A DNA stretch of 64,000 bases, from assembly GCF_000420485.1 (NCBI RefSeq), contig NZ_ATVA01000013.1, forward strand, positions 62,001 to 126,000, read 5' to 3'. Positions within the stretch are counted from its first letter, which is position 1, and the number at the start of each line of letters is the position of its first letter. Positions 1 to 64,000 of the stretch are shown here, piece by piece. The DNA is from Paucidesulfovibrio longus DSM 6739 (GTDB taxonomy: Bacteria; Desulfobacterota; Desulfovibrionia; Desulfovibrionales; Desulfovibrionaceae). The translations under genes were made by a program, and so were the position numbers. The notes below the pieces were generated by a model. The model was given only the letters and a program-made list of their open reading frames with translations. It was not told the DNA's origin and made no database searches.

Positions 1-1521
1 GCCCGGACGAAAAACGCGGTCCTCCAATTCCCCAGCCCTGCGCGACGGCCCCTTGGCAATGGAAGCCAGCGCCGGCTTGGGCTCGTCCGAATCGTTCGGC
101 CAATGCTCGTTCAGCGCCCTTTCCACCGCTGCCAACTGCCCTTTGCCTCCATCGAGCAAGATCAAATCGGGCCAGGGTGCCCCGGCGTCGATGCGCCGTT
201 TCATCCATGCGGCCAACGCCGCATAATCGTCCCCCGCCCCTTCCAATTCCGGAAACGCATACAGGCGATATTCCTCCTTGGCCGGGTGTCCCTGAACAAA
301 ACAGACCTGCCCCACGCGGAGGCCTTCACCGCCGAGATGGGAGGCGTCCACACCTTCGATGCGCTCCACGCGAGCGTCAAGCCGCAGCCTGCCTGAAAGC
401 AGCTCCGCGATATCCGTGTCCGTGCTGCGGGGATCATCCCGGGCGGCCACGCTGCGGGCAAGATCCACCAGACCGCGTTCCTCAACGCTGTTCGCGGTGA
501 CGATTCGAACCGCGCCCTCGCGGCGTTCCGCAAGCACTTCCGAAAGCGTCCCGACATCGGCGTCGTACGGCAAGATGATCCGTCCGGGGATGAGCCGTCC
601 CCCATCATAATATTGATTCAAAAAACTCTGCAGGGCTTCCGGACCTTCTTCCAGGGTCAATCCGGGCCAGAAGAAGCGCTTTTCGTCCAGCAGACGGCCC
701 TGGCGTACGACGACCTGTCCCAAGCCCAGCCCAGTGGCGGTTTCCGCCAGGGCGAGCGCGTCCAGATCCGCCTCCCGTTGCAGCACGACCGCCTGGCGTT
801 CCACTGTGCGGCGAACATCCCGGATTCGGTCGCGCAGGATGGCAGCTTTTTCAAACTCCAGGGATTCAGCCAGTTCGCTCATCTCCCGTTCCAACACGTC
901 GAGAAGCTCTCCGGATCTGCCGCGCAGGAACATTTCCACCCGCCGGACCAAATCAAGATATTCATTGCGGTCCACGTCTCTGACGCAAGGCGCAAGGCAT
1001 TGGCCGATGTCATGGTAAAGGCAGGGCCGAACACGGTTCCTGAAGACGCTGTCCGCGCACTTGCGGAGCGGAAAGGCCCGCCCCAGCAGTTTCCAGGTTT
1101 GCCTCGCCGCGGCAGCCGAAGTGAAAGGACCGAAATACACCGACCCATCGCGCACGGCCTTTCGCGTGATCAGCAGCCTTGGGTATTCGCTGCGCTTTTC
1201 CAGTTTGAAGAGGACGTACTGCTTGTCGTCGCGAAGAACGATATTATAGCGGGGCCGGTGTTTCTTGATCAGGCTGGCCTCCAGCAGGAGCGCCTCCTTC
1301 TCGGTTCCCGCCAGCAAAGTATCCACACGCCTCACGCGGCGGACAAGCGACTCGTTTTTGGGAGTCAGCTTGGCCCCCGGCCTGAAGTAGGACGATAGCC
1401 TCTTCCGCAGGCTGATGGCCTTGCCTACGTAAAGGATCTTTCCCGCCGAGTCCTTCATCAAATAGACTCCGGGAGTGTCCGGGTATTCCGATGGGACAAA
1501 TTGGAAGTCGTTCGTCGTCAT
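1..1521 (-). CDS. uvrC: Excinuclease ABC subunit C (partial, 3' end off window)
   Basis: UvrC is the dual-incision nuclease of nucleotide excision repair; it acts in the cytoplasm with UvrA and UvrB. Reading minus from ATG at 1521, the frame stays open to base 1, giving 507 residues, so roughly the last 100 of a typical 600-residue UvrC lie outside. The N-terminus has the GIY-YIG nuclease signature (PGVYLMKD about residues 13-20, then YVGKA). The C-terminal RNase-H-like nuclease is visible as VDASHLGG (about 389) and LLDGGKGQ (about 455), which carry its catalytic aspartates. Other-frame ORFs here are shadows. The 261-bp gap upstream is shared with the divergent porin. Confidence 0.95.
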   Translation of the reverse strand, partial: MTTNDFQFVPSEYPDTPGVYLMKDSAGKILYVGKAISLRKRLSSYFRPGAKLTPKNESLVRRVRRVDTLLAGTEKEALLLEASLIKKHRPRYNIVLRDDKQYVLFKLEKRSEYPRLLITRKAVRDGSVYFGPFTSAAAARQTWKLLGRAFPLRKCADSVFRNRVRPCLYHDIGQCLAPCVRDVDRNEYLDLVRRVEMFLRGRSGELLDVLEREMSELAESLEFEKAAILRDRIRDVRRTVERQAVVLQREADLDALALAETATGLGLGQVVVRQGRLLDEKRFFWPGLTLEEGPEALQSFLNQYYDGGRLIPGRIILPYDADVGTLSEVLAERREGAVRIVTANSVEERGLVDLARSVAARDDPRSTDTDIAELLSGRLRLDARVERIEGVDASHLGGEGLRVGQVCFVQGHPAKEEYRLYAFPELEGAGDDYAALAAWMKRRIDAGAPWPDLILLDGGKGQLAAVERALNEHWPNDSDEPKPALASIAKGPSRRAGELEDRVFRPG

Positions 1522-1691
1522 TTTTCGAGTCTGATTGTTTTTACCCTGGATGGCAATTCCCCGACGCAATTCTGCAACATTCACACAACTCGTTCTCAAT
1601 CAAGGTGTTATCGAATCCAATGCAGACATCGGTCAAATAATTTGTACGGTATAATTTTTTAAATTTTCGTCAAAAAAATGAATGATAACCC

Positions 1692-1720
1692 TTGCATCCC
1701 GATCTTCCGGCAGCGTAAAT
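1692..1720 (+). promoter_or_regulatory. Possible sigma-70 promoter of first porin
   Basis: TTGCAT at 1692-1697 and GTAAAT at 1715-1720 are 17 bp apart. The -10 is weak. The case rests mainly on alignment with the better promoter before the second porin: both are followed by the same leader segment (GCGCTGAAGGAT, then GGATCGTTTCGG). Confidence 0.4.
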
Positions 1721-1782
1721 TGCGCGCTGAAGGATTTGGATCGTTTCGGAAACCAACTTCTGCCAAATAAGGAAGGAATAGA

Positions 1783-3165
1783 ATGAAACGCATGATCATG
1801 ATGGCGACCTTGCTCGCCATGCTTGTCGGCACCGCCTCCGTGGCCGTTGCCGCCGAGTTGACCGCTACCGGTTCCTGGTACATCGCCGGCATCTGGAGCG
1901 ATGGCGAGTCTTTCAACGACAGAACCGCTGAAAGCGATTTCGACGTCTTTCAGCGCCTGCGCACTTCGTTCGACTTCACCGCGAACGAAAACCTGAAGGG
2001 CGTCCTGCAGATCGAAATCGGCACCAGCCAGTGGGGCTCCGGCTTCGCCGCCCTGGGCGCCGACCAGAGAAACATCGAGATCAAGTCCGCCTACATCAAC
2101 TGGGTGTGGCCCAATACCGATGTCTCCATCACCGCCGGCGTCCTGCCCCTGGCCCTGCCGAAGGGCAAGGCCGGCAACGCCGTCCTGGACGCCGACGTGG
2201 CCGCGCTTGTCGTTTCCGCCCCGCTGACCGACAACGTCAGCCTGCTCGCGGGCTGGGCTCGTCCGTACAGCCACCTGAACGACAGCGACGACTACAACAC
2301 CTCCCTGGACATCCTGTTCGGCGCTGTTCCGCTGTCCTTTGACGGCGTCTCCGCCACTCCGTACTTCGCGTACATGTATTCCGGCGACAAGACCGGCAAA
2401 TCCGCCGGCGCCGCCGCTTTCAACAACATGATGATCACCAACTCCACCAAGTTCGACGTGAGCGGGCAGAACGACGTCACGGCCTGGTGGGGCGGTCTGA
2501 CGTTCAGCATGACCATGTTCGACCCGATCACCGTGGATGCCAGCTTCGTTTACGGCTCCGCTGATCCTTCCGTTTCCGAAGGCACCCGCTCCGGCTGGCT
2601 GGCCGACCTGGCCGTCGCCTACACCGGGCTGGACTACGTGACTCCGGAACTGTTCTTCACCTATTCCACCGGCGAAGACGGCAACGCTTCCAAGGATGCC
2701 GACTCCGAACGTCTGCCCACGATCTCCGGCGACTACGCATTCGGCACCACCTTCTTCAGCTCCAAGGGCATGACCTCCGACAACGGCCTCCAGAACGACG
2801 CCGCCAACATGGGCTACTGGGCTCTCGGCCTGAACCTGAAGGACATCTCCTTCCTCGAAGGACTGAAGCACACCATAACCGTCATGTATGCCCAGGGCAC
2901 CAACGACAAGGACTTCGCCTCGGACGCCCAGGGCTACACCACCAACGCCCTTTGCGTGTACGGCCGCACCCTGACCGAGGAAGACTCCCTGTGGGAACTC
3001 TCCCTGGTCAACACCTACAAGATCTACCCCGAACTGACCGCGACCCTCGGCCTGGGCTACATCGCGGCCAACTTCGACGAAGACGTGTGGGAGAAGGACG
3101 GCCTGAACAACTACGAGCCCGAAGACTCCGCTCGTCTGGTTCTCGGCATCGAGTACAAGTTCTAA
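1783..3165 (+). CDS. Outer membrane homotrimeric porin (copy 1)
   Basis: A 460-residue beta-barrel porin that should let small solutes across the outer membrane. Residues 1-23 are a signal peptide ending in VAVAA, followed by ELTATGSWYIAGIW, the typical N-terminus of the Desulfovibrio homotrimeric porin family. The protein ends in EYKF, a terminal aromatic residue as needed for barrel assembly. The sequence is rich in alternating aromatic strands (for example SAYINWVW, TPYFAYMYS). GGAAGG lies just before the ATG. It is a close paralogue of the gene at 3547; the two differ mostly in loops. Family assignment is by recognition of sequence style. Confidence 0.9.
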   Translation: MKRMIMMATLLAMLVGTASVAVAAELTATGSWYIAGIWSDGESFNDRTAESDFDVFQRLRTSFDFTANENLKGVLQIEIGTSQWGSGFAALGADQRNIEIKSAYINWVWPNTDVSITAGVLPLALPKGKAGNAVLDADVAALVVSAPLTDNVSLLAGWARPYSHLNDSDDYNTSLDILFGAVPLSFDGVSATPYFAYMYSGDKTGKSAGAAAFNNMMITNSTKFDVSGQNDVTAWWGGLTFSMTMFDPITVDASFVYGSADPSVSEGTRSGWLADLAVAYTGLDYVTPELFFTYSTGEDGNASKDADSERLPTISGDYAFGTTFFSSKGMTSDNGLQNDAANMGYWALGLNLKDISFLEGLKHTITVMYAQGTNDKDFASDAQGYTTNALCVYGRTLTEEDSLWELSLVNTYKIYPELTATLGLGYIAANFDEDVWEKDGLNNYEPEDSARLVLGIEYKF

Positions 3166-3201
3166 TCGAGATTCCGCGTTCGACTCCGAAACGATCCGCT
3201 T

Positions 3202-3233
3202 GGGCTGGAACCGAAAGGTTCCGGCCCTTTTTT
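3202..3233 (+). terminator. Rho-independent terminator of porin 1
   Basis: An 11-bp stem, 3202-3212 with 3217-3227, closes a GAAA tetraloop and is followed by six T. One G-T type mismatch pair (GGGCT/GGCCC) is present. The preceding bases GAAACGATCCGCTTGGGC are repeated before the second porin's terminator. Confidence 0.93.
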
Positions 3234-3454
3234 CGGTGTCATCCGAAACGCCAAACCACATGCCTGGAGATGGATTGCCCTGACTTCGCAACGATCAAAA
3301 AACCGGCACTCCGCGCTGAGCTTCTCGCCGAAAAAGTTGATTCCCACTCCAATATATTGAAATAAAATATTTTTTATCCGCAAGGAGACAAGAGTATAAA
3401 AAATTCGACGGTAAAAAAAATTTTACCTTAGTCAAAAAAATGGTCGAAAACCCC

Positions 3455-3483
3455 TTGCCAATGGAAAATCACATCTGTATAAG
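3455..3483 (+). promoter_or_regulatory. Sigma-70 promoter of second porin
   Basis: TTGCCA at 3455-3460 and TATAAG at 3478-3483 have an exact 17-bp spacer, about 65 bp before the start codon. The rest of the 3234-3546 gap holds no gene that I can support; it is AT-rich and its last 120 bp parallel the leader of porin 1, including GTCAAAAAAATG upstream of the -35. Confidence 0.65.
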
Positions 3484-3546
3484 GGCGCTGAAGGATAGGA
3501 TCGTTTCGGTAGAACTTGCACAACTGCAAAAGAAGGAAGGAAAATT

Positions 3547-4923
3547 ATGAAACGCATTGTGGTCCTGGCGGCTCTGCTCGCCATGGTCATCGGCACCGCC
3601 TCCATGGCTTCCGCTGCCGACCTGACCGCCACCGGTTCCTGGTACATCGCCGGCATCTGGCACGACGGCGAGTCCTACAACGACAGAACCTCCGAGAGCG
3701 ACTTCGACGTCTACCAGCGTCTGCGCACCTCGTTCAACTTCACCGCCAATGAGAACCTGAAGGGCGTCCTGCAGCTCGAGATCGGCACCAGCCAGTGGGG
3801 CTCCGGCTTCGCCGCCCTGGGCGCTGACCAGCGTAACATCGAGATCAAGTCCGCCTACATCAACTGGGTGTGGCCCAACACCGATGTTTCCATCACCGCC
3901 GGTGTCCTGCCCCTGGCTCTGCCTTCCGGCGCCGCCGGTAGCGCCGTGCTGGACGACGACGTTGCTGCCCTGGTCGTCTCCACCCCGATCACCGAAAACA
4001 TCGGCCTGCTGGCTGGTTGGGCTCGCCCCTACAGCCACCTGAACGACGCCAACGACTACGACACCGCCCTGGATGTCGTCTTCGCCGCCGTTCCCCTGAC
4101 CTTTGACGGCATCTCCGCCACCCCGTACTTCGCGTACCTGTACTCCGGCGACAAGACCGCCGAAGCTGCTGGCGCTGCCGCTCTGGACAACCTGATGATC
4201 GCCAACTCCACCCAGCTCGCCACCAACGGCGAGAACACCACCGCGTGGTGGGGCGGCCTGGCTTTCAACATGACCATGTTCGATCCGATCACCCTGAACG
4301 CCAGCTTCGTGTACGGCTCCGCTGATCCCTCCGTCTCCGACGGCACCCGCTCCGGCTGGTTGGCCGACCTGGCTGTCGCCTACACCGGTCTGGACTACGT
4401 GACCCCGGAACTGTTCTTCACCTACTCCACCGGTGAAGACGGCAACGCCTCCAAGGATGCCGATTCCGAGCGTCTGCCCACGATCTCCGGCGACTACGCC
4501 TTCGGCACCACCTTCTTCAGCTCCGGCGGCATGGTTGCCGACCAGGGCCTGCAGAACATGACCGCTCAGCTCGGTTACTGGGCCCTCGGCCTGAACCTGA
4601 AGGACATCTCCTTCCTGGAAGGTCTGACCCACTCCTTCACGATCATGTACGCCCAGGGCACCAACGACAAGGACTTCGCGAAGAACTTCAATGACACTCG
4701 CGCCACCCTTGCCGTGTACGGCCGTACCCTGACCGAAGAAGACTCCCTGTGGGAGCTTTCCATGGTCAACAAGTACAAGATCTACGACGAGCTGACCGCC
4801 ACCCTGGGCCTGTCCTACGTGGCTGCTGACTTCGACGAAGAGACTTGGGAAGCCACCGGCGTCAACAACATCGACGCCACCGACTCCGCTCGTATGGTCA
4901 TCGGCATCGAGTACAAGTTCTAA
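3547..4923 (+). CDS. Outer membrane homotrimeric porin (copy 2)
   Basis: A 458-residue porin, near-identical in plan to copy 1. It has a signal peptide of about 23 residues ending in SMASAA, the same DLTATGSWYIAGIW start and the same EYKF end. Long blocks are identical between the copies (for example the DADSERLPTISGDYAFG region), while stretches such as residues 205-225 and 360-375 differ. Codon choice is strongly biased to C/G-ending codons, as in highly expressed genes. The start is supported by AGGAAGG. It has its own promoter and terminator, so the copies can be expressed independently. Confidence 0.9.
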   Translation: MKRIVVLAALLAMVIGTASMASAADLTATGSWYIAGIWHDGESYNDRTSESDFDVYQRLRTSFNFTANENLKGVLQLEIGTSQWGSGFAALGADQRNIEIKSAYINWVWPNTDVSITAGVLPLALPSGAAGSAVLDDDVAALVVSTPITENIGLLAGWARPYSHLNDANDYDTALDVVFAAVPLTFDGISATPYFAYLYSGDKTAEAAGAAALDNLMIANSTQLATNGENTTAWWGGLAFNMTMFDPITLNASFVYGSADPSVSDGTRSGWLADLAVAYTGLDYVTPELFFTYSTGEDGNASKDADSERLPTISGDYAFGTTFFSSGGMVADQGLQNMTAQLGYWALGLNLKDISFLEGLTHSFTIMYAQGTNDKDFAKNFNDTRATLAVYGRTLTEEDSLWELSMVNKYKIYDELTATLGLSYVAADFDEETWEATGVNNIDATDSARMVIGIEYKF

Positions 4924-4960
4924 GCAAGGCCTCACGGCCTGACACTGAAACGATCCGCTT

Positions 4961-4992
4961 GGGCCGGAACCGAAAGGTTCCGGCCCTTCTCA
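4961..4992 (+). terminator. Rho-independent terminator of porin 2
   Basis: Perfect 11-bp stem (4961-4971 with 4976-4986) around a GAAA loop, followed by a T-rich tail (TTCTCATTTT). It is almost the same sequence as the porin 1 terminator. Confidence 0.9.
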
Positions 4993-5116
4993 TTTTCAGC
5001 CCCCCCACTGGCAGGAACACGGACTCGACTTTTGACACGCTGTTGGCTACAATAATCAGCTTGAACAGGGCAGGCCAGCTCCTGTCCCCCTGTCCTCCCT
5101 ACAGCAAGGAAAACAC

Positions 5117-6424
5117 ATGCCCTGCAAGACCATCCGCTACAGCAACGAAAGCGACTGGTCCCCATTGCGGGATCAGCTTGCCGCGCGGAAAAACCCCGAT
5201 TCCAAAGTGGAATCCCGCGTTCGAGAAATTCTGGAACGAGTGCATGCCGAAGGGGATTCGGCCCTTGTCGATTACACCCGCCTCTTCGATTGCCCGGATT
5301 TTTCGCCCGACATGCTGCGCGTCCCGGATTCGCAACTCGAAACGGCCCTGCGGGAAGTCCCCAAGACCGATCTTGAGATCCTGGAACAAGCCATTCACAA
5401 CGTCCGCGCATTTCATGAGCGGCAGCGCGAGAATTCCTGGTGGACCACGGCTCCGGACGGAACGCTGCTCGGCCAGATGGTTTCCCCGGTCGACCGCGTG
5501 GGACTGTACGTTCCCGGCGGACAAGGGGGATCCACCCCGCTGATCTCCAGCATCATCATGAATGCGGTGCCCGCGCTGGTCGCCGGAGTCGAACAGGTCA
5601 TCATGGTTTCACCGCCCCGCAAGGACGGCACCCTGAACCCCTACCTGCTCGCCACCGCCGCGCTCCTCGGCATCAAGGACGTCTTCGCGGTGGGCAGCGC
5701 CTGGGCCATCGGCGCTCTCGCCTACGGAACAGCGTCCATTCCCGCTTGCGACGTCATCGCCGGTCCGGGCAACATCTACGTGGCCACAGCCAAAGCCCTG
5801 CTCGTGGGGCAGGTCGGCATCGACATGATCGCCGGTCCCAGCGAGATCGCCATTGTTGCGGACGAGTCTGCCGATCCTGCATGGCTCGCGGCGGACATGC
5901 TCTCCCAGGCGGAGCACGATCCCCTTGCCGCCGCCCTGCTCGTGACCACTTCGGAGGCTCTCGCCCAAAAGGTCGCGAAGGAACTCAAGGCGCAGACCGC
6001 TGCTTTGCCCCGCGGAGAAATCGCGGCCAAATCCCTCTCGGATTGGGGCTCGCTTGTCCTCACTCCCGACCTGAACACGGCCGTGGAGCTGGTCAACCGC
6101 ATCGCGCCGGAACACCTTGAGCTCTGCGTGGCCGAGCCCTGGCCCCTGCTCGGAAAAATCCGCCATGCGGGCGCCATCTTCATGGGCCATCACTGCCCCG
6201 AACCGGTGGGTGATTATTTCGCCGGGCCGAACCACGTCCTGCCGACCCTGGGCACGGCGCGGTTCTCCTCGGCCCTGTCCGTACAGGCTTTTTGCAAGAA
6301 AACCAGTGTCATCGCCGCGTCGCCCGCCTATGTTCGCGACCACGGCGGCAAAATCGCACGCCTTGCGCGGCTGGAAGGGCTCGAAGCCCACGCCCGCTCG
6401 GTGGAAATCCGTTTCAAGGATTAA
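5117..6424 (+). CDS. hisD: Histidinol dehydrogenase
   Basis: Catalyses the last two oxidation steps of histidine synthesis, L-histidinol to L-histidine, using two NAD and a zinc ion. The length of 435 residues is normal for the family. Visible signatures are GPGNIYVATAKALL (about 215), AGPSEIAIVAD (about 238), the zinc-region SQAEHDPLA (about 260) and GPNHVLPT (about 372). AAGGAAAAC precedes the ATG. The gene stands apart from other his genes and is followed 9 bp later by purC, so the two are probably cotranscribed. Confidence 0.95.
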   Translation: MPCKTIRYSNESDWSPLRDQLAARKNPDSKVESRVREILERVHAEGDSALVDYTRLFDCPDFSPDMLRVPDSQLETALREVPKTDLEILEQAIHNVRAFHERQRENSWWTTAPDGTLLGQMVSPVDRVGLYVPGGQGGSTPLISSIIMNAVPALVAGVEQVIMVSPPRKDGTLNPYLLATAALLGIKDVFAVGSAWAIGALAYGTASIPACDVIAGPGNIYVATAKALLVGQVGIDMIAGPSEIAIVADESADPAWLAADMLSQAEHDPLAAALLVTTSEALAQKVAKELKAQTAALPRGEIAAKSLSDWGSLVLTPDLNTAVELVNRIAPEHLELCVAEPWPLLGKIRHAGAIFMGHHCPEPVGDYFAGPNHVLPTLGTARFSSALSVQAFCKKTSVIAASPAYVRDHGGKIARLARLEGLEAHARSVEIRFKD

Positions 6425-6433
6425 GAGGTAGAC

Positions 6434-7327
6434 ATGAAGCCCGTTATTCAGACCGACATCAAGGAATACCCTCTGGCCTCTCGCGGAAAAGTCCGCGATA
6501 TTTATGAAATCTCGCCGGATTCTCTGCTGATCGTAACCACGGACCGCATTTCGGCCTTCGATGTGATCATGCCGGATCCGATTCCTCTCAAGGGAAGAAT
6601 CCTCAACCAGATCACCCTGTTCTGGATGGATAAGTTCAAGGATCTGATTCCGAATCACATTCTCGCCTCCGACGTGGCGGACTACCCCGCGCCGCTCCAG
6701 CCCTATGCGGCCGAGCTTGAGGGACGCAGCGTGCTGGTCCGGAAAGCCAAGCCCCTGCCCATCGAGTGCATCGTGCGCGGCTTCATCACCGGCTCCGGCT
6801 GGAAGGACTACCTAGCCACGGGCAAAGTCAGCGGCCATACCCTGCCCGCCGGACTCAAGGAATCCGACATGCTCGCCGAGCCGCTTTTCACGCCGTCCAC
6901 CAAGGCGGAGCTTGGAGAGCATGACGAGAACATCACCGTGGACAAGGCCAAGGACATGCTCGGCAGCGAACTCATGGCCAAGGTCCAGAGCGTCAGTCTG
7001 GAAATCTACAGCCGCGCCAGGGATTATGCCCGCGAACGCGGCATCATCATCGCGGACACCAAGTTCGAGTTCGGCCTGACGGACAGCGGACTCCTGCTCA
7101 TCGATGAAGTGCTGACTCCGGACTCTTCCCGCTTCTGGCCCATGGACGGCTACGAGCCGGGTCATGGACAGCCCAGTTTCGACAAGCAGTTCCTGCGCGA
7201 CTGGCTCACGGAAATCGGCTTCAACAAGCAGCCGCCTGCTCCGCGCATTCCGGAAGACATCGCAAGCCGGACGCAGGAAAAATACCTGGAAGCCTTCGAA
7301 CGCCTCACCGGCTCGAAGCTGGGGTAA
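6434..7327 (+). CDS. purC: SAICAR synthase
   Basis: Phosphoribosylaminoimidazole-succinocarboxamide synthase joins CAIR and aspartate with ATP in purine synthesis. It is 297 residues, matching the longer (yeast ADE1-like) form rather than the short 240-residue one. Visible motifs are RGKVRDIYE near the N-terminus, [10 protein letters not shown], the substrate-site [11 protein letters not shown] (about 115) and DTKFEFGL (about 210). AGAGGT precedes the ATG. The stop codon is 3 bp before the start of the small gene at 7331, consistent with translational coupling. Confidence 0.96.
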
Positions 7328-7330
7328 CGT

Positions 7331-7522
7331 ATGAAGGATTTTTTGATTTTAGTGGGCGTATTCGCCGGAGTCATCCTGCTGAACCGCTTCATCTTACCGA
7401 AGCTCGGAGTACCGACCTGAGCCTCCCCTGCGAGTTGCGGCTGGAAGCCGCCTCAAAAATGCGAAAAGGACGAGGACAAGGATGCGCCGGACGACCCGGA
7501 AAGGCCGTTCGACAAGGCTTGA
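7331..7522 (+). CDS. Candidate small membrane selenoprotein (in-frame TGA, Sec30)
   Basis: ATG at 7331 follows GGGG and starts 3 bp after purC. It opens MKDFLILVGVFAGVILLNRF, a single membrane segment, then ILPKLGVPT. At 7418-7420 a TGA interrupts the frame, but the same frame continues for 33 codons (ASPASCGW, then a Lys/Asp-rich tail with a second Cys) to TGA at 7520. Total is 63 residues if codon 30 is selenocysteine. The tail has mostly G/C third bases and a plausible hydrophilic cytoplasmic or periplasmic composition. A hairpin with bacterial-SECIS spacing lies just after the TGA. The alternative is a 29-residue micropeptide that ends at 7420. Function is unknown; Sec plus nearby Cys would suggest redox or metal-thiolate chemistry. 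Confidence 0.6.
7432..7454 (+). promoter_or_regulatory. Candidate bacterial SECIS hairpin
   Basis: GAG(7432-7434) pairs with CTC(7452-7454), and GCGGC(7437-7441) pairs with GCCGC(7447-7451). A TT bulge sits on the 5' side and the apical loop is TGGAA. The loop begins 22 nt after the TGA and has G at its second position. These values fit the published bSECIS consensus (short loop, G among the first two loop bases, loop about 16-37 nt after UGA) as I recall it. Confidence 0.55.
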
Positions 7523-7547
7523 CACCTGGATATGAAGAGTCTATAGC
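7519..7547 (+). promoter_or_regulatory. Sigma-70 promoter of rpsF operon
   Basis: Consensus TTGACA (7519-7524), 17-bp spacer, TATAGC (7542-7547), about 60 bp before rpsF. The -35 overlaps the terminal TGA of the upstream small gene. Confidence 0.75.
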
Positions 7548-7606
7548 TCCCGTTCTGCCTTGTTCTTCCCCGTTGGGAAGGACCAATGACCGTAAGGAGG
7601 ACTGAA

Positions 7607-7915
7607 ATGCAGAACTACGAAACCTTGTTGCTGCTCTCCCCGGAACTCGAGGAAGAGCGCCGCAACGAGATCTTCGCCACTTTCACCGAGACCCTGGAAA
7701 GCGGCGAAGGAAAGATCGTCGAGATGGACGAGTGGGGCATGCGCACCCTGGCCTATCCCGTCAAGAAACAGACCCGCGGTTTTTACATGCGGATGGTCTA
7801 CGAAGCTCCGGGCGCCCTGGTGACCGAGCTGGAACGCAAGATCCGCATCTCTGACGGCATCTTCAAGTTCATTACCGTCAAACTGGACAACCAGGCCGCG
7901 AGCCAGGAGGGATAG
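7607..7915 (+). CDS. rpsF: Small ribosomal subunit protein bS6
   Basis: A 102-residue S6 protein that binds 16S rRNA with S18 in the 30S platform. It begins [14 protein letters not shown] and contains the family segment [18 protein letters not shown]. An ATG 21 bp upstream (7586) is in frame, but TAAGGAGG sits directly before 7607, so that start is chosen. It is the first gene of the usual rpsF-rpsR-rplI-dnaB order, 1 bp before rpsR. Confidence 0.96.
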
Positions 7916-7916
7916 C

Positions 7917-8177
7917 ATGGCCTTCAGGAAGAGATTCACCCCCCGGAAGAAGTTCTGCCGCTTCTGCGCAGACAAAAACCTTCCCCTGGACTACAAGCGG
8001 ACCGATATCCTCCGGGATTTCATCACTGATCGTGGCAAGATCATTCCCCGCCGCATCACCGGCACCTGCGCGAAGCACCAGCGCAGCCTGACCACGGAAA
8101 TCAAACGCGCTCGCCAGATGGCGTTGCTGTTCTACACCACCGTACACAGCACCGATGTCAAGAAAAAGAGCGTCTAG
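7917..8177 (+). CDS. rpsR: Small ribosomal subunit protein bS18
   Basis: An 86-residue S18. FCRFC (about 13-17), then [18 protein letters not shown] and TGTCAKHQR, is the standard family signature; the cysteines occur in zinc-type S18 proteins. It partners S6 from the preceding gene. AGGAGGGA is immediately upstream within the end of rpsF. Confidence 0.97.
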
Positions 8178-8191
8178 AGGAGAGGCCGACA

Positions 8192-8734
8192 ATGAAACTC
8201 ATTCTTCGTGCCGACGTCGAAAACCTCGGACGTCTTGGTGACATCGTCAATGTGAAGCCCGGTTTCGGCCGGAACTACCTCCTCCCCCAGGGACTGGCCA
8301 TGCCCGTCTCCGAGGGCAACCTCAAGCAGTTCGAGCTGGAGCTGCGCAAGCTCAAGGCTCAGGCCGACAGCCTGCGCTCCGCTGCGGAAGTCGTGGCCGA
8401 GAAGATGGCCGCCGCTCCCATCGAGATCCGCGTCCGCGTCGGTGAAGGCGAGAAGCTTTACGGCTCCGTCACCGCCGCCATGATCGCCGACGCCGTGGTC
8501 GCCCAGGGCATCGATGTCGACAAACGCAAGATCCTGCTTGACGATCCCATCCGCTCCCTGGGAGAATACGAGATCGAAGTCAAGCTGCACCCCGAAGTGC
8601 GCGGCGTGCTCAAGGTTTCCGTCATGCGTCATGGTTCCGCCGTGGACGGCGAGTCCGAGAAAACCGAGAGCGTGAAGCCTGACGTTGAGGAGAGCAATGC
8701 CGGAACGGTCGAGCCTGTCGAAGACGAGGCCTAG
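8192..8734 (+). CDS. rplI: Large ribosomal subunit protein bL9
   Basis: A 180-residue L9 that binds 23S rRNA. The N-terminal domain carries the signature VNVKPGFGRNYLLPQGLA. A long connecting helix and a C-terminal domain follow. The last 25-30 residues form an acidic extension (ESEKTESVKPDVEES, ending VEDEA) beyond the usual 150-residue length. Start supported by GGAGAGG. The 3' end overlaps dnaB by 38 bp in another frame, so the extension and dnaB's first codons share DNA. Confidence 0.96.
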   Translation: MKLILRADVENLGRLGDIVNVKPGFGRNYLLPQGLAMPVSEGNLKQFELELRKLKAQADSLRSAAEVVAEKMAAAPIEIRVRVGEGEKLYGSVTAAMIADAVVAQGIDVDKRKILLDDPIRSLGEYEIEVKLHPEVRGVLKVSVMRHGSAVDGESEKTESVKPDVEESNAGTVEPVEDEA

Positions 8735-10145
8735 CAACGGGAAATCCCGCAAGAAAGACGGCGAAGCCCTGGATAGGGCTTCCGCCGATCTTTTGCGCAA
8801 TGTCCCCCCTCAGAACCTGGAAGCCGAACAGGCGGTTCTGGGGGGGGTTTTTCAAACCAACTCACTCTTCCACTCCCTGGTGGACATCGTCAAACCGGAG
8901 GACTTCTACTCCCCGGTGCACCAGACCGTCTTTCAGACCTTCATCGATCTCTACAACAAGAATACGCCCATCGACCTGATCACGGTTTCGGATCTGCTGC
9001 GCACCAAGGGACTGCTCGACGAACTCGGCGGCCCGGTCTATCTCGCGGAGCTGGCCGATTCCCCCGTCAGTTCGGCCAACGCCGCCCGCCACGCCCATAT
9101 CGTCCGCGACAAGGCCATCCTGCGGCAGCTCATCGAAACGGCCAGCAACATCATCTCCGGCTGCTACGACGCTGAAGACGTGGACGCCCTGCTGGACGAG
9201 TCCGAAAAGTCCATCTTCGAAATCGCGGACGCCAAGACCACGGGAACCATCGCCAACAGCCGCGACCTCGTGAATCAGGTCTTCGACGAGTTGACCAAGC
9301 GCTTCGAAAACAAGTCCGCGGTCACAGGCATCAAGACCGGGTATCACAAGTACGACGACATGACCGCGGGCCTGCAAAAGTCCGACCTGATCATCGTGGC
9401 CGGTCGTCCCTCCATGGGCAAGACCGCCTTCGCCCTGAACCTGGGCATGCGCGCCGCCATCAACGAGGGCGTGGCCACCGCTATATTCTCCCTGGAAATG
9501 AGCAAGGAGCAGCTCATGACGCGCCTGCTCGCCTGCCAGGGCCGGGTCAATCTCGGCAATCTGCGCACGGGCTATCTCCAGGACGAAGACTGGCTCAAGC
9601 TCCAATCCGCCGCCAACGACCTTTCGAATTCGCCGCTTTTCATCGACGACACCCCGGCACTTTCGACCCTTGAACTGCGCGCGCGTTGCCGCAGGCTCAA
9701 GGCCGAGCACAACCTCGGGCTCGTTGTGGTGGACTACCTCCAGCTGATGCGCTCCAGCCGCCGCATCGATTCCCGCGAACAGGAAATTTCCGACATATCG
9801 CGCAGCCTCAAGGCGTTGGCCAAGGAATTGAACATCCCCGTCATCGCCCTCTCGCAGCTCAACCGCAAGGTCGAGGAGCGCAAGCCTCCCCGCCCCATGC
9901 TCTCGGACCTTCGCGAGTCCGGCGCCATCGAGCAGGATGCGGACGTTATCCTCTTTCTTTACCGTGACGATTTCTATAATAAGAATGAGGACAATCCCAA
10001 GAAGAACCAGGCCGAAGTCATCATCGGCAAACAGCGAAACGGCCCCATCGGCGATGTGGAACTCTATTTCCACAAGCAGTGGACCCGCTTCGAGGATCTT
10101 ACCACGACTCCCTACCCATCGGAAAACGGACCGGCGGTTCAATAG
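8697..10145 (+). CDS. dnaB: Replicative DNA helicase DnaB
   Basis: Hexameric replication-fork helicase, 483 residues from ATG at 8697; GAGGAG is placed well before that ATG, and an in-frame TTG at 8685 is less likely. The N-terminal DnaG-interacting domain begins at NVPPQNLEAEQAVLGG (about 38). The RecA-like domain has Walker A GRPSMGKTAFALN (about 237), FSLEMSKEQL, Walker B VVVDYLQLM and the DnaB motif SDLRESGAIEQDAD. No intein is present. It is the last gene of the rpsF operon. Confidence 0.97.
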   Translation: MPERSSLSKTRPSNGKSRKKDGEALDRASADLLRNVPPQNLEAEQAVLGGVFQTNSLFHSLVDIVKPEDFYSPVHQTVFQTFIDLYNKNTPIDLITVSDLLRTKGLLDELGGPVYLAELADSPVSSANAARHAHIVRDKAILRQLIETASNIISGCYDAEDVDALLDESEKSIFEIADAKTTGTIANSRDLVNQVFDELTKRFENKSAVTGIKTGYHKYDDMTAGLQKSDLIIVAGRPSMGKTAFALNLGMRAAINEGVATAIFSLEMSKEQLMTRLLACQGRVNLGNLRTGYLQDEDWLKLQSAANDLSNSPLFIDDTPALSTLELRARCRRLKAEHNLGLVVVDYLQLMRSSRRIDSREQEISDISRSLKALAKELNIPVIALSQLNRKVEERKPPRPMLSDLRESGAIEQDADVILFLYRDDFYNKNEDNPKKNQAEVIIGKQRNGPIGDVELYFHKQWTRFEDLTTTPYPSENGPAVQ

Positions 10146-10163
10146 CTCAAATCTGGAGGCGAC

Positions 10164-11453
10164 ATGTACTTCGACCCCGTGGAAACGCTCCCGCGCCAGG
10201 AACTGGAACAGCTCCAGGCCAAACGCCTGAAAAACACCGTCGCCGTCGCGCTGAACTCTCCGTATTATTCCCGAGTCCTGAACGCCGCAGGCATCTCGCC
10301 CGACAGCATCACCAGCGTGGCCGACGTGAAGAAGCTGCCCTTCACCACCAAGGACGACCTGCGCGCCGAATATCCCTACGGCATGCTCAGCCGGCCGCTC
10401 GAAGATTTCATTCGCCTGCACGCCTCCTCCGGCACCACGGGCACGCCCACGGCGGTTTTCTACACCGACGAGGACATCCGGGAATGGGCCGCGCTCATGG
10501 CCCGGAGCATGTACGCCTGCGGCGTCCGCAAGAGCGATGTGCTTCAAAACATGTCCGGATACGGCCTTTTCACCGGCGGCCTGGGCATTCATTACGGGTC
10601 GGAACGTCTCGGCTGCCTGACCGTGCCTGCGGGCGCAGGCAACTCCAAACGCCAGGTCAAGCTCATCCGCGACTTCAACGTCACCGTGGCCCACATCATT
10701 CCGTCCTACGCGCTCTATTTCGCCGAGTTCCTGCAAAGCGAGGGCATCGATCCCGCGAGTCTGCCCCTGCGAATCGCGCTCATCGGCGCGGAGCCGCACA
10801 CCGAGGAAATCCGCAAGCGCATCGAGCAGATGCTCCAGCTCAAGGCTTACAACTCCTACGGCCTCTCCGAGATGAACGGTCCGGGCGTGGCCTTCGAGTG
10901 CACCGAACAAAGCGGCATGCACGTCTGGGAAGACGCCTTCCTCATCGAAATCATCAATCCGGAGACGGGTGAGGATGTGGCCGAGGGCGAAGTCGGCGAG
11001 GTGGTCATGACCAACCTGACCCGCCAGGGCATGCCCCTGATCCGCTACCGCACGCGCGACCTGACCAGGTTCGTCCCGGGCGATTGCGCCTGCGGCCGCA
11101 CCCATCGCCGCATCGACCGCATCCAGGGCCGCGCGGACGACATGCTCATCATCAAGGGCGTGAACATCTACCCCATGCAGATCGAACAGACGCTGATGTC
11201 CCTACCCGAAGTAGGCCAGAACTATCTCATCGAACTTTTCCACGAAGGGACCATGGACCAGATCCGGGTCAAGGTGGAAATCCGCGAGGAATTCTTCGTG
11301 GAGGACATGCGCGAGTTGCAGGCCCTGCAGAAGCGCATCGCCACGCGCCTGCGCGACGAGATCCTTGTGACCCCGCGCGTGGAACTCGTGCAATCCGAAT
11401 CCATTCCCAAAACCGAGGGCAAGGCCATGCGGGTCAAGGATCTGCGGAACTAG
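10164..11453 (+). CDS. Phenylacetate-CoA ligase family protein (PaaK-like)
   Basis: An adenylate-forming enzyme of 429 residues. The ATP/AMP motif HASSGTTGTPTAVFY (about 90) and SYGLSEMNGPG (about 233) identify the PaaK-like family, which makes CoA thioesters of aryl or related acids; the C-terminal AMP-binding domain begins near DDMLIIKGVNIYPMQIE. GGAGG precedes the start. Desulfovibrio-type genomes often hold several such genes, and the true substrate (phenylacetate, indoleacetate or other aryl acid) cannot be told from sequence. The next gene starts 2 bp after its stop. Confidence 0.85.
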   Translation: MYFDPVETLPRQELEQLQAKRLKNTVAVALNSPYYSRVLNAAGISPDSITSVADVKKLPFTTKDDLRAEYPYGMLSRPLEDFIRLHASSGTTGTPTAVFYTDEDIREWAALMARSMYACGVRKSDVLQNMSGYGLFTGGLGIHYGSERLGCLTVPAGAGNSKRQVKLIRDFNVTVAHIIPSYALYFAEFLQSEGIDPASLPLRIALIGAEPHTEEIRKRIEQMLQLKAYNSYGLSEMNGPGVAFECTEQSGMHVWEDAFLIEIINPETGEDVAEGEVGEVVMTNLTRQGMPLIRYRTRDLTRFVPGDCACGRTHRRIDRIQGRADDMLIIKGVNIYPMQIEQTLMSLPEVGQNYLIELFHEGTMDQIRVKVEIREEFFVEDMRELQALQKRIATRLRDEILVTPRVELVQSESIPKTEGKAMRVKDLRN

Positions 11454-11455
11454 CA

Positions 11456-11959
11456 ATGGACTATTTCTGGGCTTCGCTTTTTCTGCTGCTGCTCTTCGCG
11501 GCGCAGATGCTGAACATCTTCAGCCTGCCCGGAAACTGGCTCCTGGCGCTTTTTGCCGGGGCCTGGGTCTATCTGCGTCCGGATCACGGCCTCGGCTGGG
11601 TTTTTGTAGGCGTCCTCGCGGGCATCGCCCTGGTTGGGGAAGCCGTTGAGTGGGCTGCGCAATCCTGGGGTGCCAGGAGATACGGAGCCTCCGGGCGCGG
11701 CAATTTCGGCGGGATCGTCGGAGCGCTCGTGGGAGCGGTCATCGGCGCCCCGTTTCTGCTGGGCGTGGGCGCGCTCATAGGAGCGCTCGTGGGCGCCTAT
11801 GCCGGATGTTTCGTATTCGAACTGACCAAAGGCCGTCCCCGAGCTGAGGCCAACCGCGCCTCCATGGGCGCATTTTTCGGCAAATCCCTCGGCATGACCG
11901 TCAAGCTGGCTCTCGGCCTGACCATGTTCCTGCTCTGCGTGCCCAGGGTCTGGCCCTAA
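11456..11959 (+). CDS. DUF456 family membrane protein
   Basis: A 167-residue membrane protein with N-terminal hydrophobic segments (WASLFLLLLFAAQMLNIF, then LPGNWLLALFAGAWVYL), a glycine-zipper-like stretch (GGIVGALVGAVIGAPFLLG, then GALIGALVGAYAG) and a last segment near the C-terminus. This pattern matches the DUF456 family, whose function is unknown. It begins 2 bp after the PaaK-like gene, so it is cotranscribed and probably coupled. Confidence 0.75.
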   Translation: MDYFWASLFLLLLFAAQMLNIFSLPGNWLLALFAGAWVYLRPDHGLGWVFVGVLAGIALVGEAVEWAAQSWGARRYGASGRGNFGGIVGALVGAVIGAPFLLGVGALIGALVGAYAGCFVFELTKGRPRAEANRASMGAFFGKSLGMTVKLALGLTMFLLCVPRVWP

Positions 11960-11985
11960 CCGAACCGCATCATAAAGGGACCGTG

Positions 11986-13437
11986 ATGATCGACGCCAAC
12001 GCCTTTCCCACGTATCGCGGACGCATGGAATACTCCTGCCTGGGTTGCGGGAGACGTTTTCCCATCGACGAACTGCTGTACACCTGCCCGGACTGCGGCG
12101 GGGTATTCCTGCTGGAGAACCTCGACTTCGACAAGCTGAAAGAGACGTCCGGAGCGGAATGGCGAGCCCTTTTCGACGCACGCGCCGCGTCCAAGAACAC
12201 GGCCCTGCGCGGCATCTTCCGGTTTTACGAGCTCATGGCCCCCGTGCTTGAGGAAGAGGACATCCTCTACCTGGGCGAGGGCAACACGCCCATCGTCGCC
12301 TCCAGCCCGGCCCTGCGCGAGCACGCGGGAGTGAACACGGCCTTCAAGAACGACGGCCAAAATCCCTCTGCCTCGTTCAAGGATCGGGGCATGGCCTGCG
12401 CCTTCAGCTATCTCAAGGCCCTGATCCGCAAGCACGGCTGGGACCAGGTGCTCACGGTCTGCGCCTCCACCGGCGACACTTCGGCGGCGGCGGCCCTCTA
12501 TGCCTCCTACCTCGCCGGTCCGGTCAAAAGCGTGGTCATCCTGCCCCACGGGAAAGTCACGCCGCAGCAATTGGCGCAGCCGCTCGGCAGCGGCGCCATC
12601 GTGCTGGAAGTGCCGGGCGTTTTCGACGACTGCATGAAGGTCGTGGAACATCTCGCGGACAACTACCGCGTCGCTCTGCTCAATTCCAAGAACGCGTGGC
12701 GCATCCTCGGCCAGGAATCCTACGCATTTGAAATCGCCCAATGGTACGACTGGGATCTGTCCGGGAAATGCATTTTCGTGCCCATCGGCAATGCGGGCAA
12801 CGTCACGGCCATCATGGCCGGTTTTCTGAAGCTGCTCGACCTCGGCATCATCGACAGCCTGCCGCGCATTTTCGGCGTGCAATCCCATCACGCCGACCCG
12901 GTCTACCGCTATTACGCGGTGGACGATCCCGCCCTGCGCGAGTTCCACCCGGTCAGCGTCGAGCCTTCCGTGGCCCAGGCAGCCATGATCGGCAACCCGG
13001 TTTCCTTCCCGCGCGTGCGCCACTTTGCCGATCGCTTCGAGCAGGCCGGCGGCGCGGGCTCCTTCCAGGTGATCCAAGTCACCGAGCAGCAGATCATGGA
13101 CGGGATGATCCTGGCGAACAGAAACGGACACATCGCGTGTACGCAGGGCGGCGAGTGCCTGGCCGGAGCAGTTCGCGCCGGGCAGCTGGGTCTTGTCGGC
13201 CCCAACGAACTCGCCGTCCTCGACTCCACCGCGCATCAGCTCAAATTCATCGACTTCCAAAACATGTATTTCCAAAACGCCTTCCCTGCGGCCTTCGGCG
13301 TCCAACCTGACGCCGCCATGGCCAACAAGCCGGAACTCATCATTGATCCGGAAAAGCATGATTCGCTGCCCCCGCAGGAATACGCCGTAGCGGCCGCAGA
13401 AAACGTGGTCCGTCGGCTGGGCCTAGAAAAGAAGTAA
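11986..13437 (+). CDS. thrC: Threonine synthase
   Basis: A PLP enzyme that converts O-phosphohomoserine to threonine; 483 residues. It starts with a zinc-ribbon-like segment, CLGC then CPDC (about 18-38), typical of this threonine synthase class. The PLP lysine is in SASFKDRGMA (about K132), and the phosphate loop is PIGNAGNVTA. The start was taken at ATG 11986 with AAGGGA upstream; GTG at 11983 is a 1-codon-longer alternative. Confidence 0.92.
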   Translation: MIDANAFPTYRGRMEYSCLGCGRRFPIDELLYTCPDCGGVFLLENLDFDKLKETSGAEWRALFDARAASKNTALRGIFRFYELMAPVLEEEDILYLGEGNTPIVASSPALREHAGVNTAFKNDGQNPSASFKDRGMACAFSYLKALIRKHGWDQVLTVCASTGDTSAAAALYASYLAGPVKSVVILPHGKVTPQQLAQPLGSGAIVLEVPGVFDDCMKVVEHLADNYRVALLNSKNAWRILGQESYAFEIAQWYDWDLSGKCIFVPIGNAGNVTAIMAGFLKLLDLGIIDSLPRIFGVQSHHADPVYRYYAVDDPALREFHPVSVEPSVAQAAMIGNPVSFPRVRHFADRFEQAGGAGSFQVIQVTEQQIMDGMILANRNGHIACTQGGECLAGAVRAGQLGLVGPNELAVLDSTAHQLKFIDFQNMYFQNAFPAAFGVQPDAAMANKPELIIDPEKHDSLPPQEYAVAAAENVVRRLGLEKK

Positions 13438-13445
13438 TCCAGACA

Positions 13446-14189
13446 ATGGCAAAACGAATTCGCGCCGACCAATTGCTCTTCAGCCTTGGGCTGGCGGACA
13501 GCAGGGAAAAGGCAAAGCGGCTGATCATGGCGCGGCAGGTGCTTTTGCACCAGCACGGAACCACGGTGCCTGTTGAAAAGCCCGGCCAGCAGTTGCTGGA
13601 AAGCGATCTGCTTGAAATCAAGGAGGCTGAACGCTTCGTCAGCCGGGGCGGCTACAAGCTGCTCACGGCCATTGAGGATTTCGACCTGGACTTTCAGGAC
13701 AAGGTCTGCCTGGACGCAGGGGCCTCCACCGGGGGGTTCACGGACTGCCTGCTGCAACACGGAGCCAGCCGCGTCTACGCCGTGGACGTGGGCACTGCGC
13801 AACTGCATGAAAAGCTGAAAAACGACTCGCGTGTCATCAGCATGGAAAACACCAATCTGCGCCACGCGCCGGAAAGCCTCTTGCCGGAAGCCGTCGACGC
13901 CGTGGTCATTGATGTTTCCTTCATCTCCCTGACGCTGATTCTGCCCCCCTGCCTGAGCCTTCTCCAGCCCGACGGCTTCATCGTGGCCCTGATCAAGCCG
14001 CAATTCGAGTTGGGACCAGAAAAGAACCAGAAAGGCGTGGTCAAGGAAGAACGGCACAGGCAAGAGGCAATCCGCAACGTGACGGTCTTTGCGGAAACGG
14101 AACTCGGACTGAAGACGGAAGGCGTGATTCCCTCGGCCATCAAAGGCCCCAAGGGCAACCAGGAATATCTGGCGCTGTTCCGGCGTTAA
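13446..14189 (+). CDS. tlyA: TlyA family rRNA 2'-O-methyltransferase
   Basis: A 247-residue protein with an N-terminal S4 RNA-binding domain (RADQLLFSLGLADSREKAKR) and a C-terminal FtsJ/RrmJ-like methyltransferase domain. The SAM motif is DAGASTGGFTDCLL (about 95). TlyA enzymes methylate ribose of cytidines in 16S and 23S rRNA, which confers capreomycin sensitivity in mycobacteria; some members are annotated as hemolysins. It starts 8 bp after thrC, and its 3' end overlaps the convergent PilZ gene by 4 bp. Confidence 0.92.
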   Translation: MAKRIRADQLLFSLGLADSREKAKRLIMARQVLLHQHGTTVPVEKPGQQLLESDLLEIKEAERFVSRGGYKLLTAIEDFDLDFQDKVCLDAGASTGGFTDCLLQHGASRVYAVDVGTAQLHEKLKNDSRVISMENTNLRHAPESLLPEAVDAVVIDVSFISLTLILPPCLSLLQPDGFIVALIKPQFELGPEKNQKGVVKEERHRQEAIRNVTVFAETELGLKTEGVIPSAIKGPKGNQEYLALFRR

Positions 14190-14830
14190 AGTTCGTTTCC
14201 CAGCGCGTACATCCGATCCAGGAGCACCTGCGTTTCCAGAAGAAAGTCCGCGAGGTCCGGCGGAAGGGGCATGTCGTCCTCTCCAAAGCGGAGGCTGACC
14301 GTCCGGGTCGTCCGATACCCTTCCAGGGACGCCACTTCGGCCTGAAATTCAAGCGACGAGGAATTGGGCGGCCTGTATTCGCCGCGGACCTTGCTCCCTC
14401 GACGCAGATTCGGCGGCGGCGGTCCTGCTTGGTCGTCGAAAAAGAAACGACAGCCTCCGGTGCTGAGGTCAAGCAGCAGACCTTTGTAATCCCGATCAAG
14501 GAAATGAAGCGTCGCTGGGAAGTTGCAGGTGAACCGCTGCTCCCGCCGCAGGTCGTGTTGCTCAAATCGCTTGGGGTAGGTAAGAAAAAGCAAGGAATAC
14601 GGCGTGGCGGCGTAGTGCTTGACCACGCTGCGAAAAGATACCAGCCTGCCGCGCTGAAGATAGCGGAACGTAAGCATGGCTCCTTCCGGCACGCGGCTCC
14701 GAATGCCGGGCACCAGCGGAAGCTTGAGCACCACGAACTCGTCCCTCTGGAACCCGACCATGTGGCATTTGATTCTGTCCAGCGCACTGCTGGACTCCAT
14801 CATCACGGCTGCGCCTATGGATATGTCCAT
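14186..14830 (-). CDS. PilZ domain protein (c-di-GMP receptor)
   Basis: A 214-residue cytoplasmic protein. The C-terminal half has the c-di-GMP-binding signature of PilZ domains: RREQR (about 94) followed by DLSTGG (about 120). The N-terminal half resembles the flagellar brake (YcgR-like) domain that often precedes PilZ. It is expected to respond to cyclic di-GMP and affect motility or surface behaviour. The start MDISIG at 14830 is preferred, with GGGAAAAG just upstream; the frame is open further up. Confidence 0.82.
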   Translation of the reverse strand: MDISIGAAVMMESSSALDRIKCHMVGFQRDEFVVLKLPLVPGIRSRVPEGAMLTFRYLQRGRLVSFRSVVKHYAATPYSLLFLTYPKRFEQHDLRREQRFTCNFPATLHFLDRDYKGLLLDLSTGGCRFFFDDQAGPPPPNLRRGSKVRGEYRPPNSSSLEFQAEVASLEGYRTTRTVSLRFGEDDMPLPPDLADFLLETQVLLDRMYALGNEL

Positions 14831-14904
14831 TGCTTTTCCCAGTAAAGGCCACAAGAAAGCTTCAATAGCCAAGACGCGCGATACTACAAATATCTTGCAG
14901 AAAA

Positions 14905-15711
14905 TCAAGCCATCCGATCAAGCATCTGCGTCAGCATACGGAGATGCCCCTGCTCTTCCCTGGCAAGACGCCGAAAAGAATCCGCTTCTTCTCCAGGAGC
15001 GGAGCGAAACGCGCACCGCATGTAATAGTCCAAAGCCTGCGCTTCAATGGCCATGGCCAATTCAATGATATCCTGGCGATCCGATGTCTTGTGTCCCAAC
15101 TGGGTCAGATAGGATTCCGGATCGAAGCCGCCTTCCCCGATTCCGCTGTCCGGCTGGGCTTCGAATTCGTCGAGGGATAAAGGTGTTTGCGCCGACTGCG
15201 AATAGAGGGCGTAGAGCTGGCGCATGTGCTTGTCCTCAAAGCCTGCGAGCGTCAGGAACAGATCGCGGGTTTCCTCGGACTCGGCCCTGCCTGCCAATGC
15301 CTTATAAAAGCCCTGAAGCCTGCGCTCCATGCCGTAGCCGAAACGATAGACATCGTCGACGGCTTCGATTTCCGGGAAGTGAATCATGCCGCTGTCCGGG
15401 CCTCCTTCGGATATGACCCCCTGCCAGCCCATCAGCCCTCCATTGAGGTTGATGACCTCGGCAAACCCCTGGCTTTTGAGGAATTGCCCCGCAGCGTGGC
15501 CGCGAATTCCGGACCTGCAATACACGAGCACGGGCCTGTCCGGGTCCAGTTCATCCATCCGGTCAGGCAACTCGCCCAGCGGAATCAAACGCGCTCCAGG
15601 AAGATGCATCTCCGAGTATTCCCATTCCTGCCGCACATCGAGCAGCTCAAGCTCCCCCGGTCGTTTTTGGCCTATGAGTTTCTGGGCGGTTATCGTGTCC
15701 ATCTGCTTCAT
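14905..15711 (-). CDS. Rhodanese domain fused to ferritin-like domain
   Basis: A 268-residue fusion. Residues 1-105 are a rhodanese (sulfurtransferase) domain with LLDVRQEWEY and the active-site loop VYCRSGIRG, cysteine about 64. The rest is a helical ferritin-like or rubrerythrin-like domain; EDKHMRQLY (about 170) and REEQGHLRML near the end carry the E..H pairs that could bind a di-iron centre. Such fusions occur in anaerobes, and a role in sulfane-sulfur or peroxide handling is only inference. The start at 15711 has GAGAGG upstream; M at 15702 is an alternative. Confidence 0.82.
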   Translation of the reverse strand: MKQMDTITAQKLIGQKRPGELELLDVRQEWEYSEMHLPGARLIPLGELPDRMDELDPDRPVLVYCRSGIRGHAAGQFLKSQGFAEVINLNGGLMGWQGVISEGGPDSGMIHFPEIEAVDDVYRFGYGMERRLQGFYKALAGRAESEETRDLFLTLAGFEDKHMRQLYALYSQSAQTPLSLDEFEAQPDSGIGEGGFDPESYLTQLGHKTSDRQDIIELAMAIEAQALDYYMRCAFRSAPGEEADSFRRLAREEQGHLRMLTQMLDRMA

Positions 15712-15798
15712 CTTTTTCCTCTCCCTGGCTCGCCGCATTGCCAAGCGCAAAGCCGAAGTGTAAGGTTCGCCAGTCATAATAACCTGAAAAATCCCACA

Positions 15799-16260
15799 AT
15801 GGCTATGCGAAAGAAAAAAGTCTGGAAGTCCTTTTTTTGGGAAGCGCTCGGACTGGTGCTGCTCGCCGGCCTGACGGCGCTCGGCGTCAACCATCTGCGC
15901 AGTGACGGCCTGCCTCTGGGCGATGCGCCGACCCCGGCCAATGCATCCGGCAACCTGATCCTGCTCAGCCCGGCGGAAGCCATGCAGGCCGCCATGGACG
16001 GCGACACGATCTTCATCGACGCGCGCAGTCCGCTCGAGTATGCGGACGGCCACATCCAGGGCGCCGTGAACATCTCCTACGCCGAATCCAAGCTTCGCCA
16101 GGGACCGCTGAAGCTGGTGCTTTATTGCGATGGCGAGGAGTGCGGCATGGCCGCCAATCTGGCGCGCCTGCTTTTGGACCGGGGGGTGGAGATTTCTGTC
16201 ATGCCCAAGGGCATCTCAGGCTGGTTCGCCTCCGGCGGACTCGTGGAGGCTGGAAAATGA
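15799..16260 (+). CDS. Membrane-anchored rhodanese-like protein
   Basis: A 153-residue protein with an N-terminal membrane helix (EALGLVLLAGLTALGV, about 13-28) and a rhodanese domain facing the periplasm by the positive-inside rule. It contains FIDARSPLEYADGHIQGAVN and the active-site loop YCDGEECG (cysteine about 110), with a second Cys five residues on. It overlaps the MauE-like gene by 4 bp (ATGA), which points to a joint function in periplasmic sulfur or thiol transfer. The divergent rhodanese-ferritin gene lies 87 bp away. Confidence 0.82.
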   Translation: MAMRKKKVWKSFFWEALGLVLLAGLTALGVNHLRSDGLPLGDAPTPANASGNLILLSPAEAMQAAMDGDTIFIDARSPLEYADGHIQGAVNISYAESKLRQGPLKLVLYCDGEECGMAANLARLLLDRGVEISVMPKGISGWFASGGLVEAGK

Positions 16261-16682
16261 ACCGCACGTTGCACGTCTTGCGCACCCTGGTCGGCGTGGT
16301 CTTTCTGCTGGCGAGCTTCGACAAACTCCAACATCCCGGAGAGTTTGCTGAAATCATCAACAACTACAAGATTCTTCCTGAGCTGCTGATCAATCCTGTC
16401 GCCGTCATTCTGCCCTGGCTGGAATTCCTTTGCGGCCTGGGCCTGATCTTCAACGTCATGGCGCGGGGCGCATCCTTGATCGTCTGCGTGCTCATGGCCG
16501 TGTTCCTGAGCGCCTTGGGCTTCAATCACTTTCGAGGATTGGATGTGGCCTGCGGGTGCTTCACCACGGATCCCACCGCCCCGACCGGGTCGAGCTGGTA
16601 CCTGCTGCGGGACGCAAGCATCGGGCTGGCGTGCCTTGCCGTATTCTGGATGCAGCTCCTACAGCAAAGAAACGCCCGCTGA
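16257..16682 (+). CDS. MauE/DoxX family membrane protein
   Basis: A 141-residue protein with four membrane segments and the MauE-like start VGVVFLLASFDKLQHP. MauE/DoxX-type proteins are thought to pass electrons or reducing power for cofactor or disulfide maturation; ACGCF (about 99-103) gives a CxC pair at a membrane face. ATG overlaps the rhodanese stop (ATGA), and GGAGG lies 6 bp before. Its 3' end overlaps the convergent transporter gene by 24 bp. Confidence 0.8.
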   Translation: MNRTLHVLRTLVGVVFLLASFDKLQHPGEFAEIINNYKILPELLINPVAVILPWLEFLCGLGLIFNVMARGASLIVCVLMAVFLSALGFNHFRGLDVACGCFTTDPTAPTGSSWYLLRDASIGLACLAVFWMQLLQQRNAR

Positions 16683-17408
16683 AGCCAGGACAAAGAACAG
16701 TCCCGCTGCCCACTGCCGGCCGCAAAACGGAATTCGACTCTCCCAGGCCTCGGATTTGTCCATCCCGCGACCGGCGATGGCCAGAGACTGATCCCAGGTC
16801 AACTTTCCCAGATTCCTCAGAATCGCCTGAGCCATCAAGGGGACTCGACGCCGAAGGCGCAGTTTGGGACAGCGTCGGCGGACCGTCTCCCGCACCTGTT
16901 CCACGACTCGCCACGTCATCGGCAGAAAGTGCGCCATAAGCGCGAACGAAAGCGCCAGCCTCCAGGCACGTTCCTGGCCGATCACGGGACGGAGCAAGGA
17001 ACTCAGGCCCAGCCCCATGGATCGCGTGGAGGTCGTCATTGTCAATGCGGCTCCGAGCAGAAGCAGACAAGATATCCGGGCGGCGACCAGCAGCGCGTCT
17101 CCGGCCGCGAGTTCCCACGCTGCCCCCCCCAGCAATCCGAGGCCAAACTTGGCAAGGCTCCAAAAAATCACAAAGGCCATGTAAGTCCGCATCAGATTCC
17201 TGCTTCCCGGCCACGAATGCCTGTAATTCCAAGCGACGGTACCCAAAAACAAGAAATACGCGATCAGCCCCGGCCAGGAGGATCGCCAGACGAGCACGCC
17301 GAGAGTCAATGCGGCAAGCAGCTTGACGCGTGGATCCAATCCTGAAAGCCGCAGAAAATCACGCCTTTTGCCGCAGGCCCGGCCTGGATCGTCGAACGCT
17401 TCAATCAT
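16659..17408 (-). CDS. ECF transporter T component (CbiQ/EcfT family)
   Basis: A 249-residue membrane protein with about five hydrophobic segments, starting LDPRVKLLAALTLGVLVW, a typical EcfT beginning. The cytoplasmic coupling helices include RSMGLGLSSLLRP and the later Arg-rich segment. EcfT couples an S component (vitamin or metal binder) to ATPases. The start at 17408 overlaps the end of the ATPase gene by 8 bp; M at 17417 is also possible. No S component is encoded nearby, so the substrate is unknown. Confidence 0.78.
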   Translation of the reverse strand: MIEAFDDPGRACGKRRDFLRLSGLDPRVKLLAALTLGVLVWRSSWPGLIAYFLFLGTVAWNYRHSWPGSRNLMRTYMAFVIFWSLAKFGLGLLGGAAWELAAGDALLVAARISCLLLLGAALTMTTSTRSMGLGLSSLLRPVIGQERAWRLALSFALMAHFLPMTWRVVEQVRETVRRRCPKLRLRRRVPLMAQAILRNLGKLTWDQSLAIAGRGMDKSEAWESRIPFCGRQWAAGLFFVLASAGVSLL

Positions 17409-18129
17409 TGCCCACATCCCAGGACCGGATACCGAGGCCAGCCTGCCAAGTGGCAGGAGGACGGACATGGTGTTCCCGGACGGCGTCGAGAACGGATTCC
17501 GGTTTTCCGTGCAAGGCAACCACTCCCCCTGAAAGCACGGTCAGCGTATCCGCCAGGTCGATCACCGGCTCCAGATCGTGCACCGAGACCACCTGCGTGA
17601 CGCCTTGCACGGCATTGGCCGCGAGAATGGACCGCAGCTCCAGCATGGCGGGATAATCCAGACCGCTCATGGGTTCATCCAGCAGCAAGAGTTCAGGATT
17701 GTCGAGGAGCGCGGCGGCAAGGCAGAGTTTCCGCTTCATGCCGCCGGAGAGGGTATGCACGGCTCGGTCCCAGAGTCCCTGCATGTGGAACCGATCAAGC
17801 AGCGCCCCGGCTTCTTGTTCCATGCCCGCGCGGTTCTCGCGTCCGAGGAGCAAATCCTCGCCGACGCTGCCGCCGAGAATCTGCAAATCCGCGTCCTGCA
17901 TCACGAGTCGGGCCAAATCCCGAATGTCTTCTCCGCTTCGCCCGCCCACGACAAGAGTGCCGGTGGAGGGAAGGTACAATCCCGCCATAAGCGCCAGCAA
18001 CGTGGACTTGCCGCTGCCGTTCGCACCGGCCAGCACGTGCAGTCCGCCCCGCTCCAGCGAAAGCGAAACCCCGCGCAAGGCGTCCTGCCCGCCAGCATAG
18101 GCATAACCGAGTTCATGGATTTGAATCAT
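17401..18129 (-). CDS. ECF-type ABC transporter ATPase (CbiO/EcfA family)
   Basis: A 242-residue nucleotide-binding subunit. Walker A is GANGSGKSTLL (about 36), the Q-loop is in LVMQDADLQ, the signature is LSGGMKRKLCLAAALL and Walker B is LLLLDEPMSGLD, followed by SVHDLE. The FxxQDxDxQ style of Q-loop is common in cobalt/biotin ECF ATPases. It sits directly before ecfT as one unit. A single ATPase gene suggests a homodimer, as in BioMNY- or CbiMNQO-type systems. Confidence 0.87.
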   Translation of the reverse strand: MIQIHELGYAYAGGQDALRGVSLSLERGGLHVLAGANGSGKSTLLALMAGLYLPSTGTLVVGGRSGEDIRDLARLVMQDADLQILGGSVGEDLLLGRENRAGMEQEAGALLDRFHMQGLWDRAVHTLSGGMKRKLCLAAALLDNPELLLLDEPMSGLDYPAMLELRSILAANAVQGVTQVVSVHDLEPVIDLADTLTVLSGGVVALHGKPESVLDAVREHHVRPPATWQAGLGIRSWDVGND

Positions 18130-18214
18130 GCTCGCTTCAGGGTTGCAATGTTATTCAATTGAAACGTGATACGAGGAGGTTGTTTCACAGCGGAGGCAAG
18201 GCGGTCAAGCCACG

Positions 18215-18243
18215 AAAAAAGGCGGCCCCCAAAGGAGCCGCCT
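18215..18243 (-). terminator. Terminator of FadL-type gene
   Basis: On the minus strand AGGCGGC (18243-18237) pairs with GCCGCCT (18226-18220) around a 10-nt loop, followed by six T. It lies 22 bp after the FadL-type stop codon. Confidence 0.88.
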
Positions 18244-18264
18244 CATGATCCGCAAATTGCGAGC

Positions 18265-19501
18265 CTAGAACTTGTAGCCCACGGACATGCCGCCGAGCCA
18301 GGTCGTACAGTTGGTGATGGTGGTATCGAAGGTGCCGGTGACGCCGTTCTTGATCTCACGGTCAGCAGCCCAAAGATACATCAGGGAGAAGTCGGTGGTC
18401 CAGTTGCCCCAGGAGTAGCCGAAGCCGGAACTCACGATCTGACGATCGTTGGAGGGCAGCATGTAGTCGGCGTAGTTCTCGTTCTGGGGGCTCTCGTCAA
18501 ACACATAGCCGAAACGGAGGGCCATGTCGTCGTCGATGAGCCATTCCACGCCCAGCTGGACCCGGCTTGCGTCGCGGTAGCGCTTCAACGAGTCGATCTC
18601 GTTGGTGGCGATGGAGGTGATGTTGGCAACGGTCTTGTCGGTGAACGTGTACTCCATCTTGGTCAGCGAACTCCAGTTCGTCCAGATGTAGTCGAGCTCG
18701 ACAGTCACGTCGTCATAAGGTTTGACGGCCGCGCCCATGCTCAAAGAACCGGGGAAGTTCGCCTTCATTTCAACGGTGTCGTCAGCGATGCTCTTGGAAA
18801 ATCTGGCATCGCCGCTGGCGTCGAAGCGGAACCCGTCGCGGTAGGTCATGCCGAAGGAAAGCCAATCGGTGGGGGCGTAATGGATGGCGGCATCCCAGGT
18901 CCAGGCGTCTCCGTCGGGGAGCAGGTGCCAATCCTCGCCCAGCGCCTTGATGTTCTTGCGCAGGTCCATTCTGCCGTAGATGTATTCCACGCCCAAGGCC
19001 AGGGAGAGGTCATCGGTAACCTTCACGGCCAGGTTCGGGTTGATGGAATAGGTTTCTACCGTGGCCTTGTAAATGTTCGTGGAACCCTGCCAGTTGTGAT
19101 CGTAGTTCGTTCCGAGGCCGAAACGGGTGAACTCGCCGATGCCGAACCACAGCCAGTCGTTGATCTGAAGCGTTCCGTAACCGTGGGGCACGGTATAGAC
19201 CTTGCCCTTCGGTGGTCACATGTTCGCCGTTCTTGATGTTCACGTCCGCGCTGGGGGCGATGATGGTCGCGCCGAACAACGTGCTCGCACCTTCGATCCG
19301 GGTCATGGCAGCGGGGTTGTACGCAACGGTGGATGCGTTCGGATCCTGGCTCGCGATGACTGCGCCGCCCATGGCGTTGGCCCTGTTGTCCCATTCGTAA
19401 AGCGCGAAGCCCGCCGCGTCCGCCTGTTTAGGAAGAACGGCAATAAAAGTGAGCGCCCACATTCCTAGAGCCACAATTGTACAAATAATTACCTTCTTCA
19501 T
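18265..19501 (-). pseudogene. FadL/OmpP1 family outer membrane protein, frameshifted
   Basis: A long-chain fatty-acid-type outer-membrane channel. The N-terminal part (19501 to about 19200) has a signal peptide ending in KQADAA, then GFALYEWDNRANAMGGAV and the NPA motif in TVAYNPAAMT. The remaining barrel (from about 19200 to 18265, beginning VYTVPHGYGT and ending VGYKF) is in another frame. Removing one G from GAAGGGCAAGG near 19203 rejoins them into one 411-residue protein with a natural junction (TTEGKVYTVP). Either a real inactivating mutation or a sequencing error. Otherwise the gene is complete, with its own terminator. Confidence 0.85.
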
Positions 19502-19518
19502 CTGCGCACTCGTCTGTG

Positions 19519-19541
19519 CCCTGAAGGGTAACACTTCAGGG
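19519..19541 (-). promoter_or_regulatory. Inverted repeat in the FadL-type leader
   Basis: CCCTGAAG (19519-19526) and CTTCAGGG (19534-19541) form a perfect 8-bp inverted repeat with a 7-nt centre, 18 bp before the FadL-type start codon. It could be a repressor operator or an mRNA hairpin that limits translation. The rest of the 19502-19769 gap shows no gene; 19600-19640 is AT-rich and may hold the promoter. Confidence 0.4.
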
Positions 19542-19769
19542 GTTGGTGGACTCAAATCGCCGCTAGGGCCAACTCGTGGAATAGTTTGTTACTAACTTCG
19601 CAAGGTGTTTAGCCAAAAATTAACATAATGTAAACATAAACAATTGCGGGAAACTGCCGATCAGTAAGGCGTTGGAAGTCGACATGGCCCCAGAACCGAC
19701 ATCAGGCCTAATTTTCGATCCATCTCGAGAAATCGAAAAAACTTCTCTCATGCAGATCCAGGAGGTCGT

Positions 19770-20228
19770 GTGAACACTCTCGGTAAGATTCGTCAAAAGT
19801 GTTTTTTCGGATTGATGCTGACAGGCGGAGTCGCGGGAGTATGCGAGCAGCACTGGTCGCATCAGGCGCTTACATTCAACTTTTTCAGTGGGTTGATCCT
19901 GCTTGGAACCGCGGCCTTTCTCGGCAGCTTCCTCGGCTTTTTCATTAAGAACGTTTTCAGGATCATGCGGGGATTGAACGCCTACATGGGGCAAAGCAAC
20001 GACGGCGTGATCATCGGTTCGCTTTTGGGCGCGCTTCTGGGCATCCTTATCCAGGCGCTTGTAGGCGACCAGCTGCATACGGCGACCAGCGCCTGCGCGG
20101 GAGCGGGGCTAGGAGGCTTCATCGGGGCGTTTCCCGACGAAATGGTTCCGGACATGCTGCGCCTTCTGTATGAACAGGACAACGAGGCCGACTTCATGGA
20201 GCCTGTTCCTGAAACAAGCGAATCCTGA
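19770..20228 (+). CDS. Conserved-looking small membrane protein, function unknown
   Basis: A 152-residue protein from GTG at 19770, which has AGGAGG ending 4 bp upstream. Hydrophobic segments are at about 12-24, 36-56 and 73-92, with a glycine-rich stretch (VIIGSLLGALLGILIQAL, then GAGLGGFIGAFP). The C-terminus is acidic (EQDNEADFMEPVPETSES). I do not recognise the family. The gene stands alone, with a terminator right after it. Confidence 0.7.
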   Translation: MNTLGKIRQKCFFGLMLTGGVAGVCEQHWSHQALTFNFFSGLILLGTAAFLGSFLGFFIKNVFRIMRGLNAYMGQSNDGVIIGSLLGALLGILIQALVGDQLHTATSACAGAGLGGFIGAFPDEMVPDMLRLLYEQDNEADFMEPVPETSES

Positions 20229-20250
20229 TCCTGGTTCCTCGCTGACGAAA

Positions 20251-20282
20251 AAAAAGCGCCCGGCCATGACCGGGCGCTTTTT
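20251..20282. terminator. Bidirectional terminator
   Basis: A 13-bp perfect inverted repeat (20251-20263 with 20270-20282) with A and T runs at the two ends, between convergent genes, so it can stop transcription from both sides. Confidence 0.9.
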
Positions 20283-20302
20283 CATGTATTCGGCAATCCG
20301 GG

Positions 20303-21049
20303 CTACTGCATTTCAATCCACAGCACCGCGCCCAGCTCTACGTCCTTGCCTTCGATCTTGTAATCAGCGTCGTTCAGCGCGGCAAAACCCCACCAGCCCT
20401 GCCAGGGGCAGGCAAACGTAAACACGCCGTTGCCGTCGGCCAGCACTTCCTGAGTGATCATCCTGCCGTTCGGCGCATTCCGCTTTCCGTCCTTGTTGTA
20501 GAACTCAACCTCGACGCGCGAATAGGGAACAGGTTTCCCGTCCAGAAGGACCACGCCCTGGAAAACGTTGCCCGCATAGTTTCCAAAGGGACGGGTCAAC
20601 GGAACGATCTCGGTCTTCACCCCTATGGGCTGGTTCCACTCCTCGCCGCCCTCAAAGGCGTCGACCACGGTCTTCGTGTAGTGAATGATGTAGTTATTCT
20701 CTGCCGGTTCGGGATAAGGCTTCGGTTCCATGAAGAAAACATACATGCCGGGACGCTTTACGGCAAAATCGGATTCCCAGGCCTGATGGTCCATCACCTT
20801 GGTTTGCTTCAGCCCAGGCAAAAGATCCTGTGCCTTGCCATCCTGGTACACTGCGAACGTGGCGGGTTTTTCCAGATCCATTCCGATCCCTTCAAACGGA
20901 TGGGAAAACGAAAGGACCAGATGCAGATTCTTGTCGCTTTGGGTCACTTCGTCCTTGTCCGGAATGACCATCCCAAAGTGCGCCAATGCGCTGGTGGCTG
21001 CAAACGCGATAAGTGCGATGGAAACGCAAACAATTCTAACGAGTTTCAT
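20303..21049 (-). CDS. DUF4198 periplasmic protein
   Basis: A 248-residue protein with a signal peptide (about 1-23, ending TSALA) and a mature start HFGMVIP, the mark of DUF4198 proteins. The C-terminal part looks like a carboxypeptidase-regulatory or Ig-like beta domain (FQGVVLLDGKPVPYSRVEVEF). Relatives are often encoded beside nickel or cobalt uptake genes, and the N-terminal His could bind metal, but no transporter is adjacent here. AGGAGGGA precedes ATG. Confidence 0.8.
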   Translation of the reverse strand: MKLVRIVCVSIALIAFAATSALAHFGMVIPDKDEVTQSDKNLHLVLSFSHPFEGIGMDLEKPATFAVYQDGKAQDLLPGLKQTKVMDHQAWESDFAVKRPGMYVFFMEPKPYPEPAENNYIIHYTKTVVDAFEGGEEWNQPIGVKTEIVPLTRPFGNYAGNVFQGVVLLDGKPVPYSRVEVEFYNKDGKRNAPNGRMITQEVLADGNGVFTFACPWQGWWGFAALNDADYKIEGKDVELGAVLWIEMQ

Positions 21050-21087
21050 ACTCCCTCCTGATGGAATTCGGTGTCGCTTTCCTTGGC

Positions 21088-21116
21088 ACTATATTTATTT
21101 AGGTAACACGGGTCAA
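21088..21116 (-). promoter_or_regulatory. Sigma-70 promoter of the DUF4198 gene
   Basis: On the minus strand TTGACC (21116-21111), a 17-bp spacer and TATAGT (21093-21088), about 40 bp before the start codon. Confidence 0.7.
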
Positions 21117-21198
21117 TTACGAAATTGATTTTTGTCACGATACAATCGCACGAATCCTCAACGTTGCCACAATCTCGCCTTTCCTGATACAAGGCGCC

Positions 21199-21954
21199 AT
21201 GCGCCCAGGTTTCCTCCTCCTCCTGCTTCTTGCGGCAATCAATTCCCTCCTGGCCTGGAACGCCGAAAGATGGCGGTTCGACTCCATCGTGGTGCACCAC
21301 TCCGCCACCAGGACAGGAGACTACGCCGACATCAAAGCAATGCACGCCAAACGCGGCTGGGACGACGCGGCCTATCAGTTGATCATGTCCAACGGCAGCG
21401 CAGAGCTTCCGGCAGGCGCGCTCGAACCCACGGGACACTACCGCGACCTCTCCCCCGGACCGGCCACACGGAACCAGCGCGCCAACCTGCGCGGCCTGCA
21501 TCTTTGCATTATCGGCAATTATCAGGCGGAGGAATTTCCGGAAGAGATGCGCCCCGCTCTGGGACGCGCTTTGCGAGAGCTCAGCAAGCGCTTCGACGTG
21601 CCGCCGGATCGAATCATGTTTCACAGGGACGTCAGTCCGAGCGTATGCCCCGGAAAACATATCCAGAAAGAGGAAATGCTGCGCTGGATGCGTGATCTTG
21701 CCAATCAATGCCCGCCGGAGATCGCCGCGCAGCAGGATCAGGCCCTCGCTTCCACGGGTCTGAGCCTGGGCACCTATCCACGCTTCCTGCTCCTGATCCA
21801 CGCGGCTGTTTCCGGCGTTTTCCTGCTCGCCTGGAGCCTCCTGCGCTTCTTTACGAAACGCCGCTCCCGGACGAATCGCCACTCCTCCGGTTTCTCCGGA
21901 CGGTCGTCAGGCCGAAAACGCTCCGGCTCGGTGCGCTACCCCCGTCCGCGCTGA
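21199..21954 (+). CDS. N-acetylmuramoyl-L-alanine amidase (PGRP/amidase_2 type)
   Basis: A 251-residue peptidoglycan hydrolase that cuts between MurNAc and L-alanine. An N-terminal signal or anchor (LLLLLLAAINSLLAW) precedes the catalytic domain. Zinc ligands are visible as the first His pair in VVHHSA (about 33-34), MFHRD (about 142) and VCPGKH (Cys about 150), as in PGRP-like amidases. A second membrane helix (LLLIHAAVSGVFLLAWSLL, about 195-214) and a very basic tail follow, which is unusual for a secreted amidase and suggests membrane attachment. Confidence 0.85.
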   Translation: MRPGFLLLLLLAAINSLLAWNAERWRFDSIVVHHSATRTGDYADIKAMHAKRGWDDAAYQLIMSNGSAELPAGALEPTGHYRDLSPGPATRNQRANLRGLHLCIIGNYQAEEFPEEMRPALGRALRELSKRFDVPPDRIMFHRDVSPSVCPGKHIQKEEMLRWMRDLANQCPPEIAAQQDQALASTGLSLGTYPRFLLLIHAAVSGVFLLAWSLLRFFTKRRSRTNRHSSGFSGRSSGRKRSGSVRYPRPR

Positions 21955-21976
21955 ACACATCCCCCTCCCAAGGCAC

Positions 21977-22017
21977 AAAAAAAGCGCGTTTGCAAATAGT
22001 TATGCAAACGCGCTTTT
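21977..22017 (-). terminator. Terminator of the SRP RNA gene
   Basis: Perfect 15-bp inverted repeat (21980-21994 with 22003-22017), 8-nt loop, with seven T on the minus strand directly after the SRP RNA. It can also stop the convergent amidase transcript, although the plus side has only four T. Confidence 0.93.
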
Positions 22018-22018
22018 C

Positions 22019-22107
22019 AGAGAAGCCAGGCACCCGGCAACAACCGCTACCGCTGCTCCCTTTCGGGCCTGACGGGGTTCACGGCGCAACCGCCGCCCGG
22101 CTTCTCT
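22019..22107 (-). ncRNA. ffs: Signal recognition particle RNA, small bacterial type (4.5S)
   Basis: Read on the minus strand, an 89-nt hairpin. The ends pair perfectly (AGAGAAGCC with GGCTTCTCT). The apex carries the universal SRP Alu-less core: GTCAGG on one side and AGCAGC on the other of a CCC-GAAA-GGG tetraloop stem, the binding site for Ffh. A strong terminator follows. Upstream on the minus strand TTGACG followed 17 bp later by TAAGAA might be the promoter, but this is weak. Confidence 0.93.
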
Positions 22108-22214
22108 GGTATCATCACGACAAAGAACAGCCGACCGCAGCCGGGGTGTAGTTCTTACGCAGATTGGCCTCGCCCGTCAAGTGCCGTAGCCGCATCCCGG
22201 TCCAGAGCCTGAAG

Positions 22215-25200
22215 CTACGCCTTGAGCGATGCGGCTCCCTTGCCGTTGCCGCCGCCGAAGATTCGCTGCACCCGTTTTTGGAGCTTATCCAGATAGATAT
22301 AATATACAGGGGTGAAGTACAGCGTCAGCAGCTGGGACACGAGCAGACCGCCGACAACGGCGAGTCCCAGCGGCCTGCGCGCCTCGGCTCCCGCCCCCAT
22401 GCCAAGGGCGATGGGGAGCGTGCCCATGAGCGCGGCCATGGTCGTCATCATGATCGGGCGGAAGCGGACCAATGCGCCGGCAAAAATGGCGTCTTCCGCT
22501 CCGCTGCCCTCCCGACGCTGATTGTCCAAGGCGAAGTCGATCATCATGATCGCGTTTTTCTTGACGATGCCTATGAGCATGATCACACCGACGAAACCGT
22601 AGATGTCCAGATCAAGCCCGAAAAGCAGCAGCGTCAACAAGGCTCCGGCTCCGGCGGAGGGAAGACCGGAAAGAATCGTGAGCGGATGGATGAAACTTTC
22701 ATACAACACGCCGAGCACCATGTAGATCACCAAGATGGAAACGCCGAGCAGCATCCAGAAGCCGCTCATGGACTCCTGAAAGGCTTGCGCCTCCCCCTGG
22801 AAGCTCGTGGTGATCGTGTCGGGCAGCGATTCCAGCGCCATTCGTTCCACCTCGGCCACGGCCGTTCCGAGCGATGCGCCGGGCATCAGGTTGAATGATA
22901 TCGTCGCGGACGGAAGCTGCCCGGAGTGGTTCACGGATTGCGGTCCGACGCCCAGGCTCCGGCTCGTCAGCGTTTCCAGGGGAATCAGCTTTCCGGTGCT
23001 CGAACGCACATAGAGCTGCTTGAGCGCATCCGGCCCGGACTGGAACCTGGAGTCCAGCTCCATGATCACGTCATAGGAATTATTGGCGGCATAGATGGTG
23101 GAAACCTTCCGGTTGCCGTAGGCCGTGGCCAGGGCATCCTCGATCTGATAGGCCGAGATGCCCAGCGCAGCGGCGCGGTCGCGGTCGATTTCCACGCGAA
23201 GCTGGGGATTGCGCAACTCCAGGTCGCTGCTGACGTCCTGAAGTCCGGGGATCGTCGCCAGCTTTTCTTCGAGCAGCAATGCGTAGCGGTTCAGCTCGTC
23301 CGTGTCCTGACTTTGCAGCGTGTATTGATATTGTCCCTTGGAGCTTCTCCCGCCGATGCGCACCGGCGGAGGAACCGAAACCACGGACTTGATGCCGGGC
23401 ACCTTGGACAGGTTTGCCTTGAGCCGTTTCACGATGACGTTGATCTCTTCGCGCTCGCCCCTGGGCTTGAGACGCAGGATCAGGCGTCCGGCGTTTCCGG
23501 AGCTGTTCGGGCCTCCTGCGCCGACCACGGACATGTACGAATCGACAGCGGGATCGGAAGCCACGATCTTGGCCAGCTCCATCTGCCGCTCGGTCATCAC
23601 GTCGAAGGGCACGCCCTGCTCCGCTTCCGTGGTGATGCGGATCTGTCCGGCATCCTCGTTCGGCAGGAACCCTTTCGGGATGACGGCAAACAGATAAGCC
23701 GTAACCACAAGAAGAAGCAAGGAAAACGCCATGGTCAGGCGGCGATGTCGAATGGTGAGCCGAAGCGTGCGTTCATACGCCGAACGCAAGGCTTCGAAGC
23801 CCTGCTCCGTCAGCCGGTAGAATCGCCCGTGCGTGCCGTGCCCCGTGTCCGAACGGAGCATGTAGTTGCAGAGCATGGGCGTCAGGCTCAGGGAAACCAT
23901 GCCGGAGATCAGGATGGCTGCGGAAATGGTCACGGCGAATTCGTGGAAGAGCCGCCCCACGACGCCTCCCATGAACAGCACGGGTATGAATACCGCGGCC
24001 AGGGATACGGTCATGGAAATGATGGTCCAGCCGATCTCGTGCGAACCGTCCATGGCCGCCTGGAAGGCGGGTTTGCCCATTTCCCTGTGGCGAATGACGT
24101 TCTCGAGCATGACGATGGCGTCGTCCACGACGAATCCCACCGAAAGCGTCAGAGCCATGAGCGAAATATTGTTCAGGCTGAAGTCGAAGAGATACATGAC
24201 CATGAACGAGCCGACCACGGACAGGGGCAGCGCGAGACTCGGAATGATCGTTGCCCGAAGATTGCGCAGAAAAACGAAAATGACCAGGACCACGAGCACC
24301 ACGGTGAGGCCGAGCGTGAATTTCACCTCGTTCACGCTTTCCTTGATGGACTCGGCGCGATCGTAGAGCACGTCCAGCTTGACCGCGGCGGGCAGCTGGG
24401 CGCGAAACACGGGCAGCAGGGCCTGAATTGCCTCGGAAACCTGAACGGTATTGCTTCCGGGCTGCCGCTGGACGGCCAGGACCATGCCGGGCTGACCGTT
24501 GAACCAGTTGCGGCGACGGCTCTCGTCAACGCTGTCCTCGACCTTGCCGATTTCGTCCAGACGCACGGCGGACCCGTTGCGCCAAGCCACGACCAACGGC
24601 CTGTACGCGGCCGCGTCCATGAGCTGGCCGCTGGAGCGGACCGTGTATTCCCGTGCGGTCCCGGCCACGACGCCCACCGGCATGTTCACGTTGCCCTTGC
24701 GCACCGCCTCCGCCACCTCGTCCACGCCGATGCCGCGCGAAGCCATGGCTTCAGGATCGAGCTGGATGCGCACCGCATATTTCTGGGCTCCGTAGACCAT
24801 GACCTGCGCCACGCCGGAAACCATGGAAATCCGCTGCGCCAGGAGCGATTCCGCATATTCGTCCACGTCGGAGAGCCGCAGCGTCGGGGAATAGATCGCG
24901 AGATACAGGATCGGGCTGTCCGCGGGGTTGACCTTGCGGAAGGTCGGCGGCGAGGACATGTCCGAAGGCAGGTTGCGCTGCGCCGCGGATATGGCCGACT
25001 GGACATCCTGGGCCGCGCCGTCGATGCTGCGATCGAGGTCGAATTGCAGGGTGATGCGTGTCGAACCGAGCCCGCTGGTAGAGGTCATGGAACTCAGCCC
25101 GGCAATGGCGGAAAGCTCCTTTTCGAGCGGGGTGGCCACTGCCGAGGCCATGGTTTCCGGGTTGGCCCCGGCCAGGGACGCGCGCACCTCCACCGTGGGG

Positions 25201-25325
25201 AAGTCGACGCTCGGCAGGGCGCTGACAGGCAGCTTGAAATAGGCCATGGCCCCGAAGATGAGGACCGAACACATGACCAGCGTGGTCATGACCGGCCGGG
25301 TGATGAAGATGCGCGCCGGGTTCAA
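22215..25325 (-). CDS. RND efflux transporter, inner membrane permease (MdtB/AcrB-like)
   Basis: A 1036-residue HAE1-type proton-driven drug exporter. The start is MNPARIFITRPVMTTLVM, a TTG codon overlapping the adaptor stop (TTGA). The large periplasmic loops carry LGSTRITLQFDLDRSIDGAA and the TM4 region has the proton-relay pair in GFVVDDAIVMLEN. The second half repeats the fold with GIVKKNAIMMIDFAL near the end. There is no outer-membrane channel gene beside it, so a TolC-like partner must lie elsewhere. Confidence 0.95.
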   Translation of the reverse strand: MNPARIFITRPVMTTLVMCSVLIFGAMAYFKLPVSALPSVDFPTVEVRASLAGANPETMASAVATPLEKELSAIAGLSSMTSTSGLGSTRITLQFDLDRSIDGAAQDVQSAISAAQRNLPSDMSSPPTFRKVNPADSPILYLAIYSPTLRLSDVDEYAESLLAQRISMVSGVAQVMVYGAQKYAVRIQLDPEAMASRGIGVDEVAEAVRKGNVNMPVGVVAGTAREYTVRSSGQLMDAAAYRPLVVAWRNGSAVRLDEIGKVEDSVDESRRRNWFNGQPGMVLAVQRQPGSNTVQVSEAIQALLPVFRAQLPAAVKLDVLYDRAESIKESVNEVKFTLGLTVVLVVLVIFVFLRNLRATIIPSLALPLSVVGSFMVMYLFDFSLNNISLMALTLSVGFVVDDAIVMLENVIRHREMGKPAFQAAMDGSHEIGWTIISMTVSLAAVFIPVLFMGGVVGRLFHEFAVTISAAILISGMVSLSLTPMLCNYMLRSDTGHGTHGRFYRLTEQGFEALRSAYERTLRLTIRHRRLTMAFSLLLLVVTAYLFAVIPKGFLPNEDAGQIRITTEAEQGVPFDVMTERQMELAKIVASDPAVDSYMSVVGAGGPNSSGNAGRLILRLKPRGEREEINVIVKRLKANLSKVPGIKSVVSVPPPVRIGGRSSKGQYQYTLQSQDTDELNRYALLLEEKLATIPGLQDVSSDLELRNPQLRVEIDRDRAAALGISAYQIEDALATAYGNRKVSTIYAANNSYDVIMELDSRFQSGPDALKQLYVRSSTGKLIPLETLTSRSLGVGPQSVNHSGQLPSATISFNLMPGASLGTAVAEVERMALESLPDTITTSFQGEAQAFQESMSGFWMLLGVSILVIYMVLGVLYESFIHPLTILSGLPSAGAGALLTLLLFGLDLDIYGFVGVIMLIGIVKKNAIMMIDFALDNQRREGSGAEDAIFAGALVRFRPIMMTTMAALMGTLPIALGMGAGAEARRPLGLAVVGGLLVSQLLTLYFTPVYYIYLDKLQKRVQRIFGGGNGKGAASLKA

Positions 25326-26476
25326 GGACCGACCTCGGAAACCGGCTGCGGATCGCCCGCGATCACGACCTTGGTGCCGGGTTCGAGCCGCAACTGCCCC
25401 TCCGCGACCACGATCTCGCCGTCGGCAAGTCCGTCGCCCAGCAGGGTCACTCTGTCGAAGACGGCCACGACCTTCACGGGGCGGGCCTCCACCGTTGAAT
25501 CCTGTCGAACGACATAGACGTAGGTTCCCTTGAGACCATCGAGGACCGCGCCCGAAGGAACCACCACTCCGCTGCGCTCGCCCAGCTGCAAGATCACCCG
25601 CACGAACTGGCCGGGCCAGAGTCGCCCCTCGTCATTGGGGAAAAGCGCCTTGAGACGGATACTCCCCGTATCGCGGTCCACCGCGTTGTCCACGGAGTAG
25701 AGCTCGCCCTCTTCCGGCCTTGTCTCGTCGCCCTGCACGAATGCCTGGGCCGCGAGCGCGCCCTTGGCCATTTGTTCCTGAATGGAAGGCAGGTGCGCTT
25801 CCGGCACGGAGAACGTGACCAGGATGGGACGGATCTGATTGATCGTGACCAGGGGATCATCGTCGTTGGCTTCCACGAGATTGCCCTTGTTGAGCAGGAC
25901 GTTTCCGACACGGCCGGAAATGGGGGCGCGGATAGTGGAATATTCGAGATCAAGCAGCGCCCTGTCCAAAGTGGCCTGGTCGAGTTTGATCGTCCCTTCC
26001 AGCGTCTTGGCCGCCGCATAGGAATCGTCATACTGCCCTTCGGCCACCACTTTCTGCTCCTTGAGCTGCGCGTAGCGGCGCAGACCGGACTGAGCGTTGG
26101 CCAGCTGGGCGCGATCCCGCTCCAGACGGGCGCGGGCTTCCTGCACGGCCAGCTCGAAGGGGCGCGGATCAATCTGGAAGAGGATGTCCCCTTCCTGCAC
26201 GTCCTGGCCGTCCCGCACGAACTGCTCCTGAATCATGCCGCCCACGCGGGTGCGCACGTCCACCGTGGCCAGCGGATCCAGGTTTCCAACGGCGCGGATG
26301 ACGCTGGGCACGACCCGCAGTTCGGCCTTGGCCGCCACCACGGGCACGGACTTATCCCCCTTGCCGGCCTTCTCGCCTGCGTCGCAGCCGAAAAACAAAA
26401 AGACCGCCAGCAGACAAAGCGCAAGCGGTGCAAAGCGACGAAGAGCATACCCATAAAATATGATTCGGGAAGGCAT
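25322..26476 (-). CDS. RND efflux periplasmic adaptor (lipoprotein)
   Basis: A 384-residue membrane fusion protein. The lipoprotein signal ends LFFGCDAG (Cys about 30). The lipoyl half-motifs (VDVRTRVGGMIQEQFVRDGQ and later ISGRVGNVLLNKGNLVEAND) flank an alpha hairpin (ARARLERDRAQLANAQ), followed by beta-barrel and membrane-proximal domains. It bridges the pump and an outer-membrane channel. ATG at 26476 follows GGAG; a TTG one codon earlier is possible. The stop overlaps the pump's start. Confidence 0.93.
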   Translation of the reverse strand: MPSRIIFYGYALRRFAPLALCLLAVFLFFGCDAGEKAGKGDKSVPVVAAKAELRVVPSVIRAVGNLDPLATVDVRTRVGGMIQEQFVRDGQDVQEGDILFQIDPRPFELAVQEARARLERDRAQLANAQSGLRRYAQLKEQKVVAEGQYDDSYAAAKTLEGTIKLDQATLDRALLDLEYSTIRAPISGRVGNVLLNKGNLVEANDDDPLVTINQIRPILVTFSVPEAHLPSIQEQMAKGALAAQAFVQGDETRPEEGELYSVDNAVDRDTGSIRLKALFPNDEGRLWPGQFVRVILQLGERSGVVVPSGAVLDGLKGTYVYVVRQDSTVEARPVKVVAVFDRVTLLGDGLADGEIVVAEGQLRLEPGTKVVIAGDPQPVSEVGP

Positions 26477-26738
26477 CAAGCGGGAGCTCCAACGTTGTGG
26501 ATTGAAATCATTATGATTCGGCAGCGATGTCGAAGAATTTCAGCTTGGTCCTCCGGTTTCTTAATATGTCCCCAGGCGGTCCACAAGTAGTTTGACACGC
26601 CTACAGCCCCAGAAGCCGTGGACGCTATTTCAAAGGCCACGAGCTTCTCGCCTTTCATATTGTGACATCGCTTCCCCGTGTGCTATCAAAAACATACCGT
26701 ATTCCCAACACCCAGCAATAGCCCGGTCTGGAGCAGGG

Positions 26739-27521
26739 ATGTCGAAATTCGCTTTTTTGACGATATTTCTTTGTCTTCACCTCCTGATCTTCGCCGAAAC
26801 GGCGAAGCCAGAAACGCTGCGCATCGCCTACCCTGAATTCAAGCCCTTTTTTTACCGAACCGGCCAAGGGGAGATGGAAGGACTGTTCTATGAAATTATT
26901 TCCGAAGCCCTGGGCAGGATGCACATCGAAACGACCTGGACAGCCTTTCCCTGGTCTAGATGCCAGGCTCTCGTGCAAGGCGGCATGCAGGACGCCATGA
27001 TCACCGTTCCCACGCGGGAGCGGTCCGAATACACCTTGACCCATGCGACGCCGTTCTACCGCAAGTCCATGAACGTCTTCACCTACCAGGGTCACCCCAG
27101 ATTCCAGGAAATCCTCGGCATAAAAAAGCTCCAGGACATCAAGGAGTTCGGATTCTCGGTCATCACCTACACGACCAATGGCTGGAGCAGGGACAATGTC
27201 GCCTCCTTGGGAATCACGGTCGAGGAATCGCCGACATTGCGCAGCGTATGGCTGATGCTCGCGCACCATCGAGGCGACCTGGTCATTGAATGGCCGCTGG
27301 GGGCGTGGCCGGAAATCCAGAACGCCGGATTGGAAAAGGACATCCTGGATACGAAAATCGAACTGACATCCATGCCATTCCACCTGCTCGTCCGGAAGAG
27401 ATGCCCTCTGGCCGTCCTTGTGGAACAGTCGTTCGACGGAATCATAGAACAAATGCGCCGGGACGGCACCATGCGGAAGATTCTTGCGAGATATACGGAC
27501 CGGAACAAGCCTTCGAACTGA
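26739..27521 (+). CDS. Periplasmic solute-binding protein, SBP family 3
   Basis: A 260-residue amino-acid-type binding protein. The signal peptide is about 1-22, then TLRIAYPEFKPFFYRTGQGEMEGLFYEIISEAL, as two shorter blocks typical of family 3 receptors, and AMITVPTRERSEY (about 88). No transporter permease or ATPase is adjacent, so it may be an orphan receptor, a sensor partner, or may share another ABC system. GGAG precedes the ATG. It is the last chromosomal gene before the integrated element. Confidence 0.82.
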   Translation: MSKFAFLTIFLCLHLLIFAETAKPETLRIAYPEFKPFFYRTGQGEMEGLFYEIISEALGRMHIETTWTAFPWSRCQALVQGGMQDAMITVPTRERSEYTLTHATPFYRKSMNVFTYQGHPRFQEILGIKKLQDIKEFGFSVITYTTNGWSRDNVASLGITVEESPTLRSVWLMLAHHRGDLVIEWPLGAWPEIQNAGLEKDILDTKIELTSMPFHLLVRKRCPLAVLVEQSFDGIIEQMRRDGTMRKILARYTDRNKPSN

Positions 27522-27566
27522 ACGGCTGAGAACGCAACGGGAACACGCTGCGGCCAAAAAAGAAAA

Positions 27567-27594
27567 AGCCCTGGATTGCTCCAGGGCTGATTTT
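27567..27594 (+). terminator. Terminator after the binding protein gene
   Basis: AGCCCTGG (27567-27574) pairs with CCAGGGCT (27581-27588) around a 6-nt loop. It is followed by GATTTT and preceded by an A run, so it may act in both directions. Confidence 0.75.
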
Positions 27595-27599
27595 CAATC

Positions 27600-27687
27600 T
27601 GGCGGAGAGGAGAGGATTTGAACCTCCGGTAGAGTTTCCCCTACACACACTTTCCAGGCGTGCTCCTTAAGCCGGACTCGGACACCT
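27600..27687 (-). repeat. Left attachment repeat: tRNA-Ser missing its 5' end
   Basis: Identical over 88 bp to the 3' part of the tRNA-Ser gene at 39648, including the encoded CCA. The first four bases of the gene (GGAG) are replaced, so the acceptor stem reads TTAAAGG instead of GGAGAGG and cannot pair properly with CCTCTCC. It is the partial duplication left by integration, not a working tRNA gene. Confidence 0.92.
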
Positions 27688-27771
27688 TTAAATCTCAAAT
27701 AGTTATGTATGAGAAATCAGGTTCCGACAGATCAAGTTTTCAGTATGTCACAACAGCGACTCTGTGATGTT

Positions 27772-27793
27772 CTGTAGCACGTCTCTGTAGCAA
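27772..27793 (+). repeat. Putative integrase arm-site repeats, left end
   Basis: CTGTAGCA occurs at 27772 and 27785 (13-bp period), separated by CGTCT. The same pair, CTGTAGCAA at 39564 and 39578, lies just inside the other end of the element in the same orientation. This fits direct-repeat arm-type binding sites of a tyrosine integrase. Confidence 0.5.
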
Positions 27794-27867
27794 AAATCAA
27801 TGAAACTCCCCCCAATACTGGCCTCACACATCCTCAAACACAACTTTATTCAGTGCTCTTGAGAGTT

Positions 27868-27902
27868 TGGTCGACAGCCAATTGACCACTTGGTTGACCA
27901 AA
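27868..27902. repeat. TTGACCA iteron cluster near the left end
   Basis: TTTGGTCGAC (27868-27877, inverted), TTGACCA (27884-27890) and TTGACCA (27896-27902) lie within 35 bp; the outer two make a 9/10 inverted repeat. They may bind an excisionase or a regulator. The rest of 27688-28006 holds no gene I can support. Confidence 0.4.
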
Positions 27903-28006
27903 TCTCGGAGTCATTTTGACCTAATGTGAAACAAACGCCTTTTTTATATTCTAACTTTTAGATTAAATAATTGCCAACTAAACCATTGCAAACTCTCCAA
28001 TATTCA

Positions 28007-28195
28007 CTAAACTAAGATGTCATTTGCTTCTAGTTTGATAGTTCTTTTAGCCTTTCTATAGTCTATAACACAAAAATTCTTCCATTCTGTATTCTCAAGA
28101 AACTCAAGAATCATTATTCTGTCTTGTTGTGAAGCCTTTATGCCGAAAATCACTATTTCTAATGTAGAAGGAGCAAACTTACTTCCTTTTATACT
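28007..28195 (-). CDS. Possible small ORF or gene remnant
   Basis: A minus-strand frame open from 28195 to TAG at 28007 encodes 62 codons of plausible protein: FAPSTLEIVIFGIKASQQD, then MILEFLENTEWKNFCVIDY and a basic-acidic tail. There is no ATG with a ribosome site; a GTG at 28153 would give 48 residues. It follows the helicase stop by 37 bp, so it may be a fourth operon gene or a decayed one. Composition is AT-rich like the island. No family recognised. Confidence 0.3.
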   Translation of the reverse strand, partial: SIKGSKFAPSTLEIVIFGIKASQQDRIMILEFLENTEWKNFCVIDYRKAKRTIKLEANDILV

Positions 28196-28231
28196 TCATC
28201 GCTATAGAATAAAACGATGTGTTCTTAAAAA

Positions 28232-30445
28232 CTAACTGGCAGTACAAAACTCAGCAACAGCTATTCTAGCTCCTTCTAGATCTAACAATCCGACACAACA
28301 GGAGACATCTAATAGATAGTCATCTAGCAAATAGTCATATTTTTCACGCCCTTTAACCTCTACCCACTTAGTTAAATCAGACTCTTCTGGCAAAGGCTGA
28401 GATATGATCTGTTCCAATATTTCAAGCAGTTTGTCCGGTGATACATTAGAGACCTGAAACACACACCCCGCTATGCGAGATGACAATCCTGCTCTTAACA
28501 GCAGTAAATGGATTGTGTAGCAGACTTTGTCGCCTTTCCAAATTATAAATGTGGTATTATTCTTTGTTCGAAATAGAATTCTTCCGTTTTGATTTATTTT
28601 TGCGAAATTTGATCTTGCTTTTTCAAGCATTTCTTTTGCTTTAACATCAAGAAATATTGGAATGTTGCTTGATTTTAGGCAACGCACCATCTCACTTCTG
28701 ACTTCATCGTGAACAATTGGCCCTTCTCCTCCATAAAATACAGGAACCTTGCCAGTTGACGAAGGTGACACATGTAGTTGTTTTCTTTGTTGGTCATATG
28801 AATTGACTATCCACCTTCTCCCAGCAAAAACAATCGTAACTCCAGCACATAAATCTTTGTTGGGACAAAGTGTTCCTAATACCTTACCCCCAGCCACGAC
28901 AGTTAGCTCTTCAGGGGACATGAAAGCCGCATAAAATCCATAATGTTCAACAATCTTTTCGCCTCTCAGTCCAAGTAGCAAAGTACCATCTTTACTCTGA
29001 TGAAGAACATCCTTTTCCCCTAGACGGGTTAATATGTGCTTGAATATTTTAATAGTAATTGAAGAAAACGGACCAGTTTCACATAGAAGGTTCCATAGAA
29101 AAACAGGTCTTGCTCCATTATATTGCGTAATTACCGACAATAGCTGCTGAACAAATGTCGAAAGATGCAACCTGTCAGGATATGGCGGTTCAACCCATCC
29201 TCTCACCAGCAAGTGGATCATAGCAATTGCTTGTATCATTCCTAAAAAAAGAATCTCATCCAATGAACGTTTGCTTTCGTTCACATGTTCAAATTCGGTT
29301 ATGTAGTTTCTAAGTATTGCAGGAGCCCCTTCAGTTCTACCGGACCGTCCAATTCTTTGACAAAGACTTGATACAGAAGGTGGAGGACCAATTTGAGCAA
29401 CGCTTTTTACAGAACCAATATCTATTCCTAATTCTAGTGAACTAGTACAAACGACCGATGTGGGGAGACTCTGTTTTTTAATCCGGCTTTCTATGTCCTC
29501 TCGAAATGATTTCGACAAATTTCCATGATGAGGGAAAAACTCGTTAGGCATTTTCAACTCGTCACATAGTGCACGAAGATCATCCGTGAGCCCCTCCACT
29601 CCCATTCTAGAATTTGAAAAAATGAGATTATTGCTACCTCGGAGGTGATTAAATAGATGTTTCGCTAATGCTTTATCCTTTTTGGATTCCAGTATATTAT
29701 TACTTTTATCGTCAGAAATTTCTCTGTGATAACCTCGTAGCTGGACACGTAACTCTCTTCCGCCAGTCTTTGCTTGCAAAGTATCACACGGCATAGTCTT
29801 ATCATGCCGTAGAAAATCGGAAGCCATCAACATATCTCCAAGAGTTGCACTCAAACCAATTCTTGGGATCTTCTTTCCAACAACGTACTCTACACGATGC
29901 ATAAGGCTTTGAAGCTGCCTCCCCCGTTCTGCGCCGATAAATACATGTAACTCATCGACAATTATTCTATTCAGAGATCGAAACGCTCGCATGGTTTGAT
30001 CAGGTCGCGTAACAAAAAGAGCTTCTAAAGACTCGGGTGTGATCAACAACACACTTCCAGAAGACGCCAGAGCTTTATTTTTTTTTGATGCAGTTACATC
30101 ACCATGCCATGCAAAAACAGGAATGCCGGTTGCTTGAGTTAGACTCTCTAGTCTTTGATATTGATCATTGATCAATGCTTTTAACGGTATAATCCCAAGA
30201 ACAGCGACCCCTTCCGAATTGGTTCTAAGCACATCACTTAAGACTGGAAGAAAAGCAGCTTCAGTCTTTCCGCCGGCAGTTGCGGCGGAAATAATTACAT
30301 CCCGATCATTTGCTAAAATGGAATGAATAGCTTCTTCTTGAATATCTCTGAGATTTGTCCAACGTTGCTTCCATATCCACCTTTGAAGAGTTGGGTGCAG
30401 AAGATAAAACGCCTTAGATTCTGAATGTTGCGAGTTCGTCATCAT
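28232..30445 (-). CDS. Lhr/BrxHI-like superfamily 2 DEAD/DEAH helicase
   Basis: A 737-residue ATP-dependent helicase. Motif I is ATAGGKTEA (about 55), motif II VDELH (about 157), motif III SAT (about 190), and the second RecA domain has SSLELGIDIG and motif VI QRIGRSGR (about 365). The long C-terminal part resembles Lhr-type extensions. Length and organisation suit the Lhr-like helicases paired with a BrxD-type ATPase in BREX type 2 (BrxHI) and in TerB-associated operons. It overlaps the ATPase gene by 32 bp, so the two are coupled. Expected to unwind or remodel DNA or RNA:DNA; target unknown. Confidence 0.85.
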   Translation of the reverse strand: MMTNSQHSESKAFYLLHPTLQRWIWKQRWTNLRDIQEEAIHSILANDRDVIISAATAGGKTEAAFLPVLSDVLRTNSEGVAVLGIIPLKALINDQYQRLESLTQATGIPVFAWHGDVTASKKNKALASSGSVLLITPESLEALFVTRPDQTMRAFRSLNRIIVDELHVFIGAERGRQLQSLMHRVEYVVGKKIPRIGLSATLGDMLMASDFLRHDKTMPCDTLQAKTGGRELRVQLRGYHREISDDKSNNILESKKDKALAKHLFNHLRGSNNLIFSNSRMGVEGLTDDLRALCDELKMPNEFFPHHGNLSKSFREDIESRIKKQSLPTSVVCTSSLELGIDIGSVKSVAQIGPPPSVSSLCQRIGRSGRTEGAPAILRNYITEFEHVNESKRSLDEILFLGMIQAIAMIHLLVRGWVEPPYPDRLHLSTFVQQLLSVITQYNGARPVFLWNLLCETGPFSSITIKIFKHILTRLGEKDVLHQSKDGTLLLGLRGEKIVEHYGFYAAFMSPEELTVVAGGKVLGTLCPNKDLCAGVTIVFAGRRWIVNSYDQQRKQLHVSPSSTGKVPVFYGGEGPIVHDEVRSEMVRCLKSSNIPIFLDVKAKEMLEKARSNFAKINQNGRILFRTKNNTTFIIWKGDKVCYTIHLLLLRAGLSSRIAGCVFQVSNVSPDKLLEILEQIISQPLPEESDLTKWVEVKGREKYDYLLDDYLLDVSCCVGLLDLEGARIAVAEFCTAS

Positions 30446-31721
30446 TGGATGTCACCAATTCCATATCAGAGTCAGCATAATCTTGTTCAACACTCACCGA
30501 ATGTAATAATTCTGTCCAAGAGGCATTCGGATTTTGCTCTAAAATAGCTAGTAGATCGAGAAATGCTTTAATCGTATTGCGCGGAGTCTCAAAATAAGCC
30601 TGACCAATATTCTGATGACAGTGCTCAAGAAATTTAGTTAACGCTTCGTCAGGTAGCGCATATTTTTCTTGTAATCCGCTTGCGAAAACATGTCTTAATC
30701 GCTCCAGTAGAAGGTACATATCTTCTGGAGTAAGCTTAGCTAGGTTTATGACTGGACCGCTCATATCTACATATTCGCCAGAAGCAAACGAGTTGATCGC
30801 TAAGCGAGATTGAAGAGCTTCGTAGCTAAAAAGTCCACGCCTGGCATCGAACAAGAAGTCGGGGGTTCCTCCCATGAGAAAAAACAGTCCTTCACAATTC
30901 CCTTGAAGAGCATCGTTTAAAATACGCAACAACTGCTCGTAGTTATTTTTCCGGCTGACAGAGTGGTTAATTTTGTAAATATTCACCATCTCATCCACAC
31001 ATACAAGCAAGCCATCATATCCAGCGAGTCGGACAAATCGCGACAATATCTTGAGGTAATCATACATTGAGGAGTCATTGATAAATGTTCTAACACCAAG
31101 TGCCGATATTGCTTCTGTTTTTGTAGTAAATTCTCCCCTTAACCAGCGGATAGCATCGTCCTTTAGTTGTTCGTTTCCTGAATCATGCCCCTTCCAATAC
31201 GCGTTAATCACATCGGCAAAATCATATCCTCCCACTAACTCTGTTAGCCCATGAAGACGAGTGTGAATAATCTGACTTGCTTCTACTCCATCTCTTCTAG
31301 ATTCTTGTAAGGCGACTGAAATAAATTTTTCAACTACAGAAGCTAAAGCACCACCTTCAGGTTTCGCTCTGGTTGCAAGATTTCTTACTAATTCTTTGTA
31401 CAACGCTTGACCTTGCCCTTTAGTTGAATGCAATCGCCGCTCTGGTGTCATATCAGCATGAACAGTAACTAGTCTTTTTTCCAAAGCGACTGTGCGGACA
31501 AGGTTCATAAAAAATGTTTTCCCCGAACCATACTCGCCAATCACAAGGCGAAACGATGAACCACCATCAGCCACAGTTTCAATATCATTGAGTATGTTTT
31601 TAACTTCGAGTGCACGTCCAACTTGAATATGTTGCAAACCGATGCGGGGTACAACACCAGACCGCAATGATGTTATAATTGCATTGCGTTCTTTAGCTCG
31701 TATTTTTATCTGCTGGCTCAT
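30414..31721 (-). CDS. BrxD-like P-loop ATPase (DUF2791 family)
   Basis: A 435-residue ATPase. Walker A is GEYGSGKTF (62-69), preceded by HIQVGRALEVKNIL. Walker B is LLVCVDEM (about 238), followed by NYEQLLRILNDALQG and FLMGGTPDFL, features of the DUF2791 family that includes BREX BrxD. BrxD-type proteins work with Lhr-like helicases. The start overlaps the stop of the TerB-N gene (ATGA-type, 4 bp) and the 3' end runs into the helicase gene. The same three-part order suggests one complex. AT-rich composition marks it as island cargo. Confidence 0.85.
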   Translation of the reverse strand: MSQQIKIRAKERNAIITSLRSGVVPRIGLQHIQVGRALEVKNILNDIETVADGGSSFRLVIGEYGSGKTFFMNLVRTVALEKRLVTVHADMTPERRLHSTKGQGQALYKELVRNLATRAKPEGGALASVVEKFISVALQESRRDGVEASQIIHTRLHGLTELVGGYDFADVINAYWKGHDSGNEQLKDDAIRWLRGEFTTKTEAISALGVRTFINDSSMYDYLKILSRFVRLAGYDGLLVCVDEMVNIYKINHSVSRKNNYEQLLRILNDALQGNCEGLFFLMGGTPDFLFDARRGLFSYEALQSRLAINSFASGEYVDMSGPVINLAKLTPEDMYLLLERLRHVFASGLQEKYALPDEALTKFLEHCHQNIGQAYFETPRNTIKAFLDLLAILEQNPNASWTELLHSVSVEQDYADSDMELVTSNDDELATFRI

Positions 31722-34048
31722 GACAACATCCTTTCGATAACGTCTCTATTTATTATGACATCTTCTTCGTCAATAAGTACTTCATCGTCAAAATATCCCA
31801 ACGCGGCATCATTTATTGTTTCTAATGCTCCTGAAGGCATTAGCCCATATTCACCCGCAATATTTTCAAAGGTAAAATAATCCCAAGTATCTCGTTCGCT
31901 GAGTCGTCGCAGAAGATTCATATGGAGACTATCAAGGCCAAGCAAATTAGGTTCCTCCAGGTATGGCTCTGGTTTAAATTCTTCAGCAACAAAAACTTCG
32001 TCAAGCAATCTTACAACTTCAAGAGTTTGTTTCTGCCTAGCTTGTAACCGCTCCGCATCCAATTCCACACCGACATGATCGCCTTTAATCGGCACGCTAG
32101 GAATGGAGTAATTATGATCTTCGCTTGTAGCCTCTTTAACAACAACAGGCTGACCTTCATTCATGGTGAGCAGGCGGTGCAAACTATTTTGAATACCTGC
32201 TGAGTTCAGTCCTAACGTTTTGTAAGCTTTTTCCAACATGTTAATTTCGTCTGAATGTATAATTCCATCTCCACCTATAATGCCTAATAAAAAGCTGAGG
32301 ATTTTTTTCCGTTCGGATTCATCAAGTTTATTAACCAAGGGCTTCAACCCCGTCAGGCTTGGTGAAAATTCAAAGACCCACTCAAAATATGCAGTCGTTC
32401 TTTTTTCTTCGGTAGAATTCAAACTCAAAAACAACTTGAGCTGATTGAGCACATATTTCTTCCCATGATGATTTTTACCATTTGCCAATGCGACTAGTGC
32501 TGACAAATGTGCAACAACTAATATGAGTTCAAAATTCATATTGGAGAGGGCTTCGTGAGCATTTGAGTTGTTAAAAATACAAATCCCTTTTCCTATTGTT
32601 TTGAGTGGACGCATATATCTGACATCAGGTTCCATCCCATATCCAATCCTATCTAAAACAACTGCAAGCAGCTGTGAATCTGTATGGCTCATCCGTCTGT
32701 CGGTTGGCATCCACAAATCCGTAATAGTGTCAACAGAGATATTTGCTATCTCTGCACCATCTTCAAAAGAGATTTCACAAATATGGCGTAGCTGATTCAA
32801 ATCATTAGGCTCAAATTCGCATACAATCTCGTGAGGTAAGAGAGCATAACTCATAAGTGTATGCTCTGATAATTTTACTTTACTCTTAAAACGACTAAGG
32901 CTGTCTAGCTGCTCTAAACATGAATCAATTATGAGTCTTAATTCTGTATATGTGTCCAGAAAGTTACTTGCATCAGATACCTGAACAACAGAATTTCCGA
33001 TTGATGGATTCACTGGATAGTATAAAACAACCTCACGTTTTTCGTATTGAGAGACAACAAGTCCCTCACCAAATTTGTCTAGGTATCTCTTCTTAAACAA
33101 TAAAGCCAATTCTGAAGGGCATTGCTTTGCTGGTTTACGAATCCTATTTTTTAAATATCGGAATGACCATTCAAGGGCTAATTCCCACGGCAGTGGTTTT
33201 TTATCCTCAACCATTCGACCTAAAGCCATTACAAATGTGACAGGAAAGACTTCTTTTCCAAGATGATTATAGTTAATTACTGTAGTGTGCATCCAATCAT
33301 TTATCTCTAGCTTTATATACTGCAAAAACTTCTTAGCTCGATTGCAAAATGAATCATATTCTGGGATATACGTGTTGTATTGACAGTCAGACATCAGTCG
33401 CTTAACTTCATTAGCAATGCTCTCCAACTCATTTTTTTTTGGTTTTTCGCCAAGTACTCTTCGCTCTAGACCTGAAAAGAACATGTTGATGTAGCCAACC
33501 CTGACCTCATCAATTGGACGCCCATCTGCAAGCCAGTTAATATAAGCTCCACGGGCTTTTGGAGAGATGTTGCTATATGAACGCCATGAATGTAGATTGT
33601 ATTCTTTAAAATACGCACCAGATGGATCTCTCTTAAGCCTAAGGTCGATTAACTCTGCTGAATTTTCATCCTTTCCCTTTGTCGACAAAAGGCCTTTGAC
33701 ATAAATCATTCCAGATTTGATATTTCTGTCGCCAACAACAATATCTCTACCAGGTAGTATCCAACAATCTTCAGTAGAATCCTCAAAATTTGAGCAACAA
33801 TCTATCTTAAAATCCGTCAATTCTTGTGAAAAAGCTACATTACTTACTTTATCACTTTCTAGAACGTCACTATTTATTTTTTTATCTGAATATAAATCTG
33901 ATTCTTGATTTTTAGTAGGTGAGTCTATTGCTGCACTTTCTTGATCAAACAATGTTGTCTTGTTTTGATTTGCTAAATATTTCCGTTTTATTGCAAATCC
34001 AACAGCACATAGAATAAGGACTGCAACAACAACTACGATCTCAATCAT
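31718..34048 (-). CDS. TerB-N / TerB / TerB-C domain membrane protein
   Basis: A 776-residue protein. One N-terminal membrane helix (IEIVVVVAVLILCAVGFAI, 2-20) and a polar linker precede a TerB-N domain (about 120-330), recognised from KARGAYINWLADGR and YINMFFSGLERRVL. A TerB-like helical domain (about 590-660) holds GGDGIIHSDEINMLEKAY, the acidic metal-binding style of TerB. A C-terminal TerB-C-type segment has WDYFTFENIAGEYGLMPSGA. These domains were linked by comparative genomics to Ter stress and DNA-processing systems with ATPases and helicases; here it would anchor the ATPase-helicase pair at the membrane. Its start overlaps the small upstream ORF by 8 bp. Confidence 0.8.
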   Translation of the reverse strand: MIEIVVVVAVLILCAVGFAIKRKYLANQNKTTLFDQESAAIDSPTKNQESDLYSDKKINSDVLESDKVSNVAFSQELTDFKIDCCSNFEDSTEDCWILPGRDIVVGDRNIKSGMIYVKGLLSTKGKDENSAELIDLRLKRDPSGAYFKEYNLHSWRSYSNISPKARGAYINWLADGRPIDEVRVGYINMFFSGLERRVLGEKPKKNELESIANEVKRLMSDCQYNTYIPEYDSFCNRAKKFLQYIKLEINDWMHTTVINYNHLGKEVFPVTFVMALGRMVEDKKPLPWELALEWSFRYLKNRIRKPAKQCPSELALLFKKRYLDKFGEGLVVSQYEKREVVLYYPVNPSIGNSVVQVSDASNFLDTYTELRLIIDSCLEQLDSLSRFKSKVKLSEHTLMSYALLPHEIVCEFEPNDLNQLRHICEISFEDGAEIANISVDTITDLWMPTDRRMSHTDSQLLAVVLDRIGYGMEPDVRYMRPLKTIGKGICIFNNSNAHEALSNMNFELILVVAHLSALVALANGKNHHGKKYVLNQLKLFLSLNSTEEKRTTAYFEWVFEFSPSLTGLKPLVNKLDESERKKILSFLLGIIGGDGIIHSDEINMLEKAYKTLGLNSAGIQNSLHRLLTMNEGQPVVVKEATSEDHNYSIPSVPIKGDHVGVELDAERLQARQKQTLEVVRLLDEVFVAEEFKPEPYLEEPNLLGLDSLHMNLLRRLSERDTWDYFTFENIAGEYGLMPSGALETINDAALGYFDDEVLIDEEDVIINRDVIERMLS

Positions 34049-34235
34049 TACCTAATTCCCATCTGAATTTAAATTTCGGCACAAGCAGTTTGTTATACAC
34101 TTCAGACATCTTCTGCTCCAAAACAGCTAGCTCGGCCTGAAAAGCATCTCGATCTTTTTTCTTGATTTTATCAAATTCCACCCGCTTCAGCTTCTCTTGA
34201 TGAGTCGATGCACTCTTGATGAAACGGAGATTCAT
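34041..34235 (-). CDS. Small coiled-coil-like protein upstream of the TerB-N gene
   Basis: 64 residues, highly charged: EKLKRVEFDKIKKKD then AFQAELAVLEQKMSEVYNKLL, a likely coiled coil. Its stop overlaps the TerB-N gene start (AATGATTGA), which is the best argument for translation. There is no clear ribosome site for its own ATG, only AGGGATT 11-12 bp upstream. It may be a small subunit of the same system. Family not recognised. Confidence 0.42.
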   Translation of the reverse strand: MNLRFIKSASTHQEKLKRVEFDKIKKKDRDAFQAELAVLEQKMSEVYNKLLVPKFKFRWELGND

Positions 34236-34383
34236 TTTGAGGTCGAATCCCTGTTTCTGGACACACTATTGGCAAACTTTTTTTCTTCCTGAAAGCAGCT
34301 TGGGTAAATCCACTGCCTTTCAGAATCTCCCACTTTTTATTTTTGGCATTTGCCCCTCTCTGCTTTACGACTTCCACCAGCAC
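34171..34383 (-). CDS. Possible small basic ORF, uncertain
   Basis: A 70-codon frame from GTG at 34383: VEVVKQRGANAKNKKWEIL, then GFTQAAFRKKKSLPIVC. It reads like a small basic DNA-binding protein in its first 40 residues, but it has no ribosome site, and its 3' third overlaps the coiled-coil ORF in another frame. It might be the start of a gene broken by rearrangement. Confidence 0.22.
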   Translation of the reverse strand: MLVEVVKQRGANAKNKKWEILKGSGFTQAAFRKKKSLPIVCPETGIRPQNESPFHQECIDSSREAEAGGI

Positions 34384-34473
34384 GGGATTAGGACTGGCAA
34401 TTCACCCGTGACCACATCTTAAAGCCGATGATACCCTTCAGATTTCAACCAATTTAACCCTGGAGGAGTATTC

Positions 34474-34685
34474 ATGAATTACGACGACTTTGAACTAGGG
34501 TACGCATATACCAGAACACAGACAATAGGCACAATGGTGCTTTGATTCCTACCTATGAAAAAGAAAATGTACTGAAGACACCTAAAGGTAGCCTCAGTCC
34601 TTCGGACCAATTGGTAGCAAATTATCGGTACGCTCAGTGTTTCACAATTATTAAACCTTCAAAAAATCTATGCCCAAGTCCCTGA
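34474..34685 (+). pseudogene. Short ORF with strong ribosome site, probably frameshifted
   Basis: GGAGGAG (34462-34468) sits well before ATG 34474, which opens MNYDDFELGYAYTRTQ and stops after 23 codons at 34545. A second frame across the same place continues with protein-like sequence (NTDNRHNGALIPTYEKE, then TPKGSLSPSDQLVANYRYAQ) to TGA at 34683. The two halves look like one small gene broken by an indel near 34520. Function unknown. The remainder of 34686-35055 holds nothing I can support. Confidence 0.35.
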
Positions 34686-34782
34686 ACGAATAGAACATAC
34701 CGAGTACTCAAAGATTCAAACGAGGGGGGGGGCATGGTGGACCTCGGTTCTCTGTTTTTCTCATTTCAATCAATTTAGAAGA

Positions 34783-34802
34783 TTATTCAAAAAGTGCCAT
34801 AT
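34783..34802 (+). repeat. 20-bp direct repeat, copy 1
   Basis: TTATTCAAAAAGTGCCATAT matches 35820-35839 at 18 of 20 bases. The two copies bracket the serine recombinase gene at a distance of about 1 kb. Confidence 0.5.
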
Positions 34803-35055
34803 ATTCAATCTCTCGTATTAATTTAAGGCGTTTTAGGTCTGTTCTGGTAGGTGAATACCATTTTAGCTCTAGGATGCGTCTACGCTCTGAGTTTATCGCT
34901 ACAACGGGGCTTTTAAGGCACGTTTGGATTGCTTCTCTACCCTCTTCTTTCCCTTTCGTTTAGTTTGTCTCATTAGGGTGTACTCAAATGATACACGATC
35001 AGACTCCCTGAAAAGCAAGGGTACTCGTGTAACATTAAGGTTGATTTTTATTTTG

Positions 35056-35084
35056 TTGACACAATTCTCATTTGGGTCTAAATC
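35056..35084 (+). promoter_or_regulatory. Sigma-70 promoter of the serine recombinase
   Basis: Perfect TTGACA (35056-35061), 17-bp spacer, TAAATC (35079-35084), 45 bp before the start codon. Confidence 0.65.
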
Positions 35085-35128
35085 TATTTGTAACACATTG
35101 AAGCAACCAACCCCCGGAGATCGTCAGC

Positions 35129-35680
35129 ATGAGCAAGCATATTGGTTACATTAGAGTCAGCACGTTAGATCAGAACACAGAGCGTCAACTTGATGGCGTG
35201 GACCTCGACAAGATTTATGAGGAAAAGATCAGCGGAGCGACCACAAAGCGGCCTCAGCTTCAAGCCTGTCTGGATTATCTGAGGGACGCCGATACCCTTC
35301 ACATCCATTCAATGGACCGCCTTGCGCGAAGCATGAGAGATATTGAAGACACAGTGAAGGAACTCACCGAAAGAGGCGTGACAGTTCAATTCCACAAGGA
35401 AGGATGGGTATTCAACGGAAAGATGGACGCTACCCAGACACTTCTTTTTCAAATGCTTGGGGCTGTCTCGCAATTTGAGCGGTCTATCATCAGGGAGCGA
35501 CAGGCAGAAGGGATTGCCAAGGCCAAGGCCAAGGGCAAGTACAAAGGCAGGAAGCCCAAGCTCTCTGAGGAGGAAATGAGCGAGATCAAGCTGCGCAGTG
35601 AGGAAGGCGAGGAAAAGAAGACGCTAGCTGAGGAATTCGGGATTAGTAGGCAGACTCTCTACAGGCTTATCAAGATTTAA
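35129..35680 (+). CDS. Serine recombinase (resolvase/invertase family)
   Basis: A 183-residue small serine recombinase. The N-terminal catalytic domain has GYIRVSTLDQNTERQ with the nucleophile about Ser11, EEKISGATTKRP and the helix SMDRLARSMRD. AVSQFERSIIRERQAEGI leads into the E helix, and a C-terminal helix-turn-helix (TLAEEFGISRQTLYRLIK) binds DNA. This is the Tn3 resolvase/Gin-Pin invertase architecture at normal length. Its base composition is more GC-rich than the rest of the island, which suggests separate acquisition. It reads opposite to the other island genes, with its own promoter and terminator. Confidence 0.93.
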   Translation: MSKHIGYIRVSTLDQNTERQLDGVDLDKIYEEKISGATTKRPQLQACLDYLRDADTLHIHSMDRLARSMRDIEDTVKELTERGVTVQFHKEGWVFNGKMDATQTLLFQMLGAVSQFERSIIRERQAEGIAKAKAKGKYKGRKPKLSEEEMSEIKLRSEEGEEKKTLAEEFGISRQTLYRLIKI

Positions 35681-35704
35681 CAAGATATGAATCAACTCCC
35701 AAAG

Positions 35705-35730
35705 GCCCATGTAACAATGGGCTTTTCTTT
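35705..35730 (+). terminator. Terminator of the serine recombinase
   Basis: GCCCAT (35705-35710) pairs with ATGGGC (35717-35722) around a 6-nt loop, followed by TTTTCTTT. Confidence 0.75.
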
Positions 35731-35778
35731 GCTTCTTTCTATCTTGACGTGTATCTGAATTTTGGAGGTCAAATAGCA

Positions 35779-35844
35779 ATGGAAGAATGGTCAAGAGAAG
35801 AAGTTATAGATTCAGGTGGTTATTCAAAAAATGCTATATCCTAA
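35779..35844 (+). other. Mini-ORF with an in-frame stop, probable remnant
   Basis: ATG 35779 has GGAGG 11 bp upstream and gives 21 residues (EEWSREEVIDSGGYSKNAIS) to TAA. The same frame then continues IERMDLIEAFLGKNWVKID to TAA at about 35918. It may be a small gene interrupted by one stop codon. The segment 35920-36371 has no supported gene; 35990-36190 is noticeably more GC-rich than its surroundings. Confidence 0.25.
35820..35839 (+). repeat. 20-bp direct repeat, copy 2
   Basis: TTATTCAAAAAATGCTATAT; 18 of 20 identical to 34783-34802. It lies inside the mini-ORF, where it encodes YSKNAI; copy 1 would encode YSKSAI in the equivalent frame. Confidence 0.5.
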
Positions 35845-36371
35845 ATCGAGCGGATGGATCTCATTGAAGCCTTCCTCGGCAAAAACTGGGTGAAGATTGA
35901 CTCCAAAAATGGTGTGTAAGGGGACAATTTGATCGCTGAAACGTAAAAATGCTCCTCGTTTCGCTTGTTAAGTTGGATTTTTAGGAAGATTGACGCGCCT
36001 CCCCTGTCGCAGGACATGGAGCGGCACATAGTGCTATTGTCCCGGCTACAAAATGCTCAATCAAACGGATCTGCTTCTCACGACCCAAACGGCTCTTTCG
36101 CATTTCCATACCGATACCCCAACGGAGTTATCTGGGAGTTCGCAGTTTACCAGCTACGAGTTTACACGAACGCTCAGGGAGACTGGAACGCCTAACATTT
36201 CAAAAATAATAACATTTAAACCAGCCTCATTAAATTCATAAAGTCAAAGTGAATACTTTAATAAATTACTCCTGGACAACTGAATAGGTCATGCTTTCTT
36301 CGTTACAGGCCCGATTGAGCAAGAGAATAGGCATACATTGAGCTACTCGCAGGAATTCTGTCCAGTTCAAG

Positions 36372-37817
36372 CTAACCAATTCCAATGGTGTTACTTGTTT
36401 TAAGCACACGCTGATACTCTTCAAGCATTTTTTTCCGTAATAACTCATCATCTTCTTCCCAGACAATAAAACTATCGTGAATGGGGAGACAGGGCTTTTC
36501 TTGCTTTGTGAAAAATTTTAAGACATTAGATGCGATGCAGCTATCAATGTTTTGTAGTCTTGTGCCGACTCCAGAAAAGAACCACTTTGCTATTGGTGCA
36601 TGTAGCTCCATCAGCCCATCGAAAATTGTGCCAATTTCTTCAGTTGTTAGATTTTTCAAAAAACCGTTACTGTCATAAATCTTTTTCTGAAAGGCTTTTT
36701 GGGCTTCATCTTTATTTTCCGAATTGAACACTATGAGCATTGCGACTTTGCATTCATTTCGCCAATGTTCATAGCCTTTGATTGTATATGCATCACCTTG
36801 AAAGGGCTTATTGTTAGAACGGGCATATAACATATTCGCATGTAGGCAGTTGTAATCCAGTTCAACTGTTTTTTTCCCATTAATCAGAATGTATTCACGA
36901 AGCTTCAAAGGCTTGCCATCGACCCCAAGCCTTCGGTTGTACAAACACTGGATAAAATGTCCATAAAACCTGCCACCGTGGGTAAAGTTAGTATCGTCAA
37001 TTTTATTGAAAACCCTTCTAACTTGACCAAAGGCAAAGGTGTCAGCATTGTCAAAGGCACACTGCACTAATGCGGCTTTTTTGAAATCAGGCATCTCCTC
37101 CATTGTAAACTCAAATTGAGACAAGAGTTGATTGTATTCTTTTATGAATTCCTCTTCCTTCTCAATATTGATACGATAAGATAACCCTAATCCGGTGTGA
37201 CTCACCTTTGGTTTTCTTTCATAATAATTTATTGCCTTCACATACTTTGACTTTCTTTCTCTTCTTTCTCCATCTTTTTTCTTTTTTCCGGTTTTTTTCA
37301 TCTCAACTTTTTTTTCATGCACATAGATTGGATCAATTTCAGGTCTCAATTGAACCCTTCCGATAAGTGCGTTCAAATACTCTGACTTAAATTTATCAGT
37401 TAAAGTTATGATTGTGCATTTCCCTTTCTTGACATCATATTCTGAGATAAAATTGTTATGGCCTTTACGAATCTGAAAAAATCCAGAATCAGCTAACTTG
37501 TTTACAATTTGAATTATATCCTTACTGAAACCGAGAGGATTATAAGCATTAGATTTAACCCAATAATCAGATGCAAAAGGGATAACTATTCCTTCATTAT
37601 ATTTAGAATAACAGTAAATGAAGTTTAATAACAATTGTTCCAATACTAAATTTATTCTTGTTTGAGGTTTTATATTTGAGAAATCTATTTTAGAAAGAAT
37701 ATTTTGAATAAAGTTATCAACAAGATATTTATCAGAATCTTCACAAATATACTTTCTAATCCAAATAGCTTTTATTTTATCAGAACTATTTAATTTAATA
37801 TTACTAATAGACACCAT
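36372..37817 (-). CDS. Polymerase-like protein (family-A / T7 RNAP palm motifs)
   Basis: A 481-residue protein from ATG at 37817 with GGAG 6 bp upstream; the longer frame to 37907 crosses a poly-A tract and is less likely. The N-terminal 200 residues are AT-rich and Lys-rich. The C-terminal half carries what look like the three core motifs of single-subunit polymerases: motif A VELDYNCLHANMLYA (about 318-332), motif B R-x3-K-x6-F-N in WRNECKVAMLIVFNS (about 351-365), and motif C LPIHDSFIVWEED (about 444-456), where HDS matches HDE of Pol I and HDS of T7 RNA polymerase. There is no exonuclease domain. It may be a replicase or primer-polymerase of the island. Similar unannotated proteins occur on other islands, as far as I recall. 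Confidence 0.6.
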   Translation of the reverse strand: MVSISNIKLNSSDKIKAIWIRKYICEDSDKYLVDNFIQNILSKIDFSNIKPQTRINLVLEQLLLNFIYCYSKYNEGIVIPFASDYWVKSNAYNPLGFSKDIIQIVNKLADSGFFQIRKGHNNFISEYDVKKGKCTIITLTDKFKSEYLNALIGRVQLRPEIDPIYVHEKKVEMKKTGKKKKDGERRERKSKYVKAINYYERKPKVSHTGLGLSYRINIEKEEEFIKEYNQLLSQFEFTMEEMPDFKKAALVQCAFDNADTFAFGQVRRVFNKIDDTNFTHGGRFYGHFIQCLYNRRLGVDGKPLKLREYILINGKKTVELDYNCLHANMLYARSNNKPFQGDAYTIKGYEHWRNECKVAMLIVFNSENKDEAQKAFQKKIYDSNGFLKNLTTEEIGTIFDGLMELHAPIAKWFFSGVGTRLQNIDSCIASNVLKFFTKQEKPCLPIHDSFIVWEEDDELLRKKMLEEYQRVLKTSNTIGIG

Positions 37818-37827
37818 AATAACTCCA

Positions 37828-37843
37828 TTTTTTTTTTTTTTTT
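37828..37843 (-). repeat. A16 homopolymer in the leader of the polymerase-like gene
   Basis: Sixteen consecutive A on the coding (minus) strand, 10 bp before the start codon and just before the ribosome site. Such tracts change length by slippage. The rest of the gap 37818-38119 is AT-rich; a hydrophobic 70-codon frame there has no ribosome site and I do not accept it as a gene. Confidence 0.6.
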
Positions 37844-38119
37844 GTATAAAGGTAAACAATTCTATCATTAGCGGGAGAAAAGCCTTGTAACCCTTTAATA
37901 GCAACATAATCTTTGTCTCAAGCCAAAATTTGCATTATTAATAAAACTGTTTACAACACAATAAACACATAAAGTAAATAATACTTCATCTGCCAAAGTC
38001 AAGAGAATGAGTGTCATATAGTTACTACAGTCTATAAACACCGTGAGCAATAAAATTGACGTTAATTGCATACTTTTTTGAGAGAGTAACAGGAGCATCG
38101 TTTCCATTGCAGTTCTCTT

Positions 38120-39547
38120 TTAGCTTTTATGTGAGTCATGCCTCCTGCAACTAATCACAGCACGGCTCGTTAAATGGCTCAAATCCAGTCCACGATATTG
38201 AAATCGTTCCATCGCCTCAGACAAAACCTCAAGGGAAAAGCCATTGCCATAACGCCCTGCCATTCCTCTCTGGGCATGACCTTGGAGTGCATCTGTAATT
38301 TCTTGTGTAACACTGGAATCTCGGCAAGCGTCCTCGAAAGAATGCCGAAATGAATGAAAAGAGATTTTCTTGTGCTTAATACCCAAATTATCAAGAAAGT
38401 GCCGGAACCGCTTAGAGAATGTGCTGGAGTATGTACCATCACTCTTTGCTTGTGGAACATCAGGGAACAGCCGCTTGCTTCCCGCCCTTTTCATCTTATC
38501 CGCATATGACATAACGCCGAGGTCCATCAAAATTTTGTGGACAGGAATTTGCCGTTTTGAGGTCGGCGTTTTGAGAGTTTTGTCTTCGCCTTCTTTGTTA
38601 ATGTCAAAACAGTAGACACTCCCGCCTTCGACCAGCTCAACAGCAACAACATCCTCGACATAGAGTTGCACGATCTCATAAAGACGCATTCCGGTGAACA
38701 AAGCAATCAACGGCACCCAATAGTTTGCACAGTCTCGCATGATATTGGGTCCAGGCTTGTGCCTATGCCGCGCTGAAATGAATCCCGTATAGGTCGGAGC
38801 GTGGAAGATGGCGGTCAATTCTTCCAAGGTGAAGGGACTACGCTCGGCTCTAGCGTTTCCTTCCTTGGGTATGGTGAATATTGGTGCCAGTCCGTGGGGA
38901 ACTTCATCGTAATTCTTTTCGGCCCACTTGAAAAAGGCCCCTATAAAGCCCAAATTTCGACGGAGAGTGCTGTTTGCCTGCCTAGTCATCCCCATCGACC
39001 GCGCCTTCTTCGCAATGTCTACAAGTGACATTCCCCGGAAAATTTTGAGTAGGTTCCAGCGAGGTGGCAGGTCTTGCACCAAAACCTTGAATTCCCGTGC
39101 ATCCTTTTTCTCATAGCTACATAAAGGACGATCCCCACGCGCTTTGAGAAAATGATTGAGTGCAACTTGGGTGTCTCTGGCAGTGTTAGCTTTCCACTTG
39201 CGAGTTTCTGGGCTTGAAAACCATGCTTCAAAGGCTTGTGACAATAAAGGGCCAGCAAGAGGCTTCTGGGTAAGCTGGAGCAAAGAACGGGGTTGGATGG
39301 GATTCTCCTCGAAAACAGACTTGAAGGAGAATTCACCAGTAGAATTATTTCGGCAGGTTTTGAAACCAGCACGAATTTTACCGACTTCGACAAAATAGCG
39401 ATCGACAGCCTTCTCGAAATCAGCAGTACGGAGAGAAACTGTGACCTCTTTGCGCCCTATCCCGCCCTGCAAATCAGACGGAACAGCTACCCTAACTTGG
39501 TAGATTCCTTTCTTACCACGCCGCTTTAATCCAGGGTAATTGGACAT
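38120..39547 (-). CDS. Tyrosine site-specific integrase
   Basis: A 475-residue phage-type integrase. The N-terminus (KRRGKKGIYQVRVAVPSDL) is the short domain seen in many island integrases. A core-binding domain follows, then the catalytic domain with the first Arg in FTGMRLYEIVQLY (about 300), HSFRHSFED with HxxR (about 410), and GHAQRGMAGRYG with the later His and the nucleophilic Tyr. The start at 39547 has AGGAG upstream. Its 5' end is 100 bp from the intact tRNA-Ser. It should catalyse integration into, and excision from, that tRNA gene. Confidence 0.95.
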   Translation of the reverse strand: MSNYPGLKRRGKKGIYQVRVAVPSDLQGGIGRKEVTVSLRTADFEKAVDRYFVEVGKIRAGFKTCRNNSTGEFSFKSVFEENPIQPRSLLQLTQKPLAGPLLSQAFEAWFSSPETRKWKANTARDTQVALNHFLKARGDRPLCSYEKKDAREFKVLVQDLPPRWNLLKIFRGMSLVDIAKKARSMGMTRQANSTLRRNLGFIGAFFKWAEKNYDEVPHGLAPIFTIPKEGNARAERSPFTLEELTAIFHAPTYTGFISARHRHKPGPNIMRDCANYWVPLIALFTGMRLYEIVQLYVEDVVAVELVEGGSVYCFDINKEGEDKTLKTPTSKRQIPVHKILMDLGVMSYADKMKRAGSKRLFPDVPQAKSDGTYSSTFSKRFRHFLDNLGIKHKKISFHSFRHSFEDACRDSSVTQEITDALQGHAQRGMAGRYGNGFSLEVLSEAMERFQYRGLDLSHLTSRAVISCRRHDSHKS

Positions 39548-39563
39548 GCTTGTTACTCCTCGC

Positions 39564-39586
39564 TCTGTAGCAAGTCGCTGTAGCAA
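39564..39586 (+). repeat. Putative integrase arm-site repeats, right end
   Basis: CTGTAGCAA at 39564 and 39578 (14-bp period). The pair matches 27772-27793 at the far end. It overlaps the integrase leader, so integrase binding could also repress its own gene. Confidence 0.5.
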
Positions 39587-39647
39587 GTCCAAAGAAAAAG
39601 GCCTTGTTTGTCAGCAAGATACTGAAAAACAAGACCTATTAAAATCG

Positions 39648-39739
39648 TGGCGGAGAGGAGAGGATTTGAACCTCCGGTAGAGTTTCCCCTACACACACTT
39701 TCCAGGCGTGCTCCTTAAGCCGGACTCGGACACCTCTCC
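39648..39739 (-). tRNA. tRNA-Ser (anticodon GGA)
   Basis: The minus strand gives a 92-nt tRNA including the encoded CCA. Acceptor GGAGAGG pairs with CCTCTCC, the anticodon stem CACGC/GTGTG holds loop CTGGAAA with anticodon GGA (reads UCC/UCU), the long variable arm is typical of serine tRNAs, and the T loop is TTCAAAT. It is the integration target of the element at its left; its 3' 88 bp may come from the element. Confidence 0.96.
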
Positions 39740-39807
39740 GCGAGGAAGTCTGACCTAATATAAAACCATTTGGCTGGCAAGCCCAAAATGGCAAAAAAAT
39801 TACGAGA

Positions 39808-40731
39808 TCAGTTTTTTCCTGGAATTTCAAGCGACCCGCGATATTCCTCCCAACTCGAAATCCCCCACTGTTCCACCAGGGCCGCGAGTTCGTCCACGAG
39901 CCGGAAGGCGAAGTCCGGCCGCAGGAAATTGGCCGTGCCGACCTGGACGGCATGCGCGCCCACAAGGATGAATTCCAGCACGTCCTCGGCGCAGGTGATG
40001 CCGCCGATGCCGACCACGGGAATTCCGACCGCCTGAACCGCCTGATGCACGCAGCGAAGGGCAACGGGCTTCACGGCCGGACCGGAAAGTCCTCCGACGA
40101 CGTTGGCGAGACGGGGCCTTCTGGTTCTCGCATCCACGGCCATGCCCGTCAGCGTGTTGATCAGGGAAAGTGCGTCGGCTCCGCCCTGCTCTGCCGCACG
40201 GGCGCACACCGCGATGTCCGTGACGTTGGGCGAAAGCTTGACCCAGACGGGCTTGCTCCCCGCACGCTTCTTCACGGCCTCGGTGACGAGGGCGATCTGT
40301 CGGGGGTCCGCGCCGAAAAGCGAACCTCCCTGGCTGACGTTGGGGCAGGAGACATTGACCTCCAGGGCAGCAATGCCTTCCTCCGCAGCCAGGACTCCGG
40401 CCAGCTCTCCGAATTCGTCCGGACCGCACGCATAGAGATTGGCGACGACGGCGGTCTCCTTCCAGGGCATGGCGGGCAATATCTTGCTGACAAATACCTC
40501 CGCCCCGGGATTCTGAATCCCGATGGCGTTGAGCATGCCGCAAGGAGTTTCCGCAATGCGCGGCATGGGGTTGCCTTCGCGCGGCTTGAGGGAGAGTCCC
40601 TTGGCGACGATGCCGCCGAGAGCGGCCAGATTTCCGAAACCGGAAAATTCCAAACCGAAGCCGAAGGTGCCCGAAGCGGTCAGCACGGGGTTCTTGAGTT
40701 CCAGCCCGGCAAAACGCACGCTGAGGTCCAT
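39808..40731 (-). CDS. pyrD: Dihydroorotate dehydrogenase, catalytic subunit (class 1B)
   Basis: A 307-residue FMN enzyme that oxidises dihydroorotate to orotate in pyrimidine synthesis. It starts MDLSVRFAGLELKNPV with AGGAGAT upstream; the longer frame to 40788 overlaps pyrK and is rejected. The catalytic-base loop EVNVSCPNVSQGG contains Cys, as in class 1 enzymes, and the FMN phosphate site is VGIGGI. The next gene upstream (pyrK) supplies the FAD/iron-sulfur electron-transfer subunit. Confidence 0.95.
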   Translation of the reverse strand: MDLSVRFAGLELKNPVLTASGTFGFGLEFSGFGNLAALGGIVAKGLSLKPREGNPMPRIAETPCGMLNAIGIQNPGAEVFVSKILPAMPWKETAVVANLYACGPDEFGELAGVLAAEEGIAALEVNVSCPNVSQGGSLFGADPRQIALVTEAVKKRAGSKPVWVKLSPNVTDIAVCARAAEQGGADALSLINTLTGMAVDARTRRPRLANVVGGLSGPAVKPVALRCVHQAVQAVGIPVVGIGGITCAEDVLEFILVGAHAVQVGTANFLRPDFAFRLVDELAALVEQWGISSWEEYRGSLEIPGKN

Positions 40732-40750
40732 GACGATCTCCTGATTCGGG

Positions 40751-41536
40751 CTAGAGGGTGATGTCCTTGGCCCAGAAAACCGGACCACGGGTGCAGGTCT
40801 GAACGTGGTGGCCGCCGGAGTCCTTGCAGACGCAACCCAGACACGCGCCGACGCCGCAGGCCATGCGGTTTTCCAGCGAGACCTGGGCGCGCGCGCCGAT
40901 TTCCAGTGCAGCCGCCTGCACGGTGCGCATGAACGGCGTCGGCCCGCAGCAGAGGATCAGCCCGTCCCGGTATTCCTTGACCTTCGCGCGCACGGCATCG
41001 ATGATGCCAGGAAGATCCGCTGGAGAACGCTCCTCCAGACAGGAACGCCGCAATCCGCCCAGCTCCCCATATGGGTAGCAGCCCACCGGAACGCGATGGG
41101 CGAACACCAGTTCCAGATTTTCAGGCCTGGGGTGGCGTTCGGCGTAGCCTATGAACGGAGCCAGGCCGACCCCGCCCGCAAGGAGCAGCGTGGGAACGTC
41201 CGGCTCCACGGCGAAGGAATTGCCGAGCGGCCCCCAGACCGTAACCTTGTCACCGGCGCGAAGATGTGCCATTCGTCCCGTTCCGCGTCCGACCTTCTGG
41301 AAAAAGACGCTGAACATGCCGCTCTGATCCGCGTCGCCCCGGCAAATCGAGAAGGGACGCCCCCAGAGCAGAGACTGATCCCAGTCCGAGGGCCGCAGCA
41401 TGACGAACTGACCGGGACGCCACCCGTCCCAACCCGGACTTTCAAGCCTGAGTTCGTAGAACTCTCCGGCCCGCAATGATTGACCGACGGGCAGGATTTC
41501 TCCTACTCTGACTTCCTTGCAAATTTTTTTCAGCAT
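40751..41536 (-). CDS. pyrK: Dihydroorotate dehydrogenase electron transfer subunit
   Basis: A 261-residue PyrK that passes electrons from PyrD's FMN to NAD through FAD and a [2Fe-2S] cluster. FAD binding is indicated by RPFSIC (about 64), and the NAD domain has LLLAGGVGLAPF. The C-terminal cluster ligands are in CGVGACLGCVC and a last Cys in VQTC. M at 41536 is chosen; the frame extends 8 codons further to a TTG. It is 19 bp before pyrD in a two-gene operon. Confidence 0.94.
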   Translation of the reverse strand: MLKKICKEVRVGEILPVGQSLRAGEFYELRLESPGWDGWRPGQFVMLRPSDWDQSLLWGRPFSICRGDADQSGMFSVFFQKVGRGTGRMAHLRAGDKVTVWGPLGNSFAVEPDVPTLLLAGGVGLAPFIGYAERHPRPENLELVFAHRVPVGCYPYGELGGLRRSCLEERSPADLPGIIDAVRAKVKEYRDGLILCCGPTPFMRTVQAAALEIGARAQVSLENRMACGVGACLGCVCKDSGGHHVQTCTRGPVFWAKDITL

Positions 41537-41582
41537 GGGCGAGGCCCTCTTGAGCAGCAATACGATGAATCAGGACAACAAC

Positions 41583-43553
41583 ATGTCCGATGGGAAGACC
41601 CCGGAAATCATGGCCCCTGCCGGCGACCGCGACAGCTTTCTGGCTGCGCTGGCCGCGGGAGCGGATGCGATCTACCTGGGGCTGAAACACTTCTCGGCCC
41701 GCATGCAGGCCCAGAATTTCTCTATCAGCGAACTTGCGCGGCTGGCAAATCTGGCCCGCGCGCGGGGCGTCAAGGTGTACGTCGCCATGAACACCCTGGT
41801 CAAGCCCGGCGACGAGGATGCGGTCGGACGACTCGTGGACCGCGCCAGCCGGATCGTGAAGCCCGACGCGCTCATCGTGCAGGATCCAAGCATGTTTCTG
41901 TTGGCGCGGCAAGCCGGGTTTCAGGGCGAGCTGCACCTCTCCACCCTCGGCAACCTCTCGCACCCGGCGGGGCTGCGCATCGCCCGCGACCTGGGCGCAA
42001 GCCGAGTGGTCATCCCCCGGGAACTGAGCCTTGACGAGGCCCGAAGCATGGCCGAGGCCTGCCCCGACGATCTCGACCTGGAAATCTTCGTGCACGGCGC
42101 TCTCTGCTACTCCGTATCCGGCCGCTGCTGGTGGTCGAGCTACATGGGCGGCAAGAGCGGCCTGCGCGGGCGCTGCGTGCAGCCCTGCCGCCGCCTCTAC
42201 CGCCACGAGAAAAGCGACCAGGGCCGCCGCGCCTTTTCCTGCATGGACCTCAGCCTGGACATCCTGACCAAGCCGCTGCTGGACGTTCCCAAGATCAACG
42301 CCTGGAAGATCGAGGGGCGCAAGAAAGGCCCGCATTACGTCTATTATACCGTCAAGGCCTATCGGCTGCTGCGCGACCGCCCCAAGGACGCCCAGGCCAA
42401 GAAGGACGCCATGAGCCTGCTGGAACAGGCCCTGGGAAGGCCCGGCACCCATTCCGCATTCCTGCCGCAGCGGGCCTTCACCTCGGTGCAGCCGGACAAG
42501 GATACTGGATCGGGCATGTTCATCGGTCCGGTCAAGACCGTGAACCGCAGGCCCTACCTGAACCCGCGCATCGACCTTTTTCCCGGCGACCTGCTGCGGG
42601 TCGGCTACGAGGACGAGACGGGCCACCGCGTGCTGCCCGTACGCAAGCGCGTGCCCAAGGGCGGCCGACTGGACCTGCCGCCGGGGAAAGGACCGGCAGC
42701 CAGCGCGGGCATGCGGGTCTTCCTCATCGACCGCCGGGAACCCGGACTCATTTCGGAACTGCGGCGCATGGAAAAGGAACTTGCGGCGCAACCTGAGATC
42801 GAGGCGCCGGAAGCCTCGAATTTCGTCCCTGCCGCCTTGCCCACGGCCAAACCGGACAAGGTCCGCCAGCTCAGCCTGATGCGCATCCCGCCCAAGGGCC
42901 GGATGCAGGACATGACCGGGCTCTGGCTGGAGCAACGCTTGGTGGAAAGCCTTCCGCGTTCCCTGGGACGTCTGGTCTGGTGGTGGCTGCCGCCGGTGAT
43001 CTGGCCGAACGAGGAGGAACGCTGGGCCGACATGATCAGGATCGCCCTGGACAAGGGGGCGCAAACCCTTGTGCTCGGCGCGCCCTGGCAGGCCGGGCTC
43101 GTGCCCGACAACGCCGCCAGGCTGATCGCGGGACCGCACTGCAACATTTCCAATGCCTATGCGGTGCAGGCCCTGGCCGATCTGGGCTTTTCCGGATCGT
43201 TCGTCAGTCCGGAGCTGTCCAAGGACGAATTCCTGCGCCTGCCTTCCGAAAGCCTCCTGCCCCTCGGCGTCGTGCTCAAGGGACTCTGGCCGCTGGGCAT
43301 TTCCCGCGTTCTCGGAGAAGGCGTAAAAATCGGCGAGGCATACAAAAGCCCCAAGGGCGAGACCTGCTGGGTCAAGCCGCTGGGGCAGAATTACTGGATC
43401 TATCCGGACTGGGAACTGGATCTCTCGGCCGAGGCCAGAATGCTGGAACGCGCCGGGTACGCCTGGCTGCTGACCATTCGCGAGCATCTTCCGAAAAAGA
43501 TCCGGCCGTCGGACCGCAGCAGCAAGTTCAACTGGGATCTCAAGCTGCTCTAG
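41583..43553 (+). CDS. U32 family peptidase-like protein
   Basis: A 656-residue protein of the U32 group. IMAPAGDRDSFLAALAAGADAIYLG at the start, as split blocks, and the cluster region EIFVHGALCYSVSGRC, then GLRGRCVQPCRR (about 178-220), are diagnostic. Members now studied (RlhA, TrhP) are needed for hydroxylation of rRNA or tRNA bases, and their conserved cysteines probably hold an iron-sulfur cluster. This one has a long C-terminal extension. M at 41583 follows AGGA; M at 41565 is an alternative. Divergent from pyrK. Confidence 0.88.
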   Translation: MSDGKTPEIMAPAGDRDSFLAALAAGADAIYLGLKHFSARMQAQNFSISELARLANLARARGVKVYVAMNTLVKPGDEDAVGRLVDRASRIVKPDALIVQDPSMFLLARQAGFQGELHLSTLGNLSHPAGLRIARDLGASRVVIPRELSLDEARSMAEACPDDLDLEIFVHGALCYSVSGRCWWSSYMGGKSGLRGRCVQPCRRLYRHEKSDQGRRAFSCMDLSLDILTKPLLDVPKINAWKIEGRKKGPHYVYYTVKAYRLLRDRPKDAQAKKDAMSLLEQALGRPGTHSAFLPQRAFTSVQPDKDTGSGMFIGPVKTVNRRPYLNPRIDLFPGDLLRVGYEDETGHRVLPVRKRVPKGGRLDLPPGKGPAASAGMRVFLIDRREPGLISELRRMEKELAAQPEIEAPEASNFVPAALPTAKPDKVRQLSLMRIPPKGRMQDMTGLWLEQRLVESLPRSLGRLVWWWLPPVIWPNEEERWADMIRIALDKGAQTLVLGAPWQAGLVPDNAARLIAGPHCNISNAYAVQALADLGFSGSFVSPELSKDEFLRLPSESLLPLGVVLKGLWPLGISRVLGEGVKIGEAYKSPKGETCWVKPLGQNYWIYPDWELDLSAEARMLERAGYAWLLTIREHLPKKIRPSDRSSKFNWDLKLL

Positions 43554-43601
43554 AACGCAGGCTCCGCCGGAGCGGAACGACGCGCAGCCCCGCCCTCGCG
43601 A

Positions 43602-44405
43602 TCAGCCGCAGGAAGCCGCGTGTTCCAGATGAATGGTTCCCCGGAGATAGAGCACGGCGGAGCCTGCGATCTTGACCCTGTCGCCGAGGTCGCGGCAGAA
43701 AAGCTCGCCTCCCCGCTCCGATGCCTGGTAGGCCCGCAGGTCCGACTTTCCGAGCCGCTTGGCCCAGTACGGGACCAGGGTGCAATGCGCCGATCCCGTA
43801 ACCGGATCTTCCGGAATGCCCAGGCTGGGCACGAAGACGCGGGAGACGAAATCATACTCCTCTCCCGGAGCCGTCACGATCAGGCAGAGCCCGTCCAGAC
43901 GGCTCACCAGCTCCATGTCCGGCCGGAGCGCGCGCACCGTGGCTTCGTCCTTGTAGACCGCCATGAAATCCCTTGAAAAATAAAGCTCGTCGGGGCGAAT
44001 GCCCAACGCGCGCTGGACTCTTTCCGTAACCTGGAACGGCTTGGCAGGCCAGGCGGGGAAGTCCATGGAAAGTCTGCACCCGTCTTCGCGGTCCACGAAC
44101 AGCCGTCCGCTTCGGGTGGCGAAGACGATGCACTCATCCGGGTATTCAAGGTAGTCGAAAAGGACGTGCGCGGCGGCGAGGGTGGCATGGCCGCAGAGGT
44201 CGATCTCCCCGCCGGGAGTGAACCAGCGCAACTCGTAGTATTCTCCGCGCTGCACGAAAAACGCGGTTTCCGGAAGATTGTTCTCCAGAGCGATGCGCTG
44301 CATCAATTCGTCGCTGAGCCACTCGTACAGCGGCAACACTGCGGCGGGATTTCCGCCGAAGACCTCGGCGGAAAACGCGTCCACCTGGAAGATGTCGAGC
44401 TTCAT
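43602..44405 (-). CDS. PhzF family isomerase/epimerase-like protein
   Basis: A 267-residue protein with the two-domain PhzF fold. VDAFSAEVFGGNPAAV at the N-terminus, NLPETAFF with the catalytic-type Glu (about 45), LRWFTPGGEIDLCGHATLA and EDPVTGSAHCTL are family signatures. Members include phenazine-pathway and epimerase enzymes, but most are of unknown substrate. No phenazine genes are present. GGGGGAA precedes ATG. It lies alone between convergent U32 and the PBP gene. Confidence 0.9.
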   Translation of the reverse strand: MKLDIFQVDAFSAEVFGGNPAAVLPLYEWLSDELMQRIALENNLPETAFFVQRGEYYELRWFTPGGEIDLCGHATLAAAHVLFDYLEYPDECIVFATRSGRLFVDREDGCRLSMDFPAWPAKPFQVTERVQRALGIRPDELYFSRDFMAVYKDEATVRALRPDMELVSRLDGLCLIVTAPGEEYDFVSRVFVPSLGIPEDPVTGSAHCTLVPYWAKRLGKSDLRAYQASERGGELFCRDLGDRVKIAGSAVLYLRGTIHLEHAASCG

Positions 44406-44540
44406 GGCTTCCCCCTGCTGGCGGTCCGGGAATCGGAACGCCTCAGGGCGTTCCACTGGCCGCGAAGGACGATCCTCCGCAGCTCCGCCGCACGGGACGC
44501 GCCGGGCCGGACGACCCGCGCGCCTCCATCGGAAAGCCCA

Positions 44541-46889
44541 TTAAAAGCCCTGCTTGAGCAGATCGTCGTCCACTCCCTGCGGGCTGCCCGCGCTGCCTCC
44601 GGGTTCGTCCGAAACCGAGGCCGGGGCGGGCTGGGTGCCTTCCTTGAACGGCAGGAAGTAGGATACCATATGCATTCCCTCGCGGGAACCCTCTTCGAAG
44701 GTGGCGCGGGAAATGACCACGCCGTCCGGCTGCGTGAAGTCCTGGACCGGATAATCGTTTTCCACAGCCTGCCGATATTCGATCCAGATGGGCAGCGCCG
44801 TGGAACCGCCCGCTTCGCCCGCGCCCATGGAGCGCGGTTCGTCGAAACCGACGTACACCCCGGTCAGCAGATACGGCGAAAAGCCCATGAACCAGGCGTC
44901 GCGCTCGTCGTTGGTCGTTCCGGTCTTGCCCGCCAGGGGGCGTCCGAGCACGAGGGCCTTGCGTCCCGTGCCGTGGCGCACCACCTCCTGCATCAGATAG
45001 GTCATGATGTAGGCGGTCTGGGGGCTGATGACGTCATGGGATTTGAGTTCCGAGGTATAGATATCCTCGCCCCAGACGTCCTTGACGTCGAGGACCATGC
45101 GCGGCTCCACCCAGGAGCCGCCGCGCGGGAACACGGTGTAGGCGGAGCAGAGATTCAGCGGCGTCACCGAGGCCGAGCCCAGGGCGACCGACAGATCATG
45201 CGGGAAATCCGCTTGCAGTCCAAGGGCCTTGGCACGTTCGATGATCTTGTTGATGCCGACCTTCTGGGCCACGCGGATGGTGACCAGGTTCTTGGACTTG
45301 ACCAGCGCGGTACGCAGGGAAAGCCATCCGTAGAAGCTTTCCTCGTAGTTCTCCGGACGCCAGACGGAACCGTCGTCGTTCTCGTAGACGATGGCCGTAT
45401 CCTTGATCAGGGTGGCCGGGGTCATGCCGTTGTCGATGGCCGTGGAGTAGACGATGGGCTTGAAGGCCGATCCCGGCTGACGCCGGGCCTGGACCGCACG
45501 GTTGTATTCGCTGCGCATGTAGTCGTAGCCGCCCACGAGGGCCACGACCTCGCCGGTCTGCGGAGCGATGGAAACCACCGCACCTTCCACTTCCGGCTCG
45601 ATTTCCAGATCGAAGGTCCAGACGTCCTTCCCTTCCGGCGGCAACGCCTTGACCGAAACCCAGACCACGTCGCCCTTTTTGACCACCTTGCGAGCATCCG
45701 TCACCTTGGGGGCATAAGCGCCTCGAACGTGAATGTCCGGCTTGCGGCACCAGGACATGCTTTCCACGGGCACCTCCCCGGAAAGGGGACCGACCTTGAC
45801 CGTGGCCGAAGACTGCTTCACGCTCGTGACCATGGCCAGAAGCCGATCTCCGACGGCAAGGGAGGCAGGCTCGACCACCTGGTTGTCCAGCCGCTCCATG
45901 AGCACGGGAGTCTCGTCCACGTTGCCCACCGGACCGGTCCAGCCGCGACGCTTGGCGGAATCCTGCAATCCGTGGCGCAAAGCCTTTTCCGCCGCGGCCT
46001 GATGCTTGGGATCGCAGGCCGTGTAAACCGAAAGGCCGCGCTCGTACACGGCGTTTTCGCCGTATTGGTCGATGAGCCAGCGGCGCACTTCCTCAAGATA
46101 ATATGCGCCCGTGCCCCAGGAAGGATCGGGCATCCGCTTGAGCTCGATTTCCTGGGTCATGGCTTCTTCGTATTGCTCCTGGGTGATCCAGCCGAGACTG
46201 CGCATCTGCCCCAGGACATAGTGCTGCCTGTCCTTGGCGAGGTCGAGGTTGGCATACGGGCTGTAGCGGCTCGGCGCCTGGGGCAAGCCCGCTATCATGG
46301 CGCTCTCCGCCAGGGTCAGATCCTTGGCGTGCTTACCGAAATAGGTGCGCGCGGCGGATTCCACCCCGTAGCTGTTGGAACCGAGAAAAATCTCATTAAG
46401 ATATATGGTGAGAATTTCTTCCTTGGTCAGGTAGTTCTCAAGCCTATAGGCGAGAATCGCCTCCTTGAGCTTGCGCTCGTAGCTTTTGACGTTGCTGAGC
46501 AGGAGCTGCTTGACGATCTGCTGGGTGATAGTGCTGCCGCCCTGCTTGGTTCGCCCGGACTTGAGGTTGATCAGCGCGGCGCGGAAGATGGCCACCAGGT
46601 CCACGCCCTCGTGGTTGTAGAAAGAGGCGTCCTCCGCGGCGAGAAAGGCCATGGGCAGCCACTTGTCCATCTCGTCCAGACGGACCAGGAAGCGCTTCTG
46701 GTGATAGAAATAACCGAGCACTCCGCCGTCGCGATCATAGACCGTGGTCACCAACGCGGGAGTATAGTCCGTGATCTTGGTGAAGTTCGGCAGATCGTTG
46801 GAGGCCCAGCGGTAGAGTCCATAAAGGGCTCCAGCCGAGAGGATACTCAGCGCCACAGCTGCATACAGCAGATATTTCAGGATTTTCAT
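44541..46889 (-). CDS. Class A penicillin-binding protein 1A
   Basis: A 782-residue bifunctional peptidoglycan synthase. The N-terminal membrane anchor (LLYAAVALSILSAGALYGLY) is followed by the GT51 glycosyltransferase with AAEDASFYNHEGVD, GGSTITQQ and KEAILAYRLE. An OB-like insert separates it from the transpeptidase, whose SAFK (active-site Ser about 475), SKN (about 530) and KTGTT (about 655) motifs are intact. It builds and cross-links cell wall in the periplasm. It lies 9 bp after the YkgJ-type gene. Confidence 0.95.
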   Translation of the reverse strand: MKILKYLLYAAVALSILSAGALYGLYRWASNDLPNFTKITDYTPALVTTVYDRDGGVLGYFYHQKRFLVRLDEMDKWLPMAFLAAEDASFYNHEGVDLVAIFRAALINLKSGRTKQGGSTITQQIVKQLLLSNVKSYERKLKEAILAYRLENYLTKEEILTIYLNEIFLGSNSYGVESAARTYFGKHAKDLTLAESAMIAGLPQAPSRYSPYANLDLAKDRQHYVLGQMRSLGWITQEQYEEAMTQEIELKRMPDPSWGTGAYYLEEVRRWLIDQYGENAVYERGLSVYTACDPKHQAAAEKALRHGLQDSAKRRGWTGPVGNVDETPVLMERLDNQVVEPASLAVGDRLLAMVTSVKQSSATVKVGPLSGEVPVESMSWCRKPDIHVRGAYAPKVTDARKVVKKGDVVWVSVKALPPEGKDVWTFDLEIEPEVEGAVVSIAPQTGEVVALVGGYDYMRSEYNRAVQARRQPGSAFKPIVYSTAIDNGMTPATLIKDTAIVYENDDGSVWRPENYEESFYGWLSLRTALVKSKNLVTIRVAQKVGINKIIERAKALGLQADFPHDLSVALGSASVTPLNLCSAYTVFPRGGSWVEPRMVLDVKDVWGEDIYTSELKSHDVISPQTAYIMTYLMQEVVRHGTGRKALVLGRPLAGKTGTTNDERDAWFMGFSPYLLTGVYVGFDEPRSMGAGEAGGSTALPIWIEYRQAVENDYPVQDFTQPDGVVISRATFEEGSREGMHMVSYFLPFKEGTQPAPASVSDEPGGSAGSPQGVDDDLLKQGF

Positions 46890-46898
46890 AATCTCACA

Positions 46899-47450
46899 TT
46901 AAAAGCTGCGTTTCACCGGTTTCATGCCGGAGGTGGGGGGAAGACCCCAGGCCAGCCGCAGCCGGCCCATGAGATCGCGCACCTGGGCCGCGTTCAGCCC
47001 GAAGGAATCGTACATGCGAAAAAGGTTTACCGCCTCCCTGCGGGCAAGGCAAGAAGCGGCGTCAAAGACGTTGACCGTTCCGTCCACGACCCAGAAGGGA
47101 AAGAGCCGACAGTAATAGGGTCGCAGCTCCGAAGGGATCCGGCAGCCGGCGCGGCCGAGAAAGCGGCAGGCCCCCTTCTCGTCCACGGCCAGACGAAAAT
47201 GAAATTTGCGCGGAGGGAACAGCTCCCGGATCAATCCCTGTTCACCGGGAAAAAGCCGGGACACATGCAGCCGGAACCCTTCCGTGTTTTCCTGAAGCGC
47301 AAAGCCGCCCTCGTCCGGCTGGAATTCCTGAATCCGCTCTTTTTCCTTGTTGGAAAGCGGGAAACAGAACTCCTCCTGTCCTGGCTCCAGGCGGCAGCAG
47401 GTCGGCCCCTCCAGGGCGCAGCGCTTACATACGGAAGGATCGGAAGTCAC
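46899..47450 (-). CDS. YkgJ family cysteine cluster protein
   Basis: A 183-residue protein with a zinc- or iron-chelating cysteine cluster: CKRC and CCRLEPG near the N-terminus, then CRFLGRAGCRIP and YYCRLFP, a pattern shared with YkgJ/UPF0153 proteins. Biochemical function is unknown. GTG start with GAGGCGTC upstream. It sits between the kdsD-like gene and PBP1A with gaps of 9-15 bp, so it is cotranscribed with envelope-synthesis genes. Confidence 0.82.
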   Translation of the reverse strand: MTSDPSVCKRCALEGPTCCRLEPGQEEFCFPLSNKEKERIQEFQPDEGGFALQENTEGFRLHVSRLFPGEQGLIRELFPPRKFHFRLAVDEKGACRFLGRAGCRIPSELRPYYCRLFPFWVVDGTVNVFDAASCLARREAVNLFRMYDSFGLNAAQVRDLMGRLRLAWGLPPTSGMKPVKRSF

Positions 47451-47464
47451 GACGCCTCGTATCT

Positions 47465-48460
47465 CTACTTCGCAGCGAATTTGACCCGCCCCTTGCCGAG
47501 CAGGTCGTGCAGATGCACGAATCCGAGGAGCTTGCGGTCTTCGCCGAGCACGGGCAACACCGTGATCTGATGCTTTTCCATGACGTCCAGCACCTGGGCC
47601 GCCGTCTCTTCGATGCGCGCGGCCTTGGGATTGACGGTCATGACCTCGGACGCCGGGCGATCAAGGGGCAAAGCCCCCTTGCAGACCAGACGACGCACAT
47701 CTCCGTCCGAGAGCACGCCCAGCAACCTGCCCGCTTCGTCCGTGAGCGCCGCGAGCCCGAAGCCGCCTCCGTTCAGGGCATCGAGCGCATCCCGAAGAGG
47801 GGCGGAAGCGGAAGTCGCCGGAAGGCCTTCGGCGTGCATGAGGTCGGCGATGCGCTTGCTCAGACGCTGCCCCAAGGCGCCGCCGGGATGGTTGCGGCGG
47901 AAGTCGCCTTTATTGAAGCCGTTGAGACGCATCAGGCAGACCGCCAGGGCGTCGCCCACGGCCAGGGTCGCCGTGGTGCTTGCCGTGGGCGCAAGGCCCA
48001 TGGGGCAGGCTTCGCGCGGCACCGCCACCTTGATGACCTCATCCGCGAGTCGGGCCATGCTGGAATCCTCGCGCGAGGTCATGGCCACGATGAAGGCTCC
48101 CAGGGAGCGCAGGGTGGGCAGAATGGCGTTGAGTTCGTCCGTTTCCCCACTGTTGGAGATGGCAAGAACCACGTCCTCGGATCGGATCATGCCCATGTCG
48201 CCGTGAGCGCCTTCGACCGGGTGGAGAAAGAAGGAAGGCGTGCCCGTGCTGGAAAGCGTGGCCGCGATCTTCCGGCCCACCAGTCCGGACTTGCCGATGC
48301 CCGTGACCACCAGCCGCCCCGTGCAGCAGGAAATGCGGCGCACGGCAGCCTCGAACCCCGCTCCGAGCTGCCTGCGCACCTCGGAAAGAGCCTCGATCTC
48401 GATATCCAGAACCTCGCGGGCGACCTCCAGCAGGTCCACGTCCGCCTTGCAGCAGCTCAT
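47465..48460 (-). CDS. kdsD: KpsF/GutQ-type arabinose-5-phosphate isomerase
   Basis: A 331-residue sugar isomerase that makes arabinose-5-phosphate for Kdo and so for lipopolysaccharide. The SIS domain has VVTGIGKSGLVGRKIAATL (about 50) and AISNSGETDEL; two CBS domains follow (VMTVNPKAARIEETAAQVL, as parts, near 265). M at 48460 is preferred over the longer frame because AGGAC precedes it and it avoids overlap with purF, which ends 10 bp upstream. Confidence 0.93.
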   Translation of the reverse strand: MSCCKADVDLLEVAREVLDIEIEALSEVRRQLGAGFEAAVRRISCCTGRLVVTGIGKSGLVGRKIAATLSSTGTPSFFLHPVEGAHGDMGMIRSEDVVLAISNSGETDELNAILPTLRSLGAFIVAMTSREDSSMARLADEVIKVAVPREACPMGLAPTASTTATLAVGDALAVCLMRLNGFNKGDFRRNHPGGALGQRLSKRIADLMHAEGLPATSASAPLRDALDALNGGGFGLAALTDEAGRLLGVLSDGDVRRLVCKGALPLDRPASEVMTVNPKAARIEETAAQVLDVMEKHQITVLPVLGEDRKLLGFVHLHDLLGKGRVKFAAK

Positions 48461-48470
48461 TGCAGCCGTC

Positions 48471-49892
48471 CTATTTGCAGTATTGGCCCACGATGCCGGG
48501 GCGCACCACATCCTCAAGGCAATCCTTGCCCGTGGTTTCCGTGGGAGGCACGGGATAATTGCCGTCGAAGCAAGCCAGGCAGTACTGGCTCTTGTTGTTC
48601 ACGGCCTTGAGCAGGCCCTCGATGCTCAGGTAGTGCAGGCTGTCCAGACCGATGAAGTTGGCGATTTCTTCCGTGGTGTTGTTGGCGGCGATGAGCTCGC
48701 CCTTGGAAGAGAAGTCGATGCCGTAATAACAGGGAAAACGGATGGCCGGACAGGCGACGCGCATGTGGATCTCGCGCGCGCCGAGCTCGCGAAGTTTCTT
48801 CACGCGGGTGCGGATGGTGGTTCCGCGCACGATGGAATCCTCGACGATGAGGATGCGCTTGCCCTTGATCATGCTCCGCACCGGGTTCAGCTTCACCCGG
48901 ACGCCGAAGTCGCGCATGTCCTGCGAGGGCTGGATGAAGGTGCGGCCCACGTAGTGATTGCGGATCATGGCCAGCTCGAGCGGCAGGCCCGATTCCTGGG
49001 AATAGCCGATGGCCGCGTAGTTTCCCGAATCCGGGAACGGCATGACCATGTCGGCCTCCACCGGGGCCTCCTGGGCGAGAATCCTGCCCATTTCCTTGCG
49101 GCGCTCGTAGACCACCTCGCCGAAGACCACGGAATCGGGCCGGGCGAAATAGATCAGCTCGAACACGCAGGACGTGCGCGGCTGCGGCTCGCAGATGCGC
49201 ATGCTGCGCATCCGGCCGTTCTCCACCACGACCATCTCGCCGGGCTCCAGCGGGCGAAGGTACTCCGCCTCGATGAGATCGAAGGCGCAGGTCTCGGAGG
49301 CGAAGACGTAGCTCTCGCCGATCCGGCCCATGGCCAGAGGGCGGAACCCGTTGGGATCCTTGATGGCGATGAGCTTGTCGTTGGCCAGGATCAGCAGCGA
49401 GTACGCGCCCTTGATCTTGGAGCAGGCCTTGATGATCGCCTCTTCCAGCGTGCTGCCGTTGAGATGCTTGGCGATCAGGTGCACGAAGACTTCCGTGTCC
49501 ATGGTGGTCTGGAAAATGGACCCCTGGGCCTCCAGCTCGCGGCGCAGCTCGTAGGTATTCACGAGGTTGCCGTTGTGGGCCACGGCGATGCGGTAGTCGC
49601 CGTGGCGGACCAGGAAGGGCTGGGCATTGCGGATCAGGGACACGCCCGTGGTGGAATAGCGGATATGTCCCACGGCCACCTGACCCTTGAGTTCCTTGCC
49701 GAGGTGCCGCTCGTTGAACACGTCGGCCACGAGGCCCATGCCCCGCTGCTCGCGGATGCGCTGGCCGTCCCAGGTGCAGATGCCCGCGGATTCCTGGCCG
49801 CGGTGCTGCTGGGCATAGAGGCCGAAATACGTCATGCGGGCGGCCTCGGGATGTCGGTCGATACCGAAAAGGCCGCAGTATTCTTTCTTCAT
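48471..49892 (-). CDS. purF: Amidophosphoribosyltransferase
   Basis: The committed enzyme of purine synthesis, 473 residues. It starts MKKEYCGLFGI; Cys6 would be the glutaminase nucleophile after removal of a short propeptide, as in Bacillus-type enzymes. YFGLYAQQHRGQESAGI follows. The PRPP site is ILIVEDSIVRGTT (about 345). The C-terminal cysteines (CLACFDGNYP, then YCK end) may bind an iron-sulfur cluster, as in Bacillus PurF. It lies 22 bp after carB in a nucleotide-synthesis run. Confidence 0.96.
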   Translation of the reverse strand: MKKEYCGLFGIDRHPEAARMTYFGLYAQQHRGQESAGICTWDGQRIREQRGMGLVADVFNERHLGKELKGQVAVGHIRYSTTGVSLIRNAQPFLVRHGDYRIAVAHNGNLVNTYELRRELEAQGSIFQTTMDTEVFVHLIAKHLNGSTLEEAIIKACSKIKGAYSLLILANDKLIAIKDPNGFRPLAMGRIGESYVFASETCAFDLIEAEYLRPLEPGEMVVVENGRMRSMRICEPQPRTSCVFELIYFARPDSVVFGEVVYERRKEMGRILAQEAPVEADMVMPFPDSGNYAAIGYSQESGLPLELAMIRNHYVGRTFIQPSQDMRDFGVRVKLNPVRSMIKGKRILIVEDSIVRGTTIRTRVKKLRELGAREIHMRVACPAIRFPCYYGIDFSSKGELIAANNTTEEIANFIGLDSLHYLSIEGLLKAVNNKSQYCLACFDGNYPVPPTETTGKDCLEDVVRPGIVGQYCK

Positions 49893-49914
49893 GCACGATC
49901 TCCGAGGCAACGCG

Positions 49915-53160
<3,246 letters not shown>

Positions 53161-53460
53161 GGACGTCCTTCAGGGATTTTTGATTGGATTGTGTTCGTCG
53201 TTGAAGCAAAGGAACATATGCCATCTCGGCCCGATGGGCAAGTATCCGCCCCGCTGGCCGGAAGAACGCATTTCGCACTCTATTTCAGGAAGCTGCGCCA
53301 TTATGCGGACGCTTTTCCGGACGCGCCCTCCGGAAAACACTCCTGCGCGAAGCGCTGTTCGCGCCGCTCCGAGAATATCAGTCCCAAGTAGTAATTGAAC
53401 GAAAGTGGGTTGCCCCCTTTCCAAGGCGGTGGCATTCTCCCAGAAAACAGGAGCGGGTTC
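53161..53460. other. 300-bp divergent intergenic region
   Basis: Between divergent carB and the DUF523 gene. It should hold both promoters; I see no convincing hexamer pair, RNA gene, riboswitch or ORF with a ribosome site. Confidence 0.5.
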
Positions 53461-54414
53461 ATGGAAGAACGTCTCAAGCTCGGCGTAAGCCGCTGTCTTC
53501 TCGGAGAGAACGTCCGATTCGACGGAGGCCACAAGCTCGACCGCTACCTCCGGGACGTGCTGGGTCAATACGTGCAGTTCGTGCCCGTTTGCCCCGAAGT
53601 CGAGAGCGGCCTGCCCATCCCCCGCGAATCGCTGCGCCTCGTGGGCGACCCGCAATCGCCCCGGCTGGTCACGGGGAAAACCCGCGTGGACCACACGGAA
53701 ACGATGAAGGCCTGGGCGGAAAAGCGGCTGGAAGAACTCGAGTCGGAACAGCTCTGCGGCTTCGTCTTCAAATACGGTTCGCCGTCCAGCGGCATGAGCC
53801 GGGTCAAGGTCTATCCGGAGAAAGGCGGGCCGCCCTCCCTGAAGGGGCGCGGCTTGTTCGCGGGGATGTTCATGGACCGCTTTCCGCTGCTGCCGGTGGA
53901 GGACGAGGGGCGGCTCAACGCCCCCGTGCTGCGGGAAAACTTCATCGACCGCATCTTCACCATGCACCGCTGGCAGACCATGCTTCGGAAAGGACTCGCC
54001 CCAGGGGCGCTCGTGGACTTCCACACCCGCCACAAGCTGCTGGTCATGGCCCACAACGTCCAGGCCTACCGCGATCTGGGCAAGCTCGTGGCCAAGGCCG
54101 GGAGCGTGGCCCCGCAGGATCTCGCGGACGCGTACATCAAGAGGCTCATGGAAGCGCTGGCGCGGGAAGCCAAGCCCCGGCAGCACCGCAACGTGCTCGA
54201 CCATTGCCAGGGGTACTTCAAGAAATTTCTCGACCCGGATGAAAAACAGGAACTGCGGGAAGTCATTCGCCTTTACGGCGAAGAACTGGTCCCCCGAATC
54301 GTGCCCATCACCCTGCTGAACCACTACGTCCGCAAATACGGCCAGGAATACCTCGCCTCCCAAGTCTACCTGAACCCGCCGCCCGCGGAACTCAAGCTGC
54401 TGAACCATGCCTGA
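53461..54414 (+). CDS. DUF523 and DUF1722 domain protein (YbgA family)
   Basis: A 317-residue two-domain protein. Residues 5-150 (LGVSRCLLGENVRFDGGHK, CPEVESGLPIPRE) are DUF523; residues 170-310 (NFIDRIFTMHRWQ, HTRHKLLVMAHN) are DUF1722. The fusion is widespread and its function is not established; in some bacteria it lies near photolyase or thiol-stress genes. The start at 53461 has AGGAG 8 bp upstream. It overlaps the methyltransferase gene by 8 bp, so the two are coupled. Confidence 0.88.
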   Translation: MEERLKLGVSRCLLGENVRFDGGHKLDRYLRDVLGQYVQFVPVCPEVESGLPIPRESLRLVGDPQSPRLVTGKTRVDHTETMKAWAEKRLEELESEQLCGFVFKYGSPSSGMSRVKVYPEKGGPPSLKGRGLFAGMFMDRFPLLPVEDEGRLNAPVLRENFIDRIFTMHRWQTMLRKGLAPGALVDFHTRHKLLVMAHNVQAYRDLGKLVAKAGSVAPQDLADAYIKRLMEALAREAKPRQHRNVLDHCQGYFKKFLDPDEKQELREVIRLYGEELVPRIVPITLLNHYVRKYGQEYLASQVYLNPPPAELKLLNHA

Positions 54415-55210
54415 ACAAAACGAACATGCTTACGGGAATCTGGGGACAGTCGTTCTCGACAACGATACCACGGCCCAGGCGGAGCGCCTTCGACCCCTGG
54501 CCGACGACCTGCTGGAACTGGACATGCGCGTGCTGACGCGTGTCGTCGAACGTCTGCCGAAACGCGAACGCTATGCGATTCTCGACGCAGGCTGCGCGAA
54601 CGGCCATGTCGCCCGGTCCCGGATTCCCCGCCTCGACATCCCCTTCCATTGCCTGGGAGTGGATCGCTGTGCGGAAGCGGTCGCCCAGGCGCGCAAGCAA
54701 AACAAAGACTCCCGGTTTCTCTATAGCTGCGCGGAAATCGATGAACTGGACATGGAAGACTACGGCCAGTTCGACATCATCTTCGCTTCCCGCACCCTGC
54801 AAAGTGCGCCTGATCCCGCCAAGGCGACGCAACGCCTCTGGGACATGCTCGCTCCGGGAGGCGCGCTCATCGCGCACGCGCTCGACGACGACACGCACGC
54901 CGTGCGGCCTTCCGGCTCGAACCTGGAACTGCTGCTCCGCTCCACGGCGGCCCTGGCCAGAGGATCGGACCGCCACCACGCACGCGAACTCCAGTCCAGG
55001 ATGCTGCGATTGAAGCCGACGCCCAGCGACCTGCTCATGGAATTCAAGGTGGACCACACTGCGGGTCTGGACAGCGAGGAACGAAAACGCTTTTTCGAAA
55101 ACGCGTTCATCTCCCGGAACGGATCCCCCCGGCAACGTCGCGACGACCTCGCCGATGACGCAGACACGTTCTTCGCCCTGGCGCACAGCGTGGCCGTGGC
55201 CTTCAAATAA
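54407..55210 (+). CDS. Class I SAM-dependent methyltransferase
   Basis: A 267-residue protein with a Rossmann methyltransferase core: ILDAGCANGHVARS (motif I, about 60), LGVDRCAEAV (motif II acidic loop), FDIIFASRTLQSA (motif IV) and LWDMLAPGGALIAHAL. The substrate is unknown. It starts inside the last codons of the DUF523 gene, so the pair is probably made together. The C-terminal 80 residues are charged and not recognised. Confidence 0.8.
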   Translation: MPEQNEHAYGNLGTVVLDNDTTAQAERLRPLADDLLELDMRVLTRVVERLPKRERYAILDAGCANGHVARSRIPRLDIPFHCLGVDRCAEAVAQARKQNKDSRFLYSCAEIDELDMEDYGQFDIIFASRTLQSAPDPAKATQRLWDMLAPGGALIAHALDDDTHAVRPSGSNLELLLRSTAALARGSDRHHARELQSRMLRLKPTPSDLLMEFKVDHTAGLDSEERKRFFENAFISRNGSPRQRRDDLADDADTFFALAHSVAVAFK

Positions 55211-55313
55211 AGAGTCTGCGGATTTAATGGCTGATGGAGCACCTTCTCCACGCCAACGAGGGCGCACAGCAGAGCGCCCAGCTGCCCAACAGGCGCGCCC
55301 GAACAAGATCAGT

Positions 55314-56060
55314 TCACCGTGCCATCAGCGCGAACACCCCCCAACCCATGTACTCTCGTGTGTACGAGGTGTAGCGTTCGGGCTCTGAGGACAACTTTTC
55401 TCGTACTACTTCCGAGAGGTCATCGTTTGGATTCGCTTCAAGCCATTGACGCATGGTGAGCCACTTGGCCGCCTCATATCTGTCCCAACCGTCTTGGTTA
55501 GCCAGAACCATCTCTACGACATCGTAGCCGAGGTCGCCGAAAGACGTGAGAAGCTTAGGAAGCGTAAGATAGTCGGAGATCGAGTTGGCAAAGCACCCTT
55601 TGGCAACATCTTCCGTCGGTGGCAGCTGTCGCCAGTAAGGCTCTCCAACGAGTATGATCCCGTCGGCAATGAGACTCTTCGAAAGAAGCTCGATGGTGCC
55701 GGCTACTCCTCCGCCAATCCATGTGGCCCCGACACAAGCTGCTATACCGACCTTTTCGTCTGTGACGTAGCCCGCAGCGTCGTCGTGGATGAACCGAATG
55801 CGATCGGCAACGCCGAGTTCTTCAGCTCGGAGTTTCGCTTGCTTGGAGAACAACCGGCTCATGTCCACACCGGTGCCAACGATTTTGTAGTCACGTGCCC
55901 AGGTGCAGAGCATCTCGCCCGAACCGCTGCCGAGGTCAAGCACACTCGTCCCGGAGTCCAGGCGCAGCGCCTCGCCGAGAGTAGCGAATTTTTCGGGTGT
56001 AAACGGATTGTGAATGCGGTGAGCACTTTCCATAATGTTGAAGATTCGGGGAATGTCCAC
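55314..56060 (-). CDS. Orphan SAM-dependent methyltransferase
   Basis: A 248-residue methyltransferase from GTG at 56060 with AGGAG 9 bp upstream. Motif I is VLDLGSGSGEMLCTWA (about 40), followed by GTGVDMSRLFSKQA and IAACVGATWIGGG. It resembles small-molecule methyltransferases that act on diverse acceptors. Codon use is less GC-rich than its neighbours, and it sits alone between unrelated genes, which suggests later acquisition. Confidence 0.8.
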   Translation of the reverse strand: MDIPRIFNIMESAHRIHNPFTPEKFATLGEALRLDSGTSVLDLGSGSGEMLCTWARDYKIVGTGVDMSRLFSKQAKLRAEELGVADRIRFIHDDAAGYVTDEKVGIAACVGATWIGGGVAGTIELLSKSLIADGIILVGEPYWRQLPPTEDVAKGCFANSISDYLTLPKLLTSFGDLGYDVVEMVLANQDGWDRYEAAKWLTMRQWLEANPNDDLSEVVREKLSSEPERYTSYTREYMGWGVFALMAR

Positions 56061-56204
56061 TATAGGAAACTCCTTGCGGATGTGAATTTGTGTGACGCGG
56101 AGGGTGATTTAATACGCACACCCAGTCAACCAGACTATCCGTTGTTGAATGACAATGTGGACCTTACGTGCCGATCCCATCAACCACAACATCCGAATAC
56201 CCCA

Positions 56205-56238
56205 AATAAAAAAAGCGCCCCGATACCGGGGCGCTTTT
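56205..56238 (-). terminator. Terminator of metG
   Basis: Perfect 12-bp stem (56211-56222 with 56227-56238) with a 4-nt loop, followed on the minus strand by a run of T, 30 bp after the metG stop. Confidence 0.92.
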
Positions 56239-56267
56239 CATTGCCTGACGATTCGCAACCGGCAAGC

Positions 56268-58226
56268 CTAGCTGACCTTGCTGCCGCCGGGCACCGTCCC
56301 CGAAGCGGTCAGCAGCTCCATCCCCGACTCGGTCTTCACGGCCAGGATCATGCCCTGGGAAAGCTGCTTGCGAAGCTTGCGGGGCTTGAGGTTGGCCACG
56401 ACAACGACCTGCCTGCCCTTGAGGTCTTCGGGCTTGAAAAAGTCAGCAAGCCCGGCCACGACCTGCCTCGGCCCCTCGGCCTCGCCAAGATCGACCTGGA
56501 CCAGCAAGAGACGGTCCGCATCCGGATGCTTGCCGACCTCGACCACGGTGCCGACCCGCAAATCCACTTTCTGAAAGTCCTCGAATTCGATGGCCCCGGA
56601 ATCCCCGTCCACGGCCTTCGGAGCTTCCTTGGCCTTGGCCGCCGCCTTGGCGGGCTTGGCTGCGGCCGCCTCAGGCTCGTCCTTCTTGATTGAATCGACG
56701 CGAGGAAAGAGGTTCGAGGTTTCGGATACCATCGTACCCGTATCGAGCAGTCCCCATGCGTCCATTTCCTTGGAAAGATCGACCTTGCGCGGATCGAACT
56801 CGATTCCCAGCTGGCGCAGCATGTTCACGGCGGCATCGGGCATCACGGGCCAGACGTGCACGGCGATTTTGCGCATGTTTTCCAGCATCACGTACATGAC
56901 GGTGGAAAGGCGCTTCATGTTCTTGTTCTTGTAGAGCGTCCAGGGCTGCACGGTATCGATGTACTTATTGAGACCGCGCACCAGCTCCCAAAGTCCTTCC
57001 AGAGCGCGGGCGAAGCGCATCTCCGCGAATTCGGTCTGAAAGACCTCCATGGCCTTCTGTCCGAGCTTCTTGATTTCCGCGTCCTCGATTTCCTCGGCAT
57101 TGTCCGGAACGGGGATCATGCCCTTGAAATACTTGTGGGTCATGGAGAGCGTGCGGTTGAAGAGGTTGCCCAGATCGTTGGCCAGGTCGGCATTGAGCCG
57201 TCCCACCAGGGCCTCCTCGGAAAAGCTCGCGTCCTGGCCGAAGCTCATCTCGCGCAGCAGGAAATACCGAAACGCGTTCAGCCCGTAAGTCTCGATCATG
57301 TCCAGGGGCTCGACAACGTTGCCCAGGGACTTGGACATCTTGGTGTCCTTGATCAGCCAGTAGCCATGCACGTTGAGCCGCTGGAACGGCTCGATGCCTG
57401 CGGACTTGAGCATGCACGGCCAGAACACGGCGTGCGGCTTGAGGATGTCCTTGGCGATGAGATGGTTGGTGGCGGGCCAATACTTCTTGAACTTGTCGCC
57501 GTCAGGGTACCCCAGCGCGGAAACGTAGTTGATCAGCGCGTCGAACCAGACGTAGCAGACGTAATCCTTGTCGAAGGGCAGCTCGATGCCCCACTCCAGG
57601 CGGCTCTTGGGCCGTGAGATGCAAAGATCCTCCAGCGCCCCGGATTCCAGCAGGCTGAGCACTTCCTTGCGATACCGTTCGGGCCGCACGAACTCGGGAT
57701 TCTTCTTGATGTGCTCAATGAGCCAGCCCTGATACTTGGACATCTTGAAGAAGTAGTTCTTCTCGGCGATGTATTCGGGAGCGGTCTCGTGCTGCGGGCA
57801 TTTGCCGTCCACAAGCTCCTTCTCGGTGTAGAAGCGCTCGCAGCCGAAACAATAATGACCGCCGTATTCGCCGAAGTAGATGTCGCCCTTGTCGTAGACC
57901 TTCTGGAGAATCTCCTGGACAACCTTGATGTGCGCCGGGGAGGTGGTGCGGATGAACTGGTCGTTGCGCACTTCCAGGCTGGGCCAAAGCCCCTTGAACA
58001 ACCCGCTGATCTTGTCCACGTAGGCCTTGGGGGTCTGGCCGTTGGCTTCGGCCGCCTTGACGATCTTGTCGCCGTGCTCGTCCGTTCCGGTCAGGAAGTA
58101 GGTGTCCCTGCCCATGAGCTTGTGAAAACGGGTCGCGGCATCGGCGATGATGGCGGTATAGGCGTGGCCCAGGTGCGGTTTCGCATTCACGTAGAAAATG
58201 GGCGTGGTGATGTAGAAGTTGTCCAC
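56268..58226 (-). CDS. metG: Methionyl-tRNA synthetase
   Basis: A 652-residue class I synthetase that charges tRNA-Met. The HIGH motif is HLGH in AKPHLGHAYT (about 18), and KMSKS is in DTKMSKSLGN (about 300). The zinc insert keeps CFGCERFY and CPQHE. After an Ala/Lys-rich linker (PEAAAAKPAKAAAKAKE) comes an EMAP-II-like tRNA-binding domain (VDLRVGTVVEVGKHPDADRL) that promotes dimerisation. GTG start with AAGGAG upstream. It is 35 bp downstream of ricT. Confidence 0.97.
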   Translation of the reverse strand: MDNFYITTPIFYVNAKPHLGHAYTAIIADAATRFHKLMGRDTYFLTGTDEHGDKIVKAAEANGQTPKAYVDKISGLFKGLWPSLEVRNDQFIRTTSPAHIKVVQEILQKVYDKGDIYFGEYGGHYCFGCERFYTEKELVDGKCPQHETAPEYIAEKNYFFKMSKYQGWLIEHIKKNPEFVRPERYRKEVLSLLESGALEDLCISRPKSRLEWGIELPFDKDYVCYVWFDALINYVSALGYPDGDKFKKYWPATNHLIAKDILKPHAVFWPCMLKSAGIEPFQRLNVHGYWLIKDTKMSKSLGNVVEPLDMIETYGLNAFRYFLLREMSFGQDASFSEEALVGRLNADLANDLGNLFNRTLSMTHKYFKGMIPVPDNAEEIEDAEIKKLGQKAMEVFQTEFAEMRFARALEGLWELVRGLNKYIDTVQPWTLYKNKNMKRLSTVMYVMLENMRKIAVHVWPVMPDAAVNMLRQLGIEFDPRKVDLSKEMDAWGLLDTGTMVSETSNLFPRVDSIKKDEPEAAAAKPAKAAAKAKEAPKAVDGDSGAIEFEDFQKVDLRVGTVVEVGKHPDADRLLLVQVDLGEAEGPRQVVAGLADFFKPEDLKGRQVVVVANLKPRKLRKQLSQGMILAVKTESGMELLTASGTVPGGSKVS

Positions 58227-58261
58227 TGGAGTCTCCTTGGCGTATTCCTGAAGCCTGCGGG

Positions 58262-59392
58262 CTACTGCTCGCTCGAATTAGCGTTTTTTTTCGGCTGGCG
58301 CGTCTTCTTGCGCCGTCGGCGGGGCTTGCGCCCGGAGCGGTTCTTTTTGTCCTCGCCCTGGCCCGCGCCCTTTTCCTGACGCTCGCGCGGAGGCTGAGGA
58401 ACGCTTTCCTCACGTTTCGGAGCCGCTTCCGGTTCGGGCTGGCGAACTTCCGGCTGTGATGCGGACGGAGGATTCTCCTCGCGTGCAGGCATGGGCCGCT
58501 GCTGACGCGGACGCCCCGTGGAGCGGGACGGAGTCCGACCGCGCGGCGGGCGCGCGCTTGCTTCCTGCGCGGCCAGCGTCTCCTCGCTCGGAGGCTTGTT
58601 CACGATCTCCTGCCATTCGTCAAGCGTCAGTTCCTTCTCCGAACCGTCGTCCATGAATGCGGTGACAGTTTTCTTGAAGAAGTTAGAACGGATGACTCGC
58701 GCCATGCCCAGCGAGGTCTGAAACCTCTTGCCGGTCTTGGGGCATTCCTTGTGGAACTGTTCGTAGGCGTCCTGCTCGAAACTGAGACAGCAGAGCAGCC
58801 GACCGCAAATACCGGATATTTTGGTGGGATTCAGGAACAGGTTCTGCTCCTTGGCCATTTTGATGGTCACGGGCACGAACTTGCGCATGAACCGGCGACA
58901 GCAGCACATCTGCCCGCAGTTGCCCAGCGCGCCAAGCATCTGCGTCTCGTGACGGACGCCGATCTGCCGCAACTCGATACGCGTGCGGTACTCGCGGACA
59001 AGATCCTTGATCAGCTCCCGGAAATCGATGCGCCCCGGAGAGGTGAAATAGAAGATCATCTTGCTTCGATCAAAAAAGACCTCCACATCCACAAGCTTCA
59101 TTTCCAGTTCGCGCCGACTCACGCATTTGCGGCAGAACCGAAATGCGTCCCTGGCCAGGTCGTCGTTTTCCTGGCGGGTTTTCTGATCTTCCTCGTTGGC
59201 CAGGCGATAGATCGGGGTATAGACGCCGGAGCCGTCCTCTTCGGAAGGCTCCACGCTGACCACCTTGCCCAGGCCCATGCCCTGTTCGGTGCGGACAATG
59301 ACTTCCTGCCCCTCCTCAACCACGAAGGCTCCGGAGGAAAAGAAATAGACCTGTCCGTAATCGGTGAATTTTACACCAAGAATATGACTCAT
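58262..59392 (-). CDS. ricT: PSP1 domain protein, RicT/YaaT family
   Basis: A 376-residue protein. The PSP1 core (about 1-260) has the conserved cysteines GNCGQMCCCRRF and SGICGRLLCCLSFE, which in the Bacillus Ric complex bind [4Fe-4S] clusters; RicT is linked to mRNA maturation with RNase Y and to sporulation there. The last 110 residues are a low-complexity tail of Arg, Pro, Glu and Lys that ends very basic (KPRRRRKKTRQPKK), which suggests RNA or ribosome contact. Gene order ricT-metG recurs in many bacteria. Confidence 0.9.
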   Translation of the reverse strand: MSHILGVKFTDYGQVYFFSSGAFVVEEGQEVIVRTEQGMGLGKVVSVEPSEEDGSGVYTPIYRLANEEDQKTRQENDDLARDAFRFCRKCVSRRELEMKLVDVEVFFDRSKMIFYFTSPGRIDFRELIKDLVREYRTRIELRQIGVRHETQMLGALGNCGQMCCCRRFMRKFVPVTIKMAKEQNLFLNPTKISGICGRLLCCLSFEQDAYEQFHKECPKTGKRFQTSLGMARVIRSNFFKKTVTAFMDDGSEKELTLDEWQEIVNKPPSEETLAAQEASARPPRGRTPSRSTGRPRQQRPMPAREENPPSASQPEVRQPEPEAAPKREESVPQPPRERQEKGAGQGEDKKNRSGRKPRRRRKKTRQPKKNANSSEQ

Positions 59393-59407
59393 TGCTCACT
59401 CTGCCAA

Positions 59408-59429
59408 AGAAAAAAGCCCCCAGCGGGGC
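59408..59429 (-). terminator. Terminator of the receiver gene
   Basis: GCCCC (59429-59425 on the minus strand) pairs with GGGGC (59420-59416) around a 4-nt loop, followed by six or more T. It lies 100 bp after the receiver stop and just before ricT. The gap between shows no gene. Confidence 0.75.
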
Positions 59430-59528
59430 GTTAGGAACAATAGGAGATGCGTAACGCCGCAATATACGAAAAACAGCCCATTCCCGACAAGGATGGACAG
59501 GAAAAAAGACAGGCGAAGAGACAAGCTC

Positions 59529-59939
59529 TCAGATTTCCACCTCGTCAACGAGCTTCAGGCTGCGAAGTTCGTCGAGCAGCTTGTTCTGGTCCACGGGCTT
59601 GACGATGTAGGAGGTGGCCCCCCCAAGAAAAAAGGCATCGTGCGTCTCTTTCTTGTCGTCGAGCATGGTGATGACGATGACCTTGGTTTCCTGCGTCGGA
59701 TGCGTGCCGTGCTCGTGCTCCAGGGCGCGGATTTCCCACAGCGCCTGCTGTCCGTCCATCTCCGGCATGACGAGATCAAGGCAGACCAAATCGTAGGGAT
59801 TTCCGCCCTCCAGCGCCTGCTTGAACGCGTAGACCGCCTCCTCGCCGTTCACGGCGATGTCGCAACCGGCGTAAGGGCGCAGCATGTCATGCAACATGCT
59901 TCGAGAGTAGAAGTCGTCGTCAACGATCAAAGCCCGCAT
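59529..59939 (-). CDS. Stand-alone response regulator receiver (CheY-like)
   Basis: A 136-residue single receiver domain. The acidic pocket is DDD (7-9), the phosphoacceptor is Asp55 in LVCLDLVMPEMDG, and the conserved Lys is in YIVKPVDQ (about 117). There is no output domain. GGGAGG precedes ATG. No histidine kinase is encoded nearby, so it serves a distant kinase or acts with the neighbouring HDOD and MBL proteins. Confidence 0.93.
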   Translation of the reverse strand: MRALIVDDDFYSRSMLHDMLRPYAGCDIAVNGEEAVYAFKQALEGGNPYDLVCLDLVMPEMDGQQALWEIRALEHEHGTHPTQETKVIVITMLDDKKETHDAFFLGGATSYIVKPVDQNKLLDELRSLKLVDEVEI

Positions 59940-60040
59940 CGTTCCCTCCCGAAATCAGGTTTACGTTTCAGCGGCGCAGCAAGCGCCCCGGAAAAATCTC
60001 ACTTTTAACCCCAAAATGCAAGCCGCTCCTTGAACGCCGC

Positions 60041-60883
60041 CTAGAGCGTCACCGACCACGTCTGGGAAACGCCGAAGCAGGAGGTTGCGGAACCACGCTG
60101 CTCCGCAAGATTGCGGGCCCGCTCAACCATGAAATCCACCTCGGCGTCGGGCCGATCCTGGTTGTGGTGGTAGAGGCCGACCAGGCCCACATTGGCGGCA
60201 AGCGCAAGATTCATGGCCTGCTCGAAGGTGGAGTGGCCCCAGCCCCGGCGCTGGGCGTAGTCCTCAAGCGTGTACTCCGCGTCGTGTATGAGCAGGTCCG
60301 CCCCTTCGCAAAACCGGGCATATTCCTCGAAGCTTCGCCCTCCGGGATGCCGGAAGCCCAACTCGTTGTCCGTCAGAAACACGAACCGCCTGTCCCTCTC
60401 CGTGAACCGAAAGCCGACGCCCATGTTGGGGTGGCTGAGCGGAATGGTTTCCACGCTCATGCCGTCGATGACAAGAGGCTTGTCGCAATATTCCTTGTAC
60501 CCGATGCTGGCGCGGACCTCTTCGAAGGGAACCGGAAAATACGGCGCGCTCATGGTCTTGGAAAGCAGCGTCTGCATGTTCCCCTGCGAGATGGGACAGC
60601 CGTAAATTTTGATGGAATTGCGAGGCGAGTACAACGGCTTGAAAAACGGAAAACCCAGGATGTGGTCCCAGTGGGCATGGGTGAACAGAAACGTGTAGTC
60701 CCGCCTGCCCTCCTCCACAAGCTGATTCGCCAATGGACGAACGCCCGAACCGGCGTCAACGATCACGACAGTGTCGTTCGCAGCTGTCCGAATCTCCAGG
60801 CAGGCAGTGTCCCCGCCATACTTAAGATATTCCTGCCCCGAAACGGGAATGGACCCGCGGGCGCCCCAACAGCGAATATACAC
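60041..60883 (-). CDS. Metallo-beta-lactamase fold hydrolase (A)
   Basis: A 280-residue protein. It starts YIRCWGARGSIPVSG and has the metal site THAHWDHILGFPFF (HxHxDH, about 77), then FLTDNELGF and HDAEY with further ligands, and GWGHSTFEQAMNLA. This is the CpdP/PhnP-like branch of MBL enzymes, which cut phosphodiesters in some members. GTG 60883 has GGAGG 5 bp upstream. It is a paralogue of the next gene (same start, HWDHI and GWGHS motifs). Confidence 0.82.
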   Translation of the reverse strand: MYIRCWGARGSIPVSGQEYLKYGGDTACLEIRTAANDTVVIVDAGSGVRPLANQLVEEGRRDYTFLFTHAHWDHILGFPFFKPLYSPRNSIKIYGCPISQGNMQTLLSKTMSAPYFPVPFEEVRASIGYKEYCDKPLVIDGMSVETIPLSHPNMGVGFRFTERDRRFVFLTDNELGFRHPGGRSFEEYARFCEGADLLIHDAEYTLEDYAQRRGWGHSTFEQAMNLALAANVGLVGLYHHNQDRPDAEVDFMVERARNLAEQRGSATSCFGVSQTWSVTL

Positions 60884-61004
60884 CTTCACCTCCGGAAGGC
60901 AGCCGACCCTCTGCGCGCAAGGCGCTGATGAGCCTCCATCGGGCGTACATGACACACCTTTCCCAGAGGCGCAACCCGTACATATTGGAGAAATGAATTC
61001 GCCG

Positions 61005-61910
61005 CTACCCTTTGCCCCCCGCGCCCGCTTCATGGCAGTCGCCCTCGCGCGCGAAGTCGATCTCCATTTCCGGGTCCGGGTTTTCCGCGCGAAGGCCCGA
61101 AAGAAGCGCGTCCAGATCATCGTCGCAGCGCGTGGTCTCATGGTGCGTCAGGACCACGCGGGAAGCTCCGGCCCGCCTGGCGAAATCCACAACCTGACTC
61201 ATGGAGGAGTGGCCCCACCCCCGGCGGCAGGCGAATTCGGCATCGGTGTACTGCCCGTCGGCGATGATGAGATCGACTCCGGAAACCAAGGCGTCGATGC
61301 GCTCGTTGCGCTCGTCGACGGCCTCCTGATATTCTTCATACCCATCTTCGCCCGGTGCATGGATATTGGCGAAGGGTTCATGATCCCCGGTGAAGAACAG
61401 GGAGGCGCCCTGCTCCAGGTCGTCCACGCGGTATCCGAAATTCAAGGCGGGATGGTTCATGAGAATGCAGGTCACGCGGAAGGCCCCCACGCTCACGGTT
61501 TGGCCTTCCCGCAGGGTATCGAAAGTTATCTCTGCCTGAAGCTCAGAGCAGCGGACCGGGAAATGGGGATAGGCCATCTGGCATTCCAGCACGCATTCCA
61601 TGCCGCGCATGTTCACGGGATCGGGCGGGCCATGAATGGTGATTCTGTTCCCCGGAGCAAACAGGGGCAAGAAAAAAGGCAAGCCCTGGATGTGATCCCA
61701 GTGCGTATGGGTGATGAAGACATCGCAAGCCAGAGGCATCAGGGCGGCGAGTCGCAATCCCAGGGGACGGATTCCCGTGCCGCCGTCCAGGATGATCCTG
61801 TCGCCGGACTTCGAAACGACCTCGATGCATGTGGTGTTGCCGCCGTAGCGAAGGGTGTCCGGTCCGGGAGCGGGCAGGGAGCCGCGAACGCCCCAAAAGC
61901 GTGCGCGCAT
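61005..61910 (-). CDS. Metallo-beta-lactamase fold hydrolase (B)
   Basis: A 301-residue paralogue of the preceding enzyme. It shows RFWGVRGSLPAPGPDTLRYGG, THTHWDHIQGLPFF (about 90), FFTGDHEPF, IIADGQYTD and GWGHSSMSQVVDFA. The ATG overlaps the HDOD stop (TGATG), so they are coupled. A cyclic-nucleotide or other phosphodiester substrate is possible but not shown by sequence. Confidence 0.83.
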   Translation of the reverse strand: MRARFWGVRGSLPAPGPDTLRYGGNTTCIEVVSKSGDRIILDGGTGIRPLGLRLAALMPLACDVFITHTHWDHIQGLPFFLPLFAPGNRITIHGPPDPVNMRGMECVLECQMAYPHFPVRCSELQAEITFDTLREGQTVSVGAFRVTCILMNHPALNFGYRVDDLEQGASLFFTGDHEPFANIHAPGEDGYEEYQEAVDERNERIDALVSGVDLIIADGQYTDAEFACRRGWGHSSMSQVVDFARRAGASRVVLTHHETTRCDDDLDALLSGLRAENPDPEMEIDFAREGDCHEAGAGGKG

Positions 61911-62767
61911 CAGGCCGCTCCGCCCAACTGGACGAACATTCGTGCCTTCTCCACCTCGGCCTCGAGGCCGTCGAGACTGCTCGCTATGTCGGCCACCGAT
62001 CCGGGAAACAGGAGCGAAACCTGCGGGTGAGGCGGTTCGACAGCCTTGTTTCCGGAGTATCCGTATCCCAGATGCTTGACCACCAGATTCGCAAGGCTCA
62101 CGCAGACCGTCAGCCTGGATCCGTCGCTCAGGGTATGATGCGCGGAAATGCACTCCGTCAGGTCCGCAGGGAGATTCCAGGCCACGGCCAGCCGGGCGCC
62201 GATGTCGGCGTGCGAAAGGCCGAAGGCCTCGTATTCGAGGTCGTGCAGGGAAATGCCCATTTCGGCGCTCCGCAGGAGCACGGCGCGATACTCCTCCGGA
62301 GCATAGAGTGCGAAAACGATCTTGCCCATGTCGTGCAGGAGTCCCGCGGCGAAATATTCCGCCTCATCCCGGCCCTTGTCCCTGCCGCTCGCGCCGAGCA
62401 ACCGACCTGCGGCGGCAACGGAAAGGGAATGCAGCCAAAAGCGCTGCATGTCGAAGCCCGCTGGATTGGTCATGGGCAGCGTGCCGATGACGGCGAGGCC
62501 GAGAGCCACGTTCTTGAGGGTGTTCAGACCGAGGTAGACGCTAGCCTGATTCACGGAAGTGACTTCCTGAGCCAGGGAAAAATAGGCGGAATTGACCATG
62601 CGAAGGATCTTGAGCGTGAAGACGGGATCCTTCTTGATCACTTCGACCAACTCTTTTTGGGAACAGTTGATGTCCGCGGTCATTTCAAGGATCTGCTGAA
62701 CGCTTTTGGGGAAGCCGGGCATTTTATCAACGGCCCGCAGCAGCTTGTCTTGTATCGTGCCCATCAT
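61910..62767 (-). CDS. HDOD domain protein
   Basis: A 285-residue signalling protein with one HDOD domain (about 15-215): MPGFPKSVQQILEM, VIKKDPVFTLKILRMVNSAYF, and LLHDMGKIVFALY, a residual HD-type motif. HDOD proteins relate to HD-GYP phosphodiesterases but usually lack catalysis; some regulate motility. It overlaps the MBL (B) gene by TGATG, which suggests one signalling unit. Two adjacent ATG codons are possible starts; GAGGG lies immediately before. Confidence 0.87.
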   Translation of the reverse strand: MMGTIQDKLLRAVDKMPGFPKSVQQILEMTADINCSQKELVEVIKKDPVFTLKILRMVNSAYFSLAQEVTSVNQASVYLGLNTLKNVALGLAVIGTLPMTNPAGFDMQRFWLHSLSVAAAGRLLGASGRDKGRDEAEYFAAGLLHDMGKIVFALYAPEEYRAVLLRSAEMGISLHDLEYEAFGLSHADIGARLAVAWNLPADLTECISAHHTLSDGSRLTVCVSLANLVVKHLGYGYSGNKAVEPPHPQVSLLFPGSVADIASSLDGLEAEVEKARMFVQLGGAA

Positions 62768-62850
62768 CCCTCGCCGGAACTGGAATTTTGATGGAATCTA
62801 CATTTTTCTAAAGCAAAAAACAACCGGACCAAGCCATTTCCGACGGCAGG

Positions 62851-64000
62851 TCATTCGGGTCGGGCAGGTCCGACCCGAAGCGGAAATCCGTCCGAAGCCC
62901 AGACCGCACGCAGGAGACCGTGCTCGGCCGTGTCGTAGGCGGCGGCCCCGCGCAGCTCCGGCAGCTCCAAAACCTGCGGGGACGGCAGCTTCGTTGTTCC
63001 GAATCGTCCGCAGGAAGAGAAAACGGCCTGTGGAGATATGCGGGCGAAGAATGCGGGAACAAGCCCGGTGCGGCTGCCGTGATGCGGCAGTACGAGCACG
63101 TCGCTGCGAAGGTCGCGCTCAAGGGCCGTAACCCGCATGAGGCTCCATTCCTCCGCATCCCCCGGAAGGACAGCGAGATTGCGCCCGTTCCTGCGCAGGA
63201 GAAACACGATGGATCCGTCGTTCGTGCTGGGCGGGTCCGCTCCCGGCGGCGGCATGAGCGCCTCCAGCCGTCCACCGCCGCCAAGATCGAAGACGCTGCC
63301 GGAAACGACCTCGACAGGCTTCAACCCGGCGTTTTCCAGCAGTCCGCGAAGCTCCTGCCCATAATGCCCGGAAGGCCAACGGCCGTTGTGCGCGAATGCC
63401 CCCACTTCGAAATGCCGGAGCAGATACAGGAGCCCCTTGTAATGGTCCATGTGCGGGTGCGAAAGGACCATAAGCTCCAGACGGGGCGGACGGCCCAGGG
63501 TCAGATAGGGCGCAACCACGTCGCGGCCGGTCTCCAGGGTCCGACTGCGCAGCCCGCCGCCGTCGATCAGGCTGCGCCGTCCTCCCGGAGCGGAAATGAG
63601 CAGGGACTGCCCCTGCCCCACGTCGAGCACCTCCAGGCGCACCTCGTCGCGGGAGTCGATCCAGAGCGTATGCAGCTGCGGGGCGGCGAGAAGCACGAGC
63701 CCGGAAAACACCACGCTCCAGGGAAGTTCGCGGGGACGCCGAAAATACATGATCGTGCAGACCAGCAGCAAACCCGCGCCGATGAGTTCGGGCCAAAGCG
63801 GCCTGAGCAGCAGCCAGGAAGGCAACAGTCCGCCCGCGTCCGCCCGCGTCACGAGGTCGAGCATCCATTGCAGCAACCACGCGGCCAGGGAAACGAGCGC
63901 CTCCCCCAGTCCCCGTACCCCCGGACACGCTCCGAGCAGCATCCCGGCGCCTCCCAGAGGCATGACCACGAAGCCGAGCATCGGAATCCAGAACAGGTTG
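62851..64000 (-). CDS. comEC: ComEC/Rec2-type DNA internalization protein (partial, 5' end off window)
   Basis: The C-terminal 383 codons of a competence-type DNA uptake protein; the frame runs off base 64000. The visible N-terminal part is membrane-embedded (NLFWIPMLGFVVMPLGGAG, then several hydrophobic segments), and the rest is the metallo-beta-lactamase-like domain with VLSHPHMDHYKGLLYLL (about HxHxDH), LPGDAEEWS and VLVLPHHGSRTG. ComEC forms the inner-membrane DNA channel, and this domain may degrade the non-transported strand. Whether the organism is naturally competent is not shown here. Confidence 0.93.
   Translation of the reverse strand, partial: NLFWIPMLGFVVMPLGGAGMLLGACPGVRGLGEALVSLAAWLLQWMLDLVTRADAGGLLPSWLLLRPLWPELIGAGLLLVCTIMYFRRPRELPWSVVFSGLVLLAAPQLHTLWIDSRDEVRLEVLDVGQGQSLLISAPGGRRSLIDGGGLRSRTLETGRDVVAPYLTLGRPPRLELMVLSHPHMDHYKGLLYLLRHFEVGAFAHNGRWPSGHYGQELRGLLENAGLKPVEVVSGSVFDLGGGGRLEALMPPPGADPPSTNDGSIVFLLRRNGRNLAVLPGDAEEWSLMRVTALERDLRSDVLVLPHHGSRTGLVPAFFARISPQAVFSSCGRFGTTKLPSPQVLELPELRGAAAYDTAEHGLLRAVWASDGFPLRVGPARPE

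Follow-up and report, generated by a model that had tools for sequence, protein, structure and literature searches.

Small single-pass membrane proteins that hold selenocysteine (Sec) in a flexible cytosolic tail are known from eukaryotes, where they are represented by SELENOK and SELENOS, and a membrane helix followed by a Cys-containing tail is the layout of the small FeoB-associated Cys-rich membrane protein (PF12669). Another small membrane protein, the YgaP-like transmembrane domain (PF11127), ends in a stretch of the form ILxxLG. The family described here resembles SELENOK and SELENOS in layout only, and has a stretch similar to the ILxxLG one of PF11127. As far as the portion of PMC13188914 covered here shows, it shares with the 119 catalogued families of bacterial selenoproteins an in-frame UGA, a SECIS-like hairpin, the Sec machinery and a Sec placed near a Cys, but differs from them in consisting of a single membrane helix with no predicted thioredoxin-like domain. 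Glycine reductase selenoprotein A (GrdA), a subunit of an amino-acid reductase according to the same portion of PMC13188914, was once thought to lack any Cys homologue, as stated in the covered part of a 2025 method paper (PMC12013277); the small family is likewise nearly all Sec. The same part of the method paper also concludes that every selenoprotein known by now seems to possess a Cys homologue, and notes that its filter may drop proteins for which none exists (PMC12013277).

The gene that led to the family lies in Paucidesulfovibrio longus DSM 6739 (Desulfobacterota; Desulfovibrionales), in a stretch of 64,000 nucleotides (contig NZ_ATVA01000013.1, positions 62,001 to 126,000) that is referred to as the window. 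Its frame (7331-7522, + strand) opens with ATG, meets a TGA at codon 30 (7418-7420), continues for 33 codons and stops at a TGA at 7520-7522, which confirms the frame described in an earlier note made from the letters of the window. With the first TGA read as Sec, the translation has 63 residues (MKDFLILVGVFAGVILLNRFILPKLGVPTUASPASCGWKPPQKCEKDEDKDAPDDPERPFDKA), and the Cys that the note had placed near the putative Sec (TUASPASCGW) is indeed there, as Cys 36. The features of the locus are as follows.

6434-7327: purC, recognised by eye from its translation; its stop lies 3 bp before the start of the small gene
7331-7522, + strand: putative gene of a small selenoprotein, giving 63 residues when TGA 30 is translated as Sec; based on the frame as read and on its relatives
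7334-7402, + strand: codons 2-24, predicted single membrane helix (AlphaFold2 helix; membrane span deduced from hydrophobicity)
7418-7420, + strand: TGA inside the frame, read as the putative Sec codon (codon 30); shared by 207 of the 208 distinct family members
7432-7454, + strand: SECIS-like bulged hairpin with loop GGA at 7443-7445; computed fold z = -0.40, support at the level of the family
7436-7438, + strand: codon of Cys 36, possible resolving partner of Sec with five residues between them; spacing of 4-6 in 184 of 207 members
7520-7522, + strand: frame-ending TGA, from the translation
7586 or 7607 to 7915: rpsF, following the small gene, recognised by eye from its translation

Elsewhere in the window lie the small SRP RNA (RF00169, 22014-22109) and two tRNA-Ser genes with the same anticodon GGA (27604-27690 and 39648-39739, ARAGORN).

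Relatives of the window gene are numerous. A tblastn search of 59 genomes, the window's own included, gave matches in 24, of which 21 turned out on reading to hold this gene, each with its TGA at the identical codon; matches L030-L037 of this search were read and set aside as chance. When the 21 members were turned into a profile, it found a match in 160 of the order's 348 genomes and in 41 of its 59 genera, the count of genomes taking in weak unread matches such as those of G151, G152, G164, G176, G047 and G051. In a phylum-wide sample, 176 of 395 genomes were matched, belonging to 117 of the 246 genera. Eight matches of one genus ended short of the TGA and so appeared without a stop, although their translations show it; three matches of the phylum sample that likewise appeared without one also have TGA on reading. 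The gene is carried in Desulfobacterota by Geobacter argillaceus ATCC BAA-1139 (locus L204), Desulfuromusa kysingii DSM 7343 (locus L270), Geotalea sp. SG265 and Geomonas sp. Red32, as well as by a genus mate of the window's organism (G002) and a record titled Desulfovibrio sp. STF2_139.

Over a wider range, we scanned one genome per GTDB species in a codon-blind manner, using the pattern [NSQ][RKA][FW][VI]LP[RK]LG[IV], which leaves the Sec codon untouched. The scan matched 128 stretches, 91 of which were confirmed; TGA stands at the site in all of the best 80 of these 91 relatives, which were kept. The record titles of the best 80 name about 12 phyla (Desulfobacterota, Planctomycetota, Verrucomicrobia, Actinomycetota, Calditrichaceae, Zixibacteria, Acidobacteria, KSB1, Myxococcota, Spirochaetes, Armatimonadetes and Chloroflexi), and single labels among them could be wrong since most of the records are metagenome bins. 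Sampling of Acidobacteriota recovered the family in 39 of 159 genomes, with TGA in 40 of 40 matches, whereas 24 of 246 Planctomycetota genomes were matched, once by chance (G857, set aside), 20 times by a Sec form (17 read, three assigned by their listed TGA) and three times by a Cys form. The set of members scoring at least 22 bits comprises 214 members or 208 distinct proteins, of which 207 have Sec at the site and one has Cys. Two adjoining copies are present in G030, G243 and G293, the second one being without the Cys in G030 and G243; the second adjoining copy at loci L096 and L127 has Sec and no Cys (GMRGUMP[RQ]PPDVWETP). Plasmid and phage collections searched with one Geobacter member as query gave no match.

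The members are built alike. With starts assigned automatically, 138 of 208 members have the Sec, or the Cys of the one exchanged protein (G113), as residue 30, Pro occupies position -7 in 189 and Gly position -4 in 191 of 207, and a Cys follows after 4-6 further residues in 184 of 207; seven of the 207 have no Cys after Sec. Several members terminate in GGCGG. In eight members of one genus (L069-L076) the vicinity of Sec is free of Cys and a GGCG stretch at the C-terminus contains one, which looks like a relocated partner Cys. AlphaFold2 models the window protein as a helix over residues 2-24 and nothing else, with pLDDT of about 90 over residues 1-20; no thioredoxin-like fold is seen in this model, which has one helix, no strand and a mean pLDDT of only 68.6, and a comparison with solved structures gave weak matches only (best E = 0.48). 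The product is thus predicted to be one membrane helix, a span deduced from its hydrophobic sequence, with a charged and disordered tail. Net charge averages -0.5 across the five N-terminal residues and +2.7 beyond residue 17, so that this tail, and hence the Sec, should face the cytoplasm by the positive-inside rule. Homology to the YgaP-like domain is not supported (hhalign probability 1.3%), nor is membership in PF12669, which was hit in one of 29 members with a best E of 0.18.

The codons past the TGA are under selection at the protein level. For the 20 codons that precede the TGA, 119 pairs of 83 loci, which are not independent of one another, give a pN/pS of 0.20; the first eight codons past it give 0.35 and the following five 0.37, as compared with 0.94 for the eight codons beyond the true stop; pairs of identity outside 72-97%, with another Sec-Cys spacing or with a short tail were left out. 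The mark by which selenoprotein genes are recognised, a UGA inside the frame followed by conserved coding sequence, is accordingly present in the family. The synonymous share is also lower just after the TGA than before it (0.38 versus 0.55), as an RNA element at this place would cause.

The computed hairpin of the window runs from the 12th base after the TGA as GAG / 2-nt bulge / GCGGCU-GGA-AGCCGC / CUC. The bulge and the 12-nt start agree with the earlier note; its 5-nt loop does not, the loop being the 3-nt GGA, although the hairpin is the same one, since the difference arises from a U-A pair left open. Taken alone, this hairpin is ordinary, with 64 of 200 shuffles folding at least as well. 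The family tells more. At least four stacked pairs, a loop 14-38 nt from the TGA and a G among the first two loop bases are found in 171 of 207 members and wanting in 36, as against their presence in 473 of 2070 protein-preserving variants (23%); a looser rule is satisfied by 189 of 207, compared with 39% of the sequences that follow 800 real TGA stops and 42% of those with shuffled codons. Members are no more stable than the stretches after the 800 real TGA stops, from which they are separated by the position of the loop and the loop G, not by folding energy. In an alignment of 36 members (A4), picked by eye from the 80 genome_contigs loci for similar Sec-Cys spacing, columns 20-25 pair with columns 31-36 in 63.4% of cells versus 45.2% when shuffled, with a covariation score of 0.409 versus 0.176 and none of 500 shuffles reaching either value; the underlying structure is a second drawing, made after the poor fit of the first one, and the best among its own slides, the next-best being -1 (55.6% paired, score 0.324). 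The first hand-drawn structure, with a 3-nt loop, paired in 36% of cells, did better when slid by +1 and +2, and was discarded. RNAalifold returned no pairs for A4. A SECIS-like hairpin just after the UGA is therefore a property of the family, whereas the window sequence alone is not significant in this respect.

The gene keeps company with the Sec machinery. The P. longus genome has tRNA-Sec, selA, selB and selD; its selD (L279, G000:C18:686-1612) holds one in-frame TGA and is for this reason probably a selenoprotein gene itself. Across the 348 genomes of the order, the family and selA occur together in 149, the family alone in 11, selA alone in 129 and neither in 59 (p = 7e-9), and the 11 of 160 family genomes without a selA match are mostly incomplete assemblies. 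When only the 246 high-quality genomes of the order are considered, selA is present in 130 of 133 family genomes (p = 2e-6), the three without it having been picked by hand for the selA table. For 28 of the 80 loci kept from the codon-blind scan, the genome was examined for selA; their titles name about 12 phyla, 21 of them lying outside Desulfobacterota and seven being others, and all 28 genomes have the gene. It was also found in 35 of 39 family genomes of Acidobacteriota versus 108 of 159 overall (p = 7e-4) and in 18 of 20 Sec-form genomes of Planctomycetota versus none of the three Cys-form genomes (p = 0.006; 165 of 246 overall).

Cys orthologues, which the earlier note had named as a means of checking the Sec position, do exist, although they are rare. 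Four were seen: G113, a genome of the order, has Cys (TGC) at the site, with Sec in G114 of the same genus, and G934, G991 and G920 are Planctomycetota. No match to selA was found in these three genomes, in which the Cys forms lie on contigs of 4.8, 7.8 and 8.3 Mb that represent approximately the whole genome; G113 has the Cys form yet retains selA. Two of the four Cys forms still pass the hairpin rule, which, like the selA of G113, complicates any simple account. Given that the Planctomycetota Cys forms come without a selA match and the Sec forms mostly with one, Sec and Cys appear to exchange at this site, as expected of a selenoprotein.

From the window alone the case for a selenoprotein would be weak; the comparison makes it strong, because the same TGA, the downstream residues and the distance to the hairpin recur. 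The homologues with Sec or Cys at the site, the conservation after the TGA and the Sec genes of P. longus, on which the earlier note had staked its candidate new selenoprotein, all speak in its favour, and we regard it as very probable, judging by comparative evidence, that the window gene encodes a putative selenium-containing member of a widespread bacterial family. UGA 30 would be decoded as Sec by SelB and tRNA-Sec, aided by the hairpin just downstream. An ordinary stop closing a 29-residue membrane peptide, with a chance frame beyond it, is compatible with the window and the z score of its hairpin, but is rendered highly improbable by the selection on the protein past the TGA, by the use at the site of TGA and never of TAA or TAG in the members read, and by the conserved Cys after the TGA, the natural Cys forms and the link to selA. 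It is more improbable still that the UGA serves as a selenium-sensing switch for the downstream gene and not as a route to a functional protein: the place of the window gene between purC and rpsF would suit such a switch, but the genes downstream vary by lineage and selection is seen on both sides of the UGA. Equally little credit can be given to near-cognate decoding of the UGA as another amino acid, for which nothing specific speaks and against which stand the selA link across lineages, the hairpin and the fact that Cys is the residue in the exchanged forms.

What the putative selenoprotein does may be sought in its surroundings. No operon is common to all loci, and the genes downstream and the neighbours in general differ between lineages. 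Among 248 distinct loci, with neighbours named by Pfam, an FmdB-type zinc ribbon is encoded within 400 bp on the same strand in 42 and on the opposite strand in none (farther off, three same and one opposite), a YgaP-like domain in 16 and none (farther off, two), thioredoxin in 13 and none (farther off, three and three) and DUF302 in eight and none (farther off, two); these counts are descriptive and carry no probability, since the queries were genes already noticed next to it, and loci from the same lineage are not independent. Within 600 bp, the zinc ribbon accompanies 22 of 125 order and phylum loci, 10 of 78 genome_contigs loci, 12 of 29 Acidobacteriota loci and 0 of 16 Planctomycetota loci. 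The fmdB of PMC4807772, in the part of that paper covered here, is formylmethanofuran dehydrogenase, a different gene. Most of the 248 loci have no linked partner, and the window gene has neither zinc ribbon, YgaP-like, thioredoxin, DUF302 nor sulfur genes beside it. Eight Acidobacteriota loci show the run YgaP-like domain, family gene, thioredoxin, zinc ribbon, and two Planctomycetota genomes with the Cys form (G934 and G991) show the run TauE/SafE, metallo-beta-lactamase/rhodanese, family gene, pyridine-nucleotide-disulphide oxidoreductase.

L334, 4036-7826: Cys-form gene run, Planctomycetota (Pfam names)
L335, 4938-8842: Cys-form gene run, Planctomycetota (Pfam names)

We take the lactamase/rhodanese of these runs to be persulfide-dioxygenase-like and the oxidoreductase to be sulfide:quinone-reductase-like. 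Multihaem cytochrome genes adjoin the family gene in L169, L199, L200 and L204 (one cluster, named by eye), and cytochrome c7 does so in L196.

The presence of the FmdB-type zinc ribbon, YgaP-like domain, thioredoxin and DUF302 on the same strand in part of the loci suggests a role in thiol or sulfane-sulfur redox chemistry. Tentatively, and with somewhat less than even confidence, we propose a membrane-tethered thiol/selenol redox protein or sulfane-sulfur relay at the cytoplasmic face, both chemistry and substrate being read from such associations. The product would present one membrane helix, then the motif P-[KR]-L-G-[IV]-x-[TG]-U, in most cases a Cys 4-6 residues further along, and finally a charged tail. 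A sulfur atom or an oxidising equivalent would be accepted by Sec, the adduct resolved by the neighbouring Cys through an Se-S bond, and the Sec regenerated by thioredoxin or some comparable thiol. A metal or metalloid ligand formed by Sec and Cys, for storage, sensing or detoxification instead of redox, is unlikely: a short flexible tail with both residues could bind such an ion, several members have the GGCGG end, and zinc-ribbon genes are the commonest linked neighbours, but the neighbours named by Pfam include thioredoxin, DUF302 and a rhodanese-type enzyme, not metal transporters, and Sec occurs without Cys in the seven members mentioned above. The size and single helix would also suit an accessory subunit of a membrane (respiratory) complex, as would the cytochromes of the five loci just named; no single complex recurs, however, the neighbours differing by lineage, and we consider this reading improbable.

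The family has so far gone unnamed in the resources consulted. NCBIfam, Pfam and PHROGs assigned the window protein to no family, and NCBIfam release 20 and Pfam, applied to sets of 21 and 29 members, offered no fitting model, only weak matches that look like chance. No motif corresponding to the family is apparent by eye in Table 1 (119 families and subfamilies) of the portion of the 2026 catalogue PMC13188914 covered here, and four motif strings of the family are absent from the open literature searched, a coverage outside which most subscription journals and supplementary files fall. We thus found no description of this family of about 50 residues, which is short of proof that none is in print. 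Because selenoprotein finders lean on Cys homologues, a very short and nearly all-Sec family would tend to be filtered out, and such a filter would explain the oversight.

The gene occurs in 117 of the 246 genera of the phylum-wide sample and under titles of about 12 phyla, yet has no family model, which points to a blind spot of selenoprotein finders. Many sulfate and metal reducers would need additional selenium for this family, and FmdB-type zinc-ribbon, DUF302 and YgaP-like proteins gain a testable partner. The three Planctomycetota genomes that combine the Cys form with no selA match offer a natural experiment on Sec-to-Cys exchange, and the gene run of G934 and G991 provides a lead to sulfide or persulfide oxidation. 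Possibly, though this is rather doubtful, the small protein is a seleno-relay of sulfane-sulfur metabolism, in which Sec would accept an oxidising equivalent, or the sulfur of a persulfide, at the inner membrane before passing it to thioredoxin, rhodanese or YgaP-like partners, a selenium-dependent role that would account for the small number of Cys lineages.
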